Shown here piece after piece: positions 1 to 64,000 of a DNA stretch of 64,000 bases. The notes beneath the pieces were generated by a model. It had not been told where the DNA came from, made no database searches, and was given only the letters and a program-made list of their open reading frames with translations. The position numbers were made by a program, and so were the translations under genes. The number at the start of each line of letters is the position of its first letter. Within the stretch, counting starts at the first letter, position 1. Origin of the DNA: Comamonadaceae bacterium (GTDB taxonomy: Bacteria > Pseudomonadota > Gammaproteobacteria > Burkholderiales > Burkholderiaceae_C); contig JAIYAR010000006.1 in the NCBI GenBank assembly GCA_027488985.1, positions 115,750 through 179,749 on the forward strand, written 5' to 3'.

Positions 1-1
1 G

Positions 2-850
2 ATGGAAGTGCTGGACGCGCTGGTCGACCTGGCTCCCGCACCCCAGAAGCGCATTAGCACCACGCTGGTGAACCGCCAGCCGGTGGTCAAAGAGATTCAG
101 CCCGAAGACGAAGCCTTCAGTGGCGTGGTCTTCAAGGTGCAGGCCAATATGGACGCCAACCACCGCGACCGCATCGCCTTTGTGCGCATGGCCAGCGGCA
201 AGTACACGCCCGGCATGAAGCTCAAAGTCATGCGCACCGCCAAAGAATTGCGTCCCACCAGCGTGGTGACTTTCATGAGCCAGCGCCGCGAGGCAGTGGA
301 AGAAGCGTATGCCGGCGACATCGTGGGCTTTACCACCCACGGCGGCGTGCAGCTGGGCGACACCATCACCGATGGCAGCGTCAACCTCATGTACACCGGC
401 CTGCCCTTCTTTGCGCCCGAAATGTTCATGACTGTGGTGCTCAAGAATCCCTTGCGCACCAAGCAGCTGCAGCAGGGCCTGGCCCAGTTGGGCGAAGAAG
501 GTGCCATTCAGGTGTTCAAGCCCGAAATGGGCGGCAACATGCTGCTGGGCGCGGTGGGCCAGCTGCAGTTTGAAGTGGTGCAGCACCGCCTCAAAGGCGA
601 ATACGACGCTGACATCCGCCTGGAAAGCAGTCAGTACACCGGCGCCCGCTGGATCACGGCCGATAGCGCTAAGGAACTGCAGGAGTTTGTGAACGCTTAC
701 CCCATGCGCATGGCCAAGGACGCGGCAGACACGCTTGCTTACCTGTGCACCAGCCCCTACGACGTGCGCCTAGCGCAAGAGCGCTTTCCGAAGATCCATT
801 TCCACCCGCTGCGCGAGCATGCGGGCTTGGCACTGCAAACAGCTGGCTAA
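2..850 (+). CDS. prfC: Peptide chain release factor 3, C-terminal part (5' end outside window)
   Basis: RF3 is the translational GTPase that removes RF1/RF2 from the ribosome after peptide release. About 282 residues are present, against roughly 530 in the full protein, so the G domain lies to the left of the window. What is visible is the second beta-barrel domain (for example DANHRDRIAFVRMASGKYTPGM) and the RF3 C-terminal domain with its motif GAVGQLQFEVVQHRL. The reading frame is open from base 2 and stops with TAA at 848-850. The HAD phosphatase gene begins 15 bases downstream on the same strand, so the two may be cotranscribed. The identification rests on the complete, undamaged C-terminal domain; nothing is odd apart from truncation by the window edge. 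Confidence 0.95.
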   Translation: MEVLDALVDLAPAPQKRISTTLVNRQPVVKEIQPEDEAFSGVVFKVQANMDANHRDRIAFVRMASGKYTPGMKLKVMRTAKELRPTSVVTFMSQRREAVEEAYAGDIVGFTTHGGVQLGDTITDGSVNLMYTGLPFFAPEMFMTVVLKNPLRTKQLQQGLAQLGEEGAIQVFKPEMGGNMLLGAVGQLQFEVVQHRLKGEYDADIRLESSQYTGARWITADSAKELQEFVNAYPMRMAKDAADTLAYLCTSPYDVRLAQERFPKIHFHPLREHAGLALQTAG

Positions 851-865
851 ACAAGAGGCCCTCAC

Positions 866-1726
866 GTGAAACCCCTGCCGCAATGGCCGGTGGACAGCCG
901 CCGTGCCATCCGCGGGGTGTTCACCGATATCGACGATACCCTCACCCACGACGGCCACATCGCCCCCGAGGCGCTGCAAGCGCTGGGCGATTTGAAAGCG
1001 GCCGGGCTCACGGTGATTCCCATCACCGGGCGGCCCATCGGCTGGTGCGAGCCCTTCATGGCGGGCCCCAAGGGTCCGGCCTGGCCGGTGGATGCCATGG
1101 TGGCGGAGAACGGGGCAGTGGCATTCGTACCGGGTACAGCCAGCACAGTTACAAGCCAAATTGGCTTACAGCCCTCGTCAGATATGCGCGAGGCGCTATC
1201 AAAAAGATACCAGCAAAGTACTGAGGTACGCACTGCGAACCGACTGCGCATGGGCGCCATTGCCGCCCAAGTCTGCGCCCAAGTGCCGGGCGTGGAGCTC
1301 AGCCGCGACAGCGCGGGCCGCGAGACCGACCTCGCTTTCGACTACGCGGAGTTCGCCCAGCACACGCCCGAGACCGTGCAACGCGTGCTGGCCCTGCTGC
1401 AAAGCCACGGCATGCAAACCACGGTGAGCAGCATCCACATCCACGGCTGCTTTGGCGACTTCAACAAATGGACCGGCGCGTGCTGGATCGTCCGCGAGCT
1501 GCTGGGCCGCGACCTGAGCACCGAGCTGGACCAGTGGGTGTTTGTGGGCGACTCGGGCAACGACCAGGCCATGTTCCAGCACTTCACCCACAGCGCGGGC
1601 GTGGCCAACATTGCGCGCTTTGTGCCCCAGCTTAACCACCTGCCGGCCTACGTCACGCCTTCTGCGCGCGGCGCAGGCTTTGCCGAGGTGGCCCGCGCCA
1701 TTCTGGAAGCACGTTCTTTTGCATAA
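866..1726 (+). CDS. HAD-IIB family phosphatase (mannosyl-3-phosphoglycerate phosphatase-like)
   Basis: This cytoplasmic phosphatase belongs to the Cof/MPGP branch of the HAD superfamily. Motif I is FTDIDDTLTHDG near residues 14-25, motif II is the Thr of PITGRP near residue 52, and motif IV is FVGDSGNDQAMF near residue 225, with the C2-type cap between. The start is GTG at 866, with AAGAGG at 852-857 as ribosome binding site. The substrate cannot be read from sequence; sugar phosphates are usual for the family. Residues about 97-116 are encoded by a family 1 hairpin repeat (1157-1214), which gives the odd segment QIGLQPSSDMREALSKRYQQ in the region before the cap. The MFS gene overlaps the 3' end, suggesting translational coupling. 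Confidence 0.85.
   Translation: MKPLPQWPVDSRRAIRGVFTDIDDTLTHDGHIAPEALQALGDLKAAGLTVIPITGRPIGWCEPFMAGPKGPAWPVDAMVAENGAVAFVPGTASTVTSQIGLQPSSDMREALSKRYQQSTEVRTANRLRMGAIAAQVCAQVPGVELSRDSAGRETDLAFDYAEFAQHTPETVQRVLALLQSHGMQTTVSSIHIHGCFGDFNKWTGACWIVRELLGRDLSTELDQWVFVGDSGNDQAMFQHFTHSAGVANIARFVPQLNHLPAYVTPSARGAGFAEVARAILEARSFA
1157..1214 (-). repeat. Family 1 hairpin repeat inside HAD phosphatase gene
   Basis: Degenerate copy with TATGCGCGAGGCGCTATCAA and the outer part TTGGCTTACAG. Compare the consensus TTGCTAT-x-TTGATAGCTGCTCGCGCATATTCCATAAGCGCTA-x-GGCC read on the other strand. It encodes residues about 97-116 in frame. Confidence 0.7.
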
Positions 1727-2915
1727 CGCACCCACCACCGGCACCACCGCGCACCCCGGCTCGCCCATGGGTTTGCTGGCGGTGTTCGCCTCCACGCTGT
1801 TCCAGCTCTCGGGCATTTTCATGCTGTCGCCGCTGATCCTGTTGCTCCTGAAAGAGCGGGAGGTTTCCACCTCGATTGCCAGCCTGTTTGCCGCCTCCAC
1901 TTGGCTGGGCATCTTCATCGTGACACCGTTTGCCTCCGCGATCACACGAAAGTGGGGCCGGCGACGCACCATGTGGATTGCCGCCGCAACGCCTTTGGGG
2001 GCCGCCATCGGTTTCTTCTTCACCGACAACATCTGGATCTGGTTTGCGCTGGAGCTGGTCTCAGGCATGACCGGCAGCTTGCGCTGGGTGCTGGCCGAAG
2101 CGTTTATTGCCGAGTTCTCACCGCCTGAGCGCCTGGGGCGCTACATGGGCATCTACGCCACCATGGTGGGCGCCACCTTCATCATCGGACCCAGCCTGCT
2201 GGCTTGGGCCGGTAGCACCGGGCATGTCGCGCTGTTTCTGGTGATGGGGCTTCTCAGCTTAGGGCTGTTTTGGACGTTGTTTATCCCGCCCATCCCCGCC
2301 ACGCATGAAACAGGCAGTGTGAGCACCGGCCCGCGCGGCCTGTGGCAGGCGGTGCAACAGCACCCCATCCTGATGCTGGCCGGCTTCATCGGCGGCTTTT
2401 TTGAACTGGGCCTCGCCTCCATCCTGCCGCTCTATGGCCTAAGCATGGGTCTGGGCGCCAGTGCCGCTGCGTTGTTGATTTCTGTGAGCGGCCTGGGCAG
2501 CACACTGGCTGCCATTCCGGTGGGTATGGCAGCAGACCGGTTTGCCGACCCGGTGCGCGGCCGCCGTACCCTGATGGTTGCCGTGGCTGCCGTGGCGCTG
2601 GTGTGTGCCGCAGCCCTGCCTCTGGTTGAGCACGCCATCTGGGTAGCATGGCCGGTAGTGTTCTTGCTGGGCGCGGCCGGCAGTAGCCTCTACACCCTGT
2701 GCATGACCGACATCGGCGCGCGCGAAAAAGGCACCGCTCTCGTCAACTGCACTGCTGTGCTGGTGCTGAACTACACCCTGGGCGGGCTGGTGGCCTCCGG
2801 CATCAGCGGCGCGCTGATTGACTGGTCTGCCACGGTGGCGTTTCCGGCGGTGTTGATTCTGGTGGCGGCTGTGGGCCTCGCCGCCTTACTGCGCGCCCGC
2901 CGCAATCCGGACTGA
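1719..2915 (+). CDS. MFS transporter, probable 12-TM efflux/sugar exporter type
   Basis: This is an integral inner-membrane major facilitator. Hydrophobic segments begin immediately at GLLAVFASTLFQLSGIFML and run through the whole protein. The loop after TM2 carries the MFS signature-like ITRKWGRRRTMW, followed by FALELVSGMTGSLRWVLAEAFI in TM4 and a second-half GMAADRF loop. I prefer the TTG at 1719, preceded by GGAAG at 1705-1709 and overlapping the upstream stop by 8 bases. The ATG at 1767 lies in the same frame but has no visible ribosome binding site. The length is then about 398 residues, normal for the family. The substrate is unknown. The coupled upstream sugar-phosphatase-like gene hints at carbohydrate or metabolite export, but this is only context. 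Confidence 0.8.
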   Translation: MHNAPTTGTTAHPGSPMGLLAVFASTLFQLSGIFMLSPLILLLLKEREVSTSIASLFAASTWLGIFIVTPFASAITRKWGRRRTMWIAAATPLGAAIGFFFTDNIWIWFALELVSGMTGSLRWVLAEAFIAEFSPPERLGRYMGIYATMVGATFIIGPSLLAWAGSTGHVALFLVMGLLSLGLFWTLFIPPIPATHETGSVSTGPRGLWQAVQQHPILMLAGFIGGFFELGLASILPLYGLSMGLGASAAALLISVSGLGSTLAAIPVGMAADRFADPVRGRRTLMVAVAAVALVCAAALPLVEHAIWVAWPVVFLLGAAGSSLYTLCMTDIGAREKGTALVNCTAVLVLNYTLGGLVASGISGALIDWSATVAFPAVLILVAAVGLAALLRARRNPD

Positions 2916-2946
2916 GCCGCAACAGCGGCCTTGCGGCCTGCTCCGC

Positions 2947-3636
2947 TCACTTGCCGGAAGTCGTTTTCTTGACAGGTTTTGCAGCCGGCTTGGCAGACTT
3001 ACCCGCGGCTTTCTTGGCGACCGGCTTGGCCTTGCCTTTGGCGGAGGCTTTGACCTTGGCGCCTGGTCTGGCTTTGGGTTTGGGTTTGGGCGCAGCGCTC
3101 TTTACGGTCACTGCCTTGCCCGGAGGCGGCAGCATGTCTTCGGTCGAGAGGCCGTACCGATCGGCCATGGCAGCCCAACCGGTGCCCCTGGCCTTCTGGG
3201 GCAGGACGCCATCCATCGCTTGTTCGCCCTGCGGAGTGCGCAACACACCGCCATGCAGAGCGGCCTGCAACTGGTCCTGATTGGGGTAAGACACGCCTTG
3301 TTGCGCCAGTGCTCCCTGGGCCAGTTTGAGGGCCAAGCGCACTTCGCCGTAGCCCATGGGGCCGGTAGCAGGCGCCACACTCGCAGCGCCCTCAGTGGCG
3401 GTGGGGCGCCCGCTGCGCAGGGTAGTTACCAACTGGTCGGCGTCGTGGTGATTGCCGATCCACCCACCAAACTCGGAGATCAGACGCTCGGTCGATGCGG
3501 CGTTGTCCAGCGTGGCGGTGGTGCCTTGTGCCTGCACCAGGGCAGGGCCACTCAGGGCACAGACTGCCGCGAGCACCGTGGCACGCAGGCCACGCTGAAG
3601 CCACACAGGGCTGCAGATTTGAATCATCAAAGTCAT
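2947..3636 (-). CDS. Secreted protein of unknown function with lysine/alanine/proline-rich C-terminal tail
   Basis: I do not recognise a named family. The 229 residues start with a probable Sec signal peptide: basic residues around QRGLRATV, a hydrophobic stretch AVCALSGPALV, and a likely cut after VQAQG near residue 37. The middle part (about 40-165) looks globular and alpha-helical, with a segment AMADRYGLSTEDMLPPPG near its end. The last 55 residues are almost only K, A, P, G and S in AKPVAKK-like runs, resembling histone H1 or AlgP tails. Such tails bind polyanions such as DNA, LPS or peptidoglycan; that role is inference. The gene is convergent with the MFS gene and lies 47 bases downstream of the HDAC-like gene on the same strand. 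Confidence 0.6.
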   Translation of the reverse strand: MTLMIQICSPVWLQRGLRATVLAAVCALSGPALVQAQGTTATLDNAASTERLISEFGGWIGNHHDADQLVTTLRSGRPTATEGAASVAPATGPMGYGEVRLALKLAQGALAQQGVSYPNQDQLQAALHGGVLRTPQGEQAMDGVLPQKARGTGWAAMADRYGLSTEDMLPPPGKAVTVKSAAPKPKPKARPGAKVKASAKGKAKPVAKKAAGKSAKPAAKPVKKTTSGK

Positions 3637-3683
3637 AAGCGCAAGCTTAGCCGCTCCGGGCGGACTGCCCGTCCCGGTGCGTG

Positions 3684-4724
3684 TTACGGATTGGTAAAGC
3701 CCTGCAACACATTCACTGCATTCACCCCCACCTCCTCCACGGCGTAACCGCCTTCAAAGATGAACACAGTCGGCAAGCCGGCTTTCGCCAGGCGCTCGCC
3801 GATGCGCAGGTAGTCGTCCGTCTTGAGCTTGAAGCCCGAAATCGGGTCGCCCTCAAAGGTGTCCATGCCCAGCGACACTACGAGTGCATCTGCGCCAAAC
3901 TTGGCAATGCCCGCCAACGCAGTCTCCAGGGCCTGGGCCCAGGTGGCGTAGTCGGTGCCACGGGGCAGCGGCAGGTTGAGGTTGGCACCCAAACCCGCGC
4001 CGGTGCCGGTTTCATCCGCATGGCCCAAGTAGAACGGGTACTCGGTGCGCGGGTCGCCGTGGATGCTGGCGAAGTACACATCGGGCCGGTCGTAAAAGAT
4101 GGCCTGGGTGCCATTGCCGTGGTGGTAGTCCACATCCAGCACTGCCACCTTGTGCATGCCGGCATTGCGCAGGTGCTGCGCGGCCAAGGCTGCGTTGTTC
4201 AGGAAGCAGTAGCCGCCAAAAAAGTCGGCCCCTGCGTGGTGGCCGGGCGGGCGGCTCAGGGCGAAGGCGGCACGGTCGCCGGCCAGCACGGCTTGCGCGG
4301 CGCTCAATGCGCAATGCGCACCGGCGCGTGAGGCCACCCAGGTACCGCTGGTAAAGGGCGTGCCCGCGTCGTACGAATAGAGGCCCACCTTGGCCGCGAA
4401 GTTGTCGGGCTCAATATCGGTGCGGAAGGTGCGTGTAGGCCAGACGGAGGGCAGGATGTCCTTGTCCACATTGGCTGGGTCCAGCGCCACCCACTGGTCC
4501 CAAGCCGTTGCTATAAAGTTCAGGTAGCGCGGGCTGTGGATTGCGGTGAGCGCGGTCTCTTCAAAGGCTTGCGGCTCCAGCACCGCCCCCAGTTGGCGGC
4601 GCTGCAGCTCAGCCAGCACATGGTCAGCACGGGCCGGGACCTCGAAGCACGGCACCAGCGCGCCACGGAACATTTCGACTTTGCCCTGGTGCTGGGCGTG
4701 GAGGTGGTTGTAGAAGGTTTTCAT
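3684..4724 (-). CDS. Histone deacetylase superfamily protein, acetylpolyamine amidohydrolase-like
   Basis: This zinc-dependent amidohydrolase has the arginase-deacetylase fold and 346 residues, as usual for bacterial acetylpolyamine amidohydrolases. All catalytic elements are visible: RPPGHHAG with His162 and His163, LDVDYHHGNGTQ with zinc ligands Asp199 and His201, SLGMDTFEGDP with the third ligand Asp288, and the transition-state Tyr327 in FEGGYA. Members remove acetyl groups from acetylputrescine, acetylcadaverine or other N-acetylated amines in the cytoplasm. The start is the ATG at 4724, matching the typical N terminus (MKTFYNHLH). A family 1 hairpin fills the gap to the next gene upstream. 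The neighbouring lysine-rich secreted protein is unlikely to be a substrate because it would be exported. Confidence 0.92.
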   Translation of the reverse strand: MKTFYNHLHAQHQGKVEMFRGALVPCFEVPARADHVLAELQRRQLGAVLEPQAFEETALTAIHSPRYLNFIATAWDQWVALDPANVDKDILPSVWPTRTFRTDIEPDNFAAKVGLYSYDAGTPFTSGTWVASRAGAHCALSAAQAVLAGDRAAFALSRPPGHHAGADFFGGYCFLNNAALAAQHLRNAGMHKVAVLDVDYHHGNGTQAIFYDRPDVYFASIHGDPRTEYPFYLGHADETGTGAGLGANLNLPLPRGTDYATWAQALETALAGIAKFGADALVVSLGMDTFEGDPISGFKLKTDDYLRIGERLAKAGLPTVFIFEGGYAVEEVGVNAVNVLQGFTNP

Positions 4725-4736
4725 GATGGCCTATGG

Positions 4737-4797
4737 AAAAAATTGGCCACTAACGCACGTCGAATATGCGCAAGCAGCTATCAAATGAGTAGCAAAT
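4737..4797 (-). repeat. Family 1 hairpin repeat, intergenic
   Basis: Contains ATATGCGCAAGCAGCTATCA and the small stem GCTAT/AGTAGC, preceded by TTGGCCACTAACGC. It fills the gap between the HDAC-like and DUF296 genes. Confidence 0.85.
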
Positions 4798-5207
4798 TAG
4801 CTCTGCGGGCGGATCACCAGTTCATCGTATCCGGTGAGCAAGTCCGGCTCGCGGGTGAACTGCCAGTCTGGCAGCAGAGCCAGCAGCACCTCTGCAGTGG
4901 TGAGCACGATGCAACCCGGCGCCACATGTCCGCCCAGCACCTGCCCATTGGCGGTGGAAACGGCCATGTGCATGTGCGAACCGGTCTTGTCGCCACCGGC
5001 AGCCACCGTGCCCGAGAGGGTGAGGATCTCCATGCTCTCGGTCAGCCGCGTGGGCTGCGCTGCACCTGCCAAGCGGATGCCGGCAGTAGATAGGCTGCCG
5101 ATGCCGGACAGCACAAACGCTGCGCGGCAGTTCTGGGCGAGGACTGCGGCTTCCAGCGCGGCGCGCAGGTCTTGGCCGGGGGTGAGACGAACAGGAAACG
5201 GCTTCAT
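4797..5207 (-). CDS. PPC/DUF296 domain protein
   Basis: A 136-residue single-domain protein of the plant-and-prokaryote-conserved (PPC, DUF296) family, which forms trimers and in some proteins accompanies AT-hooks. The family pattern is visible as LSGIGSLSTAGIRLAG, MEILTLSGTVAAG and, most clearly, SHMHMAVSTANGQVLGGHV, whose histidines form the putative metal site, ending with the usual CIVLTTAEVLLALLP strand-helix. I chose the ATG at 5207 because GAGAGGG stands seven bases upstream, and an earlier in-frame ATG at 5240 would lie within the repeat at 5219-5277. It has no AT-hook. It is flanked on both sides by family 1 hairpins. Its biochemical role is unknown; a regulatory function is usually guessed for the family. 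Confidence 0.85.
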   Translation of the reverse strand: MKPFPVRLTPGQDLRAALEAAVLAQNCRAAFVLSGIGSLSTAGIRLAGAAQPTRLTESMEILTLSGTVAAGGDKTGSHMHMAVSTANGQVLGGHVAPGCIVLTTAEVLLALLPDWQFTREPDLLTGYDELVIRPQS

Positions 5208-5218
5208 CAAATCCCTCT

Positions 5219-5277
5219 CAAATCGGCTGCTAGCGCCCATAAAGTATGCGCAAGCAGCTCCTTATTTGATAGCAAGC
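5219..5277 (-). repeat. Family 1 hairpin repeat, intergenic
   Basis: Contains GCTAGCGCCCATAAAGTATG, GCGCAAGCAGCT and TTGATAGCAAGC. It lies between the DUF296 start and the murA stop. Confidence 0.85.
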
Positions 5278-5296
5278 ACGCTTGCGCGCGCCGTCT

Positions 5297-6577
5297 TCAG
5301 TTGGGCTTGTGGGTGATGCGTGCGCCCAGGGCGAGCAGCTTTTCGTCCAGCTTTTCGTAGCCGCGCTGGATCATGTTGGCGTTCTGCACCGTGGACTTGC
5401 CGCTGGCGCACAGGGCGGCGCCCAAGAGGGCCATGCCGGCACGGATGTCGGGGCTGGGCAAGGTGGTGCCGCGCAGGCGGCTTTTGCCGCTGATGACCAC
5501 GCGGTGCGGGTCGCACACCACGGCGGCGGCGCCCATGCCGATGAGCTTGTCCACAAAGTACAGGCGCGACTCGAACATCTTCTCGAAGAACAGCACATTG
5601 CCTTCCACCTGCGTGGCGAGCGTGATCATGCAGCTCATCTGGTCGGTGGCGAACTGGGGCCAGGGGCCGTCACCGATGACGGGCATGGCGCCGTCAAAGT
5701 CGCGGGTGACCTGCATGCGCTGGTTGCCGGACAGGAAGATGTGTTTGTCGTGCAAGTCGATCTTGACACCCAGGGTTTCGAACACGCGGTGGCACATGCC
5801 GTAGGCGTGCTTGTCGGTGCCCTCCACCGTAATTTCGCCACCGGTGGCAGCGGCCAGCGCCAGGTAGGACGCAGCCTCGATGTGGTCGTGGCACACGGTG
5901 TAGGTGGTGCCGTGCAGCGAGTCCACGCCTTCCACGCTGAGCTGGTTGGTGCCGATGCCGCTGATCTTGGCGCCCATGGCGTTGAGCAGGTGGGCCAGGT
6001 CTTGCACATGCGGCTCGCACGCAGCATTGCGGATCAGGGTGTGGCCACGGCTTACGGCGGCAGCCATGAGGATGTGCTCGGTGCCGGTGACGGACGGTTC
6101 GTCAAAAAACAGCTCGGCGCCCGTCAGCGGGCCGGGCATGGTGAAGTCGTAAACGCCATTGATGCTGACCTTGGCGCCCAACTTTTGCAGGCCGTAAAAA
6201 TGCGTGTCCAAGCGGCGGCGGCCGATGACATCGCCCCCCGGTGGGAACAAGCGCGCGGAGCCGGTGCGGTGCAAGAGGCCGGCCACACACAAGATGGAGG
6301 TGCGCACCTTGTTGCACAGGGCCTGGCCGATTTCGCTGGTGCGCACGCTGGCCACATGGATGCTGACGCGCTCGCCGCTGCGTTCGACCTTGCCGCCGAT
6401 TTCGACGATCACGTCCAGCATGTGGCGCACGTCGATGATATCGGGCACGTTGTCGAGGATGACTTCCTGGTCCGTCAGGATGCAGGCCGCGATCATGGGC
6501 AGGATGGCGTTTTTGTTGCCGGAAGCGCGAATGGTGCCTCGCAGGGGCACGCCGCCTTCAATTTCAAATGTCGACAT
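5297..6577 (-). CDS. murA: UDP-N-acetylglucosamine 1-carboxyvinyltransferase family (MurA paralogue with Asp for catalytic Cys)
   Basis: An EPSP-synthase-fold enolpyruvyl transferase of 426 residues. MurA adds enolpyruvate from PEP to UDP-GlcNAc, the first committed step of peptidoglycan synthesis. Hallmarks are GTIRASGNKNAILPMIAA with the catalytic Lys near residue 22, KVRTSILCVAGLL, TGTEHILMAA and PDIRAGMALLGAAL. At the position of E. coli Cys115, where most MurA proteins read GGCAIG, this protein reads PPGGDVIG; Asp116 is encoded by GAT at 6230-6232. Asp at this site is known in mycobacterial and chlamydial MurA and gives fosfomycin insensitivity. Because betaproteobacteria normally carry murA in another gene context, this may be a second copy; that cannot be settled from the window. 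Confidence 0.85.
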   Translation of the reverse strand: MSTFEIEGGVPLRGTIRASGNKNAILPMIAACILTDQEVILDNVPDIIDVRHMLDVIVEIGGKVERSGERVSIHVASVRTSEIGQALCNKVRTSILCVAGLLHRTGSARLFPPGGDVIGRRRLDTHFYGLQKLGAKVSINGVYDFTMPGPLTGAELFFDEPSVTGTEHILMAAAVSRGHTLIRNAACEPHVQDLAHLLNAMGAKISGIGTNQLSVEGVDSLHGTTYTVCHDHIEAASYLALAAATGGEITVEGTDKHAYGMCHRVFETLGVKIDLHDKHIFLSGNQRMQVTRDFDGAMPVIGDGPWPQFATDQMSCMITLATQVEGNVLFFEKMFESRLYFVDKLIGMGAAAVVCDPHRVVISGKSRLRGTTLPSPDIRAGMALLGAALCASGKSTVQNANMIQRGYEKLDEKLLALGARITHKPN

Positions 6578-6701
6578 GGTGAGATTCAGTGTTGGGAGGC
6601 CGGGGTTTTCCGGCTGAGGGGGAGATTGTTACCGCTCCGGGCCTTGTTTCTGTAACTTTGTGCTGTAACGATTACAGGAACCGCGACGAAGTTGGCACTT
6701 T

Positions 6702-7433
6702 TCAGGCGGCCAGCCAGCGGGCGAAGGTGGTGTTGACGGCGTCGGGCTGCTCCATCGTGCTCATGTGGCCGCAGTCTTCCAGCACCACCAGCTCGGCGCG
6801 TACAGCGTGCATGGCATCCACCATGGCCTGGTGCTGCTCGGGCGGGCTCCAGGCGTCTTGCCGGCCGGTGAGCACCAACGTCGGGCAGGTGATGCCGGCA
6901 AGCACCGGTGCGGCATCGGGCCGGGCGAGTAGCGCATTGATTTGCGCCGCAAACTGGGCAGGGCTGCTGCGCTCCAGCATGGCGAGCACTTGCTCGAACA
7001 CCGGGCCACCCACCACGGCAGGGTGCACCATGGGGCGGGCCCACATGGTGCCCATGGCCCGCATGCCGGCGCGCTGCGCGTGCGACAGCAGGGCCATGCG
7101 GCCGGCACTTTCTTTGGCGCCGGCTTCGCCTTCGGCCAAGGGGTGAATACCGGTGTCCAGCAAGGCCAGGCGCTCTACCCGCTCGGGGGCCAGGCGCATC
7201 ACCTCCAGGGCCACGCGCCCACCCATGCTGTGGCCTGCCAGGGCAAAAGTGGCAGGGGCGGCGACGAGCACCTGCTGCGCCATGGCGGTGAGCGAATCGG
7301 TCAGGCCCCAGTCCATCACCATGCAGTGGTGGCTGGCCGACAGGGCTTGCACCTGCGGCGCCCACACAGCGGCATCACACATCAAGCCGGGGAGCAATAC
7401 GAGAGTTTTGGTAGTCAAATCAGGCTCCAGCAC
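6702..7433 (-). CDS. Alpha/beta-fold hydrolase
   Basis: A cytoplasmic alpha/beta hydrolase of about 240 residues with the family's opening TLVLLPGLMCDAAVWAPQ. The nucleophile elbow is GHSMGG (Ser near residue 68), the acid is in LTGRQDAWSP, and the catalytic His is in LEDCGHMSTMEQPDAV near the C terminus. It resembles the esterase/thioesterase-like proteins with a short opening; the substrate is unknown. The longest frame begins with GTG at 7433, which lies inside a family 1 repeat. A TTG at 7418, preceded by GGAG, gives MTTKTLVLLPG and is perhaps the better start. The gene follows the two-component operon on the same strand, 85 bases from the kinase stop. Confidence 0.85.
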   Translation of the reverse strand: MLEPDLTTKTLVLLPGLMCDAAVWAPQVQALSASHHCMVMDWGLTDSLTAMAQQVLVAAPATFALAGHSMGGRVALEVMRLAPERVERLALLDTGIHPLAEGEAGAKESAGRMALLSHAQRAGMRAMGTMWARPMVHPAVVGGPVFEQVLAMLERSSPAQFAAQINALLARPDAAPVLAGITCPTLVLTGRQDAWSPPEQHQAMVDAMHAVRAELVVLEDCGHMSTMEQPDAVNTTFARWLAA

Positions 7434-7472
7434 TCGCCGAATAGGCGCGAGCAGCTATCAAAAATATAGTGA
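7420..7472 (-). repeat. Family 1 hairpin repeat at alpha/beta hydrolase start
   Basis: Contains ATAGGCGCGAGCAGCTATCA followed by AAAATATAG. It overlaps the GTG start candidate of the hydrolase gene. Confidence 0.8.
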
Positions 7473-7518
7473 AGTTATGAGAGCGCTAGGGCAAAAATTG
7501 TCCGCCCGGCGCGGCAGC

Positions 7519-8925
7519 TCACACTGTAGCGGCTGGCAGAGCGATTTCAATCACCAGGCCCGGCTGCGCATTGCGCACCGCAAAGCTGCCGCCATGCGCC
7601 TGCGCCACCAGGCGGCACAGGTAGAGGCCCAAGCCCACGCCACCACCTTCGCGGGTGCGGGCCGCATCCGGCCGGAAGAAGGGCTGGCCCAGGTTGGGCA
7701 ACTGGTTCTCCTCCACACCGGTGCCGAAGTCGCGCACGGCGATCGACAACTGCCCGTTCGTCCATTGCACAGTGATTTGCGGCGCGACAGACGCCCCCGC
7801 GCTGTGGCGCAAGGCGTTATCCAACAGGTTGCGCACCAACAACCGGATGCGGGTCGGGTCCAGCTGCAGGCGGGGCAAGGCCGTGGGCAGCTGCATGTCA
7901 ATCAACGGGCCAGCATCAGCTTCCGCGGTGGCATGCGCAGTTTGCAGCTCGCAGACCACGTCTTCCACCAATGTGCACACGTCTACCGCCTCGCGGTGGA
8001 GAGCAGCATGCGGGCTGGCCAGGCGTTCGCTTTCCAGCAAGTCGGTGACCAAGTCGCGCATGAGGGCCAGATCGCGCAAGAGCGCATCGCGGCCGGGCTG
8101 CACATCGGCCGTCTCAGGCAGCAGTTCGGTGTTCAGGCGGGCACGGGTCAAAGGGCTGCGCAGCTCGTGGCTGATGGCCAGCAGCAAGGTGCGCTTGGCC
8201 TCCAACATCTGGTGGATGTCGGCGCCCATGGTGTTGATGGTGGCAGCCAGTTCGCCCAGCTCATCAGGGTGGTGGGAGCGGCGCACAGGGATGGCCTGCC
8301 CGAATTCGCCCGCCCCGAAACGTAGGGCGCCGGCGCGGATATCGTCCAGCGGGCGCAACATGCGGCGCACCCGCACATAGGCCAGCGTGGTGAGCACCAG
8401 AAGGGTGAACAACGTGATCCAGCCGATAAAGCGGGGCCGATCGTGCCAAGCCTGCACACTCACCCCGAATTGGATGAGGTGCCCGTCGGCCGTGTTGCGC
8501 ACATAGAAGCGAGGGCTCTCGGCCTCCCGCGGTTCGTCGTCCTTCCAGTCGTGTTGTTTGTCGGGCTGGTCGGGGTTGCTGCGCCAGTTGATCTGCGGAC
8601 CGCTGATGCGCACGCTCAAGGGAAGGCGCTGGGTGATGGCGCGGGCGCGCTCTATGTCAGGCGGGTCACCGATTTCCTTAGCTAATTTGTCGATGTAGTC
8701 GGCCACCAGCGGCTTGGCCGCATCGCGCCAGCCGATGCTGAGCGCTGCCTGCATGCCGAACATGAAGGTAGAGGCCATGGCAAGCGCCAGCAGCACAAAC
8801 ATGGCAATGAGCCGCACGCGCAGTGAGTGCACGAGGGCGTGCTTGGCCTGGCGCTGGGCGCGGATGAAATCCCGCACACCCGGCCAGCCCCGGCAGACGC
8901 GCCACCAATCGGCCCACATGCTCAT
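7519..8925 (-). CDS. Two-component sensor histidine kinase (CpxA/RstB-like)
   Basis: A membrane histidine kinase of 468 residues. TM1 is about residues 36-58 and TM2 about 167-185, enclosing a periplasmic sensor region of about 108 residues that contains a charged PDKQHDWKDDEPREAE loop. A HAMP linker (about 186-240) leads to the phosphoacceptor motif ISHELRSPLTR with His253, and then an HATPase_c domain with N (NLLDNALRH), G1 (VRDFGTGV) and G2 (GVGLGLYLC) boxes. The start overlaps the regulator stop by four bases, so the pair is translationally coupled. Together with the Spy-like lipoprotein at the head of the operon, this suggests an envelope-stress system like CpxRA, although the sensor domain is not clearly CpxA. 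Confidence 0.92.
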   Translation of the reverse strand: MSMWADWWRVCRGWPGVRDFIRAQRQAKHALVHSLRVRLIAMFVLLALAMASTFMFGMQAALSIGWRDAAKPLVADYIDKLAKEIGDPPDIERARAITQRLPLSVRISGPQINWRSNPDQPDKQHDWKDDEPREAESPRFYVRNTADGHLIQFGVSVQAWHDRPRFIGWITLFTLLVLTTLAYVRVRRMLRPLDDIRAGALRFGAGEFGQAIPVRRSHHPDELGELAATINTMGADIHQMLEAKRTLLLAISHELRSPLTRARLNTELLPETADVQPGRDALLRDLALMRDLVTDLLESERLASPHAALHREAVDVCTLVEDVVCELQTAHATAEADAGPLIDMQLPTALPRLQLDPTRIRLLVRNLLDNALRHSAGASVAPQITVQWTNGQLSIAVRDFGTGVEENQLPNLGQPFFRPDAARTREGGGVGLGLYLCRLVAQAHGGSFAVRNAQPGLVIEIALPAATV

Positions 8926-9635
8926 GCGGCACTTCCTGCCGATGTGGCCAATGGGGCCAGCGCCAGCGTGTAGCCCGCGTTGCGCAAAGTCTTGATGCAG
9001 TCCAGCGGCTCCAGCTTTTTGCGCAGGCGGCTGACCACAATGTCCACTGCGCGGGTGTAGAGCTCGGCCTCATGGCCACGCAGCTGATTCAAAATGTCGT
9101 CCCGACTGAACACCTTGCCCGGCGCGCGAGCCAGCAGGAGCAGCAAATCGAACTCGGTGCCTGTGAGGTCTACCGCATCGCCGTTGCGCTGCACGGTGCG
9201 GGTGGCGACGTCAATGCGCAGGCCCTGAAAGTACAGGAGGTTGGGGTCGGCCGCAGTAGCCTTGGGCGAGGCGGGTGCGCGTCGGCGCAACACGGTTTGC
9301 ACCCGGGCCACCAGCTCGCGTGGCTCAAAAGGTTTGGGCACATAGTCATCTGCACCCAGCTCCAGGCCCACCACCCGGTCCATCACCTCACCGCGTGCGG
9401 TGAGCATGACGATGGGCAGGTCACTGTCTTTGCGGATAGCGCGGCACAAGGCAAAACCATCCATCTCGGGCAGCATCACATCGAGAATGGCCGCATCGAT
9501 GCCGCCCTGCGCCAGCCGCGCCAGCCCGTCACTTGGGCGCAGGCAGTGCTCCAGCGCCATGTCGAAGCGAGAGAAGTAGGCGGCCAGAGGGCCGCCAAGC
9601 TGGGTGTCGTCATCGATGAGCAGAATGCGGTGCAT
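8922..9635 (-). CDS. OmpR-family response regulator
   Basis: A 237-residue DNA-binding response regulator. The receiver domain shows the acidic pocket IDDD (residues 8-10), the phosphorylation site Asp52 in AILDVMLPEMDG, the switch Thr in VMLTARGE and the conserved Lys in YVPKPFEPREL. The winged-helix output domain follows a linker of about 18 residues rich in A, S and P, with LTGTEFDLLLLLARAPGKVFSRDDILNQL and VDIVVSRLRKKLEP. It is phosphorylated by the kinase encoded immediately downstream and probably controls its own operon, whose first gene encodes a Spy-like lipoprotein. The next gene upstream in the operon ends only five bases before this start. Confidence 0.95.
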   Translation of the reverse strand: MHRILLIDDDTQLGGPLAAYFSRFDMALEHCLRPSDGLARLAQGGIDAAILDVMLPEMDGFALCRAIRKDSDLPIVMLTARGEVMDRVVGLELGADDYVPKPFEPRELVARVQTVLRRRAPASPKATAADPNLLYFQGLRIDVATRTVQRNGDAVDLTGTEFDLLLLLARAPGKVFSRDDILNQLRGHEAELYTRAVDIVVSRLRKKLEPLDCIKTLRNAGYTLALAPLATSAGSAA

Positions 9636-9640
9636 AGGCT

Positions 9641-9949
9641 TCAGTGGGTTGCCTGCCTATTGTCACACCCGGAAAGCCGGCTGCGGTGGCGTTGAATCAG
9701 GCTTCGCACGCGGTCGCGCTCGGCATCGGCCAGCCGGTCAAACAGGTCGGCGGCTCTTTGCACATCGTGTAGCACCTGGGGCACGTACCCCGGGCGGCGC
9801 TCCAGCAGACGCAGGGCGTGCTCGCGGTCGAAACGCGGGCCCCATACCAGAGCCATGACTTCGGCGTGGGGCTCCTCGTAGCCTTCCAGCACCACCGCTC
9901 CGTAGGCGCGTAGCGGCGCCGCAATGGCGCTCAGGGTTGCGGGCGCCAT
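9641..9949 (-). CDS. Small protein resembling half of a Spy/CpxP-type protein, without signal peptide
   Basis: A 102-residue protein not assigned to a named family. Its residues about 26-90 (EEPHAEVMALVWGPRFDREH onward) line up with the second half of the Spy-like protein encoded immediately upstream (DPRAEVKALVAGDKFDATRA onward), and both end in a D/T-rich turn followed by VRxxIxRH or VREYLDGR. This suggests descent from a partial duplication. No signal peptide or lipobox is visible, so it should stay in the cytoplasm, unlike true Spy/CpxP chaperones. The start at 9949 is five bases after the upstream stop, and the stop is five bases before the response regulator, so it is embedded in the operon. 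Its role is unknown; it could modulate the two-component system. Confidence 0.65.
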   Translation of the reverse strand: MAPATLSAIAAPLRAYGAVVLEGYEEPHAEVMALVWGPRFDREHALRLLERRPGYVPQVLHDVQRAADLFDRLADAERDRVRSLIQRHRSRLSGCDNRQATH

Positions 9950-9954
9950 GACGC

Positions 9955-10440
9955 TCAGCCCCGGCTGAACCAGCGACCACGACCATCCAGGTACTCGCGC
10001 ACCTTTTGTTGCTGGGTCGTGTTCAGGCTGTTGTAGAAGTTGGCCATCGCGGCAATGACTTCGGGGCTCTTGGTTTGGATGGCGGCGGTTTTTTCATTGA
10101 TCAGCGTTTGGGCGCGGGTGGCATCAAACTTGTCGCCGGCCACGAGGGCCTTCACTTCAGCACGCGGATCCGTAGTCTGGCCGATAAGGGCTGCACGTTG
10201 CTCAAACATTTTGTCGCCCACGACAGCCAGCAGCTTCTTCTGGTCAGCGTTCAACTCGAGTTTGCTGCCCACTTTATCGACCATCTTGTCGCGCTTGGCA
10301 GCGTATTGCTCGGCACTCATGTTGGTACCGTAATCATGCGAACGGTGGCCGCAGGCGGCAAGCCCGCCGACAAGCACCAGGGCGGTGACTGCACCGATAA
10401 GCGTACGTTTGGCGTGGCTGCGGAGGAAAAAGTTGGTCAT
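9955..10440 (-). CDS. Spy/CpxP (LTxxQ-motif) family periplasmic lipoprotein
   Basis: The first gene of the two-component operon encodes 161 residues. The ATG at 10440 is chosen because it opens a classical signal sequence: basic residues SHAKRT, a hydrophobic stretch LIGAVTALVLVGGL and the lipobox LAAC with Cys near residue 29. The mature part is all-helical and contains LELNADQKKLL near residue 65 and LNTTQQQKVREYL near the C terminus, the two LTxxQ-like motifs of Spy, CpxP and ZraP. Family members are ATP-independent chaperones or stress sensors in the periplasm that inhibit their cognate kinase. By that model this protein would titrate the downstream kinase's sensor domain. The 121-base region upstream should hold the operon promoter. 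Confidence 0.85.
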   Translation of the reverse strand: MTNFFLRSHAKRTLIGAVTALVLVGGLAACGHRSHDYGTNMSAEQYAAKRDKMVDKVGSKLELNADQKKLLAVVGDKMFEQRAALIGQTTDPRAEVKALVAGDKFDATRAQTLINEKTAAIQTKSPEVIAAMANFYNSLNTTQQQKVREYLDGRGRWFSRG

Positions 10441-10561
10441 CACGGTCTTTCTGAACCCTGTCGGGTAGTTGGAATATGACCGTGATGGTGCCGCCGCAGC
10501 CCTGACACAGGGTATCAAGGCGGTTGCGATTTGTTTCGGTTTATTTCACCCGCAATGCCAC

Positions 10562-13500
10562 TCACCGCGCGAGCACGGCCTCCAAGGCTTTGCCCGTGTG
10601 GGTACCTAACTTGACCACGTCTTCCGGCGTGGTGGCCGCTACCACGCGGCCTCCGCCGTTGCCGCCCTCAGGCCCAAGGTCCAGCACCCAGTCGGCTTCG
10701 GCAATCACATCGAGGTCATGCTCAATCACCACCACGCTGTGGCCGCCGTTGACCAGGCGGTGCAGTACATGAATGAGCTTTTCCACATCGGCCATGTGCA
10801 GGCCCACCGTGGGCTCGTCCAGCACGTAGAGAGTGTGCGGCACTTTGTTGCCGCGCTTGCCTACGTCGTCGCGCACCTTGGCCAGTTCCGTAACCAGCTT
10901 GATCCGTTGTGCCTCGCCGCCGCTCAGCGTCGGTGACGGCTGGCCCAGCGTCAGGTAGCCCAAGCCCACGTCTTTGAGCAGCTGTAGCGGATGCGCAATG
11001 ACGGGCATGGCCGCGAAGAAGTCCACCGCTTCATCGACTTCCATTTGCAGCACATCGCCGATGTTCTTGCCGCGCCAGGTGACGGCCAGTGTTTCGGGAT
11101 TGAAGCGCGCGCCCTTACAGGTTTCGCACACCACTTTCACATCGGGCAAGAAGCTCATGCCGATGGTGCGCATGCCCTGCCCTTCGCAGCTCGGGCAGCG
11201 GCCTTCGCCGGTGTTGAAACTGAAGCGGTTAGACGCATAGCCGCGCGCCTTGGCTTCCAGAGTGTCGGCAAAGAGCTTGCGGATGGTGTCCCAGAAGCCG
11301 ATGTAAGTGGCCGGGCAGGAGCGCGGTGTTTTGCCGATGGGCGTTTGGTCCACTTCGAGCACGCGGTCTATGGATTCATAGCCGGTTACGCCTTCGCAGC
11401 CGAGCCAATCGATCTTCTCGCCAGCATCCAAGGCATCGCGACCGGCTTTGGTGCTGCGCTTATGCACGGCGGTTTGCACGTTGGCCAGCAGCACGTCGCG
11501 TGCTAGGGTGGACTTACCCGAGCCACTGACGCCGGTGATAGCCACCAGGCGTTTGAGCGGCACATGGGCGGTCACGCCTTGCAGGTTGTGCATGGTGGCG
11601 TTGTTGACGGTGAGCCAGTCGATTTTTGGCTTGTACGCTGGTGTGTCTGCTGAGCTCGCTACGGGCAGCCCGGCAACGGGCTCCTCATACGCTCGCTTTG
11701 CGAGCTCCAAATCGTCACCCGCTGCCGGGCTACCCGCGGCTGCGACAGACATTTGGGCGGTGCGCCGATCTGCCAGCGCGGCGTATTCGGCGGCAACTTT
11801 GGTGCGTTCAGCGAGTTCGGTGTTCGCGGAAGCGCTGTCCAGAATGCGTGCCGCCTCCACAGCGGCTTTCTGTGCTTTGGCACTCAGCTTCTTCGCGGGC
11901 TTACCACCACCAGCGGTGGAGGCGCTTGCGCCGGAAGCCGATTTCGAGCTCGCAACGCGAGCGTATGAGGCGCCCGGCGTAAGCGCCTCCGCCGCGTCCA
12001 GCGCCAATGTCTCAACAAACGACACCATCCCACGGCGCAAAGCCAAGGGGTGCTTCATCGCATGCAACAAATACCGCCCCGTCTGTGACTCGGGAGCGTT
12101 CTGGACATCAGCGATCGAACCCTGCGCCACCAGCCGCCCACCGCGTTTGCCTGCACTCGGCCCGATGTCGATGATATGGTCCGCATGGCGAATGGTGTCT
12201 TCGTCATGCTCGACCACCACCAGCGTATTGCCCTTGTCACTCAAGCTCTGCAAGGCACCCAGCAAGATCTTGTTGTCACGCGCATGCAAACCAATGGTCG
12301 GCTCATCCAGCACGTAACACACGCCCTGCAGATTGCTACCCAGTTGGGCTGCCAGGCGGATGCGCTGCGCCTCGCCGCCACTAAGAGTGGGGGCGCCGCG
12401 GTCCAGCGTGAGGTAGCCTAGGCCTACTTCTTCCAAAAACTCAAGGCGGCTGCGGATCTCGGGCACGAGGTCGCGAGCGATGTCGCCTTCGCGGGTCGTC
12501 ATGCCGCCGGCCACTTGCAGGGTCTGCACCCACTGGCGCACATCAGTCACCGAGAGGCGCGCAATGTCGGTAATGCCCACGCCCGCGAACTTGACGTTGC
12601 GCGCCGTGGCATTCAGGCGCGTGCCGTTGCAAGTGGCGCAGGCTTTGTCGTGCAGGTCTTCAATGTCAGCCTCGGCAAAAGTCTGCTCGCGGCCTTTGTT
12701 GTCGTCGTCCTTGACCGAGTCGTCAAACACCTTCCGCTGCTCTTTGGTGAGCGCCACGCCTGTGCCCACGCAGTCCGGGCACCAGCCGTGCTTGCTGTTG
12801 TACGAGAACAGGCGCGGATCCAGCTCGGCATACGAGGTTGCGCACACCGGGCAGGCGCGCTTGGTGGAAAAAACCTGCACCTTGCCCACACCAGCCGCCG
12901 ACTCGCCAGCCGCCATCACCTCTCGCAAGCTGCCAATGTCGCTCAGTACATAGACCACACCCTTGCCATGGGTGAGCGCGTCAGCCAGCGCCGTGCGGAG
13001 TGCGGACTCGTTGGCTGGTGTCACATCCAGGCTGGCCACGGGCAGCTCGATGTTGTGTTCCTTGAAACGGTCAATCCGCGGGAAACCACTGGTGGGCAAG
13101 AAGTTTCCGTCCACCCGCAGGTGCGTGAAACCCTTGGGCCGGGCCCAATCGGCCAGCTCGGTGTACACGCCCTTGCGCCCCTGCACCAGTGGGGCCAGCA
13201 GCCCGATGTGCTGACCCCGATAGTACTTGAGCAACTGGGCCGCAATGCTGTCTGCGGACTGCGGCTCCACTGCCGCGCCGTCTCTGAAGCAATGCTGCGT
13301 GCCGAGCTTCACGTACAACAAGCGCAAAAAATGCCACACCTCGGTGGTGGTGCCCACCGTGGACTTGCGCCCGCCGCGCGAGAGGCGCTGCTCAATCGCC
13401 ACCGTGGGCGGAATGCCATAGACCGCGTCCACTTCAGGCCGACCTGCAGGTTGCACGATGGAGCGCGCATAAGCGTTCAAGGATTCGAGGTAACGCCGCT

Positions 13501-16500
13501 GCCCTTCATTGAACAAAATATCAAACGCCAGAGTCGATTTGCCGGACCCCGACACGCCAGTCACCACACTGAACTTGCCGCGTGGAATATCCACCGACAA
13601 AGACTTGAGGTTGTGCTCCTTCGCATTAACTATACGAATGGAATTCGACGTGTCGACCATCCCGGCACCGGAGGTGGATGGGCTTGCGCCGGAAGCCGAT
13701 TTCGAGCTCGCAGCGCGAGCGTATGAGGCGCCCGGAGTGAGCCCGTCCGCCGCAGCAACAGAAGTAAACGTAGCCGACGACTCCGCCACCTCATGAATCA
13801 CGCCCATCGCTGCCGCGTACTCCCGCAGTGCCTTGCCCGTGTGCGACGTGGCATGCAAAAGCAAGTCTTCCGGCGTGCCATACGCCACCACCTGCCCGCC
13901 CGCATCCCCGCCCTCGGGGCCGAGATCAATCAACCAGTCCGAGGCGCGGATCACATCCAGGTTGTGCTCAATCACCACCAGCGAATGGCCAGCGTCCAGC
14001 AACTTGCGCAGCGCGCGCATCAGCTTGGCGATGTCTTCAAAGTGCAGACCGGTGGTCGGCTCGTCCAGCATGAACAGTGAACCCTTGCGTGCAAGGAACT
14101 GCTTGCTGGAGCTAGCGCTCTTGGCCGCCTCGGCCAAAAAGCCCGCGAGCTTGAGGCGCTGCGCCTCACCACCCGAGAGCGTAGGCACCGGCTGGCCCAA
14201 CTTCACATATTCCAGCCCCACATCCACAATGGGTTGCAGCACGCGGATGACTTCGCGGTCGGCGCTGAACAGATCCGCAGCTTCGCTCACGGTGAGGCCC
14301 AATACATCAGCCACGTTCACATGGCGACCCTTGCGCTCAATCGTCACTTCCAGAATTTCGGGGCGGTAGCGCTTGCCGTCGCAGTCCGGGCAACGCAAAT
14401 ACACGTCGCTCAGGAACTGCATTTCCACGTGCTCAAAGCCCGAGCCACCGCAGGTGGGGCAACGGCCATCGCCGCTGTTGAAGCTGAACTTGGCGGCGGT
14501 GTAGCTGCGCTCCTTGGACAAGGCGGCGCCCGCGAACAACTCGCGAATTGCGTCCCACGCGCCCACATAGCTCACCGGGTTGGAACGTGCCGTTTTGCCG
14601 ATGGGCGACTGATCCACAAACACCATGTCGCTGAGCTGCTCCGCACCCAGCAGACTGGTGTGGGCGCCTGGGGTTTCGGTGGCTTTGCCGAAGTGGCGCA
14701 ACAAGGCGGGGGCCAGCACGTCTTGAATCAGTGTGGACTTGCCGGAGCCGGACACACCGGTGACGCACACGAGGCGCTGCAGCGGAATCTCCACCGACAC
14801 ATTTTTGAGGTTGTGCTCGGTGACGCCTTCGAGGATCAGGCGCGGGTGGTTGGGCGCGACCATGCGCTTGAAGCCCATACCCACCTGCTTGCGGCCGCCC
14901 AGGTAAGCGCCGGTCATGGTGTCTGCGCCCTTGAGGGCCTCGGTGGTGCCGTCAAACACAATCTGACCACCCTTCTCACCCGGGCCGGGGCCCATGTCGA
15001 TCATGCGGTCGGCAGCCAGCATTACCGCCGGGTCATGCTCCACCACCACCAACGTGTTACCTGCATCGCGCAGGCGCTGCATGGCCACGATGATGCGGTT
15101 CATGTCTCGCGGGTGCAGTCCGATGCTGGGTTCATCCAACACGAACAGGGTGTTCACCAACGAGGTGCCCAACGCGGTAGTGAGGTTGATGCGCTGCACC
15201 TCGCCGCCACTCAGTGTGCGGCTCTGGCGGTCCAGCGTGAGGTAGCCAATGCCCACGTCGCACAGGTACTTAAGGCGGGTGCCCACCTCTTCAAACAAGA
15301 GCTTGAGGGTTTTGTGCTCGGCCTCTGAAGCGGTAGGCGCAGTTTTCTCCGGAGTAACATCTTGCGACCGCGAAGCGGAGTCTGGGGTGCCGGAAGGGGC
15401 CGATTTGCTACTCGCAAAGCGAGTTGATGAGGCCACTGCCGGTACACCTGACTCCGCCCCCCCGCCAAAGACTCCCAAATCCGCCTGCAAGGCATCAAAA
15501 AACCGCTTGAGCCGATCCAAAGGCATCAGCATCAAATCGTGTAGTGACAAGCCGGGCAGCGCTTCCAGCTGTTCACGAGACCACTTCACGCCCTTGGGCA
15601 TAAAGCGCTTGGCCGGTTCCAGCGCCATGTCGGCCTGGTCCTTGGTGCCTATGCGCCACAGCAGGCTCTCGGTCTTCAAGCGCGAGCCATTGCAGGTCGG
15701 GCAGGTGGTGTAGCTGCGGTACTTGGACAAGAGCACACGGATGTGCATCTTGTAGGCCTTGGTCTCCAGGTATTCAAAGAAGCGGTCCACGCCGAACCAA
15801 TGCTGGTTCCACTTGCCGTTCCAGTTCGGCGAGCCCTTGAGCACCCAGTTTTTTTGCTCCTGCGTCAGCTTGTACCAAGGCGTGTCGCGCGGAATGCCGC
15901 TGGCCTCGGCGTGGCGCATCAGGTCGTCCTGGCACTCCTGCCAGGCGGGCGTCTGCATGGGCTTGACGGCACCCGCGCGCAGGGTGAGTTTGTCGTTAGG
16001 GATGACCAAGCCATAGTCCACCCCCACCACCCGCCCGAAACCACGGCAGGCGTCGCAAGCGCCCACGGCGGAGTTGAAGCTGAACATCGACGCAATCGGG
16101 TCGGTGTATCGAATGTCGCTCTGCGGGCAGTGCAAGCCGGTCGAAAAGCGCCAGATCTCAGGGACCAAATTTGCTATGGTTTCAGGAGCTACGGGCGCAC
16201 TATCTACCTGGGCTACAGCCTCTTTTAATACATAAGTATTCAAACGCCCACTGCCGCGCTTCAATGATGTCTCAATGGCTTCCAGCACCCGCGCTTTTTC
16301 CACGCCATCAATGCGGAAGCGGTCCGCCACTACATCCAGTACTTTGCGCACCCCATTGACGGTGGAAACCTCGCGCTCCGCCTGCACCCGGGTGAAGCCG
16401 CTGGCGCTGAGCCACTGGGTTACTTCGTCGGGGGTGGCGTTACCGGGCAGCTCTACAGGAAAGGTCAGCACCAGGCGCGGGTTGCCTTCGGCCGCAGCGC

Positions 16501-16930
16501 GCTGCAGCAGCGTGGTGTAAATCGTTTCAGGGGTGTCGTGCTGGACCGGCAGCGCGGTGTCTTTGTCAAACAGGCTGCCCGCCCGGGAAAACAGGAGCTT
16601 GAGGTGGTCGTTGAGCTCCGTCATCGTGCCCACAGTAGACCGACTCGAGCGCACCGGGTTGGTCTGGTCAATCGCAATCGCGGGGGGCACGCCCTCCACC
16701 TTGTCGACCGCAGGCTTGTCCATGCGGTCCAGAAACTGGCGCGCATACGCACTGAAGGTTTCCACGTAGCGCCGCTGGCCCTCGGCGTACAGCGTGTCAA
16801 ACACCAGACTGGATTTACCTGACCCACTAGGCCCGGTGACCACGGTCAACTCACCCGTGCGGATGTCCAGATCAAGGTTCTTGAGATTGTGCTGTCGCGC
16901 CCCGCGAATGCGGATGGTGCCCTGGGTCAT
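10562..16930 (-). CDS. uvrA: Tandem-fused excinuclease ABC subunit A (double UvrA)
   Basis: UvrA is the DNA damage-recognition ATPase of nucleotide excision repair. This polypeptide of 2122 residues contains two complete UvrA units in tandem, joined near residue 1070. Four Walker A motifs are visible (GPSGSGKSS, then GVSGSGKST three times), as are four ABC signatures (LSGGEVQR, then LSGGEAQR three times) and several CxxC zinc modules (CPTCNGSRL, CPTCGGSGF, CPSCEGQGM, CETCKGARF). The ATG at 16930 (MTQGTIRIRGARQ) is chosen because upstream in-frame codons encode nothing UvrA-like. Residues around 242, 505, 1072, 1657 and 1747 are encoded by hairpin repeats that form low-complexity Ser/Ala-rich linkers. 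A normal single UvrA probably exists elsewhere in the genome; that is inference. Confidence 0.93.
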   Translation of the reverse strand: MTQGTIRIRGARQHNLKNLDLDIRTGELTVVTGPSGSGKSSLVFDTLYAEGQRRYVETFSAYARQFLDRMDKPAVDKVEGVPPAIAIDQTNPVRSSRSTVGTMTELNDHLKLLFSRAGSLFDKDTALPVQHDTPETIYTTLLQRAAAEGNPRLVLTFPVELPGNATPDEVTQWLSASGFTRVQAEREVSTVNGVRKVLDVVADRFRIDGVEKARVLEAIETSLKRGSGRLNTYVLKEAVAQVDSAPVAPETIANLVPEIWRFSTGLHCPQSDIRYTDPIASMFSFNSAVGACDACRGFGRVVGVDYGLVIPNDKLTLRAGAVKPMQTPAWQECQDDLMRHAEASGIPRDTPWYKLTQEQKNWVLKGSPNWNGKWNQHWFGVDRFFEYLETKAYKMHIRVLLSKYRSYTTCPTCNGSRLKTESLLWRIGTKDQADMALEPAKRFMPKGVKWSREQLEALPGLSLHDLMLMPLDRLKRFFDALQADLGVFGGGAESGVPAVASSTRFASSKSAPSGTPDSASRSQDVTPEKTAPTASEAEHKTLKLLFEEVGTRLKYLCDVGIGYLTLDRQSRTLSGGEVQRINLTTALGTSLVNTLFVLDEPSIGLHPRDMNRIIVAMQRLRDAGNTLVVVEHDPAVMLAADRMIDMGPGPGEKGGQIVFDGTTEALKGADTMTGAYLGGRKQVGMGFKRMVAPNHPRLILEGVTEHNLKNVSVEIPLQRLVCVTGVSGSGKSTLIQDVLAPALLRHFGKATETPGAHTSLLGAEQLSDMVFVDQSPIGKTARSNPVSYVGAWDAIRELFAGAALSKERSYTAAKFSFNSGDGRCPTCGGSGFEHVEMQFLSDVYLRCPDCDGKRYRPEILEVTIERKGRHVNVADVLGLTVSEAADLFSADREVIRVLQPIVDVGLEYVKLGQPVPTLSGGEAQRLKLAGFLAEAAKSASSSKQFLARKGSLFMLDEPTTGLHFEDIAKLMRALRKLLDAGHSLVVIEHNLDVIRASDWLIDLGPEGGDAGGQVVAYGTPEDLLLHATSHTGKALREYAAAMGVIHEVAESSATFTSVAAADGLTPGASYARAASSKSASGASPSTSGAGMVDTSNSIRIVNAKEHNLKSLSVDIPRGKFSVVTGVSGSGKSTLAFDILFNEGQRRYLESLNAYARSIVQPAGRPEVDAVYGIPPTVAIEQRLSRGGRKSTVGTTTEVWHFLRLLYVKLGTQHCFRDGAAVEPQSADSIAAQLLKYYRGQHIGLLAPLVQGRKGVYTELADWARPKGFTHLRVDGNFLPTSGFPRIDRFKEHNIELPVASLDVTPANESALRTALADALTHGKGVVYVLSDIGSLREVMAAGESAAGVGKVQVFSTKRACPVCATSYAELDPRLFSYNSKHGWCPDCVGTGVALTKEQRKVFDDSVKDDDNKGREQTFAEADIEDLHDKACATCNGTRLNATARNVKFAGVGITDIARLSVTDVRQWVQTLQVAGGMTTREGDIARDLVPEIRSRLEFLEEVGLGYLTLDRGAPTLSGGEAQRIRLAAQLGSNLQGVCYVLDEPTIGLHARDNKILLGALQSLSDKGNTLVVVEHDEDTIRHADHIIDIGPSAGKRGGRLVAQGSIADVQNAPESQTGRYLLHAMKHPLALRRGMVSFVETLALDAAEALTPGASYARVASSKSASGASASTAGGGKPAKKLSAKAQKAAVEAARILDSASANTELAERTKVAAEYAALADRRTAQMSVAAAGSPAAGDDLELAKRAYEEPVAGLPVASSADTPAYKPKIDWLTVNNATMHNLQGVTAHVPLKRLVAITGVSGSGKSTLARDVLLANVQTAVHKRSTKAGRDALDAGEKIDWLGCEGVTGYESIDRVLEVDQTPIGKTPRSCPATYIGFWDTIRKLFADTLEAKARGYASNRFSFNTGEGRCPSCEGQGMRTIGMSFLPDVKVVCETCKGARFNPETLAVTWRGKNIGDVLQMEVDEAVDFFAAMPVIAHPLQLLKDVGLGYLTLGQPSPTLSGGEAQRIKLVTELAKVRDDVGKRGNKVPHTLYVLDEPTVGLHMADVEKLIHVLHRLVNGGHSVVVIEHDLDVIAEADWVLDLGPEGGNGGGRVVAATTPEDVVKLGTHTGKALEAVLAR
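11663..11735 (+). repeat. Family 2 palindromic element, copy 3 (inverted) in uvrA
   Basis: Core TCATACGCTCGCTTTGCGAG, CTCCAAATCG, in the opposite orientation to the other copies. Outer arms GGGCAGCCCGGCAACGGG (11663-11680) and its near complement at 11718-11735 pair at 16 of 18 positions. Encodes residues around 1747 of UvrA. Confidence 0.85.
11918..11990 (-). repeat. Family 2 palindromic element, copy 2 in uvrA
   Basis: Core CGATTTCGAGCTCGCAACGC, GAGCGTATGAGG. Outer arms GGAGGCGCTTGCGCCGG (11918-11934) and complement at 11974-11990 pair at 16 of 17. Encodes TPGASYARVASSKSASGAS. Confidence 0.9.
13676..13748 (-). repeat. Family 2 palindromic element, copy 1 in uvrA
   Basis: Core nearly identical to copy 2. 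Outer arms GGATGGGCTTGCGCCGG (13676-13692) and 13732-13748 pair at 13 of 17 plus two wobbles, with a C-G to G-C swap relative to copy 2. Encodes TPGASYARAASSKSASGAS at the junction of the two UvrA units. Confidence 0.9.
15375..15457 (-). repeat. Family 2 palindromic element, copy 4 in uvrA
   Basis: Core CGATTTGCTACTCGCAAAGC, GAGTTGATGAGG. Outer arms GCGGAGTCTGGGGTGCCGG (15375-15393) and 15439-15457 pair at 16 of 19. Encodes SSTRFASSKSAPSGTP near residue 505. Confidence 0.85.
16169..16227 (+). repeat. Family 1 hairpin repeat (GGAGCT variant) inside uvrA
   Basis: TTTGCTATGGTTTCAGGAGC, ACGGGCGCACTATCTACCTG and GGCTACAGCC. Same variant as in liuB and the metallopeptidase gene. It encodes the segment around residue 242 of UvrA. 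Confidence 0.75.
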
Positions 16931-16976
16931 GGTGAATGCTCTCTGCGGTGGGGAGAGACATTCTAGGCAGGCTTGA

Positions 16977-17477
16977 TTACCCTTTGAGTGCACGCTCCAA
17001 TTCGCGGCAGGCTTTGGTACCCAAGGCATCCTGGATCTTGGGGAGCAGGGTGAGAAGATCCTCATATCCCGCGGCCGACTCAACCGCAAGGTTCAGCATG
17101 AATCCACGCAAACCAAGGCTCGCTGTGAGCTTGGTCGCAATCGGTTTGGCATCGCTGTAGCGCTCCTGGGCGCTACGATTGCTCACAGGTTCAGGCACTG
17201 CAGCGCTCTGCTCGGCCTGCTCCACTGCATCGACGGAGGCGACCGCAAGCGCAGGAACCGTCGCGCTCACCTGCCCTGCCACAGGGGCCAGAAATCCTTG
17301 CTCCACCATGTAATCCACATCGGCCTGGGTGACCCCCATGCCGGCCGTGGAGACCAGCACCTGCTCCGCCGTCTTCTGGCCGTCAAACAGAATGAACGCC
17401 GACCGCTGGCGAGCCGAGAACAAAGTCGACCGCTCCTTGAACGCTTTTTGTCCAACTTCCGTTTTTGTGAATTTCAT
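16977..17477 (-). CDS. Conserved hypothetical protein
   Basis: This 166-residue protein is not recognised. The N-terminal 65 residues (KFTKTEVGQKAFKERSTLFS, SAFILFDGQKTAEQVL, GVTQADVDYMVEQGFL) read like a small winged-helix or PqqD-like fold, similar to response-regulator-associated domains of betaproteobacteria. An Ala/Val-rich linker (about 70-105) leads to a helical C-terminal part ending EDLLTLLPKIQDALGTKACRELERAL. The start ATG at 17477 has no strong ribosome binding site. It precedes uvrA on the same strand with a 46-base gap, so cotranscription is possible. There is no signal peptide or membrane segment. Codon use and composition look native. Confidence 0.65.
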   Translation of the reverse strand: MKFTKTEVGQKAFKERSTLFSARQRSAFILFDGQKTAEQVLVSTAGMGVTQADVDYMVEQGFLAPVAGQVSATVPALAVASVDAVEQAEQSAAVPEPVSNRSAQERYSDAKPIATKLTASLGLRGFMLNLAVESAAGYEDLLTLLPKIQDALGTKACRELERALKG

Positions 17478-17519
17478 GAAACGGATTTTAGGACCGCAAC
17501 TCCGGCGAACCCATGCGAA

Positions 17520-17542
17520 AGGGGCCCTCAGGCCCCCTCGTT
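17520..17542. terminator. GGGGCC-CTCA-GGCCCC hairpin, possible terminator
   Basis: A six-base-pair GC stem with a four-base loop at 17521-17536, followed on the + strand by CTCGTTTT and on the - strand by only TTTC. It lies between the small membrane protein gene and the downstream hypothetical gene, so it could end transcripts of 17562-17747. The U-tract on that side is weak. Confidence 0.4.
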
Positions 17543-17561
17543 TTCCCTATCCGGGCGCTTT

Positions 17562-17747
17562 TTACTTCGCAGCGCTGGCTGCTGGAGCAGCGGCCGGAGC
17601 AGAAGTGGCAGGTGCGGCAGCAGGGGCTTCGGTATGCATCGCGTCCGCGCCGTGCTTCTCACCACTCATATCAATATCGCCACCCTTGCTCAGGATGAAC
17701 AGCGCCAAACCGGCGAACAACGCAAAACCCACAGCAATTTTCCACAT
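17562..17747 (-). CDS. Small single-TM membrane protein
   Basis: A 61-residue protein with one transmembrane helix (residues 2-20, WKIAVGFALFAGLALFILS), then a short charged and His/Met-containing stretch (GGDIDMSGEKHGADAMH) and an Ala/Pro-rich tail. No family is recognised. The gene is bounded by hairpins on both sides and its frame has coding-like composition, so I think it is real. It follows the MFS transporter gene on the same strand but beyond a strong terminator, so it should have its own promoter. The helix could serve as an uncleaved signal anchor placing the tail in the periplasm. Confidence 0.55.
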   Translation of the reverse strand: MWKIAVGFALFAGLALFILSKGGDIDMSGEKHGADAMHTEAPAAAPATSAPAAAPAASAAK

Positions 17748-17755
17748 ACCACTTC

Positions 17756-17820
17756 TTTCAAAAAAAAAGCCCTCCGGAGCGGAGAGCCTGGAAATTGCCC
17801 CGGCGTATCCGGCCGGGGCG
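17756..17820 (-). terminator. Rho-independent terminator of the MHS transporter gene
   Basis: Reading on the - strand there is first a GCCCCGGC/GCCGGGGC hairpin at 17797-17819. A second stem, GCTCTCCG/CGGAGGGC (7 of 8 pairs), follows at about 17768-17787 and leads directly into a run of nine or more T. It lies just after the stop of the transporter gene at 17844. Confidence 0.8.
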
Positions 17821-17843
17821 TTAACTCACTTCACTCGCAAAAA

Positions 17844-19604
17844 TCAGTCGTTGGCGTAGATGTCAACGTCTTTGGTTTCCTTGATGAACAGTGCACCGAT
17901 GACCACAGTAGCCGATGCAATGATGACCGGATACCACAGGCCGTTGTACATGTTACCGGTCTGCGCAACGATAGCAAACGCTGTCGTAGGCATCAAGCCA
18001 CCGAACCAGCCGTTACCGATGTGGTAGGGCAAGCTCATGGAGGTGTAACGGATACGGGTCGGGAACATTTCCACCAGCATGGCAGCAATAGGACCGTACA
18101 CCATGGTCACCAACAACACCAGGTAAGTGAGGATGATCACAACCTTGACCTTGTCGAACTTGGCCATGTCAGCCTTGGCAGGGTAGTTTGCGGCCTTGAG
18201 CGCTGCGCCCAGGTTTGCGGCCAGCAAGGTTGCGCCGGCAGTCTTCTCGTTGCTGAGGTCAGCCACAGACTTCTTGGCGGCAGCCACTGCTTTTTCGTCC
18301 ACTGGGTTGGCGGCAGAAACTTCAGCCAGCTTGGCTTCAGCCTTGGCCTTGGCCGCAGCGATGTCTTCAGGGCTGTACTTCACGTTCACCACAGTCTCAC
18401 CCACCTTGATCACAGCGGGGGTACCGGCTGGTGCCACGATGTTCTCGTAGGACACGGAGGCACCGGCCAGACGTTGCTTGGCAATGTCGCAACCAGATGT
18501 GAACTTCTTGGTACCAGTGGGGTTGAACTGGAACGAGCACTCTGCAGGGTCGGCGGTCACAGTCACTTTGGCGGACTGTTGTGCTGCGTACAGGTCAGGG
18601 TTAGCTGCCTTGGTCAGCGCTTCAAACACGGGGAAGTAGGTCAAAGCACCCAACAAGCAACCTGCCAATATGATGGGCTTGCGACCGAACTTGTCGGACA
18701 GCGAACCGAACACGATGAAGAATGGTGTGCCGATGATCAGGGAGATCGCCACCATGATGTTGGCAGTAGGGCCATCTACTTTCAGGGCCTGGGTCAGGAA
18801 GAACAGCGCGTAGAACTGGCCGGAGTACCAGATCACGGCCTGTCCCATCACCAAACCGAACAGGGCCAAGATCACGATCTTCAGGTTTTTCCACTGACCG
18901 AAAGACTCGGACAAAGGTGCCTTGGATGTCTTGCCTTCAGCCTTCATTTTGGTGAAAGCAGGAGACTCGTTCATGCTCAAGCGGATGTACACCGAGATTC
19001 CCAGCATGATCACGGACACCAGGAACGGAACGCGCCAGCCCCAATCAGCGAACGCTTCTTCGCCGATGGCGGTACGTGTACCCAGAATCACCATCAGGGA
19101 CAGGAACAAGCCCAATGTCGCAGTGGTCTGGATCCAGGCAGTGTATGCACCGCGTTTGCCCATGGGAGCGTGCTCAGCCACGTAGGTGGCAGCACCGCCG
19201 TACTCACCACCCAATGCCAAGCCTTGCAACAGGCGCAGCACGATCAGGATGACGGGAGCAGCCACACCGATGGCAGCGTAATTGGGCAACAGGCCCACGA
19301 TGAACGTGGACAAGCCCATGATCAGGATGGTCACCAGGAAGGTGTACTTGCGGCCGATCATGTCGCCCAAGCGGCCGAACACCAGCGCGCCGAAGGGGCG
19401 CACGATGAAGCCGGCAGCAAACGCCAACAGCGCGAAGATGAAGGCGGAGCCTTCGTCCAGACCGCTGAAGAACTGCTTGGCAATGATGGCTGCCAAAGAA
19501 CCGTACAGGTAAAAGTCGTACCACTCAAAAACGGTACCGAGTGAGGAAGCGAAGATAACTTTCTTCTCTTCCGCAGACATCGGCCGTGGGGCTGCGTTTG
19601 CCAT
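17844..19604 (-). CDS. MFS metabolite:H+ symporter (MHS family) with a 150-residue soluble insertion
   Basis: An inner-membrane transporter of 586 residues in the ShiA/ProP/KgtP group. The N terminus FASSLGTVFEWYDFYLYGSLAAI is the family hallmark, followed by RPFGALVFGRLGDMIGRKYTF, the MFS motif A. The ATG at 19604 is preceded by GGAGA. Typical members have about 430 residues; here residues about 328-481 form a non-membrane insertion between late membrane helices. It has two cysteines (AECSFQF and TSGCDIA) that could form a disulfide and a helical Ala/Lys/Glu-rich segment. I recall similar long MHS proteins in other proteobacteria. The substrate, probably an organic acid or osmolyte, is unknown. 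Confidence 0.88.
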   Translation of the reverse strand: MANAAPRPMSAEEKKVIFASSLGTVFEWYDFYLYGSLAAIIAKQFFSGLDEGSAFIFALLAFAAGFIVRPFGALVFGRLGDMIGRKYTFLVTILIMGLSTFIVGLLPNYAAIGVAAPVILIVLRLLQGLALGGEYGGAATYVAEHAPMGKRGAYTAWIQTTATLGLFLSLMVILGTRTAIGEEAFADWGWRVPFLVSVIMLGISVYIRLSMNESPAFTKMKAEGKTSKAPLSESFGQWKNLKIVILALFGLVMGQAVIWYSGQFYALFFLTQALKVDGPTANIMVAISLIIGTPFFIVFGSLSDKFGRKPIILAGCLLGALTYFPVFEALTKAANPDLYAAQQSAKVTVTADPAECSFQFNPTGTKKFTSGCDIAKQRLAGASVSYENIVAPAGTPAVIKVGETVVNVKYSPEDIAAAKAKAEAKLAEVSAANPVDEKAVAAAKKSVADLSNEKTAGATLLAANLGAALKAANYPAKADMAKFDKVKVVIILTYLVLLVTMVYGPIAAMLVEMFPTRIRYTSMSLPYHIGNGWFGGLMPTTAFAIVAQTGNMYNGLWYPVIIASATVVIGALFIKETKDVDIYAND

Positions 19605-19773
19605 GTTGTGTCTCCAATGATTATGTTCAGCCCCCGACATGAAGGCTTGGACGTATTCTTGGAGTACCCACTGACCCTGCTCTGACGCGAAACCAACGCT
19701 GGCTTGCGCGAAACTGACGCCCCTCTGACAAAATAGGGCTTAACCCTGCAGGGTCATTTCACATAACGGCAAA

Positions 19774-20430
19774 TCAGGTTGTACGGGAGGGTATACCCGA
19801 GGGAATGGCTTGCACTGCATTCCAGCGTTTGTCAGCCTCGTTGTCAGCAAACCAAGCGTCGCCTTCGAGGTAAGCACGCAGCATGGGCAAAGCATCCAGA
19901 CCCCAGAACACTTTGCCGTCCACTTCAAAGCTCGGCACGCCGAATACGCCTTGCGCAATAGCATCGTCGCTGTGGGCTTTGAGTTGGGCTTTCACGCTGT
20001 CGTCACCCGGTTCGCGCCCGGGAGCCAGCAAGGCAGTAACCGCCTGAAGCCGCGCTGTATCCGCCGCATCCGCACCACCCGTCCACACCTGTCTGAACAA
20101 GGTCTCGCACACATAGCGATTGGGCAAGCCTTGGGCCTGGGTAGCAATGGCCAGCCGCAGTAGCCCCAGCGGATTGAAAGGATGTGCGGCGGGAAAGGCC
20201 AGCTCCACCCCTTGTCGCTGCGCCAGCCACTGCACGTGGCGGTAGATCCAGTTGCGCTTGGGCGGCACCTCGGCCGGGCCCAGCACCGCGTTGTGCTTGA
20301 GCAAACCGCCCAAAAACACCGGCTTGTAGTGCACGCTGTAGCTCAGGCCCATCAGGGCAGCCGGCAACTCCTCAAACGCCAGATAGGCGTAAGGAGAGAT
20401 GAAATCCAGATAAAACGTGATTTGCTTCAT
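19774..20430 (-). CDS. 2-hydroxychromene-2-carboxylate isomerase family (DsbA-fold) protein
   Basis: A 218-residue thioredoxin-fold protein of the HCCA isomerase/kappa-GST family. It opens with ITFYLDFISPYAYLAFEELPA, where the active-site Ser replaces the DsbA cysteine (D-F-x-S-P-Y), and ends with the conserved GVFGVPSFEVDGKVFWGLDAL. Members use glutathione to isomerise aromatic-degradation intermediates or perform unidentified glutathione reactions. The ATG at 20430 is chosen because it starts the first beta strand; upstream in-frame residues are Pro-rich and unlike the family. The gene stands 50 bases after the YbaK-DUF1289 gene on the same strand. No aromatic degradation genes are nearby, so the true substrate is unclear. 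Confidence 0.85.
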   Translation of the reverse strand: MKQITFYLDFISPYAYLAFEELPAALMGLSYSVHYKPVFLGGLLKHNAVLGPAEVPPKRNWIYRHVQWLAQRQGVELAFPAAHPFNPLGLLRLAIATQAQGLPNRYVCETLFRQVWTGGADAADTARLQAVTALLAPGREPGDDSVKAQLKAHSDDAIAQGVFGVPSFEVDGKVFWGLDALPMLRAYLEGDAWFADNEADKRWNAVQAIPSGIPSRTT

Positions 20431-20480
20431 GCGGGCTCCGGGCGTGGGTGATTTTTCAGGCTTGGGGGTGTTGGGTCGGC

Positions 20481-21248
20481 TTAAACAAAGGCTTCCGGGT
20501 GCGTCTGGCGCAGGCGTTCGGTGATCTGGCTCCACATCACCTTCTTGGCAGCGTCATCACTGCGGCCCCACTCGCGTATGTCTTCAATGGTGCGGAAGCA
20601 CCCTTCGCACAGGCCGCTGCCCGTGTCCATGCGACACACATTCACACAGGGACTTGGGATGTTTTCGGCCATGGCGCTCACGGATACTGCGCGGGCAGCT
20701 AGCGTTTTGATAGCATTTTCACGCACCAAAGTATCCAGAACGTTTTCTTCGTCCGGTGCCTCCACCACGTCGGCCACAGGAGCGCCGGTCAGCGCAACCA
20801 GATCTTGCGGATGCAACTGGAAGACCCCATGCGGGTGGCCGGCTGCGGCCCACACCTGCTCGAACCGGAATAGCTCGCGATCAATCAAAGTGACGCCGGG
20901 CATGGCATGCGCCACCGGGCTCACCCCGCCAATAGAAAAGCCGGTGCGCTCCTTCACAAACGCCGCGTTCGCCCGCGCCAGCGGCCCCACCAGCGCGGCC
21001 ACCTTGGCTTCGTCCACACGACGGTCGCCCGAGGTCACGACCAGCACAGCCGTCTCATCAGCCACCCGCTTGAAGATGATGCTCTTGGCAATCTGGCCCA
21101 CAGCCACGCTTAGCGCGTCTGCGGCCTGCTGAGCGGTTCGCGCAGCACCATCGAGCATCACAGGGCCATGGGGATGATTTTTTTCTTGCAATGCAGCCGC
21201 TACGCGCTGCACGCCTTCAGGTAATTCAGTCAATTCAGCTCCACACAT
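20481..21248 (-). CDS. YbaK/EbsC aminoacyl-tRNA deacylase domain fused to DUF1289
   Basis: Two domains are joined in 255 residues. Residues about 10-165 are a YbaK/ProX-type editing domain, which hydrolyses mischarged aminoacyl-tRNA, seen in AVGQIAKSIIFKR with the conserved Lys, the core GVSPVAHAMPGVTLIDREL and HPQDLVALTG. Residues about 203-255 are a DUF1289 module with the Cys pattern SPCVNVCRMDTGSGLCEGCFRTIEDIREW, probably metal-binding. The linker (NAIKTLAARAVSVSAMAEN) is encoded by a family 1 hairpin repeat at 20667-20719, so the repeat sits at the domain junction. The ATG at 21248 fits the family start. It ends the - strand group that begins with HMG-CoA lyase. Confidence 0.85.
   Translation of the reverse strand: MCGAELTELPEGVQRVAAALQEKNHPHGPVMLDGAARTAQQAADALSVAVGQIAKSIIFKRVADETAVLVVTSGDRRVDEAKVAALVGPLARANAAFVKERTGFSIGGVSPVAHAMPGVTLIDRELFRFEQVWAAAGHPHGVFQLHPQDLVALTGAPVADVVEAPDEENVLDTLVRENAIKTLAARAVSVSAMAENIPSPCVNVCRMDTGSGLCEGCFRTIEDIREWGRSDDAAKKVMWSQITERLRQTHPEAFV
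20667..20719 (-). repeat. Family 1 hairpin repeat at YbaK-DUF1289 junction
   Basis: GGCCATGGCGCTCACGGATA, CTGCGCGGGCAGCTAGCG and TTTTGATAGCA, close to consensus. It encodes the interdomain linker in frame. Confidence 0.8.
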
Positions 21249-21257
21249 ACTTTTTGG

Positions 21258-22166
21258 TTAGCCGAGGCGTTTGGTAAGCAGCGCATTGGCTGCCCGCGAA
21301 TGCGGCTTGCGGCCCAGAAAGTCGCTGATGAACTTGCCAGCGTCGATCAGCTTGTCGAGGTCGATACCTGTCGCTATGCCCATGCCGTGCAGCATGTAGA
21401 CCACGTCTTCGGTCGCCACATTGCCGGTGGCCCCCTTGGCATAAGGACAGCCGCCCAAGCCGGCCACCGAGGTATCAAAGTGCCAGATACCCAGCTCCAG
21501 CGAGGCCAGCGTGTTGGCCAGCGCCATGCCATAGGTATCGTGAAAGTGGCCGGAGACCTGATCCACGGTGTAGTACTGCAAAGTAGCCTCCAAGGCGCGT
21601 TGCACCTTGACCGGGGTACCCACGCCAATGGTGTCGGCCACGCCCACGTGCTCCACACCGATATCGTGCATCAGCTTGGCTACCAGCGCCACACGTTCGG
21701 GAGCAATGTCGCCTTCATACGGGCAACCCACCGCGCAGGAGATGGCGCCCCGCACTGCGATGCCGGCTTCTTTGGCGGCTTGTGCCACCGGGCGGAAGCG
21801 CTCAATGCTCTCCTCAATCGAGCAGTTGATGTTTTTCTGGCTGAAGGCTTCGCTCGCGGCACCGAACACCACGATCTCGTCGGGTTGAGAAAGCACCGCA
21901 GCTTCATAGCCCTTCATATTGGGCGTGAGCACTGAGTAACGTACGCCATCGCGGCGCTGCACGCCTGCCATCACCTCGGCGTTGTCGCCCATTTGCGGCA
22001 CCCACTTCGGGGAAACAAAACTGGTGACTTCAATGTCCGTGAGGCCGGCATCCTGCAGGCGGTGCACCAGCTCGACCTTGATGGCGGCGGGCACGGGTTG
22101 CTTTTCGTTTTGCAGCCCGTCGCGCGGGCCGACGTCGATGATCTTGACGCGGGAGGGAGTGTTCAT
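21258..22166 (-). CDS. liuE: Hydroxymethylglutaryl-CoA lyase
   Basis: This enzyme cleaves 3-hydroxy-3-methylglutaryl-CoA to acetoacetate and acetyl-CoA, the last step of leucine breakdown. The TIM-barrel HMGL family is clear from VKIIDVGPRDGLQNEKQPVP, FVSPKWVPQMGD, SGHFHDTYGMALAN and the catalytic loop GLGGCPYAKGATGNVATEDVVYML with its essential Cys. The 302-residue length is typical. The ATG at 22166 follows GGAG-poor sequence but begins the conserved N terminus; a longer open frame upstream is not family-like. The gene is separated from the other liu genes and has no LiuR palindrome in its 115-base upstream region, which it shares with the divergent bioM. Confidence 0.93.
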   Translation of the reverse strand: MNTPSRVKIIDVGPRDGLQNEKQPVPAAIKVELVHRLQDAGLTDIEVTSFVSPKWVPQMGDNAEVMAGVQRRDGVRYSVLTPNMKGYEAAVLSQPDEIVVFGAASEAFSQKNINCSIEESIERFRPVAQAAKEAGIAVRGAISCAVGCPYEGDIAPERVALVAKLMHDIGVEHVGVADTIGVGTPVKVQRALEATLQYYTVDQVSGHFHDTYGMALANTLASLELGIWHFDTSVAGLGGCPYAKGATGNVATEDVVYMLHGMGIATGIDLDKLIDAGKFISDFLGRKPHSRAANALLTKRLG

Positions 22167-22281
22167 GGGTTGTATTAAACCGCGAACCCGCAAGCCACAC
22201 CGCAGGGTCTGAATAGAGGCATTGTTATAGTCGCAGGCTTTTCCCGGAGCACCCATCCGGAGCACATGAGAGGCGCCCGTT

Positions 22282-22989
22282 TTGCTAAGCATCTCCAACG
22301 CCGTCCTGACGCGGGGCATCACCCCGGTGTTCGACGGCCTGACCCTGCAACTCAATGAGTCCCGCATCGGGCTCATCGGGGACAACGGCGCCGGCAAAAG
22401 CAGCCTGTTCCGCATGGCCTGCGGGCTGGAGGCGCCGCAGAGTGGCAGCGTCACTGTGCAGGGCTTGCCAGCATTCCGCATCAACGCACAGCGCCCCAAC
22501 CTCGTGGGCATGATGTTCCAGAACGCGGACGACCAGATCGTGTTCCCTACGGTGCAAGAAGAGCTGGCCTTGGGGCTGACTGCCACCGGCCTGCCACGGC
22601 GCGATGCCATCACCCGAGCCCGCGCTTTCCTCGCCACCCGCGGACTGGAAGCTTGGGCCGAACGCGCCATCAGCAGCCTGAGTCAGGGGCAGCGCCAGCA
22701 TGTGTGTTGGCTGGCGATCCTGCTGTGCCAACCCGCTTTGATCCTGCTGGACGAACCCTTTGCCAGCCTGGACCTGCCGGGCCAGGCCTTGCTTCATGAG
22801 GACATTGCCCTTGCCCCACAGCAGATCATCGTCTCCACCCACGTGTTGGAGCACTTGCGCGGCTTTGATCGCGTCATTTGGCTGGACCACGGCCGGGTCC
22901 GTGCCGACGGCGCTGCAGAATCGGTATGTGCACAGTACCGCGACGACGTGGCTGCCCGCATTGCGGCCCGTACCGCCATCACCCGCTGA
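22282..22989 (+). CDS. bioM: Biotin ECF-type transporter, ATP-binding protein BioM
   Basis: The first gene of a five-gene operon encodes a 235-residue ABC ATPase of the energy-coupling factor type. Walker A is IGDNGAGKSSLF near residue 33, the Q-loop region MMFQNADDQIVFPTVQEEL is typical of EcfA proteins, the signature is ISSLSQGQRQHV and Walker B is LILLDEPFASLDLP. The start is TTG at 22282, since no ATG fits the first strand. Together with BioN and BioY it powers biotin uptake; BioY binds biotin and BioMN couples ATP hydrolysis. I see no convincing BirA operator in the 115 bases upstream. Confidence 0.9.
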   Translation: MLSISNAVLTRGITPVFDGLTLQLNESRIGLIGDNGAGKSSLFRMACGLEAPQSGSVTVQGLPAFRINAQRPNLVGMMFQNADDQIVFPTVQEELALGLTATGLPRRDAITRARAFLATRGLEAWAERAISSLSQGQRQHVCWLAILLCQPALILLDEPFASLDLPGQALLHEDIALAPQQIIVSTHVLEHLRGFDRVIWLDHGRVRADGAAESVCAQYRDDVAARIAARTAITR

Positions 22990-22992
22990 ACT

Positions 22993-23607
22993 ATGGGCAG
23001 CCTTTACAGCGAACACCGCACCTGGCTGCACGCCGTGCCCGCCGGCTGGAAGCTGGGCCTGCTGGTGGTCTTGAGCACGGGTATTTTCTGGATTCAATCG
23101 CCTGCCATGCTCGGTATGGCTTGTGCACTCTGCGTTGGCCTGTACCTGTCACTGGGCAAAGCTATGGCTCAGGGGCACAGGTTGCTGCGTGGCTTGCTCA
23201 TTGCGGGGGCGCTGGTGCTGCTCTTCCACGCTGTGTTGCAGCAGCCTCTGGTGGGGGTGGTTAGCGTGCTACGTATGGCCGGAGCTTCGCTGCTCAGCAT
23301 CGCTCTCACACTCACCACCCGCAGCGGCGAGCTGCAAGACGTGCTTGAGCGGCTGCTCAGGCCACTGCAGCGCTTCGGCGTCCGCTCGGACCGATTTGCG
23401 CTGCAACTCGCCCTCATGCTGCGATTCATTGAACATTTCTTTGCCGTGTGGAAGCGTTTGGACGATTCGCACCGGCTACGCACCGGCAAGGGTGGTGGCC
23501 TGCGACTGCTGGCGCCCTTGACCATCCAAATGCTGCAAACCGCGCGCCGGGTAGCAGACACGCTCGACGTCCGATTCAGCGAACCGCCGAACTCAAAGAC
23601 ACGATAA
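22993..23607 (+). CDS. bioN: Biotin ECF-type transporter, transmembrane protein BioN
   Basis: The T-component of the biotin energy-coupling factor transporter, with 204 residues. It shows the EcfT/CbiQ layout: HAVPAGWKLGLLVVLSTGIFWI at the N terminus, several membrane helices up to residue about 105, and then the cytoplasmic coupling helices. The two EcfT Ala-Arg-Gly-like motifs appear in degenerate form as MAGASLLSI and LLRPLQRFGVRSDRFALQLALMLRFIEHF. It is shorter than many EcfT proteins, as is usual for BioN. It starts three bases after the bioM stop and ends eight bases before bioY, so the three genes form one translational unit. It transmits ATP-driven movement from BioM to BioY. Confidence 0.88.
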   Translation: MGSLYSEHRTWLHAVPAGWKLGLLVVLSTGIFWIQSPAMLGMACALCVGLYLSLGKAMAQGHRLLRGLLIAGALVLLFHAVLQQPLVGVVSVLRMAGASLLSIALTLTTRSGELQDVLERLLRPLQRFGVRSDRFALQLALMLRFIEHFFAVWKRLDDSHRLRTGKGGGLRLLAPLTIQMLQTARRVADTLDVRFSEPPNSKTR

Positions 23608-23615
23608 TTGCCCTC

Positions 23616-24182
23616 ATGCAACGTAACCATTCCATCGCTCTCGTCGCCCTGTTTGCCGCCCTCATGGCGGTGCTGGGCCTGATCCCCAAAATCGACTTGC
23701 CCTTTGGCGTGCCCATCACACTGCAAACCTTGGGCGTCATGCTCGCCGGCTGCCTGTTGGGCCCCCGCCTCGCCTTACGGGCACTGGTGTTGTTCTTGGT
23801 GGCAGTAGCCATCGGCCTGCCCCTGCTCTCCGGCGGTCGTGGCGGCTTCGGCGTTTTCACTACGCCTGCAGCAGGCTATTTGTTGGCATGGCCGCTGGGT
23901 GCTTTCGTGACCGGCTTGGTCATGCACACGCTGCCCGCAAGCTCACCGCGCCGCGTAGCGCTGAGTGCCTTTGTGGCGTCTGCACTGGGCGGCCTCTTGG
24001 TCATCCACGCGAGCGGCGTAGTCGGTCTGATGAAAATCGCCGGCATGAGCTTCTCCCAAGCGTTGATCGCCACCAGCGCGTTCGTGCCCGGTGACCTGAT
24101 CAAGTGTGTGCTCACCGCCGTGGTGTGCCACACCGTGGCCCGTGGCCTGCCCGACTGGAAGTTCGGCAAACAAGGCGCCTGA
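23616..24182 (+). CDS. bioY: Biotin transporter substrate-binding protein BioY
   Basis: The S-component of the biotin transporter, 188 residues with about six membrane helices. The BioY features are visible: ALFAALMAVLGLIPKIDLPFGVPITLQTLGVMLAGCLLGPR near the N terminus, GLPLLSGGRGGFGVFTTPAAGYLLAWPLGAFVTG in the middle, and FVPGDLIKCVLTAVV at the last helix. BioY binds biotin with high affinity and alone can have transport activity. The ATG at 23616 is favoured over upstream in-frame starts because those lie inside bioN. The stop TGA shares its A with the ATG of the next gene, so the ligase is translationally coupled to bioY. Confidence 0.93.
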   Translation: MQRNHSIALVALFAALMAVLGLIPKIDLPFGVPITLQTLGVMLAGCLLGPRLALRALVLFLVAVAIGLPLLSGGRGGFGVFTTPAAGYLLAWPLGAFVTGLVMHTLPASSPRRVALSAFVASALGGLLVIHASGVVGLMKIAGMSFSQALIATSAFVPGDLIKCVLTAVVCHTVARGLPDWKFGKQGA

Positions 24183-25597
24183 TGGCTGAGACCCCGGAGC
24201 TGGTGCACAGCAGGCTATCCCGCTGGGCCCGGGACCGGGGAACGGCGCTCGCCATCCAAAGCGAAGCCGGCGATATCACTTTCGCGGAGTTGGCTCAGCA
24301 AGTACAAGCCCACGCAGAGGGTTTGTATCGCTCACGCGCACCAGCCACTGTGTTGCAAGACAGCGGCCTGCCGCTGCTTCAACGTTTAACTGCTTTTCTG
24401 GGCACCATTTCCAGCGGCCGTTGTGCTGCCGTGAGCGACCCGGCCTGGCCGGAAGCCGTCTTGACTGCAGTGCGCGCCAACCTGCCCGATCCGCCCTGCG
24501 ACAGCGCCGCGCCCACCCCACTCAGCCCTTTCTACACGGGCTTTACCTCCGGCAGCACCGGCCTGCCCAAAGGCTTCCGGCGACATCACCGTTCGTGGAC
24601 TGAGAGTTTCGATCTGTGCCTGCGCACTTTCGGGGACGCGGCTTCTACCCGCATCCTCGCACCGGGGCGGGATTCGCATTCCCTCTTTCTCTTTGGCATG
24701 TTGCTGGGCTTGTGGACGGGCGCTGGCGTGGTGGTGCAAGAGCAGTTTTCAGCTTCTGCAGCGCTGGCCACTTTGGCCACGGGGCAAACACCCTGCCTGG
24801 TCGCGGTGCCTAGCCAGTTGTTGCTGATGCTGGAGTGGGCCGCGCACCGCAAATTGCCCCCGGTGCGTGGCGTACGTCTCATCCTGATCAGTGGTGCACG
24901 CTGGACACGCAGCCGTACCCCGGACTTGCAAGCGCTGTTTCCCCAGGCGCGCATCATCGAGTTTTATGGTGCCTCCGAGACCAGCTTCATCGCCTGGACC
25001 GAGACCCACCCCGACCTGCCCGACGCCTGTGTGGGCCGACCGTTTGAGACCGTAGAGCTGGATGTGCGTGGTGCCACACCGGACAGCCTGGACGGCCTGA
25101 TCTATGTGCGCAGCCCCATGCTGTTCATGGACTACGTGGGCGCCGCCCACGACCACACCGCCGCCCTACGCGATGGCGACTGGGTCTGCGTACGCGACCT
25201 AGGGCACCTGGACGATCAGGGCCGCTTGTGGGTGGCCGGGCGCGAGAGCCGCATGCTGGTTACCCTGGCCAAAAAACTGTTTCCGGAAGAACTGGAAGCC
25301 GTGCTGGAAGCCCACCCCGCCATTGCCCGCGCATCGGTGCATGGGCTGCCGGATGGCCAGCGCGGTGTGCAGATCGTGGCGATCATCCAGTGGGCGGCCG
25401 GCAACGAACAAGCCGACCTGCATGCCCTGCAAAGCTGGTGTCGCAGCCGGCTTGAAGCCTTCAAGGTACCGCGCCAACTTTGGGTCCATGCTGATTGGGC
25501 CTTCACGGCCAGCGGCAAGACGGACCACCCGGCATTGAGCCGCACCCTGCCACCTCACCTGCAAGAGGCTGCGCCATGCCTGACACCTCTGCGTTGA
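24182..25597 (+). CDS. AMP-dependent acyl-CoA synthetase/ligase coupled to bioY (YhfT-like)
   Basis: An ANL-superfamily adenylating enzyme of 471 residues, shorter than standard acyl-CoA synthetases (about 550). The P-loop is FTSGSTGLPKGFRR near residue 122, followed by EFYGASETSF (A5), DGDWVCVRDLGHLDDQGRLWVAGRESRML (A7-A8 hinge) and the C-terminal catalytic Lys in the segment ending TASGKTDHPAL. It should activate a carboxylic acid with ATP and CoA. The ATG overlaps the bioY stop, and the thiolase gene overlaps its 3' end by 22 bases. This order matches the B. subtilis yhfU(bioY)-yhfT-yhfS cluster of the BirA regulon, so a role in providing or salvaging a biotin precursor such as pimelate is plausible but unproven. 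Confidence 0.85.
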   Translation: MAETPELVHSRLSRWARDRGTALAIQSEAGDITFAELAQQVQAHAEGLYRSRAPATVLQDSGLPLLQRLTAFLGTISSGRCAAVSDPAWPEAVLTAVRANLPDPPCDSAAPTPLSPFYTGFTSGSTGLPKGFRRHHRSWTESFDLCLRTFGDAASTRILAPGRDSHSLFLFGMLLGLWTGAGVVVQEQFSASAALATLATGQTPCLVAVPSQLLLMLEWAAHRKLPPVRGVRLILISGARWTRSRTPDLQALFPQARIIEFYGASETSFIAWTETHPDLPDACVGRPFETVELDVRGATPDSLDGLIYVRSPMLFMDYVGAAHDHTAALRDGDWVCVRDLGHLDDQGRLWVAGRESRMLVTLAKKLFPEELEAVLEAHPAIARASVHGLPDGQRGVQIVAIIQWAAGNEQADLHALQSWCRSRLEAFKVPRQLWVHADWAFTASGKTDHPALSRTLPPHLQEAAPCLTPLR

Positions 25598-26760
25598 TCG
25601 CGGCTTGGGCCCGCAGTGCGGTTGCGCCGCACGGTGGCGCCTTCCGTCATTTGCATGCCCATGAGATCGGAGCCCCAGTGTTGCAAGCGCTGTTGGAGCG
25701 CGCCGGCATACCGGCCAGTGCGGTGGATACCGTGGTCTTGGGCAACGCGCTGGGAGCAGGCGGCAACCCCGCGCGCATGGTGGCACTGGCTGCCGGGCTA
25801 CCGGACCGTTGCGCTGCGTTTTCTGTTGACACCCAGTGCTGCGCCGGACTGGATGCGGTGGCCGCTGCCGCCGGGCTGCTCGCTAGCGGCCAGGCGGAGG
25901 TGGTGGTGGCTGGGGGCGTCGAGGCCTGGAGCCGCGCGCCCATAAGGCAGCACCGCCCCCTGGTGACCGGAGAACCCGCCACACCCTACGAGCGTCCCGC
26001 TTTTGCCCCCGACCCTGCGCGCGACCCCGACTTGCTGCAAGCGGCTGCGGACTATGCGTCCGCCCACCACATCAGCCGAGCCCAGCAAGACGCCTACGCC
26101 CTGCACAGCCACGAACGGGCTTTGGCGCACCGCGAGCTGCTAGCAGGTGAGATTGTGGCCGTGGGTGGACTGCCATCGGATGCCTACCCGCGTGCCATGC
26201 GTCCTGCTGCGGCTGCCCGGCTGCCGGTGCAAGCGGTGGGCGCTCAGACAGATGCAGGCACAGCACCCATGGACTGCGCCGTCAGCACCCTGGCTATTTC
26301 CACCCGCGCTGATGGCGCGGCCATGGTGCTGCTGATGACGGAAGCCGCAGCCCGCAAACATGGCGTAAGCCCTGCCGCGCAATGGCGGGCCAGTGCATCG
26401 GTAGGCCTGGACCCCGCCATGCCGCTCTTGGCCGCCGAAGCGGCCACGCGGGCGGTATTGCAACGTGCCAACCTGCAAACCGCCAGTGACTGCGAGGTAA
26501 TCGAACTGCACGATGCATTTTCCGTCCAAGGGCTGGCCTATTGCACGGCTTTGGGGCTGAGCCCGGACTCCATCAACCGGCAGGGCGGAGGCATCGCGCG
26601 GGGCCACCCCATTGGCGCGTCAGGGGCGATTGCCTTGGTGCGGGTGTTGGCAGATTTGCAGCGCCTGGGCCGCCCGGGTGCTTTGGGCTTGGCGGCGGTG
26701 GCTGGCGCAGGCGGCATTGGCGCCGCTACGTTAGTAGAGTGGCTAGGCGAAACGGCTTAG
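25576..26760 (+). CDS. Thiolase-family protein of the bioMNY operon (YhfS-like), second catalytic Cys missing
   Basis: A thiolase-fold protein of 394 residues, the last gene of the biotin transport operon. The nucleophile region reads VDTQCCAGLDA (Cys88 aligned with the thiolase acyl-carrier Cys) and the catalytic His is in GGGIARGHPIGASGA. The usual C-terminal CxGGG motif with the proton-transferring Cys is replaced by LAAVAGAGGIGAA, without cysteine. The family uses that Cys for Claisen condensation or thiolysis, so this enzyme may catalyse a different step or act only as an acyl transferase. The ATG at 25576 (MPDTSALIAAWARS) fits the family start. It overlaps the ligase gene and ends four bases into the convergent nitroreductase gene. 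Confidence 0.82.
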   Translation: MPDTSALIAAWARSAVAPHGGAFRHLHAHEIGAPVLQALLERAGIPASAVDTVVLGNALGAGGNPARMVALAAGLPDRCAAFSVDTQCCAGLDAVAAAAGLLASGQAEVVVAGGVEAWSRAPIRQHRPLVTGEPATPYERPAFAPDPARDPDLLQAAADYASAHHISRAQQDAYALHSHERALAHRELLAGEIVAVGGLPSDAYPRAMRPAAAARLPVQAVGAQTDAGTAPMDCAVSTLAISTRADGAAMVLLMTEAAARKHGVSPAAQWRASASVGLDPAMPLLAAEAATRAVLQRANLQTASDCEVIELHDAFSVQGLAYCTALGLSPDSINRQGGGIARGHPIGASGAIALVRVLADLQRLGRPGALGLAAVAGAGGIGAATLVEWLGETA

Positions 26761-27434
26761 CCGACCACCTTGTAAAAGCTGTCCACGTCGATGCGGCTGG
26801 TCCGCGTGCGGTTGACCGGTGCAGCTTCATCAGCGTACCCCAGGGCCACGCCACACACGATGTGGCTCTCCGGCCCCAGCCCCAGGTGCTTGCGCACCAG
26901 GCCGGGGTATGACGCCAGCGCGCCAATGGCGCAGCTGGCCAACCCGCGGGACTGCGCCGCCAACAACAGGCCGTACAGGGCCATACCTAAATCCATGAAG
27001 CTGCCGCTGCCCAAGCCCCGCTCGATGGTCACGACCAGCGCCACCGGCGCATCAAAGAAACGGAAGTTGCGCTCAAACTGCTGGTCGCGTCCGGTGCGGT
27101 CTTCGCGGGCAATGCCTATGCTGTCGTAGAGTGCACGGGCCGCGGCCACCTGCCGGCGGCGCAAATAGCCGGGCATGGGGTCGGGAAAGTAGCTGTAGTC
27201 CTCGGCCTCGGCGCTGCCTTCGCAGTAGGCCGCAGACATGGCTTGCGACAAGGCCTCGCGCACCGCGCCACGTACCTGAATGAAATTGCCCGGCTGCAAA
27301 TTAGCGCCACTGGGCGCCAAACGCGCATTGACGAGCAGGTCGTGCAACAAGGCATCGGGCACCGGCTGGCCGGTAAATCCGCGCACTGAAGTGCGGGCGC
27401 GCGCCAAGGCGGTGAAGGAGTCGACTTCCAACAT
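26757..27434 (-). CDS. Nitroreductase family protein
   Basis: An FMN-dependent NAD(P)H oxidoreductase of 225 residues. Family marks are ARARTSVRGFTGQPVPDALLHDLLVNARLAPSGANLQP at the N terminus, with the Arg and Ser contacts to FMN, and the later MALYGLLLAAQSRGLASCAIGAL helix, a typical dimer and FMN phosphate region. Members reduce nitroaromatics, quinones or enones; the physiological substrate is not predictable. The gene is convergent with the thiolase and overlaps it by four bases. The 2-hydroxyacid dehydrogenase gene lies five bases upstream, so those two are probably cotranscribed. Confidence 0.9.
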   Translation of the reverse strand: MLEVDSFTALARARTSVRGFTGQPVPDALLHDLLVNARLAPSGANLQPGNFIQVRGAVREALSQAMSAAYCEGSAEAEDYSYFPDPMPGYLRRRQVAAARALYDSIGIAREDRTGRDQQFERNFRFFDAPVALVVTIERGLGSGSFMDLGMALYGLLLAAQSRGLASCAIGALASYPGLVRKHLGLGPESHIVCGVALGYADEAAPVNRTRTSRIDVDSFYKVVG

Positions 27435-27439
27435 GCCGC

Positions 27440-28369
27440 TCAGTAGCCCCGCCCGGCATCCACCAACCCTGCCACCGACTGCCCGCTTTGCAGCGCTGCA
27501 ATCTTGCGGGCGATCTGGGCAATGCTTTCCGAACGCAGGGTGCGCGCCGAGGTATGTGGCGTCACCGTGATCTTGGGGTGCGCCCAGAAAGCATGGCCTT
27601 TGGGTAGCGGCTCCACACGGAAGACGTCCAGCGTGGCACCTGCAAGATGGCCGCTGTCGATGGCGGCGAGCAAATCGGCATCTACCACGTGGGCACCACG
27701 GGCCACATTAATCACATAGCCACCGGGGCGGATATGAGCCAGTGTGCGGGCATTGAGAATGCTGTCTGTCTCCGGGGTCAGGGGCAGCAGGCACACCACG
27801 ATGCGGCTGGCCGCCAGAAAGTCCTTCAGCTGCGCCTCCCCATGGAAGCAATGCACACCGTCCAGCGCTTTGGAGGAACGGCTCCAGCCATTCACCGGAA
27901 AATCAAACTGCGCCACCGCCTTGGCCACCCGCTCGCCCAACACGCCCAGCCCCAGCACGCCAACTGGGTAGTCCACCCGGCTGCGCGGTTTACGGAAGGA
28001 CCATTTGCCGTTGTCCATATCGGCCTCGTAGCCATCGAACTCACGGAAGTGGCGGATCACCGCGTGGCACACATACTCCGCCATTTGCACCGACATGCCG
28101 GCATCGTCCAAGCGAATGACGGGCACACCGGCAGGCAGGTTCAGCTTCATCAGGGCGTCGACGCCGGCACCGGTATTGAAGATGGCCTTCAAGCCTTGTT
28201 GCTCGTCCAGCATTTGTTGCGGAGGCTTCCACACCACGGCGTAGTCCGCCGCCGGTGCGCCGGGCTGCCAGAGGGTGACCTCGGCACCGGGAATGGCGGC
28301 CTGCAGGCCGGGAATCCAAGTGGCCTCGTCGAAATCGGCCGAATAGTAGGTAATGCGCAAAGAACTCAT
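27440..28369 (-). CDS. Glyoxylate/hydroxypyruvate reductase A (GhrA-like) 2-hydroxyacid dehydrogenase
   Basis: An NAD(P)H-dependent reductase of glyoxylate or hydroxypyruvate, 309 residues. The nucleotide-binding motif is VGVLGLGVLGERVAKAV near residue 137. The catalytic Arg is in VINVARGAHVVD, the Glu in DVFRVEPLPKGHAFW and the His in TVTPHTSART, the arrangement of the D-2-hydroxyacid dehydrogenase family, with the GhrA-type spacing around AGVDALM. The ATG at 28369 (MSSLRITYYSAD) is selected; a start at 28408 would overlap the upstream liuD gene by four bases and adds residues not seen in the family. It follows the liuD stop closely on the same strand. Confidence 0.9.
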   Translation of the reverse strand: MSSLRITYYSADFDEATWIPGLQAAIPGAEVTLWQPGAPAADYAVVWKPPQQMLDEQQGLKAIFNTGAGVDALMKLNLPAGVPVIRLDDAGMSVQMAEYVCHAVIRHFREFDGYEADMDNGKWSFRKPRSRVDYPVGVLGLGVLGERVAKAVAQFDFPVNGWSRSSKALDGVHCFHGEAQLKDFLAASRIVVCLLPLTPETDSILNARTLAHIRPGGYVINVARGAHVVDADLLAAIDSGHLAGATLDVFRVEPLPKGHAFWAHPKITVTPHTSARTLRSESIAQIARKIAALQSGQSVAGLVDAGRGY

Positions 28370-28404
28370 ACCCGCATTTTCACCGCAGCGCAGGCTGCCT
28401 TCAT

Positions 28405-30441
28405 TCAAGCGGGGACAGCCATGCGCAACAGTTCGCTGCCCTCGGTCACCTGGTCGCCCGGCGCGAACAGCAGTTCGTCCACCGTGCCATCGGCCGGCGC
28501 GGCAATGGTGTGCTCCATCTTCATGGCCTCCATCACGGCAAGGGCCTGACCTTTCTTGACGACATCGCCCGCCTTCACCGCGAACGACACCACTTTGCCG
28601 GGCATGGGTGCGGTCAGGCGGCCGCCTTCAGCCTGTGCATCACCGGCGTGGGCAAGGGCATCAATCGCTATGATTTGTGTAGCGCCTCGCGCATTGAATA
28701 TGAGTGCCACCGGCCCATTTGCATACACATTCACCAAACTGCGCTGCTCACCGAGGCGCACATCCAATGCATCGCCTTGGGCGGCCCATTGCAGGGGATA
28801 GGTCCGCCCGCCGACCGTCATCTCCAGCGTGCCACCTCGCACCGTGCGCAACAAGGCGGTGTGAGCCTCGCCGGAGTATTCGAGCGCAAAGCTCCGCACC
28901 TGCGCGCCGTGGGACTTCCAGCCATCGCGCTGCGCCCAGGGGTCTTGCCAGCCACGGGCGTCGGGTTGCGCGGCTTGGCGTTCTCCCGTCTGCAATGTGT
29001 GGGCAATCAGGGCAGCCGCGGCCACGGACAGGCCCACTTTGTCTTGGTGGAACAAGGCGTCTGCTTCGCGCGGAATCAGCGCCGTATCCAGTTGGGCGGC
29101 TGCAAACGAGGCGCTAGTGGTCACGTGGCGCAGAAACTGCACATTGGTCGCCAGACCCACGATGTGGGTTTGGGCTAATGCAGAATCCAAGCGGGCCAGT
29201 GCCTCGGCGCGGGTGGCACCATGCACGATCAGCTTGGCCACCATGGAGTCGTAAAACGGGCTGATGGCATCGCCCTCACGCACACCGGAGTCCACCCGCA
29301 CGCCGTGCTCTGCCCGCGCGAAGCTCACATGGGACGGGAGGCCATAGACATGCAATAACCCGGTGGCCGGCAGGAAGTTGTTGTCCGGGTTCTCGGCGCA
29401 AATGCGGGCCTCGATCGCATGGCCATGGATCTGCAATTGGTCTTGGCGCAATGGCAGCGGCTCGCCACTGGCCACGCGCAGTTGCCACTCCACCAAGTCC
29501 AGCCCGGTGATGGCCTCTGTCACGGGGTGCTCCACCTGCAGGCGGGTGTTCATCTCCATGAAATAGAACTTCATGGCCTCGGGGTGCTCGTAGCCGCCGG
29601 GCTGCTCCACGATGAATTCCACGGTGCCAGCACCCACATAGCTCACCGCACGGGCGGCCTCCACCGCGGCCTGGCCCATCTGGGCGCGCAATGCGGGCGT
29701 CATGCCCGGTGCGGGGGCCTCTTCCAGCACCTTCTGGTGGCGGCGCTGCACCGAGCAGTCGCGCTCGAACAGGTACACATAGTTCCCGTGCGTGTCGCCG
29801 AACACCTGAATCTCGATATGGCGCGGACGCTGCACATACTTCTCAATCAGCACCGCGTCGTCACCAAAGCTGTTGATCGCCTCGCGCTTGCACGATGCCA
29901 GCGCGTCGGCAAAGTCTTCTGACTTGTCCACCGCGCGCATGCCCTTGCCGCCACCTCCCGCGCTGGCCTTGATGAGCACCGGGTACCCAATGCGGTCTGC
30001 TTCGCGCTGCAGTAGCGTGGCGTCCTGGTCCTTGCCGTGGTAGCCCGGCACCAATGGCACACAGGCCTTTTCCATCAGCTGCTTGGACTCGGCTTTCAGG
30101 CCCATGGCCTGGATGGCGCTGGCAGGCGGCCCGATGAACACCAGACCCGCGGCAGCGCAAGCGTTGGCGAATTCCTCGTTCTCGCTCAGAAACCCATAGC
30201 CGGGGTGGATGGCCTGCGCGCCGGTGGCCTTGGCCGCTTCGATGATGCGCTCCCAACGCAGGTAACTGTCTTTCGGCGCGCTGCCGCCGATGTGCACCGC
30301 TTCATCACACGCCGCCACGTGCTTGGCATGCGCATCCGCATCGGAATACACCGCTACAGTTTTAATAGCTAGCCGCGCAGCTGTGGCGGCCACGCGGCAT
30401 GCGATTTCTCCGCGATTGGCGATAAGAATCTTATGAAACAT
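28405..30441 (-). CDS. liuD: 3-methylcrotonyl-CoA carboxylase, biotin-containing alpha subunit
   Basis: This subunit carboxylates biotin with ATP and bicarbonate and carries it to the LiuB carboxyltransferase in leucine degradation. It has 678 residues. The biotin carboxylase domain shows FHKILIANRGEIACRV, the ATP-grasp loop ASAGGGGKGMR, YFMEMNTRLQVEHPVTE and HAIEARICAE. The C-terminal biotinyl domain has the target Lys in VMEAMKMEHT. It could instead belong to a related acyl-CoA carboxylase, but the adjacent liuB supports methylcrotonyl-CoA. The ATG at 30441 fits the family. A family 1 repeat at 28664-28720 encodes part of the linker before the biotinyl domain, and 30346-30390 has repeat-like sequence inside the conserved N terminus. 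Confidence 0.92.
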   Translation of the reverse strand: MFHKILIANRGEIACRVAATAARLAIKTVAVYSDADAHAKHVAACDEAVHIGGSAPKDSYLRWERIIEAAKATGAQAIHPGYGFLSENEEFANACAAAGLVFIGPPASAIQAMGLKAESKQLMEKACVPLVPGYHGKDQDATLLQREADRIGYPVLIKASAGGGGKGMRAVDKSEDFADALASCKREAINSFGDDAVLIEKYVQRPRHIEIQVFGDTHGNYVYLFERDCSVQRRHQKVLEEAPAPGMTPALRAQMGQAAVEAARAVSYVGAGTVEFIVEQPGGYEHPEAMKFYFMEMNTRLQVEHPVTEAITGLDLVEWQLRVASGEPLPLRQDQLQIHGHAIEARICAENPDNNFLPATGLLHVYGLPSHVSFARAEHGVRVDSGVREGDAISPFYDSMVAKLIVHGATRAEALARLDSALAQTHIVGLATNVQFLRHVTTSASFAAAQLDTALIPREADALFHQDKVGLSVAAAALIAHTLQTGERQAAQPDARGWQDPWAQRDGWKSHGAQVRSFALEYSGEAHTALLRTVRGGTLEMTVGGRTYPLQWAAQGDALDVRLGEQRSLVNVYANGPVALIFNARGATQIIAIDALAHAGDAQAEGGRLTAPMPGKVVSFAVKAGDVVKKGQALAVMEAMKMEHTIAAPADGTVDELLFAPGDQVTEGSELLRMAVPA
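28664..28720 (+). repeat. Family 1 hairpin repeat inside liuD
   Basis: TCGCTATGATTTGTGTAGCG, CCTCGCGCATTGAATATGAG and TGCCACCGGCCCATTT follow the consensus over its full length. It encodes part of the linker before the biotinyl domain. Confidence 0.75.
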
Positions 30442-30499
30442 GCTGTACCTCCATCGCGGATAAATCGCCTGCATGCACTGCGTGCATCAAGCAATTGGG

Positions 30500-30562
30500 C
30501 TGTGCCACTGTGCCGCTGTGCGGCTGGTCTCCACGATTGGCGATGAGGATTTTGGTGAACAT
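30500..30562 (-). pseudogene. Relic of a biotin carboxylase (liuD-like) 5' end
   Basis: Starting with ATG at 30562 on the - strand, the frame reads MFTKILIANRGD and then loses similarity within a few codons. This is the signature start of biotin carboxylase subunits, and the intact liuD start 121 bases downstream reads MFHKILIANRGE. The relic lies between the hydrolase stop at 30599 and the real liuD start. It appears to be the leftover of a duplication or recombination at the 5' end of liuD, possibly the original start before the neighbouring hydrolase gene moved in. Confidence 0.65.
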
Positions 30563-30598
30563 AGGATTTCTTTGAAAAATGGAACGCGCCCGGCGCTC

Positions 30599-31783
30599 TT
30601 ACTTGCCGGTCCAGACTACGTCGTTGTCCACGGCGTAGAGCTTGCAACTGGCACCGAAACGTTGGCAGTTGCCGATGGCCCGGCCCACCGCGTAGTCACC
30701 GGTCGATGAGCCCCAGCCACCCCGGTCGCTGACCGCAAATGCACGCGGCAAGGCCAAGCCCAGGAAGCGCTGGTAGTTCGCTTGGCTGGCGGCATTCACC
30801 GGCACCTTGGCCACATCATTGATATCTGCAAACCCGCTGGCGGGAGGGCGGCTCACGATGCCCGGCTTGGTAAACCCGAGGCGGGACAAAAATTCATCCG
30901 TCACCGGCAACCAATGGTCCATGTCGGCATTCAGGCCGTTGTGGCCATCTTCCCCGGACGGGCCGAAAGCCACATAGTCCGCCTTGCCGCCGCCCGCCAA
31001 CCAGGCCTTGTGCCACGCCTTGGGAACATCCGGGCCCCAGAACTTGTCGTTCTGCCAGTACATCCACAGCATGGGCACCTTGGCCTGCTTGGCAAGGCTG
31101 CCCCAGTAGCTTTCTATGGCTTGCGGACGGCATGGATTGCCCGGCTTGTTGTCGGGATCACCGCCGGTTCCACCGGCAAAGTTGATTCCGGCGATCAGTC
31201 CGGCGGGGGCGCGCCCGACCGTGGACACCGTGGTCAAACCACCCACTGATTGGCCGGCAACTATCCAGCGACTGGCGTCGACATAGGGCAAGGTTTTGGC
31301 GAACTCCACGGTGGCGAGAACCTGGTCTGAGGCTGCGTTGGACATACCCTCTATCTGCATGCCGCTGCACGTGGTTCCGGTGGTTTCGGGGTCAAAATCG
31401 CCATAGGTCTCCCAATAGCCGATACGCGTGGGAGCCAACACCACGAAACCTTTGGCGGTGAAATAGCGGGCCGCTACGTCTGGCCGGTTGCGGCCTTGCT
31501 GTGCCCGTTTGGCAGTAACCGCACGGCCGTGGTTGAAAACCAGCAAGGGGAAAGGCCCCTCACCCGGTGGACGGAATATGGTGATGGCCATATTGCGGGT
31601 TTCCTGACGCCCGAACATGTCTTTCACCGTGACGGGGATGCGCACGATTTCCTCGCGCATGTCTTTGGCCAGCACCTCGGCAGGCGCCGGCGCCGCGGCG
31701 GCAGGTGCAGTTTGGGCTTGTGCGCAGGGCACCCAGACAGATGCACTCAAACTTGCTATGGCAAACCAATGACGAATACGCAT
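30599..31783 (-). CDS. Secreted alpha/beta hydrolase (dienelactone hydrolase/PET-hydrolase-like)
   Basis: A 394-residue exported hydrolase. The signal peptide is MRIRHWFAIASLSASVWVPCAQA, with a cut after AQA near residue 23. The core shows FPLLVFNHGRAVT (oxyanion strand), a nucleophile elbow IVAGQSVGGLTTVS, and a candidate acid and His further on (SGEDGHNGLNADMDHWL). Several cysteines (TTCSGMQ, GNPCRP, GNCQRFGASC) could pair in the periplasm. The substrate is unknown. It is inserted between liuB and liuD, which encode the two subunits of one enzyme and normally stand together or in one operon. Only 18 bases separate it from liuB, so it is probably cotranscribed, but it has no evident role in leucine catabolism. 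Confidence 0.8.
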   Translation of the reverse strand: MRIRHWFAIASLSASVWVPCAQAQTAPAAAAPAPAEVLAKDMREEIVRIPVTVKDMFGRQETRNMAITIFRPPGEGPFPLLVFNHGRAVTAKRAQQGRNRPDVAARYFTAKGFVVLAPTRIGYWETYGDFDPETTGTTCSGMQIEGMSNAASDQVLATVEFAKTLPYVDASRWIVAGQSVGGLTTVSTVGRAPAGLIAGINFAGGTGGDPDNKPGNPCRPQAIESYWGSLAKQAKVPMLWMYWQNDKFWGPDVPKAWHKAWLAGGGKADYVAFGPSGEDGHNGLNADMDHWLPVTDEFLSRLGFTKPGIVSRPPASGFADINDVAKVPVNAASQANYQRFLGLALPRAFAVSDRGGWGSSTGDYAVGRAIGNCQRFGASCKLYAVDNDVVWTGK

Positions 31784-31801
31784 CGCTGTCCCCTTTCAAA
31801 A

Positions 31802-33424
31802 TTACATGCGGAATACGCCGAATTTTGTCTCCGGAATGGGCGCATTTAATGACGCGCTGAGGCCCAGTGCCAGCACGCGGCGGGTGTCTGCAGGGTCGAT
31901 GATGCCGTCATCCCACAAGCGGGCGGTAGCGAAATACGGGTGGCCCTGCTCTTCGTATTGCTGGCGGATGGGTGCTTTGAACGCTTCTTCCTCCTCCACG
32001 CTCCAGGTGCCGCCCTTGCCCTCGATGCCATCACGACGCACGGTCGCCAGCACGCTGGCTGCTTGCTCGCCACCCATGACCGAGATGCGCGCGTTCGGCC
32101 ACATCCACAAAAAGCGGGGGCTGTAGGCGCGGCCGCACATGCCGTAGTTGCCGGCACCGAAACTGCCGCCGATGATGATGGTGAACTTGGGCACCTGCGC
32201 GGTGGCCACCGCCGTCACCATCTTGGCGCCGTTGCGGGCGATGCCTTCGTTCTCGTATTTGCGGCCCACCATGAATCCGGTGATGTTTTGCAAAAAAACC
32301 AGCGGAATCTTGCGCTGGCAGCACAGCTCAATAAAGTGCGCGCCCTTGAGCGCGGACTCGCTGAACAAAATGCCGTTGTTGGCAATGATGCCCACCGGCA
32401 TGCCTTCCACATGGGCAAAGCCGCACACCAGAGTCGTGCCATAGCGGGGCTTGAACTCGTGCAGCTCCGAGCCATCCACGATGCGGGCGATGATTTCGCG
32501 GACATCGAAGGGTTTGCGGGTGTCGGTGGGAATGACCCCGTACAACTCTTCCGCGCCATATTTTGGAGCTACCGGCGCACGTAATTCGGGCGCTGGAGCT
32601 TTATTTTTATTCAAATGGGCAATCGCCTCACGGGCGAGTGACAGCGCGTGCAAATCGTTCTGCGCCAGATGGTCAGCCACGCCGGAGAGGCGGGTGTGCA
32701 CATCGCCACCGCCCAGGTCTTCGGCGGTCACTACCTCTCCGGTAGCCGCCTTCACCAGCGGAGGGCCACCCAGGAAAATGGTGCCCTGGTTTTTGACGAT
32801 GATGGTCTCGTCACTCATGGCAGGCACATAGGCGCCACCGGCCGTGCAGCTGCCCATCACCACGGCGATTTGCGCAATGCCCTGCGCACTCATGTTGGCC
32901 TGGTTGAAGAAAATGCGGCCGAAATGGTCGCGGTCTGGGAATACCTCGTCCTGGTTGGGCAGGTTGGCGCCGCCCGAGTCCACCAGGTAGATGCAAGGCA
33001 GGTTGTTTTGCGCGGCCACTTCCTGGGCGCGCAGGTGCTTTTTGACGGTGAGCGGGTAATAGGTGCCGCCTTTTACCGTGGCGTCATTGCACACGATCAT
33101 GCAGTCCACACCCGATACGCGACCGATACCGGCAATGACGCCGGCGCAGGGCGCACTATCAGTGCCATCGCGGTCAGGGTACATGGCCAGTGCGGCCAAG
33201 GGAGAGAGTTCGAGGAAGGGTGTGCCGGGGTCCAGCAGCATGCCCACGCGGTCACGGGGCAGCAGCTTGCCGCGGGCCGTGTGCTTGGCGCGGGCTGCAT
33301 CGCCACCGCCGAGCGCCGCTCTGTCGATCTTGGCATTCAGGTCCGCCACCAGCGCACGCATGGCGGCAGCATTGGCCGCGAAGTCGGCAGAACGCGGGTT
33401 GAGTTTGGATTCCAGCATCGTCAT
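31802..33424 (-). CDS. liuB: 3-methylcrotonyl-CoA carboxylase, carboxyltransferase beta subunit
   Basis: This 540-residue subunit transfers the carboxyl group from biotin to 3-methylcrotonyl-CoA. It has the crotonase-like carboxyltransferase halves, with [60 protein letters not shown] and, in the C-terminal half, [20 protein letters not shown] and [17 protein letters not shown], all typical of MCC beta rather than propionyl-CoA carboxylase. The start is ATG at 33424 or the second in-frame ATG two codons later. A family 1 repeat (32560-32618) encodes a segment [17 protein letters not shown] in the interdomain linker. It is divergent from the AraC-type regulator gene, which may control it. Confidence 0.95.
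32560..32618 (+). repeat. Family 1 hairpin repeat (GGAGCT variant) inside liuB
   Basis: TTTTGGAGCTACCGGCGCAC, GTAATTCGGGCGCTGGAGCT and a T-rich end. It encodes [15 protein letters not shown] between the two halves of the carboxyltransferase. Confidence 0.75.
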
Positions 33425-33440
33425 GGGCGCATCCGGTCAA

Positions 33441-33456
33441 GGTTGAACAGTCAACC
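33441..33456. promoter_or_regulatory. Inverted repeat in the liuB/AraC-regulator intergenic region
   Basis: GGTTGA-ACAG-TCAACC, two perfect six-base arms with a four-base spacer, lies 17 bases upstream of the liuB start in the 121-base divergent promoter region. It could be an operator for the AraC-type regulator or another factor. It does not resemble the LiuR palindrome found elsewhere in the window. Confidence 0.35.
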
Positions 33457-33545
33457 GGCATTGTGCGACTGACGGCTAGTAAGGACCGCCTCGTTGAGGT
33501 TGCAAATTGCGCCACAAGAGGCACAATTTTTGGCACACTGGCGAC

Positions 33546-34691
33546 ATGCCTTCCCAACCCCCTGTTGCCGCTACCCCCATGGCTTTTGCCCGAGCCATGG
33601 CAGAGGCGTATGTGCGGTACGGGAAAGACCCATCCCATGCACTGGAGATGGCGCAGATTACGCCAAGTACTTTGCAGAAAACGAACGCCCGCATCACGGC
33701 TTGGCAGATGGAGCGCCTCTCAGAGACGGCCATGCGCGAGCTGGACGACGAAGCCCTGGGCTGGTTCAGCCGTCGCTTGCCCTGGGGCAGCTACGGCATG
33801 CTGGCCCGCGCCTCGATTTCCGCGCCCACTTTGTACGTCGCACTAAGCCGCTGGTGCCGCCACCACGGCTTGATCGCACCCGACATCACACTCACCCTCA
33901 GCACAGCCGGTGACACCGCCAGCATCACGCTCACCGAAAACGCGACACCACCAGCCCACGGGCATGGGGCTTTTGCGCAGGTCAAGGAGGAGCCCGCAAA
34001 GCGGGCGGGGGACACGGAGCAAAAACACCATGGTCTTGGGCTGCCCCGGACGCCCCAACCCAACCGGATCCCGGAACCATTCCGCGAGTTCTGCATGGTC
34101 TCCGTGCTGTGCAATGTGCTGGGCGTTGCCTGCTGGCTGATCGACTCGCGCATCACCCTGCTGCAGGCGGACTTCCCCTTTGAACCACCACCCCACGCAG
34201 ATGCCTATGCGGTTCTGTTTCCGGGCCCCACGCGCTTCCAGCAAGCGCGGGCCGCTATTGTTTTTGATGCGGAGTACCTGAAGCTCCCCCTGCGGCGGGA
34301 CGAAAAATCTTTACAGCAAATGCTGCAAAACGCCTTGCCACTCACCGTGCACCAGTACCGGCGCGACCGCTTGCTGGTGCAGCAGGTGCGCCAGCTGCTG
34401 AGCAACCAGCCCCAAGACACCCACAGTGCAGAGGCACTGGCCGCCCTGCTGAACGTATCCCCCCGCACCTTGCACCGCCAACTCAAGGAAGAAGGCGCCG
34501 CACTGCAAGCCCTCAAAGACGAGGTGCGCCACAGCAAGGCCAGCGACCTATTGCTGCGCAGCCACCGACCCATCAAACAGGTGGCCGAGGCCGCAGGGTT
34601 TCAGAACGAAAAGAGCTTTATCCGCGCCTTCAAAACATGGTCCGGACAGACGCCGGCCGAGTTCCGGCGCAGCGCCACACCCGGAACCTGA
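33546..34691 (+). CDS. AraC-family transcriptional regulator with in-frame family 3 repeat
   Basis: A regulator of 381 residues with an N-terminal Arabinose_bd-type ligand domain (LSETAMRELDDEALGWFSRRLPWGSYGML, then FCMVSVLCNVLGVACWLIDSRITL) and a C-terminal AraC DNA-binding domain (SAEALAALLNVSPRTLHRQLKEEG and IKQVAEAAGFQNEKSFIRAFKTWSGQTPAEFRR), as in OruR/ArgR-like regulators. The ATG at 33546 is preferred to an earlier in-frame one. Residues about 144-159 ([16 protein letters not shown]) and their flanks come from a 92-bp palindromic element shared with thiG; it sits in a loop between the two parts of the ligand domain, where relatives have only a few residues. The divergent liuB gene is the likely target; this is inferred from position only. 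Confidence 0.88.
   Translation: MPSQPPVAATPMAFARAMAEAYVRYGKDPSHALEMAQITPSTLQKTNARITAWQMERLSETAMRELDDEALGWFSRRLPWGSYGMLARASISAPTLYVALSRWCRHHGLIAPDITLTLSTAGDTASITLTENATPPAHGHGAFAQVKEEPAKRAGDTEQKHHGLGLPRTPQPNRIPEPFREFCMVSVLCNVLGVACWLIDSRITLLQADFPFEPPPHADAYAVLFPGPTRFQQARAAIVFDAEYLKLPLRRDEKSLQQMLQNALPLTVHQYRRDRLLVQQVRQLLSNQPQDTHSAEALAALLNVSPRTLHRQLKEEGAALQALKDEVRHSKASDLLLRSHRPIKQVAEAAGFQNEKSFIRAFKTWSGQTPAEFRRSATPGT
33952..34043 (+). repeat. Family 3 palindromic element in AraC regulator gene
   Basis: The 47-bp core (33975-34021) is identical to that in thiG and contains the stem CCCGC-AAA-GCGGG. Outer arms 33952-33976 and 34019-34043 pair at 20 of 25 positions but are unrelated to the thiG arms. 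Encodes [16 protein letters not shown]. Confidence 0.92.
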
Positions 34692-34695
34692 GCGA

Positions 34696-35349
34696 TCAAG
34701 CCCCCAGCAGTGCGGATAAGTCCACCATAGAAGCAAACACCTGCGACGCGCCCGCGTCCCGCAAAGCTTGCCCGTCGCCCTGAGGGGCGTAACCGAACAC
34801 GGTGGCGCCTGCGGACACACCCGCTGTGACACCGGTCACCGTGTCCTCCACCACGGCGCAGCGCTTCGGGTTTGCACCCAGCGCGGCGGCCGCAGCCAGG
34901 TACACATCGGGGTGGGGTTTGGAGCGCGGCAAGTCGTGCCCGCTGAACACCCGCCCTTCGAAGTACGGCAACAAGCCCGTCTTGCCCATTTGCATCAGGA
35001 CCTTGGGCAAATCTGCGCCAGAGGCGCAGGCAATCTTGCCGGCGTAGGCTGCGTGAATGCGGGCAATTGCTTCGGGTGCGTGGGGGATGGGCTTGGCATG
35101 CTCCATGAGCGCGGCATTACGGCGTGCGCGGAAGGACGCCATCCACTCGGGCGTGAGCGGCTTGCCGGTTTCCGCCTCGATGCGGGCGCGCTCGTCCATC
35201 ACGGCTTTGCCCACAAACACGGTCATGCACTCCTCCAGGCTCATGGCCCAGCCCTGCTCGGCCAGCATGTCGCGCAACACGCCATTGGTGATCAGCTCGC
35301 TGTCCACCAGCACGCCATCGCAGTCAAACAAAACGGCTTCAAATTTCAT
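34696..35349 (-). CDS. HAD-IA family phosphatase (phosphoglycolate phosphatase/beta-phosphoglucomutase-like)
   Basis: A 217-residue hydrolase with motif I AVLFDCDGVLVDSE at the N terminus, motif II in CASGADLPK, motif III Lys in RSKPHPDVYLAAA and motif IV VVEDTVTGVTAGVSAG. The alpha-helical cap lies between motifs I and II (about 15-95). Such enzymes dephosphorylate small sugar or glycolate phosphates; the cap does not reveal which. The ATG at 35349 overlaps the stop of the upstream YchJ-like gene (ATGA), so the two are coupled. The gene is convergent with the AraC regulator, only four bases apart. An earlier in-frame start at 35376 would extend into the neighbour and is less likely. Confidence 0.9.
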   Translation of the reverse strand: MKFEAVLFDCDGVLVDSELITNGVLRDMLAEQGWAMSLEECMTVFVGKAVMDERARIEAETGKPLTPEWMASFRARRNAALMEHAKPIPHAPEAIARIHAAYAGKIACASGADLPKVLMQMGKTGLLPYFEGRVFSGHDLPRSKPHPDVYLAAAAALGANPKRCAVVEDTVTGVTAGVSAGATVFGYAPQGDGQALRDAGASQVFASMVDLSALLGA

Positions 35350-35765
35350 CGTTGGTCTCCATCCATATATAGCCACGCACCCGCCTCCAGCACAAAGCGG
35401 CTACGTTCATGCAGCCGCACCGCCGCACCACTTTCCGGCTTCTGGCGAGCCACGAATTCGACCTCGGCATGGGTGGCGTCTTGCACTTTGTGGCTGCGCA
35501 CGTCCAAGCCCAACCATTTGACGCCGGGGTCGAACTCAATGCGCGCAGGCCGATTACTGGCGTGCCAGGTTTTGAGAAGGTACGCCTCGCGCTCCAACAC
35601 AAAGGCGCAGTAACGGCTGCGCATCAGGCTCTCGGCATCGGGGGCGGGGGACTCGCTCTCCAGCCAACGGCCGCAGCATTGGCCATAGGAGAGCGTCTTT
35701 TTCTGGTGTTGCCGGCCACAGGGGCAGGCATCCGTCATCACAAAGGGCTTCATGCCCTCCATCAT
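35346..35765 (-). CDS. YchJ/UPF0225 family protein with SEC-C motif
   Basis: A 139-residue protein with the N-terminal zinc-binding SEC-C-like pattern ACPCGRQHQKKTLSYGQCCGRWL, followed by the YchJ body containing ESLMRSRYCAFVLEREAYLLKTWHASNRP and ending with SRFVLEAGAWLYMDGD. The fold is NTF2-like and the function is not known. The start is ATG at 35765; ATG codons at residues 2, 5 and 10 are alternatives. It lies between the rhodanese and HAD phosphatase genes on the same strand, overlapping the latter by four bases, in a small operon of housekeeping-type genes. Confidence 0.88.
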   Translation of the reverse strand: MMEGMKPFVMTDACPCGRQHQKKTLSYGQCCGRWLESESPAPDAESLMRSRYCAFVLEREAYLLKTWHASNRPARIEFDPGVKWLGLDVRSHKVQDATHAEVEFVARQKPESGAAVRLHERSRFVLEAGAWLYMDGDQR

Positions 35766-35784
35766 GCCTTGGCTTTCGGCGGCA

Positions 35785-36207
35785 TCAGCCCTTGGCTTGG
35801 CGACGCGCCTTTTGCGCTTCCAGGGTTTCTGTGGGCGCGCCGGCCTTCACCCATTCGCCCCAACCGCCGTCGATGTGCGCCACATTGGTCATGCCCATGT
35901 CCTGCAATGCCTTTGCGGCCAGCGCACTGCGCCAGCCCGCACCGCAAAACAAGATGAACTCTTTGGACTCATCGGCAAACAAAGGCTTGTGGTACGGCGA
36001 CTCCGGGTCTACCCAGAACTCCAGCATGCCGCGCGGCGCATGAAAGGCGCCCACCACGGTGCCGTCATTCAGCTCACGGATATCGCGGATATCAACGATC
36101 TGCATAGCCGGGTCTTGCAAGCGGGCGTGCACCTCGGCCACGCTGTAGGTGGTGACCTGCGCCATGGCTTCGTCCACCAGTGCGCGGAATCCTTTGGTAA
36201 TAGGCAT
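35785..36207 (-). CDS. Rhodanese-like domain protein
   Basis: A single-domain rhodanese of 140 residues. The active loop is LFCGAGWRSALAAKAL with the persulfide-forming Cys, preceded by QIVDIRDIRELNDGTVVGAFHAPRGMLEFW, the substrate-facing CH2A-type region, and followed by HIDGGWGEWVKAG. It could transfer sulfur or bind anions in the cytoplasm. The ATG at 36207 has a strong GAAGGAG site upstream, so it is preferred to the ATG at 36222. Only 17 bases separate it from the MBL-fold hydrolase gene upstream. Pairing of rhodanese and metallo-beta-lactamase-fold genes is common in sulfur metabolism (persulfide dioxygenases), though this MBL protein does not look like one. Confidence 0.9.
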   Translation of the reverse strand: MPITKGFRALVDEAMAQVTTYSVAEVHARLQDPAMQIVDIRDIRELNDGTVVGAFHAPRGMLEFWVDPESPYHKPLFADESKEFILFCGAGWRSALAAKALQDMGMTNVAHIDGGWGEWVKAGAPTETLEAQKARRQAKG

Positions 36208-36224
36208 GGGAGTCTCCTTCAATG

Positions 36225-37142
36225 TCAGGCGTCAAACACGACGCCGTCTTGCAGCTTTGCAGCGCCGGAGCGCACCAGGTCGTGCACCAGTTGCCGGGTG
36301 GCCTCTTCCAAGGTGGCGCCGGCAAAGTGGCTCTGGAAGGTGTGGTTGAAATAGCTGGTGTTGCGCGCCCATGCGATCAGCGCGGGCAGGGGCAAATGGC
36401 GGGCTTCGAGCAATTTGAACTTGAGCAGCACCTTGGCCGCGTACTGCAAATGCTTGGCCGGGTTCTGCACAAAGCCATTGAGGCGCTGGCGTGCATAGGC
36501 AATGGCCAGCACAGCATCTGTGAACGGGGCGCCATGACCGGGGATGACGGTGGCGGGGTTCAAGCGCTCGATTACATCCAACGTGGCGGCCACTTCATCA
36601 AACGCGTCGTCGCCATCAAGTTCGGGGAACACCACACCAAAGCCTTTTTCCCACAGGGCGTCTGCTGACACCAGCGTGCGGTTTTGCGGCTCAAACAGGA
36701 TGACCGAATGCGGGTCGTGCCCCGGCGCAGCATGCACCTGCCAATGCAGGTCGCCCAGCCGCATGTCGGTGCCCGGATGCAGCGTGGCATTCAAGTGGAA
36801 GCGCGGGCATTGCTGGCCGGTGGGTGTGTAGCTCAAGGCATGGGCATCCCACACGCGCACATAGTCGGCATGGCCCGGTGGAATATGCGTTTGCAGCGCC
36901 GGGAAGTGCGCCTGCAGCGCGGCGTTGCCCCCGCAGTGGTCGCTGTGCAAATGGGTGTTGAGCAGCAGGTCCAGCGACCGGCCTTGCAGAGCCGAGTCCA
37001 CCAGCGCAAGCGTTTGATCTGCATGAGTGCAGTAGCCGCTATCGATGAGCGCGGTGCCGCCCTGCCCTTGGATCAAGATGTTGTTGCTGGACAGCCAGCC
37101 CCGCTCAAAAACGGTGACGCCGGCAGGCAGTGCGTGCGCCAT
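36225..37142 (-). CDS. MBL-fold metallo-hydrolase
   Basis: A 305-residue metallo-beta-lactamase superfamily protein. The metal motif THLHSDHCGG (HxHxDH) is near residue 64, the next His is in AAPGHDPHS near residue 141, the bridging Asp in LVSADALWEKG, and the final His in VIPGHGAPF. The C-terminal 90 residues form a helical extension. It may hydrolyse a thioester or lactone; the substrate is unknown. I choose the ATG at 37142; the frame is open up to a TTG at 37151 that overlaps the acyl-CoA dehydrogenase stop. The gene is tightly linked to that dehydrogenase and to the downstream rhodanese gene. Confidence 0.9.
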   Translation of the reverse strand: MAHALPAGVTVFERGWLSSNNILIQGQGGTALIDSGYCTHADQTLALVDSALQGRSLDLLLNTHLHSDHCGGNAALQAHFPALQTHIPPGHADYVRVWDAHALSYTPTGQQCPRFHLNATLHPGTDMRLGDLHWQVHAAPGHDPHSVILFEPQNRTLVSADALWEKGFGVVFPELDGDDAFDEVAATLDVIERLNPATVIPGHGAPFTDAVLAIAYARQRLNGFVQNPAKHLQYAAKVLLKFKLLEARHLPLPALIAWARNTSYFNHTFQSHFAGATLEEATRQLVHDLVRSGAAKLQDGVVFDA

Positions 37143-37147
37143 GGAAT

Positions 37148-38278
37148 TCAAGCCAGTGCGCGCTGGATGATGATCTTCTGTACGTCGCTGGTGCCTTCAT
37201 ATATCTGGCACACACGCACGTCGCGGTAGATGCGCTCCACCGGGAAGTCGCTCACATAGCCATAGCCGCCCAGGGTCTGGATGGCGGCGCTACAGACCTT
37301 CTCCGCCATTTCGCTGGCGAACAGCTTGGCCATGGCGGCCTCTTTCAGGCAGGGGCGGCCGGCATCGCGCAAAGCAGCGGCATGCCATATCAGTTGCCGC
37401 GCCGCTTCCAGCTGGGTGGCACAGTCCGCCAAACGGAAGCCGACAGCTTGGTGATTGAAGATGGGCTGGCCGAAACTCTGGCGGTCTTTGGCATAGGCAA
37501 TCGCCACGTCGAGTGCGCTGCGGGCCATGCCCACGCTTTGCGCGGCAATGCCGATGCGCCCGCCTTCCAGCCCACCGAGCGCAATGCCATAACCCTCGCC
37601 TTCTTTGCCGATCAGGTTCTCGGCGGGAATGCGGCAGTTGTCGAAATTGATCTGCGCGGTGTCGCTGCTGTGCTGGCCCAGCTTGTCTTCCAGACGCGCC
37701 ACGACATAACCCGGTGCGTTGGTGGGCACCAGGAAGGCGCTCATCCCCTTCTTGCCGGCCGCCTTGTCGGTCACCGCGATAACGATGGCGACATCGCCGT
37801 TTTTGCCACTGGTGATGAACTGCTTAACGCCGTTGATGACGTATTCATCGCCCTGCCTGAGCGCCGTGGTGCGCAGGCTCGAGGCATCGCTGCCCACATG
37901 CGGCTCGGTCAGGCAAAAGGCGCCCAGCATCTGGCCCTGGGCCAGGGGCTCCAGCCACTGCTTTTTCTGCTGCGCGTTACCGAACTTCATCAGGATCGCG
38001 TTGACCGGGCAGTTGGTGACGCTGATCACCGTGCTGGTACCGCCATCACCCGCAGCAATTTCTTCCAGCACCAAAGCCAACGTCACGTAGTCCAGCCCCG
38101 CGCCGCCCAACTCTTCGGGCACGCAAATGCCATAGGCGCCCAGCGCCGCCAAGCCTTGGTGGGCCGCTTTGGGGAAGGTGTGTTCCTTGTCCCACTTGGC
38201 GGCGTTCGGCCACAACTCGGCTTGGGCAAAGTCGCGCACGGCATCACGGATCATTTCCTGGTCTTGGGTCAGCAGCAT
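37148..38278 (-). CDS. Acyl-CoA dehydrogenase, short/branched-chain type
   Basis: An FAD enzyme of 376 residues that forms the alpha,beta-double bond of acyl-CoA esters. The signatures are FCLTEPHVGSDASSL, VINGVKQFITSGKNGD and QTLGGYGYVSDFPVERIYRDVRVCQIYEGTSDVQKIII, with the catalytic Glu of the butyryl/short-chain type in YEGTSD. It may act on butyryl- or 2-methyl-branched acyl-CoA. The ATG at 38278 has GAGAGAG upstream; the longer open frame before it is not family-like. The order SDR, acyl-CoA dehydrogenase, MBL hydrolase suggests an acyl-CoA catabolic cluster, next to the acetoacetyl-CoA thiolase, with electrons passing to ETF. Confidence 0.93.
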   Translation of the reverse strand: MLLTQDQEMIRDAVRDFAQAELWPNAAKWDKEHTFPKAAHQGLAALGAYGICVPEELGGAGLDYVTLALVLEEIAAGDGGTSTVISVTNCPVNAILMKFGNAQQKKQWLEPLAQGQMLGAFCLTEPHVGSDASSLRTTALRQGDEYVINGVKQFITSGKNGDVAIVIAVTDKAAGKKGMSAFLVPTNAPGYVVARLEDKLGQHSSDTAQINFDNCRIPAENLIGKEGEGYGIALGGLEGGRIGIAAQSVGMARSALDVAIAYAKDRQSFGQPIFNHQAVGFRLADCATQLEAARQLIWHAAALRDAGRPCLKEAAMAKLFASEMAEKVCSAAIQTLGGYGYVSDFPVERIYRDVRVCQIYEGTSDVQKIIIQRALA

Positions 38279-38316
38279 GGGTTTGTCTCTCTCGAATCGT
38301 TTTTGAATAGGGTGCT

Positions 38317-39000
38317 CTACCAGCTGGAAAACGGCACACCATCCCAGCGCAAGTAAGGCACATCGCTGCAGGCGAATCCATTGGCGCTTGCCTTTCGCGC
38401 GGCCACGGTGGCACGTATGGCTGCCACGCTCTCTTCGGGCAATAAGGGCGCGGCGGACGTGCCCATATCCGTACGCACCCAACCGGGATGGATGAGCAGG
38501 AACTGTGCATTCGGGTAATCCGGCTGCGCGGCCACCACCGCCATGTTCAGTGCCGCCTTGCTCACGTGGTACACCCAGCCCCGACTGCTCGCGACACCAC
38601 CGATCTGTGCGAAGTCACTGGTCAGAAACACGAACTGCCCTTGCGCCTCTTCCACCCACGGCGCCACCTGTGGCAAAGCCTGCATGGCACCCAGCACATT
38701 GGTGTGCATCATGGCGTCAAAGGCCTGCACCGTCGGCGGAGACTTGGCATCGTCCTCCGAAAACACACCTGCCACGTAATAGGCCACTTCAAGCTTTTCG
38801 CCATCGAGCTGCCAGCTCAGGCCGCTGATGCTGGCGGGGTTGGCCACGTCCAGCTTCATGGCCTGGGCACCCATGTCACGCAAACGGGTCAGGCCCGCCT
38901 CGTCCCGCGCGGTAGCGATCACGCGGTCGCCTGCGTCCAGGTACTGTTGCACCAGCTCCAAGCCGATGCCGCGGGATGCGCCCATTACGAATACGTTCAT
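38317..39000 (-). CDS. Short-chain dehydrogenase/reductase
   Basis: A 227-residue NAD(P)-dependent oxidoreductase with the Rossmann motif VMGASRGIGLELV at the N terminus, DVANPAS for adenine contact, a Ser in FLTSDFAQIGG and the catalytic YHVSK. It resembles the CsgA/C-factor-like group. The ATG at 39000 lies on the first strand. The gene precedes the acyl-CoA dehydrogenase on the same strand, 38 bases away, and follows the thiolase after a family 1 repeat that spans the thiolase stop. Its substrate is unknown; a role in hydroxyacyl-CoA oxidation is possible from context but the protein is shorter than typical enzymes for that step. Confidence 0.88.
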   Translation of the reverse strand: MNVFVMGASRGIGLELVQQYLDAGDRVIATARDEAGLTRLRDMGAQAMKLDVANPASISGLSWQLDGEKLEVAYYVAGVFSEDDAKSPPTVQAFDAMMHTNVLGAMQALPQVAPWVEEAQGQFVFLTSDFAQIGGVASSRGWVYHVSKAALNMAVVAAQPDYPNAQFLLIHPGWVRTDMGTSAAPLLPEESVAAIRATVAARKASANGFACSDVPYLRWDGVPFSSW

Positions 39001-39005
39001 TTATG

Positions 39006-39056
39006 CCTCCAGCCCCCGTGCAATATGCGCGGGCAGCTTCTGAATTTATAGCAATT
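39006..39056 (-). repeat. Family 1 hairpin repeat spanning the atoB stop codon
   Basis: On the - strand GAATTGCTATAAATTCAGAA followed by GCTGCCCGCGCATATTGC. The TAA in GCTATAA is the stop of the thiolase gene. Confidence 0.8.
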
Positions 39057-40227
39057 CGAGCGCCAGGGCAGTCGCCTCACCACCACCGATGCACAGCGTG
39101 GCCACGCCCTTCTTGAGTCCACGGGCTTTCAAGGCGTGAATCAGCGTGACCATGATGCGCGCACCGGACGCGCCTATCGGGTGGCCCAGCGCGCAGGCGC
39201 CGCCATTCACATTCACTTTGTCGTGCGGAATGTGCAGCTCCGCCATTAGCGCCATGGGCACCACGGCAAAGGCTTCGTTGATTTCCCACAGGTCCACGTC
39301 TTCCACCTTCCAGCCTGCCTTGGCCAGCACCTTCTGGGTGGCGCCCACCGGCGCGGTGGCAAACCAGTTGGGCTCCTGCGCGTGGGTGGCGTGGGCCACG
39401 ATTTTGGCCAGCGGCTTGCAGCCCAACTCAGCGGCGGTGCTTTCCCGCATCAGCACCATGGCGGCCGCGCCATCATTGATGGAGCTGCTGCTGGCGGCGG
39501 TGATGGTGCCGTCTTTTTTGAACGCGGCCTTGAGCGTGGGAATCTTGTCCAGCTTGATCTTGCCGGGGCCTTCGTCGATGCTGACCTGCACCTCACCGGC
39601 GCGGGTTTTGACCATTACCGGGGTGATTTCCGCCTCAAACGCTCCTGATTTGATAGCTGCTTGCGCACGCTGCACGCTGGCTGTGGCGAAATTGTCTTGT
39701 TGCTCACGGGTAAAACTGTACTTGGTAGCACAGTCTTCCCCGAAGGTGCCCATGGAGCGGCCGGCCTCATAAGCGTCTTCCAGGCCGTCGAGCATCATGT
39801 GGTCCATCACGCGGTCGTGACCTATGCGGATACCGCTACGGCCCTTGAGCAGCAGGTGGGGCGCGTTGGTCATGCTTTCCATGCCACCAGCCACCAACAC
39901 ATCGTGGCTGCCGGCCAGCAACATGTCGTGCGCGAACATGGCCGCGCGCATGCCGGAACCGCACATCTTGCTCAAGGTGACCGCGCCCGCGCTCTTGGGC
40001 AGACCTCCCTTGAATGCCGCTTGGCGCGCAGGCGCCTGGCCCTGGCCGGCCATCAGGCAGTTGCCGAAGATGACTTCGGTCACCAGCTCAGGGCTGATAC
40101 CAGCGCGCTCCACGGCAGCTTGGATGGCAGCTCCGCCCAAGTCGTGGGCGGCAAGAGAAGCGAAGTCGCCCTGAAAGCCACCCATGGGGGTGCGGGCGGC
40201 GCTGGCGATCACAACGGTTTCTGGCAT
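39046..40227 (-). CDS. atoB: Acetyl-CoA C-acetyltransferase (acetoacetyl-CoA thiolase)
   Basis: A biosynthetic/degradative thiolase of 393 residues that interconverts acetoacetyl-CoA and two acetyl-CoA. The acyl-Cys is in LSKMCGSGMRAA near residue 89, His in CALGHPIGASGARI and the second Cys in VATLCIGGGEATALALE, all present unlike the thiolase of the bio operon. A perfect LiuR-type palindrome stands 43 bases upstream, so it probably belongs to the leucine-degradation regulon and handles acetoacetyl-CoA made from the HMG-CoA lyase product. Two family 1 repeats touch it: one inside (39636-39672, encoding AQAAIKSGAFE) and one supplying the last codons and stop (39006-39056). Confidence 0.93.
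   Translation of the reverse strand: MPETVVIASAARTPMGGFQGDFASLAAHDLGGAAIQAAVERAGISPELVTEVIFGNCLMAGQGQAPARQAAFKGGLPKSAGAVTLSKMCGSGMRAAMFAHDMLLAGSHDVLVAGGMESMTNAPHLLLKGRSGIRIGHDRVMDHMMLDGLEDAYEAGRSMGTFGEDCATKYSFTREQQDNFATASVQRAQAAIKSGAFEAEITPVMVKTRAGEVQVSIDEGPGKIKLDKIPTLKAAFKKDGTITAASSSSINDGAAAMVLMRESTAAELGCKPLAKIVAHATHAQEPNWFATAPVGATQKVLAKAGWKVEDVDLWEINEAFAVVPMALMAELHIPHDKVNVNGGACALGHPIGASGARIMVTLIHALKARGLKKGVATLCIGGGEATALALELL
39636..39672 (-). repeat. Partial family 1 repeat inside atoB
   Basis: On the - strand TGCGCAAGCAGCTATCAAAT followed by CAGGAGCG, nearly identical to the intergenic copy at 4737-4797 over 20 bases. It encodes AQAAIKSGAF in a conserved thiolase region. Confidence 0.6.
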
Positions 40228-40269
40228 GGTCTTCCTCGGGGTCAGTGGGGTGGCAGGACGTCTGAAATG

Positions 40270-40295
40270 AATTGACGTTTACGTAAACGTCAATT
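40270..40295. promoter_or_regulatory. LiuR-type operator palindrome upstream of atoB
   Basis: A perfect 26-bp palindrome with half-site AATTGACGTTTAC, centred between 40282 and 40283. The same core occurs once more in the window, upstream of the MerR-type liuR gene. Its position 43 bases before the thiolase start fits a promoter operator. On the other side it is 85 bases upstream of the HtrA-type protease start. Confidence 0.85.
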
Positions 40296-40379
40296 CTGCC
40301 AGAAGATGCCCGGTTGTATCTTTACCCGTGCTTCACCCAAGATTGCAAGCACTTCACCCCCGCATGGCACCATGCAGAC

Positions 40380-41870
40380 ATGCTGACCCTAACTACCCCT
40401 GTGCGATTCCCCTTCCGCGCGAATGCGCTTGCCGGCCTTGCTGCCACGCTCATGTTCGCTGCGCCACTCTCTGCCCTTGCGCAGGAAGCACCTTCAACCT
40501 CCACAACGAGCGCACAGGCTATCCGCCAGATCGTGACGCCGGACTTCACGCAAATCGTGAAACGCTACGGCCCTTCGGTGGTCAACATCAGTGTTACAGG
40601 TACCCGTCTGGTGTCCGCCGGAGGCAAAGACGCGCCCAAGGGCAGCGGCCCGGAAGCGGACGACAGTGACGCCATGCAATCCTTTCTGCGCAAATTCCAG
40701 GAGCAATTTGGCGCCACGGGTGCCAGCATGACAGTGCCGGTGCGCGGCCTGGGCTCCGGCTTTATCGTGAGCGGCGATGGGCTGGTGCTGACCAATGCCC
40801 ACGTGGTGGCGCACGCCAACGAAGTCACTGTAAAGCTGACCGACCGCCGGGAATTCCCCGCCCGAATCTTGGGCGTGGACACCAAGACCGACATGGCGGT
40901 CCTCAAGATCGACGCCAAAGACTTGCCTACTGTGACCCTCGGATCGCCATCCGACTTGAGCGTGGGCGAGTGGGTGCTGGCTATCGGCTCGCCGTTCGGG
41001 TTAGACAACACGGTCACCACCGGTGTGGTTAGCGCCAAGGCGCGCACTTTGCCTGACGACTACACCGTACCCTTTATTCAGACGGATGCCGCCATCAACC
41101 CCGGCAACTCGGGCGGGCCCCTGTTCAATGCCCGTGGGGAAGTGGTGGGCATCAACTCCCAAATCTTTACCCGCAGCGGCGGCTACCAAGGCTTGAGCTT
41201 TGCCATCCCCATCGACCTGGCCCAATCCGTAGCGCGCCAAATTGTGGCGACCGGCCATGCCGCGCATGGCGTGCTGGGCGTGTCGGCGCAAGAGGTGACG
41301 CAAGCCTTGTCCACCGCATTGCACCTGTCCAAGCCGGCGGGCGCACTGCTGTCTGAAGTGCATACCGGCAGTGCCGCCGCCAAAGCGGGCCTGCAATTCG
41401 GCGACGTGATCGTGGGCATCGACGGCCATGCCATTGAAACCTCCAGCGATCTGCCCTTGTGGATCGCCATGGCCGTGCCGGGGCAGAAGATTCGAGTCGA
41501 CTACCTGCGCAACGGCAAGGCACAGAACACTGTTGCCACCCTGGAAGCTCCCGCAACGCCAACAAGCGCCAAGACCAGTGGCGTGCCAAACACGCCCATC
41601 CTCGCGCCGCTGGGAATTGCGGTTCGCAACCTGTTGCCGCTGGAGCAGCGCGCTGCGGACACCAAAACCGGCCTGCTGGTGGATGCCGTGGCAGAAGGCC
41701 CCTCCACCAAAGCCGGCATCGAACCCGGCGACATCCTGCTAGCTATCAACCAGACCCCGCTCACCTCCGTAGAGCAAGCCCGCCAGCTGCTGGCCAAAGC
41801 GGGCAAGTCCGTCGCTGTGCTGGTGCAGCACGGCGGAGACAAGAGCTACTTGGCACTTAGCCTGCCTTAG
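40380..41870 (+). CDS. Periplasmic serine protease, HtrA/DegQ (Do-like) family with two PDZ domains
   Basis: A 496-residue envelope protease or chaperone. A signal peptide (FPFRANALAGLAATLMFAAPLSALAQE, cut after ALA or AQ near residue 35) precedes the trypsin-like domain with catalytic His in LTNAHVVAHA (about 140), Asp in DTKTDMAVLKID (about 173) and Ser in INPGNSGGPL (about 243). Two PDZ domains follow (about 300-385 and 405-495), with GDVIVGIDGHAIE and GDILLAINQTPLTS. It degrades or refolds misfolded periplasmic proteins. The ATG at 40380 is chosen because it leads into the signal peptide. The gene is divergent from atoB and its 3' end overlaps the convergent thiDE gene by 14 bases. Confidence 0.94.
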   Translation: MLTLTTPVRFPFRANALAGLAATLMFAAPLSALAQEAPSTSTTSAQAIRQIVTPDFTQIVKRYGPSVVNISVTGTRLVSAGGKDAPKGSGPEADDSDAMQSFLRKFQEQFGATGASMTVPVRGLGSGFIVSGDGLVLTNAHVVAHANEVTVKLTDRREFPARILGVDTKTDMAVLKIDAKDLPTVTLGSPSDLSVGEWVLAIGSPFGLDNTVTTGVVSAKARTLPDDYTVPFIQTDAAINPGNSGGPLFNARGEVVGINSQIFTRSGGYQGLSFAIPIDLAQSVARQIVATGHAAHGVLGVSAQEVTQALSTALHLSKPAGALLSEVHTGSAAAKAGLQFGDVIVGIDGHAIETSSDLPLWIAMAVPGQKIRVDYLRNGKAQNTVATLEAPATPTSAKTSGVPNTPILAPLGIAVRNLLPLEQRAADTKTGLLVDAVAEGPSTKAGIEPGDILLAINQTPLTSVEQARQLLAKAGKSVAVLVQHGGDKSYLALSLP

Positions 41871-43491
41871 CCGCACCGGCCGCAAAACCGGCCATCAAGG
41901 CTGCGCAGGCAGCCTCGGGATTTGCGGACTTGGTGATCGCGGAAATCACCGCCGCACTGGCCGCGCCCGTCGCAGCCACATCTGCCACATTGCTGGCATC
42001 TATGCCCGCGATGCCCACCACCGGTACCGGCAACACACCGGCCCAGTAGCGCAGGTTGTCCAAGCCCTGGGGTATCCACGGCATGTCTTTGCTTTGCGTG
42101 GCGAAGATGGGACCACAGGCGATGTAGCTGGGCCGCAGCGCCCAAGCGCGGGCGACTTCCCAGTAGCCGTGGGTGCTGAGTCCCAGCCGCACGCCGGCCT
42201 GGCGCAACGCGTCCAAGTCCACAGTGTCCAGATCTTCCTGCCCCAAGTGCACGCCATAAGCACCGTGCTGCAGGGCCAGTTGCCAGTGGTCGTTGATGAA
42301 GAGTTGCGCATCCGGAAAGTCCTTGGCCGTTTGAATGCTCTCTGCGATCTGGGCAGACAGCGTAGGCTCGTCCGGGTCTTTGATGCGCAGCTGCACCGTG
42401 CGGATACCAGCCGCCAACACACGGCGCACCCATGCGGCGCTGTCCACCACCGCATAGACGCCCAAAGCCGGGTGGGTGAGATCGGGAAAAGAAGTCTGCG
42501 TCGCTGGCGTCTTTTGTAGCCAAGGCAGATTGCCCACGTGCTGCGCAAAGTCAGGCAATGCCTGCACCGGACCTGCGCCCTGCCCTGCGGCATAGGCATG
42601 GCGCAGCGCATGGGTCGCAGCCATTTTGGCCAGGACCACCGCATCCGTAACACAGTAGCCGCTGGCCAGCGCCGCTGCAGCCGTGGAGGCGAAAGTGCAG
42701 CCCGTGCCATGGTGGTGCGCGGTGTCCACACGCGGGAGACTCAGCCAGCCTGCAGCCTGCGCGCTTTGCAACCAATCACTAGCCAACCCTTCCGCATGCG
42801 CGTCATCACCGCCGGTGATGGCTACCGCAAAGCAGTCATACACGCCCTGCCCGTCGGCAGGTGCGCGTTCCCTTGTACCCAGGCGCCAGCGGGCTTGCAG
42901 GGCTCGCGCCAATTCGGGGGCCGGGACGGCATGCAGGGGGTGATCTGCATGCTCGGCTTGCAAGAGGCGCACTGCCTCTCTGCGGTTGGGCGTGATCAAT
43001 GTGGCGCGGGGCAGGAGCTGGCGGCAGTAGGCGTCCAGCAGGGCATCGTCCACAAAAGCGGTACCCGTGGTAGACCCCAGCACCGGGTCTACCACCAGCG
43101 CTACCGGGTGACCTTGTGCACGCAATGCATCCACCCAACGGCAGACGACGCGCAGGTTGTCCACACTCCCGAGCAAGCCGGTCTTGATGGCCTGCGGCGG
43201 CATGTCTTGGGCGAGTGCGGCCAACTGCGCATCCAGCAGCTCGGCGCTGACGGGCTGCACATGCGTCACTTCCACGGAGCTCTGCGCGGTGATGGCAGCT
43301 AAGGCCGTGCAGCCGTGCACCCCGAATGCCTGCAAGGCTTTCAGGTCCGCCTGCAAGCCGGCACCGCCGCCAGAGTCAGAGCCGGCGATGCTCCAGACTA
43401 CAGGGCGTCGGCCCGCAGGCGCGCGGGCGAATTCAGTGCCCAAAGTGCTTCTGGCGCCCATGGTTATTGCGCGGGTAGCTTCCTTTTTCAT
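41857..43491 (-). CDS. thiDE: Fused hydroxymethylpyrimidine kinase ThiD and thiamine phosphate synthase ThiE
   Basis: A bifunctional thiamine enzyme of 544 residues. Residues about 28-310 are ThiD, which phosphorylates HMP and HMP-P (WSIAGSDSGGGAGLQADLKA, KTGLLGS, VDPVLGSTTGTAF and HHHGTGCTFASTAAA). Residues about 335-544 are a divergent ThiE, which joins HMP-PP to the thiazole phosphate (GIRTVQLRIKD, FINDHWQLALQHGAYGVHLGQEDL, GPIFATQSK and VPVVGIAGIDASNV). The ATG at 43491 lies within a family 1 repeat; another ATG at 43458 remains possible. It is the last gene of the TPP-riboswitch operon, seven bases after thiG, and is convergent with the HtrA-type protease. Confidence 0.93.
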   Translation of the reverse strand: MKKEATRAITMGARSTLGTEFARAPAGRRPVVWSIAGSDSGGGAGLQADLKALQAFGVHGCTALAAITAQSSVEVTHVQPVSAELLDAQLAALAQDMPPQAIKTGLLGSVDNLRVVCRWVDALRAQGHPVALVVDPVLGSTTGTAFVDDALLDAYCRQLLPRATLITPNRREAVRLLQAEHADHPLHAVPAPELARALQARWRLGTRERAPADGQGVYDCFAVAITGGDDAHAEGLASDWLQSAQAAGWLSLPRVDTAHHHGTGCTFASTAAAALASGYCVTDAVVLAKMAATHALRHAYAAGQGAGPVQALPDFAQHVGNLPWLQKTPATQTSFPDLTHPALGVYAVVDSAAWVRRVLAAGIRTVQLRIKDPDEPTLSAQIAESIQTAKDFPDAQLFINDHWQLALQHGAYGVHLGQEDLDTVDLDALRQAGVRLGLSTHGYWEVARAWALRPSYIACGPIFATQSKDMPWIPQGLDNLRYWAGVLPVPVVGIAGIDASNVADVAATGAASAAVISAITKSANPEAACAALMAGFAAGAAKAG

Positions 43492-43498
43492 AGCAATC
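43448..43498 (-). repeat. Family 1 hairpin repeat carrying the thiDE start codon
   Basis: On the - strand GATTGCTATGAAAAAGGAAG, then CTACCCGCGCAATAACCATG and GGCGCC. The ATG within GCTATG is the assigned start of thiDE. Confidence 0.75.
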
Positions 43499-44467
43499 TC
43501 ACAACAGGATGGGGTGACCTGCGACCGGCGTAGACGCCACCGCCATGTCCTGGCGGGGCATGAGGCCGGCTTCGTAGGCCAAGCGGCCGGACGCTATGCC
43601 GAGCTTGAACGCACGCGCCATGCGCACCGGGTCCACGGCATACGCCACCGCGCTGTTGAGCAGCACCGCGTCCAGCCCCAGTTCCATGGCCTGCACCGCA
43701 TCTGCCGGTGAGCCGATGCCGGCATCGACGATGAGTGGCACACCCGGCAGGCGGGCCCGCAGGGTGCGCAGCGCACCGGGGTTGACCAGCCCCTGGCCCG
43801 AACCTATGGGCGCGCCCCAGGGCATGAGGATGTTGCAGCCGGCGTCCAGCAGGCGCTGGCAGCTCACCAGGTCGTCCATGCAATACGGAAAAACTTCGAA
43901 GCCGGCTTTCACCAGCTGGGTAGCGGCGGTCAGCAGCTCGAACGGGTCCGGCTGCAGGGTGTGGGAGTCGCCCACGACTTCGAGCTTGATCCAAGTAGTG
44001 TCGAACAACTCGCGCGCCATGTGGGCCAGGGTGATGGCTTCGCGGGCGGTGTAGCAGCCGGCGGTGTTGGGGAGCAGGTGGGCACCCGTGGCTTGGATGA
44101 GGGCGAAGAAGTCGCCGGCCTCTCCCCCGTGAGCGAGTTGGCGGCGCAGGCCCATGGTGACGACTTGGGCGCCGGAGGCTTGGATGGCGTCTTGCAGGAT
44201 TTCGGGGGAGGGGTAGGCTGCGGTGCCCAGGAAAAAGCGGCTGGTCAATGTGCGGCCGCCGATGTGCCATTCGTTGGCTTCGGCGGCATGACTTGGCGGC
44301 AGCGTGTTCTGCTCCGTGTCCCCCGCCCGCTTTGCGGGCTCCTCCTTGACCTGCGCAGAACACACTGCCGCCAAGTCACTTTGGTTGGTCGTTAAACGCT
44401 CGAGTCCATCCATCTCTTCCGAGGCGATACTTTGCTTAACCGCTTCGTCGTTTATGTGTGCAGTCAT
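43499..44467 (-). CDS. thiG: Thiazole synthase ThiG with N-terminal repeat-derived extension
   Basis: ThiG forms the thiazole ring from deoxyxylulose phosphate, dehydroglycine and ThiS thiocarboxylate. The TIM barrel begins at [23 protein letters not shown]; the Schiff-base Lys is in [11 protein letters not shown], and [35 protein letters not shown] and [15 protein letters not shown] form the phosphate site. Normal length is about 265; this frame has 322 residues. The extra 66 N-terminal residues contain [16 protein letters not shown] encoded by a family 3 element (44289-44378). The ATG at 44467 lies three bases after the thiS stop, which supports translation of the extension, although a non-ATG start near the barrel cannot be excluded. 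Confidence 0.92.
44289..44378 (-). repeat. Family 3 palindromic element in thiG
   Basis: The core at 44310-44356 is identical over 47 bp to the AraC-regulator copy. Outer arms 44289-44312 and 44355-44378 pair at 23 of 24 positions. Encodes [16 protein letters not shown] in the N-terminal extension of ThiG. Confidence 0.93.
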
Positions 44468-44470
44468 GAG

Positions 44471-44698
44471 TCAACCGCCTTCGATGGGTTGAAAGGTGAG
44501 GATGGTGTCGCCCTCTGCCAGGAGCTGCTGGGCGCGCTGGCTGCGGGGTACGAAGTTGCCGTTGACGGCAGTGGCCAGTGCGGCGGGCAGCACACCGCGT
44601 GCATCTACCCAGGCTTGCAGTGTTCGGGCGCTTGTGATTTCGGGGCTGCCGTTCACCGTGATGGTGATGGTCGTTGGCTCGGTGTCTGTAGCGGTCAT
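44471..44698 (-). CDS. thiS: Sulfur carrier protein ThiS
   Basis: A ubiquitin-fold sulfur carrier of 75 residues with the family end PIEGG; the C-terminal Gly is adenylated and thiocarboxylated and gives sulfur to ThiG. The features TVNGSPEITSARTL, VLPAALATAVNGNFVPRSQRA and LLAEGDTILTFQPIEGG are typical, with about ten extra residues at the N terminus. The start overlaps the thiO stop by four bases (ATGA) and the stop lies three bases before thiG, so the three proteins are made together, as needed for the thiazole reaction. Confidence 0.95.
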   Translation of the reverse strand: MTATDTEPTTITITVNGSPEITSARTLQAWVDARGVLPAALATAVNGNFVPRSQRAQQLLAEGDTILTFQPIEGG

Positions 44699-45738
44699 AG
44701 CTTGAGCTCTTGCAATGCCTGCTCTACCAGTGCCGGGGCGATGAGCCAGCCGTGGCGGAAGAGGCCGTTGATTTCTGTTTTTCCTGCGCTGTGGCGGATC
44801 GTCGGCAAGTTGTCGGGCAGCGCGGGGCGCAGGTTGGTTTCGGTGTGCACCACGCGCGCCTCGGCGAGTGCGGGCATCACGCTATGCGCCGCACTCAACA
44901 GTTCCAGCGTGCTGCGCAGGGACACGTGCGAGCGGTCTTCACTTTCGATTTCGCTGGCCCCCACCACGATCACATCGCCGGGGCGCGGCACCATGTAGAT
45001 CGAGTGGCGCGGATGCAGCAGGCGCACAGGGCGGTGCAAAGGCACGCCGGGCGCGTGCAGCCAGAACACCTCGCCACGCACACCACGCATCGGTAAAGCA
45101 GGCTTTGCACCCACGCCGCGTACGTCGAACACATGGTCGAAGGGATGTTGTGTTTCACCGACCTGAATGGCGCCTGCGTCCACCGCCGTGACAGTACTAC
45201 CCCAGTGCCATTGCACACCTTGCGCAGTGGCTTGGGCGGCCAACGCTTGCAGCGCCTGCAGGGGGTGTATTTGCCCCTCACTGGGCAGCAGCCAGGCCAG
45301 CGCTGGGCCCTGAATGGAGGGCTCCAGCGCGCGCATTGCATCCATCGTCAAAGGCTGCGGTTGATAGGGCGCATCGGCCTTGGCTTGCAACAAACCAACC
45401 ACGCGCTGGGCCGCACCGGCATCGCTGCGGTGGGCGAGCAGCAGGCTGCCTTGCATGTGCAGGGCCACTGGCTCGGAGAGCGCCCGCACGATCTGCGGCC
45501 ACAGCTGGCAGGAGCGCACGCCCAGCCCAAACACCTCAGCGCCCGCTCGCTCCAGCTCAGCCACCGGGCTGAGCATGCCTGCTGCTGTCCAACCCGCAGC
45601 CTGTGAGCCGGACTCCGCGCGCGGGCCAGGGCCCGACGCCGGGTCAAACACCTGCACAGCGTGGCCCGCGCGGCTCAGCGTAAACGCCAGCAACCGCCCG
45701 AGCACACCCGCGCCGGCAATGCCTATGCGCAGTGCCAT
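44695..45738 (-). CDS. thiO: FAD-dependent glycine oxidase ThiO
   Basis: ThiO oxidises glycine to iminoacetate for thiazole formation in aerobic bacteria. The 347-residue protein begins with the FAD-binding Rossmann motif RIGIAGAGVLGRLLAFTLSRAG and ends with the DAO-type segment LRPALPDNLPTIRHSAGKTEINGLFRHGWLIAPALVEQAL. The middle has VDAGAIQVGETQHPFDHVFDVRGVGAK, where the second FAD contact forms. It follows thiC by two bases and overlaps thiS by four. Presence of thiO rather than thiH is consistent with an oxygen-using metabolism. Confidence 0.92.
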   Translation of the reverse strand: MALRIGIAGAGVLGRLLAFTLSRAGHAVQVFDPASGPGPRAESGSQAAGWTAAGMLSPVAELERAGAEVFGLGVRSCQLWPQIVRALSEPVALHMQGSLLLAHRSDAGAAQRVVGLLQAKADAPYQPQPLTMDAMRALEPSIQGPALAWLLPSEGQIHPLQALQALAAQATAQGVQWHWGSTVTAVDAGAIQVGETQHPFDHVFDVRGVGAKPALPMRGVRGEVFWLHAPGVPLHRPVRLLHPRHSIYMVPRPGDVIVVGASEIESEDRSHVSLRSTLELLSAAHSVMPALAEARVVHTETNLRPALPDNLPTIRHSAGKTEINGLFRHGWLIAPALVEQALQELKL

Positions 45739-45740
45739 GG

Positions 45741-47657
<1,917 letters not shown>

Positions 47658-47676
47658 TTAACGCCCGAAGAAAGAG

Positions 47677-47736
47677 AAAAACACGCCCCCGAAAACTTGG
47701 AATGAGCCATGGCCCGCACGGCACACGGCCGGGGGC
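47677..47736 (-). terminator. Attenuator hairpin in the thiC leader
   Basis: On the - strand GCCCCCG (47730-47736) can pair with CGGGGGC (47685-47691) and is followed by GTGTTTTTCTC. This lies between the TPP aptamer and the thiC start and is a plausible expression platform: TPP binding would favour this stem and early termination. The intervening 38 bases contain their own GC-rich pairing. Confidence 0.6.
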
Positions 47737-47740
47737 ACTG

Positions 47741-47828
47741 CTCTGCACTTCTTACGCTGGTATAAACCAGATCAAGTTCGCGGGTTTGGTATCCATCTCA
47801 GCGCAACCACTGCGCACCCCGGGCAGGG
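47741..47828 (-). ncRNA. TPP riboswitch (THI element)
   Basis: The - strand carries the conserved aptamer pieces in order: GGGGTGC, GCTGAGAT, ATACCAAACCC, GAACTTGATCTGG and ATACCAGCGTAAG. These form the pyrimidine- and pyrophosphate-sensing arms of the TPP-binding RNA. It sits about 100 bases upstream of thiC and should repress the whole thiamine operon when TPP is abundant. An attenuator-like hairpin follows. Confidence 0.96.
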
Positions 47829-47852
47829 CGGAGTGTACGACAAAGTAAAAAC

Positions 47853-49679
47853 TCACGGGCGCGTGAAGCGTTTTTCCTTCTCATAGGGAAACACATCGTG
47901 CACATACCCCGCCGCAATCCGCTCCTTTTGCATGTGCCAGAAGGCGGGGTCCAGCAGGTTGGCGTGGTATTGCATGAACACATCACGCACCAGCGGATTG
48001 CCCAGCAAAAAAGGCGCAAAGGTTTCCGGGAACACATCACGCGGGCCCACGGCATACCAGACCTCGCCGGACATTTCCTCTTCATCGTTGCGCGGCTCGG
48101 GCACCTTGCGGAAGTTGCAATCGGTCAGGTATTCAATCTCGTCGTAGTCGTAGAACACCACCTTGTTGTTGCGGGTGATGCCGAAGTTTTTCCATAACAT
48201 GTCGCCGGGGAAAATGTTGGCAGCAACCATGTCTTTGATGGCATATCCGTAATCAATCACCGAGCGCTCAATCTGGTGCCGCGCCCGCAAGGCAGCAGGG
48301 CTTTGGTTGTTGCGATCCGCACCGCCCGCATCGAACGCTTCTTGCAGGTACATATTGAGCGGGATCATGCGGCGCTCGATGTAAACGTGCTTGAGGATGA
48401 CCTCGGTACGGCCGTCACCATCGCGGTCACTGATCTCCAGTTGGCTCGGCGCAAACTGCTGCAGCTCAGCAATCAGCTCATCGCTGAAACGATCACGGGG
48501 GAAGGCTACATCGCCATAGTCCAGCGTGTCGGCCATGCGGCCCACGCGGTCGTGCTGTTTGACTAGCTGGTACTTGCCCATCACCTGCTTGCGGGTGGTT
48601 TCTTTCTGGTGCGGGAAAAAGTCTTTGATGACCTTGAACACATAGGGGTAGCTGGGCAGGTCAAACACCAGCATGACCATGCCCTTGATGCCGGCCGCGA
48701 TGCGGAATTTGTCGCTGCTGTGCTGCAGATGGTGCAGAAAGTCGCGGTAGAACAAAGTCTTGCCCTGCTTGGCCAGCCCCAGCGCGTTATAGATTTCGTT
48801 GCGAGGCTTGCGCGGCATCATGCTGCGCAGAAACTGCACATAGGCGCTGGGGATTTCCATGTCCACCATGAAGTAGGCCCGCGCAAAGCTGAAGAGGCGC
48901 AGCAAGTCATCCTCCCCGAACAGCGCCGCATCGATGCGCAGCTGCCCGTCTTTGCTGTGCAACACCGGCAGCGCAAAGCCAGCTTCGGTATAGCCATTAA
49001 TCAGCTTGCCGATGATGTAGCCGCCCTTGTTGCGAAAGAACAGGCTGGAGAGCACCTGCACCTGGAAGTTGGCCAGCAGTTTGGCCTCGCCCAACTGCCG
49101 GGTCATCACCGCCAGCACGTTGCAGGCATCGCGCTCCAGGTCTTCAAACGGCACCCGCAGGTCAAAGTCCTGCACCATGCGCACCAGCTGGGCTTGCACG
49201 TCATCGACCGTGGGGTAGTAGCAGCGGTAGGTGGGCTGATAGCGGGCGCCCGGCGCATCGAGGTTTTCGATGTACTCGGTACTGACCGCAGGCCGCACGA
49301 AAATGAAATCGTTTTGAAAGTAGCTGCGGTGCAGGATTTTGGTGGTCACCGAGTTGAAGAAGGTCTCGGCCAATTCCGGCTGATGGTGGTTGACCAGCAG
49401 GCCGATGTAATGCAGCTTGATCTGCTGCCACACCTCGGCGCCCTGCTCTCCTGCCTTGAATTCGCGCTCCAACCGGCGCGAACACTCTTGCACCCGCAAG
49501 CCATAAAACTCGATGCGCTCTCGCTGGGCGCGCTGCTGGCCATGCCAGTCGCGGGTTTCAAACCGGTGCTTGGCGCGCGCACTCTCGGTGCGAAAGAGCT
49601 GGTAGTGGCGGTTGAAGCCGTCGAGGAGCGCCCGCGCAATGTCATAGGCAACCGAAGAGTCAAGCCGGGTAGGGAACAT
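47853..49679 (-). CDS. aceK: Isocitrate dehydrogenase kinase/phosphatase
   Basis: AceK phosphorylates or dephosphorylates isocitrate dehydrogenase and so directs carbon to the glyoxylate shunt during growth on acetate or fatty acids. The 608-residue length and family segments are clear: [17 protein letters not shown] at the N terminus, [21 protein letters not shown], the ATP-binding [31 protein letters not shown], and the metal region [33 protein letters not shown]. The ATG at 49679 is the family start. It ends close to the thiamine leader. The leucine and acyl-CoA catabolic genes of the window yield acetyl-CoA, which is the metabolic state AceK serves. Confidence 0.97.
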
Positions 49680-49687
49680 GTGCGAGA

Positions 49688-49746
49688 TTCACTATATTTT
49701 TGATAGCTGCTCGCGCATATTCCATAAGCGCTACAGGCGGTTTTGA
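49688..49746 (+). repeat. Family 1 hairpin repeat, intergenic, near-consensus copy
   Basis: CTATATTTTTGATAGCTGCT, CGCGCATATTCCATAAGCGC and TACAGGC. The best copy for seeing both stems (TAT/ATA with AGC, and GCGCATAT/ATAAGCGC). It lies between aceK and can. Confidence 0.9.
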
Positions 49747-49749
49747 TGC

Positions 49750-50415
49750 TTAACGGGGGTGGCGGGGCATGAGCCGCACACCGGAAATGGCTTCGCGGTA
49801 CAGCGCATCGAGGTTGTCATCGCGGCCCACCGTCATGTGCAGGTCTTGCACCAGGCCGTCGTGAACGCCGTACACCCAGCCGTGCAACGTCACCTCTTGT
49901 CCCGCAGCCCAGCCGTCCTGCAGCACGGTGCTTTGCGCCACGTTCACTACCTGCTCAATCACATTGAGCTCACACAGAGCGGCGGCTTTGCCGTGCTCGG
50001 GAATGGCATCCAGGATATCGCGGTGGCGATCCCGTACGTCCTGGATATGGCGCAGCCAGTTGTCTGCCAGGCCGATACGGGCGCCTTCGAGCGCCGCTTG
50101 CACACCGGAGCAGCCGTAATGGCCCACGACCATCACATGCTTGACCTTGAGTCGCTCCACCGCAAACTGAATGGTAGACAGCGCGTTAAGGTCTGAGTGC
50201 ACCACCACGTTGGCCACGTTACGGTGCACAAAAATTTCGCCAGGCGCGAGGCCAATGATTTCATTGGCGGGCACCCGGCTGTCCGAGCAGCCGATCCACA
50301 TGTACTTGGGTTTTTGCTGATTGGCCAGCCCGGTGAAAAAGCCCGGACGGGTGCGCTCCATCTCTGCGGCCCATGCGCGGTTGCTGGAAAAGAGATCGTT
50401 GAGTTTGTCGGTCAT
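49750..50415 (-). CDS. can: Beta-class carbonic anhydrase
   Basis: This zinc enzyme interconverts CO2 and bicarbonate and has 221 residues. The first ligand and the Asp-Arg pair are in WIGCSDSRVPANEI (Cys43, Asp45, Arg47), and the other ligands in VVGHYGCSGVQAAL (His and Cys near 98-101). It supplies bicarbonate for carboxylases such as the biotin-dependent LiuBD and acetyl-CoA carboxylase. The ATG at 50415 is standard (MTDKLNDLFSSNRAWA). A family 1 hairpin fills the 70 bases between its stop and the next gene, aceK. The nine-base gap to the membrane sulfatase-like gene upstream suggests cotranscription with it. Confidence 0.96.
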   Translation of the reverse strand: MTDKLNDLFSSNRAWAAEMERTRPGFFTGLANQQKPKYMWIGCSDSRVPANEIIGLAPGEIFVHRNVANVVVHSDLNALSTIQFAVERLKVKHVMVVGHYGCSGVQAALEGARIGLADNWLRHIQDVRDRHRDILDAIPEHGKAAALCELNVIEQVVNVAQSTVLQDGWAAGQEVTLHGWVYGVHDGLVQDLHMTVGRDDNLDALYREAISGVRLMPRHPR

Positions 50416-50424
50416 AGACCCCGA

Positions 50425-52428
50425 TTATTTATGAAGCGAGACGCGCACATTCCAATCGAGGAGTGCGTACCGGGCACGTTCTTGCTGATCGTCCATTGCA
50501 TTGAACTCGCATGGTTGGGCCGGCTTTGCAGAAGTGCAGACGAAAGACTTGGGGTTGCCCAGCTGCCACATGCCTTGCGCGTTGCGTGCTTCGCCGGTGA
50601 AAAACATGGCGCGAGGAGCGTTCATCGGGTCCGGCCGGGCAGGCAACTCTTTGAGAAGATTGCGACCCGCATTGATGTAATTGCCCTCAATGCCCGCCAG
50701 CGGGAACAGGGTGTTGAACATGTCGCGGTGGCTGGCAGGCTGGTCCAGTTGATTGCCACAGGTCAATTTATTGCCCCAAATCACGAATGGCACTTGTCGC
50801 ACCAAGTGCCGTCGGCTGGCATCGGCGTACACGCCGAACGAACGTACGTTGTGGTCGCCGGTAGCCGCCAGAATGGTAGTGGCGTACTGCGGTGTTTTCT
50901 GGAAATCCTGGACAAAACCACCCAGCTGGTCGGTCGCGTAGTGGTATGTATCGAGGTTGGGAATCAGGGTTTCGGAACCCGTCTCACCTTTCCACAGCGC
51001 CATATCCCGCGGCACGCGCTGGTAGTCCGGCGGGAGGTCGTAGGGAGGGTGGTTAGTCATGGTCAGCACAAAAACCATCAGTGGCTTGTCAGCCGGATGG
51101 GTGGCCATGCGCTGCTTCAGGTATTTGAAGATGTAGCTGTCCCACACCCCCCAAATACCCAGAGTGGCTTCGGGATAGGCTTCCTTGAGGTTGTTGGCAT
51201 CCACCACCTCATCAAACCCCTGGACCTTGAGCACACGATTCAGGTCCCGCCAGCCGGCCCTTCCTGAAGTCAAAAACAGGGTTTGATACCCAGCTTGTTT
51301 GGCGACCTGGGCCGCGCCCCACGGGATAGGTTTGCGCCCGGCATCACCCAATGTAAGGGGGGTGATGGGGGTGTTGAACAGAATCGCTTCGAGCGAGGGG
51401 TGGGTACCGGCGTGCGCGGAGTCGAAGTTGGTGAAGGTGCAGGCGTTTTGCAGAGTGGGTGCCATGCGGCCCAGTACATCGAACCTCGGGCTTTGGTAGA
51501 GCATGGGCTCCGCGCTCCAGGACTCCATCAAAAAGAAGAGCAGGTTCTTTTTTTGTGTACCGGCGGCCCCCTTGTCATGGGCAAACAAGGCTGCCTTCAC
51601 TTGTTCGTCACTTCCGTCCGGCAAACCCAAGGCCTGCGCTGCTGCCCGGGGCGACTCAAAGCCCATGGCCTTGAGGCCCACCAAGGGGTCAGACAGGTTT
51701 TGAGACTCGGAGCGGCTGTCCCACGCGTACTTCAGCGCGATGACGCCATTCGGAACCATGTCATTCAGAAACTGGGATGTCGTGACCGTGAGGTGCTGGC
51801 GTTGCAGCGCCATTTGTCGCAGGGTGCCCTTGCCGGCGAACAAAAGGGCCAGAAATGCAACCGCCACCACCGCCAGCTTGACCACCGCGTGACGCGTGTG
51901 GAACAAGGTGTCCGGCTGAATACGGTGCGCCAGACCGCGGTGCAAGGCTACGGAGCCCCAGGTCAACGCGGCAGCAATCAGCAAGGTCCAGATGACGGGA
52001 AAGTCCTGCCAAATGGTTTTGAGAACTGCGGAGGTGTCGTCCTCAGCCAGTCCAAAGATCAAGGAATCGATGGGGGTTTTGTAGAAGCCGAAGTAATGCA
52101 GATTGGTAAGTGACAGCATCACGTAGAGCAATGCCAGCCCTGTCACGATGCGCCCCTGCACTTTGCCCGACACCCAAGGCAGCAGCAGCAACAGCAAGAA
52201 GCCGGCAATCGCGCTGACTTTCAGGTCAAACCGGAAACCCTGCAGCGCAACGGTGGCCAGGTCAGAAGCCGCGGCGCTGTAGCCTTGCGGCCAGAAATAC
52301 GCCAGTTGCCCCCACCGGATCAAACTCAGCGCCACCACCAGTGGCACGATGAGCACCCAGGCGCGCATCAAACCGCGCAGGGTGCCGTGGAGAATGGATG
52401 TCAGGGTGCGTGCAATGGCGGATCTCAT
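50425..52428 (-). CDS. LTA synthase-like membrane phosphoglycerol/phosphoethanolamine transferase (sulfatase fold)
   Basis: An inner-membrane enzyme of 667 residues. Five hydrophobic helices occupy about residues 20-210 (for example VLIVPLVVALSLIRW and VSAIAGFLLLLLLPWV), followed by a large periplasmic alkaline-phosphatase-fold domain. Metal and nucleophile residues appear as FFLMESWSAEPML (Glu), SAHAGTHPSLEAILF (Thr nucleophile) and LAATGDHNVRSFG (Asp-His), with TNHPPYDLP as a further family motif. In Gram-negative bacteria such proteins modify periplasmic glucans or lipids with phosphoglycerol or similar groups (OpgB-like). I choose the ATG at 52428 with TGAGG upstream; a GTG at 52437 overlaps the liuA stop. 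It is probably cotranscribed with liuA. Confidence 0.87.
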   Translation of the reverse strand: MRSAIARTLTSILHGTLRGLMRAWVLIVPLVVALSLIRWGQLAYFWPQGYSAAASDLATVALQGFRFDLKVSAIAGFLLLLLLPWVSGKVQGRIVTGLALLYVMLSLTNLHYFGFYKTPIDSLIFGLAEDDTSAVLKTIWQDFPVIWTLLIAAALTWGSVALHRGLAHRIQPDTLFHTRHAVVKLAVVAVAFLALLFAGKGTLRQMALQRQHLTVTTSQFLNDMVPNGVIALKYAWDSRSESQNLSDPLVGLKAMGFESPRAAAQALGLPDGSDEQVKAALFAHDKGAAGTQKKNLLFFLMESWSAEPMLYQSPRFDVLGRMAPTLQNACTFTNFDSAHAGTHPSLEAILFNTPITPLTLGDAGRKPIPWGAAQVAKQAGYQTLFLTSGRAGWRDLNRVLKVQGFDEVVDANNLKEAYPEATLGIWGVWDSYIFKYLKQRMATHPADKPLMVFVLTMTNHPPYDLPPDYQRVPRDMALWKGETGSETLIPNLDTYHYATDQLGGFVQDFQKTPQYATTILAATGDHNVRSFGVYADASRRHLVRQVPFVIWGNKLTCGNQLDQPASHRDMFNTLFPLAGIEGNYINAGRNLLKELPARPDPMNAPRAMFFTGEARNAQGMWQLGNPKSFVCTSAKPAQPCEFNAMDDQQERARYALLDWNVRVSLHK

Positions 52429-52433
52429 AAGCC

Positions 52434-53615
52434 TCACATTGTCTCAGCGAACAGCTCCCGTCCGATGAGCATGCGGCGGATCTCGCTGGTACCCGCCCCG
52501 ATTTCATACAACTTGGCATCGCGCCACAAGCGCCCCAGCGGGTACTCATTGATGTAGCCGTTGCCACCGAAAATCTGCACGCCCTCGCCCGCCATCCAGG
52601 TGGCCTTCTCGGCCGTCCACAAAATGACCGAGGCGCAATCCTTGCGGACCTGGCGCACGTGCTCTGCGCCCAGCAAGTCCAGGTTCTTTGCCACGGTGTA
52701 GGCAAATGCCCGGCCGGCTTGAAGCACGGTGTACATGTCGGCCACCTTGCCTTGGATCAGCTGGAACTCGCCGATACTCTGACCGAACTGCTTGCGGTCG
52801 TGGATGTAGGGAATGACGTTGTCCATCACGGCCTGCATGATGCCCAGCGGCCCGCCGGAAAGCACTGCGCGCTCATAGTCCAAACCACTCATAAGCACTT
52901 TGGCGCCGCCGTTGACCTGCCCCAGCACGTTGGCCAGCGGCACTTCCACATTGTTGAACACCAGCTCGCCGGTGTGGCTGCCACGCATGCCCAGTTTGTC
53001 GAGCTTCTGGGCGATGCTGAAGCCGGGCATGGACTTTTCGATCAGGAAGGCGGTCACGCCGCGTGCGCCCAGCTCGGGTTCGCTCTTGGCGTAGACGACC
53101 AGGGTGTCGGCATCCGGTCCATTGGTGATCCACATCTTGTTGCCGTTGAGCAGGTAGTAGCCGCCTTTGTCTTCGGCCTTGAGCTTCATGCTCAGCACAT
53201 CGCTGCCGGCGCCCGGCTCGCTCATGGCCAGGGCACCCACGTGCTCGCCGGTGATGAGTTTGGGCAGGTACTTGGCGCGCTGCTCGGGCGTGCCGTTGCG
53301 CTTGATCTGGTTCACGCACAGGTTGCTGTGCGCGCCATAGCTCAGGCCTACCGAGGCGCTGGCGCGGCTGATTTCTTCCATAGCCACCATGTGGGCCAGG
53401 TAGCCCATGTTGGCGCCGCCATATTCCTCGCCCACAGTGATGCCGAGCACACCCAGGTCACCCATCTTTCGCCACAAGTCCATGGGAAATTGGTCGCTGC
53501 GGTCGATCTCGGCGGCGCGGGGGGCAATTTCGGCTTGGGCGAACTCGCGCACGGCATCGCGCAGGGCGTCAATGTCTTCGCCGAGTTGGTAGTTCAGTCC
53601 GGGCAGGTTGCTCAT
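52434..53615 (-). CDS. liuA: Isovaleryl-CoA dehydrogenase
   Basis: This FAD flavoenzyme oxidises isovaleryl-CoA to 3-methylcrotonyl-CoA in leucine degradation. The 393 residues show [38 protein letters not shown], the EPGAGSD loop, [20 protein letters not shown] and, specific for the isovaleryl type, the catalytic Glu in [16 protein letters not shown] rather than near the C terminus (where [10 protein letters not shown] stands). The product feeds LiuBD. The gene follows liuR on the same strand by 55 bases, and both are probably controlled by the palindrome at 54168. The membrane enzyme gene downstream overlaps or abuts its stop. Confidence 0.96.
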
Positions 53616-53670
53616 GGTGGTCTCCTCGTTGTAGTGTGTTTGTATGAAAGCGCAGTGACGCGCTTTGCCC

Positions 53671-54135
53671 TCAGGCCATAGCTCTTTTGCTGACAGCCTT
53701 TACTGTGGGCTTGGCGGTGGTCGCCGTGGCCGCAGGTTTGCTAGGCTTGCCTTCGCTTTTGACCAGCAATGCCTTGGCCTCACGCTGGTGCACCTTGATC
53801 TCGTCCAGGTTGGCTTGCAGGTCGGCCATTTGCTCTTCCACCTGTTTGCGGTGGGCGGCCAATACGTCCAGAAACTTCTGGAGCTGGGCACCGGTGTCAC
53901 GCGGGCTGTCGTACATCTCAATGATGTCCTTGGCCTCGGTCAGGCTCAGGCCCAATCGCTTGGCCCGCAATGTGAGCTTGAGGCGGGTGCGATCACGCCC
54001 GCTGTATACCCGGTTGCGCCCGCCGGGGCCGGTGCGCTCCGGCTGCAGCAGACCGAGATCTTCATAGAAGCGGATGGCGCGGGTCGTCAGGTCAAACTCT
54101 TTGGCCAGATCGCTGATGCTGTAGGTAGTGCTCAT
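53671..54135 (-). CDS. liuR: MerR-family regulator of leucine degradation, LiuR
   Basis: A 154-residue MerR-type regulator. The winged-helix N terminus is [32 protein letters not shown], followed by the second wing [33 protein letters not shown] and a dimerising coiled coil (about 95-130, [27 protein letters not shown]). The tail is Lys/Ala/Pro-rich. LiuR proteins are known to repress liu genes in proteobacteria and to respond to branched-chain acyl-CoA intermediates. A perfect palindrome lies 33 bases upstream, suggesting autoregulation of the liuR-liuA unit. The other palindrome is before atoB. Confidence 0.93.
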
Positions 54136-54167
54136 GGTTCGGTCCGGCTTCGAGGTGCCGCGGCAAG

Positions 54168-54189
54168 TTGACGTTTACGTAAACGTCAA
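54168..54189. promoter_or_regulatory. LiuR-type operator palindrome upstream of liuR-liuA
   Basis: A perfect 22-bp palindrome with half-site TTGACGTTTAC, 33 bases before the liuR start. It is identical in its core to the palindrome before atoB. The length and symmetry fit binding by a MerR-type dimer between the promoter elements. Confidence 0.88.
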
Positions 54190-54257
54190 TTATGTCGCAA
54201 AAGCAGCTGCAAGCCAGTATCTGCAGGCAGGGCGCCCTGAAGGCATGTCATCGCCCC

Positions 54258-55238
54258 TCACCACTTCGGAATCGCCGGATCCTTGAGGCTGTGCCGTATT
54301 TCGGCGTAATCGGGCATGACGGTACGCACCGTGTCCCAGAAGCGGGGGCTGTGGTCCATGACCCGCAAATGGCTCAGCTCATGGGCGACCACATAGTCCA
54401 CGACTTCCTGCCGGAAATGGATGAGCCGCCAGTTCAAACGGATAGAGCCATCGCTTTTGGCGCTGCCCCAGCGAGTGCCGGCGTTGCTCAGGCTCAGCTT
54501 TTTCCATTGCACTTGCAACAAGGGCGCGAAATGGTCCAGACGCTGCACAAACAAGGCTTTTGCCTGACGCATCAGCCAAGCCTGCACGGCATCCCGGATT
54601 TGCGCCGGGTTTGCTGTTTGAGGCAATGCCACACGCAGCCAGCGCACACCGGCTGCATCCGGCACTTCATCCAGCGCCGCACCTTTGGCACTGAAGCCGT
54701 GGGCGGCGTCCAAGGCAATGCGCACGGTGTCGCCCAGGAAAGGAAACTCGCCCCCCTGCGCCCATTCCACCTGCGCATGTTCCTGGCGCGTAATGCGTTC
54801 CCGGGTTTCATGCAGCTTTCGCAGGATCCAGCCGGCTTTTTCCTGTAAGGCGGCATCGACTTCGTACAGCGGCGTCCATCGGGGAGCACGCACAGCCAGA
54901 CCATCCGGCCCGACCACAAAGCCGATGGTGCGCCGCTTGCCACGGGCAAAGGCGTAACGCACGACGGCACCATCCAGCCGCACTTCGCGGGTGGCTTGCG
55001 GATGGCTGTAACTCACCGGCGCGATGGCTTGTGGAAGTGGCTGACCGGGTTCGAAGGGGCCGACCTGTAAGGTGGGGACGGAAGTCAGCGGCGTCAGCGG
55101 CGTCAGCGGTGCAATACCCTTGCTTGGTGGCAATCGCTTCTTTGCTACTTTTTTAGGAGCTGCTCGCGCAGTATCTACCGGCGCAGGAGCCTCAAATGGC
55201 TCAAAAAGATCCAGCGTGAAGCGCAGCAGCGGGTGCAT
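54258..55238 (-). CDS. YgjP-like (DUF45/M48-type) zinc metallopeptidase
   Basis: A 326-residue protein with the zinc motif YVVAHELSHLRVMDHSPRFW (HExxH plus downstream His) near residue 288. The YgjP/WLM-type body shows RRTIGFVVGPDGLAVRAPRWT and KLSLSNAGTRWGSAKSDGSIRLNWRLIHF. The N-terminal 80 residues are a low-complexity Pro/Ala/Thr-rich extension containing PLTPLTPLTS, encoded by a 9-base tandem repeat (about 55085-55112), and a family 1 hairpin (55141-55199). The function of this family is not well defined. The gene follows plsC on the same strand by 13 bases, in the operon gmhB-plsC-peptidase. Confidence 0.88.
   Translation of the reverse strand: MHPLLRFTLDLFEPFEAPAPVDTARAAPKKVAKKRLPPSKGIAPLTPLTPLTSVPTLQVGPFEPGQPLPQAIAPVSYSHPQATREVRLDGAVVRYAFARGKRRTIGFVVGPDGLAVRAPRWTPLYEVDAALQEKAGWILRKLHETRERITRQEHAQVEWAQGGEFPFLGDTVRIALDAAHGFSAKGAALDEVPDAAGVRWLRVALPQTANPAQIRDAVQAWLMRQAKALFVQRLDHFAPLLQVQWKKLSLSNAGTRWGSAKSDGSIRLNWRLIHFRQEVVDYVVAHELSHLRVMDHSPRFWDTVRTVMPDYAEIRHSLKDPAIPKW
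55141..55199 (+). repeat. Family 1 hairpin repeat (GGAGCT variant) inside metallopeptidase gene
   Basis: TTTGCTACTTTTTTAGGAGC, TGCTCGCGCAGTATCTACCG and GCGCAGGAGCC. It encodes part of the low-complexity N-terminal extension. Confidence 0.75.
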
Positions 55239-55251
55239 GGCGCGCGTCGTC

Positions 55252-56052
55252 TCAGCCCTGTGCGGGGTAAGCCTCGGGGTCCAGGCGGCGCATTTCGGCT
55301 TCGATCCAGATTTGCACCTCGGCCATTAGCTCTTTGGGATCGCGCCCTTCGCTGGGAATGGGCTTGCCAATGGACACTTCCACCACGCCTGGTGTCTTGA
55401 TAAAGGCTTTGCGGGGCCAGCATTTAGCGCTGGTCACGGCCACCGGAATCACCGGCGCCCCGGTTGCGACGGCCAGGCGGGTACCGCCCAGTTTGTAGGA
55501 GCCGGTCTGGCCACGGGGAATGCGCGTCCCTTCCGGGAACATGATGACCCAAATGCCTTGGGCCAACAGGCGCTTGCCCTGCTCCACGACTTTGCTGAAA
55601 GATTCGGACCGCTGGCTACGATCGATATGGATCATGTCCAGCCGCCCCATGGCCCAGCCGAAGAACGGCACATAGAGCAGCTCTTTTTTGAAGACATACG
55701 CCAGAGGGTGCGGCATGAGCGTAGGCATCAAGAAAGTTTCGAAGGTGGATTGGTGCTTGACCAGCAGAATCGCCGGTGCCGTATCACCCGTGGGCAGGTT
55801 CTCCCAGCCGATCACGTGCGTGCGGATACCCAGCAGCACGCGCGCGCCACCGATGGCCCAGCTCAGCCAGCGCACCGCCATCCACCACAAGGGTTTGCCA
55901 CGCACCCGGATGGAAGCCACCAGCATGATGATCCCCCAGGGAATCACGGTCACCAGCATCCAGAGCATGTGCAGGCTGGATCGCAGCACCGCCATGAACC
56001 AGTTGGGGCGCTTTTGGGTGGGCACGGCGGTGTAGGGGGGCATGCCGCTCAT
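55252..56052 (-). CDS. plsC: 1-acyl-sn-glycerol-3-phosphate acyltransferase
   Basis: PlsC acylates lysophosphatidic acid to phosphatidic acid at the inner membrane. It has 266 residues, one or two N-terminal hydrophobic helices (AVLRSSLHMLWMLVTVIPWGIIMLVAS), the acyltransferase motif I variant VKHQSTFET (HX4E), motif II around GWAMGRLDMIHIDRS, and motif III VIMFPEGTRIPRGQ. The ATG at 56052 overlaps the gmhB stop (ATGA). The operon with gmhB and then glyS/glyQ upstream is a familiar betaproteobacterial order. Glu replaces the usual Asp in motif I, a variant I recall from related betaproteobacterial PlsC proteins. Confidence 0.93.
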   Translation of the reverse strand: MSGMPPYTAVPTQKRPNWFMAVLRSSLHMLWMLVTVIPWGIIMLVASIRVRGKPLWWMAVRWLSWAIGGARVLLGIRTHVIGWENLPTGDTAPAILLVKHQSTFETFLMPTLMPHPLAYVFKKELLYVPFFGWAMGRLDMIHIDRSQRSESFSKVVEQGKRLLAQGIWVIMFPEGTRIPRGQTGSYKLGGTRLAVATGAPVIPVAVTSAKCWPRKAFIKTPGVVEVSIGKPIPSEGRDPKELMAEVQIWIEAEMRRLDPEAYPAQG

Positions 56053-56597
56053 GGTCGGGCAACCAGGTATTCGGCAAAAGCCATCAGATCGTCGTGAACC
56101 AGCGTGCCGGGAGGGTAGTTGTCGGGCAAGGCTCGGCCGCGCAGCGCAGCCGCTTTGCCGGTGAGCACAAGATGCGGCTCGCAGCCCACCGCAGCGCCGG
56201 CAATCAAGTCCCGCGGCGAGTCGCCGGCGCAGGGCATGCCCTTCAGGTCGATGCCGAAGCGCTCGCCAATCTGCTCGAACAAGCCCGGCTCGGGCTTGCG
56301 GCAGCGGCATTGGTCGTCCGGCGCATGGGGGCAGTAAAAAATGGCATCCACCTTGCCACCCACTGCAGCGAGCATGGAGTGCATCTTGGCGTGCATGGCA
56401 TTGAGCGACACCACGTCAAACAAGCCCCGCCCCAAACCGCTCTGGTTGGTCGCCACCACCACGTGCCAACCGGCATGGTTGAGCTTGGCAATGGCTTCCA
56501 GCGCACCCGGCAAGGGGCGCCACTCGTTAGGAGACTTTACGAAGTCCGCACTGTCTTCGTTGATGGTGCCGTCGCGGTCGAGAATGCAGAGTTTCAT
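56049..56597 (-). CDS. gmhB: D-glycero-beta-D-manno-heptose 1,7-bisphosphate 7-phosphatase
   Basis: A 182-residue histidinol-phosphatase-like HAD enzyme in the ADP-heptose pathway of lipopolysaccharide core synthesis. Motif I is CILDRDGTINEDS, motif II VVVATNQSGLGRGLF, the zinc-binding insertion is FYCPHAPDDQCRCRKPEPG and motif IV is CAGDSPRDLIAGAAVGC. Asp8 and Asp10 act as nucleophile and acid. The gene starts 16 bases after the glyS stop and overlaps plsC by four. Its presence supports an envelope with heptose-containing LPS. Confidence 0.95.
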   Translation of the reverse strand: MKLCILDRDGTINEDSADFVKSPNEWRPLPGALEAIAKLNHAGWHVVVATNQSGLGRGLFDVVSLNAMHAKMHSMLAAVGGKVDAIFYCPHAPDDQCRCRKPEPGLFEQIGERFGIDLKGMPCAGDSPRDLIAGAAVGCEPHLVLTGKAAALRGRALPDNYPPGTLVHDDLMAFAEYLVARP

Positions 56598-56613
56598 GCG
56601 GGGTGCTTGCAGG

Positions 56614-58734
56614 TTAGGCGGCTAACTTGGAGAGATCAGCCACGCGGTTCATGGCGACGTGCAGACTCTTGAGCAGGCCCAAACGGTTCAGACGCAAGTC
56701 CATCTGCTCGGCGTTGACCATCACATCTTCAAAGAAGGCATCCACCGGCGCACGCAAGGCGGCCAGTGATTGCAGCGAAGCGGTGTAATCGCCCGCCTGC
56801 CATTGGCTTTGCGCCTTGGGCAGCACGGTTTGCATGGCGGCATAGAGTGCCTTTTCAGCAGCCTCTTGCAGCAGCACTTCGCTCACATGCGCGTCCACAT
56901 CGTCGGTTTTCTTGAGGATGTTGCTGATGCGTTTGTTGGCGGCGGCCAGGGCGGGGCTTTCCGGCAAGGCCGCGAAGGCGCGCACAGCGGTCAGTCGCTT
57001 GGCCACATCACCGAGGCGCTGCGGGCGCAAGGCCAACACGGCATCTACCTCCTGCGCGCTGTAACCCTGCTCGCGGAGTGAGCCTGCGATGCGATCAAAC
57101 GTGAAGTCGACCAAAGCGCTGGATGCATCTGTGATCAAGCTTCCGAATGCGGGTACTGCGCTCTGCACCAATGCGGACACATCCAGTGGCAGGTCCTTTT
57201 CGACCAACATGCGGATCACGCCCAGCGCGTGACGGCGCAGGGCAAATGGGTCCTTGTCGCCGGTAGGCAAATTGCCGATGCCGAACATGCCGACCAAGGT
57301 TTCCAGCTTGTCTGCCAGGGCTACCACCAGACCGGCGGTGTTGCGGGGCAAGGCGTCACCCGCAAAACGGGGCTTGTAATGGTCTTCGATAGCGTGAGCC
57401 ACGGTTTCGCCCAAACCGTCGTTCAGGGCGTAGTAGCCGCCCATGATGCCTTGCAGCTCGGGGAACTCGCCCACCATGTCGGTGACCAGATCGGTCTTGG
57501 CCAGCTGGGCCGCTTGGTCGGCCTGCGCCACCAGCGTTGCGTCGCCCAATTGGGATGCAATGGCCTTGGCAATCGCGCGCACGCGCTCCACGCGCTCGCC
57601 TTGGGTGCCGAGCTTGTTGTGGTACACCACCTTACCCAGACCCTCCACACGCGAAGCGAGTGTCTTTTTGCGGTCTTGGTCGAAGAAAAATTTGGCATCG
57701 GCCAAACGGGGGCGCACCACGCGTTCATTGCCGCCGATGACGAAGCTTGCATCTTCCGGGTTGATGTTGGACACCACCAGGAATTTGTTGGTGAGCTTGC
57801 CGGCAGCATCGAGCAACGGGAAGTACTTCTGGTTGGCCTTCATGGTGAGAATCAGGCATTCCTGCGGCACTTCGAGGAATTGGGGTTCAAACTCACAAAT
57901 CAGCACGTTCGGGCGCTCTACCAATGCGGTCACTTCGTCCAGCAGTGCGTCGTCTTCAATAGGTTTGCAGCCGCCGCCCACCTTGGCAGCAGCAGCGTCC
58001 AACTGGCGAACGATTTCGGAGCGGCGCTCGGCAAAGCTGGCGATTACGGCGCCGTCTTTGGCCATCGTAGCCGCATAGGCATCGGCATCCGCAATCACGA
58101 CGGGAGACACTGCCGCCTCAAAGCGGTGACCTTCCGTGCGGTTGCCGGATTGCAGGCCTAGCGCTTGCACCGGCACCACATCGTTTCCGTGCAATGCCAC
58201 CAGGCCGTGCGCAGGACGCACGAAGCTCACACTGGTCCAGCCGGGCAGATCGCAACCGCTTTGCAGCTGGTAGCTCATGACCTTGGGGATGGGCAGCTTG
58301 GCGATGGTTTCCAGCAAGGCCTTTTGCAGGCCCTCCACCAGGGTGGCACCCTTGACCGTGCTGTCATAGAACAAGGCTTCGGCCTTGCCGTCCATGGCGC
58401 GCTTGAGTGTGGATACAGCTGTCGCGTCTGCACCCAGTGCTTGCAGCTTTTTCAGCAGCGCTGGAGTCGCGTTGCCGGATGCATCCAGTCCGACGGCCAC
58501 GGGCATCAGTTTTTGCGAGACCGCTTTGTCTGCGGCCTGCGCAGCCACAGCAGCCACTTGCACAGCCAAACGACGGGGTGATGCGAAGTGCGTCACAGCT
58601 GCATCTGCCGCCACCAGGCCTTGGGTCTTAAGGGAATCCGCCAGCACGGTGGCAAACGCTTCGCCCAACTTCTTCAATGCCTTGGGGGGCAGCTCTTCTA
58701 CAAACAGTTCTACCAGAAGGTTTTTTGTTGTCAT
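56614..58734 (-). CDS. glyS: Glycyl-tRNA synthetase beta subunit
   Basis: The tRNA-recognising subunit of the bacterial alpha2beta2 glycyl-tRNA synthetase, 706 residues. It opens with NLLVELFVEELPPKALKKLGEAFA and contains EVPQECLILTMKANQKYFPLLDAAGKLTNKFLVVSNI, FFFDQDRKKTLASRVEGLGKVVYHNKLGTQGERVERV and the DALR-like anticodon segment near the C terminus (FFEDVMVNAEQMDLRLNRLGLLKSLHVAMNRVADLS). It follows glyQ by 20 bases and forms the functional enzyme with it. Length and features are normal. Confidence 0.97.
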   Translation of the reverse strand: MTTKNLLVELFVEELPPKALKKLGEAFATVLADSLKTQGLVAADAAVTHFASPRRLAVQVAAVAAQAADKAVSQKLMPVAVGLDASGNATPALLKKLQALGADATAVSTLKRAMDGKAEALFYDSTVKGATLVEGLQKALLETIAKLPIPKVMSYQLQSGCDLPGWTSVSFVRPAHGLVALHGNDVVPVQALGLQSGNRTEGHRFEAAVSPVVIADADAYAATMAKDGAVIASFAERRSEIVRQLDAAAAKVGGGCKPIEDDALLDEVTALVERPNVLICEFEPQFLEVPQECLILTMKANQKYFPLLDAAGKLTNKFLVVSNINPEDASFVIGGNERVVRPRLADAKFFFDQDRKKTLASRVEGLGKVVYHNKLGTQGERVERVRAIAKAIASQLGDATLVAQADQAAQLAKTDLVTDMVGEFPELQGIMGGYYALNDGLGETVAHAIEDHYKPRFAGDALPRNTAGLVVALADKLETLVGMFGIGNLPTGDKDPFALRRHALGVIRMLVEKDLPLDVSALVQSAVPAFGSLITDASSALVDFTFDRIAGSLREQGYSAQEVDAVLALRPQRLGDVAKRLTAVRAFAALPESPALAAANKRISNILKKTDDVDAHVSEVLLQEAAEKALYAAMQTVLPKAQSQWQAGDYTASLQSLAALRAPVDAFFEDVMVNAEQMDLRLNRLGLLKSLHVAMNRVADLSKLAA

Positions 58735-58754
58735 GTCTTAGTTCCTCCGTGCGC

Positions 58755-59660
58755 TTACGCGGCCTTCTTGGGCATCTGTTCAATCCATTCGCGCGGCGCC
58801 ATGGGAAAGCCCAAACGCTCCCTGCTTTCGTAGTAGGCCTGCGCCACACTGCGAGCCAGATTGCGGATGCGGCCGATGTAGGCAGCACGCTCAGTCACGC
58901 TGATGGCCCCCCGGGCGTCCAACAGGTTGAAGCTGTGGGCACATTTGAGTACTTGCTCGTAGGCGGGCAACGCAAGCTGCTGCTCCATCAGGTATTTGGC
59001 TTGCTTTTCGTGCGCGTTGAAGGCGGTGAACAGAAAGTCGGCGTCACTGTGCTCGAAGTTGTAGGTGGACTGTTCCACTTCGTTCTGGTGGTAGACGTCA
59101 CCGTACTTCATGGTTTCTGTCCACTGCAGGTTGTAGACGTTGTCCACACCTTGCAGGTACATGGCCAAGCGCTCAAGGCCGTAGGTAATCTCACCAGTGG
59201 CGGGTTTGCAGTCGATACCGCCTACCTGCTGGAAGTAGGTGAACTGGGTGACTTCCATGCCGTTGAGCCAGACTTCCCAGCCGAGGCCCCATGCGCCCAA
59301 GGTGGGATTTTCCCAGTCGTCTTCCACAAAGCGGATGTCGTTTTTCTTAAGGTCAAAGCCCAGCGCTTCGAGAGATCCGAGGTATAGCTCCAGGATGTTG
59401 GCCGGCGCGGGCTTGAGCACCACCTGATATTGGTAGTAGTGCTGCAGTCGGTTGGGGTTCTCGCCGTAGCGGCCATCTTTGGGGCGGCGGCTGGGCTGCA
59501 CGTATGCAGCCTTCCAAGGCTCCGGGCCGATAGCGCGCAAAAAGGTGGCTGTGTGCGAAGTGCCTGCACCTACTTCCATGTCATAAGGCTGCAGGAGCGC
59601 ACAACCCTGACGGTCCCAGTAGTCCTGAAGGCGAAGAATGATTTGCTGAAAAGTAAGCAT
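58755..59660 (-). CDS. glyQ: Glycyl-tRNA synthetase alpha subunit
   Basis: The catalytic class II subunit, 301 residues. Motif regions are visible in [76 protein letters not shown], and [45 protein letters not shown]. It attaches glycine to tRNA-Gly together with GlyS. The ATG at 59660 is the family start. The 118 bases between it and the upstream lnt gene should include its promoter; I see no T-box or other leader element there. Confidence 0.97.
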
Positions 59661-59778
59661 GGTGTGAGTGCAATCTCCGGCTCCGAGCCGGTGCAGGGCA
59701 AGCTGCGTTCAAGTAAACCTCGCATTTTACGGGGGCGGAGGTGGTTCTCCAGCCACGCACTGCTGCATGCGGCAAGCT

Positions 59779-61341
59779 TTAGGCAGGCTTGCGTTTGTAG
59801 AAGGTGACAGCCACCACCGCCAATGCGACGATCCAGAGTGGCCAAAGCCCGAAACGAGAGGCCCACCACGCAAACGGCGTCATGCCCGTGCGGCCTTGCA
59901 CCTGTCCGTGCAACACGCCACGGGTGAGAGGGGGCAGCATTTCAATCACTTTCCCCTTATGGGAGAGGATAGCGGTGGCGCCGGTATTCGTGGCCCGCAC
60001 AAAGGGCCGTTGGAACTCAAGGGCTCGCACCCGTGAGATGTTGAGATGCTGCTGGAGCGCGACTGTGTCGTTGAACCAGCCGAGGTTGCTGACGTTTGCA
60101 AATATGGTGGGTGCCGTCGCGGGGTCTACAAACCTTGTGGCTAACTCTTCACCGTATAGGTCTTCATAGCAGATGTTTGGGGCGACGCGTTCACCGCGGA
60201 CAGGCAAGGAAGCCTGCCCCAGAGGCCCACGGTTGAAGTCGCCCAGAGGAATATTCATTAGTTGGGTGAACCACTTGAACAGCGGCGGGATGAACTCTCC
60301 GAAGGGCACCAGATGGTGCTTATCGTATTGCCAGATCTTCTGTGCCCCAGGCGTGATTCCAATCACCGAGTTGGTGTATCCGGCCTTGAAGCTTCCCAAT
60401 GGAATGCCGATCAAGGCGGATTGCGTACCCTGGGTGAATCTGTCAGTCATGGTGTCCCAATATCCATCAGGTAACTGTTGTGGCAACAGGGGGATTGCTG
60501 TTTCCGGTGCTACCACCAAGTCGCCGGTGCTTTGACTCAAAACATCCCGATACCATCGCAAGGCGACAGGCACGCCACTCCCTGTTTCGAACTTCTCGTC
60601 CTGTGGAATGTTGCCTTGGAGAAGGGTAACTTGCAGGGTGTTGGTCGGGGACGTGAATTCGTTCAAACGATCGGGCAGCACTGAGGGGATGCAAAGCACG
60701 GCGCTGACCAAGGCGGCAGCTACCCATGTGCGCTGGATCCACGCGCGGGCCCAGACTGCCGCCCAGACAGCAGCCAAACCCGAGACCCCATAACTGCCGA
60801 CCCACGGCAGGTAAGCAGATAACGGCCCATCGACATGCGCGTAACCCACTGCACCCCAGCCGAAACCGGTCAACCAAGTACCGCGCGCCATTTCCGCCAT
60901 CAGCCAGGAGGATGCAAACGCTGCGATGGCCAAGGTGCTGAGTCTCGGACACCACTTTCGCCAAGCCCAAACGGCGAAAGCGTAATAGCCGCCCAATGCT
61001 GCTGCGAGTGCTACCACTGCAGCGATAGCCAGCAACGCTGGTAAGCCGCCATAGGTGTGCATGGCGACATAAAGCCACCAAAAGGTGGTGGACAGCCATA
61101 GCGTCGCGAATGCCCACGCCAGTCTGGCCGCAGAGGCGGGGGTTGTCGCCTGTGTCAAAACCACCATGAAGGCCGCCATCGCCGCCGTTTGCAAAGGCCA
61201 GAATGTTTGGCCTTGCACAAAACCAGCGTCAAATGGCCATCCAACGCTTATGGAATGGGCGACAGCAGCTATCAAAACAATAGCAAACAGAGGTAGCTCG
61301 CTAGATACTGCACGCCCATCCCCTGACGACATGCGATTCAT
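59779..61341 (-). CDS. lnt: Apolipoprotein N-acyltransferase with repeat-encoded first helix
   Basis: Lnt adds the third acyl chain to the N-terminal Cys of lipoproteins in the inner membrane. It has 520 residues with about six N-terminal helices and a nitrilase domain whose catalytic triad is Glu in VVAPETAIPL, Lys in YDKHHLVPFGEF and Cys in APNICYEDLYGEE. The ATG at 61341 shares its A with the corC stop. The first helix (residues about 15-35, LFAIVLIAAVAHSISVGWPF) is encoded by a nearly full-length family 1 hairpin repeat at 61236-61296. The corC-lnt pair is a conserved arrangement. Confidence 0.95.
   Translation of the reverse strand: MNRMSSGDGRAVSSELPLFAIVLIAAVAHSISVGWPFDAGFVQGQTFWPLQTAAMAAFMVVLTQATTPASAARLAWAFATLWLSTTFWWLYVAMHTYGGLPALLAIAAVVALAAALGGYYAFAVWAWRKWCPRLSTLAIAAFASSWLMAEMARGTWLTGFGWGAVGYAHVDGPLSAYLPWVGSYGVSGLAAVWAAVWARAWIQRTWVAAALVSAVLCIPSVLPDRLNEFTSPTNTLQVTLLQGNIPQDEKFETGSGVPVALRWYRDVLSQSTGDLVVAPETAIPLLPQQLPDGYWDTMTDRFTQGTQSALIGIPLGSFKAGYTNSVIGITPGAQKIWQYDKHHLVPFGEFIPPLFKWFTQLMNIPLGDFNRGPLGQASLPVRGERVAPNICYEDLYGEELATRFVDPATAPTIFANVSNLGWFNDTVALQQHLNISRVRALEFQRPFVRATNTGATAILSHKGKVIEMLPPLTRGVLHGQVQGRTGMTPFAWWASRFGLWPLWIVALAVVAVTFYKRKPA
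61236..61296 (-). repeat. Family 1 hairpin repeat inside lnt
   Basis: On the - strand TTTGCTATTGTTTTGATAGC, TGCTGTCGCCCATTCCATAA and GCGTTGGATGGCCATTTGA, matching the 49688 copy along its length apart from a two-base insertion. It encodes the first transmembrane helix. Confidence 0.85.
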
Positions 61342-62216
61342 CAAGCCGGTAGCACGGTGTCGGGCGTATAGGACACTTTGAACCACTTCACGGCACCGCC
61401 TTTGGTGTGCAGCACCACAAAGTCGAGCCCGCTCAAACTGTGACGCTCACCGCGCTTGGGAACATGACCCATTTCGTGAGCGATCAGGCCACCGATAGTG
61501 TCGAAGTTGTTGTCAGGGTCGGAGGCCTGCATAGTGACCGTAAAGGCCTCGTTGATGCGCTCAAGGGGCGTATCGCCGCTGACCCGGTACGTTTTGTCTG
61601 CTAGGGCGAAGATGTCGCCTTCGTCCTCGGCGATATCGAACTCGTCTTCGATCTCGCCGACGATTTGTTCGAGTACATCTTCAATCGTGATCAACCCCGC
61701 GACGCGTCCGAACTCGTCAATGACGATCGCAAGATGGTTGCGGTTCCCGCGAAAATCCCGCAGCAAGTCATTCAGGCCTTTGGATTCAGGTACAAAAACT
61801 GCCGGGCGCAACAATGCTCGGATGTTCAGCTCTGGAGCGCGCTGCAGTTTCAGCAAGTCCTTGGCCATCAATATGCCGATGATGTTTTCGCGCTCGCCGT
61901 CATAAACAGGAAAGCGGGAATGCGCAGTGTCGATCACCGCATGCATCAGTACATCCGACGGGGATTGAATATCCAACAGATCCATTCGTGTCGCTGGCAC
62001 CATGACGTCTCCAGCGGTCATGTCCGCCATACGGATAACGCCTTCCAACATGACCCGCGACTCAGCACCGATGATGTTGTTGTCCTCTGCCTCCGCAAGG
62101 GTTTCTATCAACTCCGCAGTGGAGTCTGGGCCGGGATGAATGAACTCGGCTAGTTTCTGGAGGAAGGTGCGCTTATCTTCTTTCTCAAAACTTCGCGCGG
62201 GATGCGGGTCTGACAC
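61341..62216 (-). CDS. corC: CorC/HlyC-type CBS domain protein
   Basis: A cytoplasmic 291-residue protein with two CBS domains (about 70-195, VMVPATRMDLLDIQSPSDVLMHAV and IVIDEFGRVAGLITIEDVLEQIVGEIEDEFD) and a C-terminal CorC_HlyC domain (TYRVSGDTPLERINEAF, TIGGLIAHEMGHVPKRGE). CorC is linked to magnesium and cobalt efflux. There are no membrane segments, unlike long YfjD-type relatives. The start is GTG at 62216. It overlaps lnt by one base, an arrangement common in proteobacteria. Confidence 0.95.
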   Translation of the reverse strand: MSDPHPARSFEKEDKRTFLQKLAEFIHPGPDSTAELIETLAEAEDNNIIGAESRVMLEGVIRMADMTAGDVMVPATRMDLLDIQSPSDVLMHAVIDTAHSRFPVYDGERENIIGILMAKDLLKLQRAPELNIRALLRPAVFVPESKGLNDLLRDFRGNRNHLAIVIDEFGRVAGLITIEDVLEQIVGEIEDEFDIAEDEGDIFALADKTYRVSGDTPLERINEAFTVTMQASDPDNNFDTIGGLIAHEMGHVPKRGERHSLSGLDFVVLHTKGGAVKWFKVSYTPDTVLPA

Positions 62217-62301
62217 TAGGGTTGTGCCTCGGAGGGCGATGATTTCGAAGCCTCAAGGATAGCGGATTTGCATTTCACTCAAGATTCGCGGTCTCAAAGC
62301 A

Positions 62302-63006
62302 CTAAGGCGAACAGACTTTGTTTGCCGAGAGGACACGTTGCCTCAAGGTTTGAAAACTCGAGAGGAAACCACAAAAGACTCTTGTTTGCGCCTTTGCGTT
62401 GTAGAGAAGATTTGCCCAGTACTCCTCAAACAACTCGCGGAGTTGGGACTCCATATCAGGCCGTGGTAGCTTGAGATAGGCCTCTGACTCCGGCCCACGA
62501 CGATGTACCGTCGCACCACGCTTGCGAGCGATAGCCAACATCGCTGCGTTTTCGGCCAATGCCTGAATCTGCAGAACCTCAACACCTTCATTGCGCGCAT
62601 GAAGTGCTGCGCGCTCATAGAGCCGTCCGCCCACGCCCTTCCCTCGGAGGGATGGATTCACGGAAACACCAAAATCCGCCACTGAGTTGCCAGCAGCGTC
62701 TCTACACATCGCCAAATGAGCCATCCCGACGATCTCCAACCGGTGGTTGAACACCCCGAATACCGCGTCGTTGACAAAGTCCAAACGCTCAATATAGGAC
62801 TCGATTTGCTGATCGTTCGCCACGTATCCAAACCGAAGGTACCGGTCTGAGGTCTCCAGGGCCAACAGATGTCGCAAAAGACGCTTCCGATGATTGGGCC
62901 CGAGTACGCGTATGTTTAAAAAATGTACACCTGAAGGCGAAGAAACCGCACGAGTACCTGCATCCTGTGTTGAGGTGTCGTCGAAACTGTAGAGGTTTGC
63001 GGTCAT
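62302..63006 (-). CDS. GNAT family N-acetyltransferase
   Basis: A 234-residue acetyltransferase with the GNAT core in the middle: FVNDAVFGVFNHRLEIVGMAHLAM, the acetyl-CoA site VNPSLRGKGVGGRLYERAALHARN near residue 125, and LAENAAMLAIARKRGATVHR. The flanking N- and C-terminal parts have no recognised domain. The acceptor is not known. The ATG at 63006 is consistent with a hydrophilic start. It is divergent from the gene at 63108, sharing a 101-base intergenic region, and lies 85 bases upstream of corC, so it is probably a separate transcript. Confidence 0.9.
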   Translation of the reverse strand: MTANLYSFDDTSTQDAGTRAVSSPSGVHFLNIRVLGPNHRKRLLRHLLALETSDRYLRFGYVANDQQIESYIERLDFVNDAVFGVFNHRLEIVGMAHLAMCRDAAGNSVADFGVSVNPSLRGKGVGGRLYERAALHARNEGVEVLQIQALAENAAMLAIARKRGATVHRRGPESEAYLKLPRPDMESQLRELFEEYWANLLYNAKAQTRVFCGFLSSFQTLRQRVLSANKVCSP

Positions 63007-63070
63007 AGCAACACTATAAGGGTTTTCCCTAGTTTTTTGTAGCTCAATGGCTCTAATCTCGAAATTGGAG

Positions 63071-63100
63071 TTGGTGCCCCAGAACAGATGTTCCTACACT
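63071..63100 (+). promoter_or_regulatory. Candidate sigma70 promoter of the gene at 63108
   Basis: TTGGTG at 63071-63076 and TACACT at 63095-63100 are separated by 18 bases. The likely transcript start would be at about 63107, that is at the ATG at 63108, and no ribosome binding site is visible, so the message may be leaderless. The box match is moderate. Confidence 0.4.
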
Positions 63101-63107
63101 GATCGGT

Positions 63108-63818
63108 ATGGAAACAGTTCGCGGAAAGCAACATATCAGGCAAGCGCTAGCCGAGGTCGAGTCGTTGAGGTCAAAGGTCGAGGAGCTCCCGGAACATCTT
63201 TTGGCGCTGGGGTTGGTGAAGCGATACCAATGTGTCCGCTTTGAAGCCACGTACAGCGACCTAATTTCCACATCAAGCTACGGACCAGCCTGTCGTTTCT
63301 TTCTCGACGAGCTATACAGTCCAAAGGACTTCAGTCAGCGGGACGCTGAGTTTTCGCGTATCGCCGGAACGATCGAACGTATCTTTCCGCGATCAATTGT
63401 CGAAGTAGCATGCCGCCTGGCGGAGCTTCATGCCCTCACTGAAAAGTTGGACGTTGCAATGGCTGCGTCAATAATGGAACTGCAACAACTTGAAGCGGAC
63501 ACCCCCTACCTAAACGATGCTATCTATCGCGCTGCGTGGCGCCATATTGGCCGTACTAAAGAACGTAGGCACCAACTAGAGAGCGTTTTGCTCCTGGGCA
63601 ACAGTTTAGGCAAAGTCACAAAAGTACCGGGCATCAGATTCACTCTGCGAGCCATGCGACGACCCGCCGCCGCCGCACATCTATCGAACCTTCAAATGTT
63701 CCTGGAAAAAGGCTTCGATACATTTGCAGCAATGGCCAAAAGAGCAGAGTCTGTCCAACACTTCCTGGAAGTCATAGAGCAACGGGAATCCAGTTGGATA
63801 GAGCGAATGACTCAGTAA
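63108..63818 (+). CDS. Conserved hypothetical protein
   Basis: A 236-residue soluble protein of no family I can name. It is alpha-helical, with a distinctive segment ATYSDLISTSSYGPACRFFLDELYSPKDFSQRDAEF (about 47-83) that looks conserved, then AELHALTEKLDVAMAASIM and a C-terminal helix KAVE-like FDTFAAMAKRAESVQHFLEVIEQRE. There is no signal peptide or membrane helix. The ATG at 63108 follows directly on a promoter-like sequence without a ribosome binding site. Codon use appears somewhat less GC-biased than in neighbouring genes. It ends 27 bases before a bidirectional terminator shared with the rRNA operon. Confidence 0.7.
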   Translation: METVRGKQHIRQALAEVESLRSKVEELPEHLLALGLVKRYQCVRFEATYSDLISTSSYGPACRFFLDELYSPKDFSQRDAEFSRIAGTIERIFPRSIVEVACRLAELHALTEKLDVAMAASIMELQQLEADTPYLNDAIYRAAWRHIGRTKERRHQLESVLLLGNSLGKVTKVPGIRFTLRAMRRPAAAAHLSNLQMFLEKGFDTFAAMAKRAESVQHFLEVIEQRESSWIERMTQ

Positions 63819-63844
63819 GTCGGCAAGCGGCAAATTTACAGACG

Positions 63845-63880
63845 AAAAAAAACCCTACCGAATCCGGTAGGGTTTTTTCG
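63845..63880. terminator. Bidirectional rho-independent terminator
   Basis: A perfect ten-base stem AACCCTACCG/CGGTAGGGTT with loop AATC (63851-63874) is flanked by A-runs on the left and T-runs on the right, so it works on both strands. It ends the rRNA operon on the - strand, just beyond the 5S gene, and the gene at 63108-63818 on the + strand. Confidence 0.92.
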
Positions 63881-63888
63881 ACTGTAAT

Positions 63889-64000
63889 AGCCTGACGATG
63901 TCCTACTTTCACACGGGGATCCGCACTATCATCGGCGCTGACTCGTTTCACTGTCCTGTTCGGGATGGGAAGGAGTGGTACCAAGTCGCTATGGTCGTCA
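63889..64000 (-). rRNA. rrf: 5S ribosomal RNA (5' end beyond or at window edge)
   Basis: The - strand carries typical betaproteobacterial 5S sequence: GACCATAGCGACTTGGTACC near the 5' end, TCCCATCCCGAACAGGACAG, the CGCCGATGATAGTGCGG region and a 3' end GTAGGACATCGTCAGGC that pairs with the 5' end. A few 5' bases probably lie outside the window. It indicates the end of an rRNA operon that continues to the right. Confidence 0.95.

Follow-up and report, generated by a model that had tools for sequence, protein, structure and literature searches.

A chromosomal hairpin repeat of Burkholderiales that lies in frame within thiG, mutL and other genes

Why is a run of 47 bp, identical to the letter, read in the same frame in thiG and in an unrelated AraC-type regulator gene? 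The question arises in the window, the whole 64,000-nucleotide stretch analysed here (genome G000, contig C19, positions 115750-179749). An earlier note on this DNA had reported both the identity of the two cores and their positions, which we verified (Table 1). It had also claimed one frame and one peptide for the two genes, and both cores indeed lie in codon phase 1 and encode the same 16 residues. A 26-nt piece of the core, allowing up to 3 mismatches, has exactly two matches in the window and none in 100 shuffles.

The hairpin and its two copies in the window

Each core is flanked by inverted-repeat arms of about 24 bp, whose sequence differs between the two loci and whose complementarity is kept. 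These locus-specific arms make a hairpin of about 90 nt the real unit. The thiG copy folded as DNA has a z of -6.2; an RNA fold of the regulator copy gave the weaker z of -1.49. The element had been described as palindromic and peptide-coding; that it is interspersed and lies in frame in unrelated genes holds, but the unit of about 90 nt with its covarying arms had been overlooked.

Table 1. Positions of the hairpin copies and their host genes in the window
Feature	Coordinates	Strand	Remarks
Whole hairpin in thiG (arms and core)	44289..44378	-	90 bp, in frame
thiG copy, 5' arm (coding strand), locus-specific	44355..44378	-	24 nt, 96% complementary to 44289-44312
thiG copy, conserved 47-bp core	44310..44356	-	Internal loop AGGTCAAGGAGGAG / GGGGGACACG round inner hairpin CCCGC-AAA-GCGGG
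thiG copy, 3' arm (coding strand)	44289..44312	-	Arm complementarity
thiG host gene, 322 aa	43499..44467	-	ThiG domain from residue 69
Whole hairpin in AraC-type regulator	33952..34043	+	Core match, arms, fold
Regulator 47-bp core, same letters and frame as thiG core	33975..34021	+	Sequence identity
Regulator copy, 5' arm	33952..33976	+	25 nt, 80% complementary to 34019-34043
Regulator copy, 3' arm	34019..34043	+	Arm complementarity
AraC-family regulator host gene, 381 aa	33546..34691	+	Insert from residue 144-145; empty slot in G034, G067

The thiG copy was said to lie in an N-terminal extension of 66 residues. Homology to solved ThiG structures begins at residue 66-69, in agreement with the start of the Pfam domain, so an extension of about 66 residues is real. 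No ATG, GTG or TTG occurs between the core and the ThiG domain in any of the 11 ThiG loci (G000 and 10 congeners), which makes it almost certain that the core is translated; a CTG occurs there in 8 of the 11. In the regulator, the insert begins just past the best Pfam Arabinose_bd stretch (residues 26-136).

The rest of the genome holds further copies. Fourteen sites in G000 match a 44-bp core with up to 3 mismatches, and a covariance model, R1, built from 50 copies found by pattern, finds 27 copies. The alignment of the 50 copies has 31 predicted pairs, 27 of which are changed on both sides and still paired in at least one copy. The constant part consists of AGGTNAAGGAGGAG and GGGGGACACG on opposite sides of a short inner hairpin; the inner hairpin and the outer arms vary in sequence and keep their pairing. 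The result is a conserved tip of about 42 nt, in which a purine-rich internal loop encloses a small inner hairpin, set on a stem of about 24 bp. The arms of the G000 copies are unlike each other, with a median arm identity of 0.43. At Burkholderiales loci outside the genus or family, the constant part is reduced to AAGGAGGAG...GGGGGACA, and neighbouring pairs covary (AGGT..ACACG, AAGT..ACATG, AAAT..ACATT). At loci L368-L373, L376 and L377 (family f13), the element has relatives that share its loop and whose variable inner stems are longer.

Copies in G000 are single or in inverted pairs. An inverted pair, with cores about 100-180 bp apart, is present in all 13 multi-copy loci listed, which were picked for holding at least two copies; many other copies are single. 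At one locus, L026, two copies lie on the same strand, 140 bp from each other.

R1 matched 59 of 120 relatives (E <= 1e-5), 58 of the 72 inside the G000 genus and one outside it. Copy counts per relative are lower bounds, because at most 33 candidates were scored per genome. In an order-wide sample, with 10 candidates scored per genome, 17 of 379 genomes from three families matched at E <= 1e-6, and G000 is one of the 17. Named genomes scanned with an exact pattern gave at least 119 stretches; among the 80 matches listed are Rhodoferax, Hydrogenophaga, Curvibacter, Aquabacterium, Methylibium, Ramlibacter, Rhizobacter and Janthinobacterium, as well as an Oxalobacteraceae bacterium and many MAGs. 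The element is effectively chromosomal: it had no match in the plasmid and phage sequences searched and occurred in one of the viral contigs searched; a plasmid or phage origin was rejected for want of a match. As part of the explanation that we favour overall, it is probably a member of a Burkholderiales family of chromosomal hairpin repeats.

Insertion into genes, inheritance and orientation

The earlier note had proposed searching the genome and its relatives and counting the copies inside genes. Eight of the 27 G000 copies lie inside seven genes (thiG, the araC-type gene, mpl, mutL, putA, hrpA with two copies, and dnaE2). Host identity was confirmed by Pfam or NCBIfam in each case, and edge or short-ORF overlaps (L226, L227, L228, L173, L188, L190) were left out. 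Seven of the eight are sense and share one frame; the DnaE2 copy is antisense. Among confirmed slots, ten fall in arm-frame class 1 (ThiG, AraC, Mpl, MutL, PutA, three in HrpA, CobB and MutS), three in class 2 (DnaE2, a second PutA slot, and a hybrid histidine kinase in which Pfam confirms the part downstream of the insert only) and none in class 0. This count leaves out L045, L048, L082, L112, L121 and L255 (no Pfam domain) and L013 (a short ORF). The probability that at least 10 of 13 share one frame, at one third each, is 0.0016 (for 7 of 8 in G000 alone, 0.0026), to be read with the loci not being a random draw.

An arginine-rich peptide of 14 residues would result if the core were read in sense class 0. 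All seven confirmed antisense class-1 copies have an A at the variable base, where C or T would create a stop in their frame. Over 293 copies this base is C in 148, A in 130, T in 13 and G in 2. Automatic ORF calls on the 293 copies gave 67 sense (63 in phase 1), 18 antisense and 208 unassigned, in a set enriched for fetched orthologues that gives no genome-wide rate.

The earlier note had also suggested aligning the hosts with relatives that lack the element, and slots of this kind were found in AraC, HrpA, Mpl and PutA. The AraC slot is empty in G034 and G067, and the HrpA-1 and HrpA-2 slots are without the core in G067, G022 and G026. The HrpA-3 slot is empty in G000 and seven relatives and filled in G026, G034, G015 and one named genome. 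In PutA, the element is absent from the slot in G083, G084, G020, G030, G068, G022, G067 and G026, and present in G000, G091, G001, G007 and one named genome. Among the best 30 of 114 genomes matching Mpl, 19 have the element, in sense orientation in 17 and inverted in 2, and the other 11 lack it; Mpl of G064 is element-free and has the short loop SARLGQGKTFVIE. The empty slots show that the element was inserted into genes. That all orthologues might carry the segment by vertical descent had been named as the alternative; since orthologues without the element exist, it is not universal by descent.

Many copies have been passed on within a clade since. Twelve near congeners were queried: the ThiG copy is present in all 10 with a ThiG match, the AraC copy in 10 of 12 (one inverted), the HrpA-1 and HrpA-2 copies in 9 of 12, and the MutL copy in 10 (broken by a contig end in G020, not found in G030). 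With copies common to most orthologues of near congeners, inheritance inside the clade is largely vertical. The PutA copy of G000 is almost letter-identical in G091 and G001, yet it is absent from G083 and G084, which are closer to G000 in their AraC and Y1 proteins. By this pattern, transfer or loss occurs too.

Neither a target-site duplication nor a motif for insertion could be resolved at the slots. The possibility that empty sites are core-like targets was considered and set aside: the best 15-nt windows matched at 7 to 11 positions, which is not convincing. In the mpl slot of L283, L277, L281 and L282, other GC-rich hairpin-like inserts are found where the element is absent, and the slot in G094 holds LPAARGSLPPEGADSP twice; with such inserts, the mpl loop looks as if several repeat families land in it. 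Element-free PutA slots (L332, L333, L334, L353) have a short GCTACT...ATAGC, perhaps another small inverted repeat.

At four slots (Mpl, AraC, HrpA-3 and DnaE2), the core occurs in either orientation with the same arm frame. The opposite orientation is held by G074 and G003 in Mpl, by G026 in AraC, and by L113 as against the rest in DnaE2; in HrpA-3, G034 and G015 differ from G026 and one named genome. The inverted cores encode an unrelated 14-residue peptide in the same slots. In-place inversion between the arms would be the simplest reading of both orientations, and independent insertion is a possible source of them.

Nucleotide conservation and the strand that folds

Is it the peptide that is conserved, or the nucleotides that encode it? 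To avoid a core pattern that in mpl favours conserved cores, we recounted codons in 61 sense copies from six slots (Mpl 17, AraC 10, MutL 11, PutA 4, HrpA-1 10, HrpA-2 9), each located by its protein flanks only, at 11 fixed codon positions, without the ThiG slot (11 loci), three inverted copies and one HrpA-2 copy with an altered tip (L340). The 671 codon cells comprise 642 consensus codons, 26 amino-acid changes and 3 synonymous changes, so that among 645 unchanged residues a synonymous codon appears in 3 only. The GTN codon and two inner-loop codons are variable. A pattern-based set of 67 copies (19 Mpl, 11 ThiG, 10/11 MutL, 9/10 AraC and 18 HrpA, at least 2 of them inverted) required the core pattern, so the copies that had changed most are absent from it. 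In mpl, 120 pairs among the 16 of 17 sense orthologues that fit the core pattern are 68% identical at flanking third positions (360 nt) and 97% identical over 25 core nt.

Some of the amino-acid changes follow the fold. An E-to-G and a G-to-E change, seven residues apart, are found together in five copies; between them they turn A.G into G.A on the two sides of the loop. Among the 293 copies, 7 have this swap and a single copy has just one of its two sides changed, while 14 have a G-C to A-T covariation in the loop. The variant is seen in mutL (L323, L320) and hrpA (L183, L338, L340, L342), scattered among orthologues as if cores had been converted. The arms covary as well. Watson-Crick pairing in the Mpl slot is 89%, versus 67% with right arms shuffled among species; the corresponding values are 90 versus 69% for AraC, 91 versus 74% for ThiG, 92 versus 79% for MutL and, with different slots pooled, 87 versus 69% for HrpA. 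DnaE2 and PutA are uninformative here because their arms barely vary.

With 3 synonymous against 26 amino-acid changes, the codon data argue for constraint or homogenisation at the nucleotide level, of core and pairing alike, and against constraint on the peptide; conversion between copies could also yield the conserved core. The conserved peptide looks like a by-product of a nucleotide core that is kept with almost no synonymous change. A functional charged linker selected in ThiG, MutL, HrpA and other proteins is therefore very improbable. It would account for the single frame of all seven sense G000 copies, but it is disfavoured by the codon counts, by the coupling of the two changes above, which follows the demand of a base pair, and by the inverted cores.

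The pairs also point to one folded strand. Over 293 copies and 7032 cells, G.U occurs 543 times versus 78 for A.C, in a pool that includes copies found with R1, which itself favours G.U. The 247 copies from loci found without R1 give 488 versus 67, and the 14 G000 copies found by the core pattern alone 23 versus 2 (p = 2e-5); shared ancestry inflates the pooled counts. This excess shows the strand carrying AGGTNAAGGAGGAG to be the one that folds. Antisense copies inside genes keep the same bias: verified ones without DnaE2 (n = 8, a small sample, some of it obtained through R1) have 11 G.U versus 2 A.C (p = 0.02), the five DnaE2 copies listed have one to three G.U each and zero A.C, and an automatic antisense set, with unconfirmed genes included, has 36 versus 2. 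Selection on the mRNA would reverse the bias in these copies, so the few antisense copies favour, as the molecule that folds, either single-stranded DNA or an RNA with the sequence of the element strand.

A hairpin acting in transcripts (riboswitch-like, protein-binding or mRNA-stabilising), with RNA selection keeping its loop and stem, is thus unlikely. The excess of G.U and the invariant internal loop with non-canonical covariation do resemble structured RNA, seven of the eight confirmed G000 in-gene copies are sense, and transcription of a BRE locus is reported in Bordetella (Hot et al., PMC3110155). However, in the antisense in-gene copies the bias lies on the strand opposite to the mRNA, and both orientations occupy the same slot. 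Nor does a known RNA family fit: in an Rfam scan of 16 of 44 loci, none reached the gathering score on the element, where mir-1421 (E 0.066) and mir-4891 (E 0.0014) fell below theirs. One congener contig carries two SAH riboswitches (Rfam RF01057; L018:259-349 and 2323-2402) about 2.1 kb apart.

The element could instead be a dead selfish relic, its arms kept complementary by quasi-palindrome template switching and its cores alike since they are recent or converted between copies. PutA of G034, in which the tip is gone in frame and arm remnants are left, has the look of such a relic, and the core variants (QVKGETAQRSEDTEQ and the 15-residue form) are spread over the orthologues in a way that conversion would explain. 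We nevertheless think this rather unlikely. Template switching alone would not be expected to give a 7:1 excess of G.U over A.C, and the slots are common to species whose third positions around them have diverged, so the insertions are not recent.

Mobility and comparison with known repeats

Whole hairpins, arms included, were dispersed in at least one relative. In G006, arm similarity is 80% or more in 44 of 210 copy pairs, and the best 12 of these 44 have unrelated flanks; in G000, 1 of 351 pairs reaches 80%. G000 also has a single Y1 transposase-like gene (PF01797, with REP_Tyr_transpos below the cut-off). Its product, a Y1/HUH protein with the HUH motif DHFHLL (L217:1153-1842 on the minus strand, L220, L218), occurs once per genome in most congeners and looks like a domesticated RAYT; a lipoprotein gene near it is the same in G000, G007 and G006. 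A role as the mobiliser is not supported for this protein: a Y1 match is found in 52 of the 58 congeners that have the element and in 13 of the 14 that lack it (Fisher p = 1.0), and 40 Y1 loci hold no R1 match. Co-occurrence and these 40 loci thus tied no mobilising enzyme to the element.

Our preferred explanation, which we hold somewhat more probable than its rivals together, is a mobile, strand-specific hairpin that is REP-like as DNA and RPE-like in genes. The folded strand would be single-stranded DNA, such as that of the lagging strand, and its internal loop would be recognised by a factor of HUH/Y1 type or similar. By analogy with TnpA-REP and bulged REP hairpins, this factor may both disperse and conserve the hairpin. 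Inside genes, the hairpin would survive in loops, linkers and terminal extensions, in reading frames that stay open and encode a mostly hydrophilic peptide, and the 30-odd residues would ride along with ThiG, MutL, Mpl and others without being what selection maintains. A bolder version is possible and is put forward tentatively: the element may be a living single-strand recognition hairpin, in which a specific non-canonical loop fold takes precedence over codon choice in genes of several species (mutL, hrpA, mpl, putA and thiG among them), the arms evolve by compensation, the core flips between the arms so that a slot alternates between two unrelated peptides, and the factor still works on every copy, sense or antisense.

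The earlier note knew of no description of such a family in Comamonadaceae, which is doubtful, since the Beta-proteobacterial repeat element (BRE; about 90 bp, Hot et al. 2011, PMC3110155) occurs 4 times in Rhodoferax ferrireducens T118 and 29 times in Polaromonas JS666. Like our element, BRE is about 90 bp long and chromosomal, occurs in Comamonadaceae including Rhodoferax, has some copies entirely within coding sequences, and has partial conserved forms of about 40-60 bp and possible past mobility (PMC3110155). BRE is tandem and VNTR-like in Bordetella, whereas the copies here are single or in inverted pairs; in-frame coding, covarying arms and strand bias are features of our element that the available part of the BRE description does not mention (PMC3110155). 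Our element may be BRE, a likeness drawn from the description rather than from sequence. No other name for the family was found in the literature searched, beyond whose reach most subscription journals lie.

As DNA, the element resembles REPs, strand-specific imperfect hairpins that often form inverted doublets and that in group 2 need an internal bulge (PMC8266576, PMC3116915). Judged by its sequence bias, it too would be a strand-specific hairpin with an internal irregularity, and it shares the inverted doublets. Unlike REPs as these sources describe them, it has no GTAG tag, with GGAG adjoining the inner hairpin instead, no adjacent RAYT at the Y1 loci, and 27 copies in G000, 8 of them in genes, rather than hundreds. 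DnaE2 is a REP host in other bacteria as well, and repair genes recur as REP hosts elsewhere (PMC3733652). The terminal inverted repeats of TIRYT elements offer a further likeness, with a GGGGWSAS motif (here GGGGACAC in the core), dimers and self-complementary tracts, but no tyrosine transposase is flanked by our element at the Y1 loci examined (PMC3733652). In Nematomorpha mitochondria, palindromes are also kept within translated genes; there both arms encode conserved protein, whereas the insert here is foreign to its protein (PMC6649704). The functional parallel suggested earlier, RPE of Rickettsia, holds well: RPE and its Wolbachia counterparts are palindromic repeats in frame in unrelated housekeeping genes (PMC3733652, PMC2996958), and our element has this placement as well as orthologues without the insert. 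With RPE taken from its description only, our element differs in its taxon, its locus-specific arms, its near-frozen nucleotide core and its either orientation per slot.

In these Rhodoferax-like housekeeping genes, a DNA hairpin, and not the protein, seems to dictate the sequence. Annotators are warned that unrelated proteins can have a peptide in common, to the letter, without having any function in common. How palindromes enter genes and what reads them can now be tested, as can the reason for the repeated presence of repair genes (mutL, mutS, dnaE2) among the hosts. The best-known protein-coding palindromes are those of the intracellular Rickettsia and Wolbachia, where tests are hard. The free-living Burkholderiales provide a case with many species, empty and filled slots and both orientations, in which selection on nucleotides and on protein can be separated.
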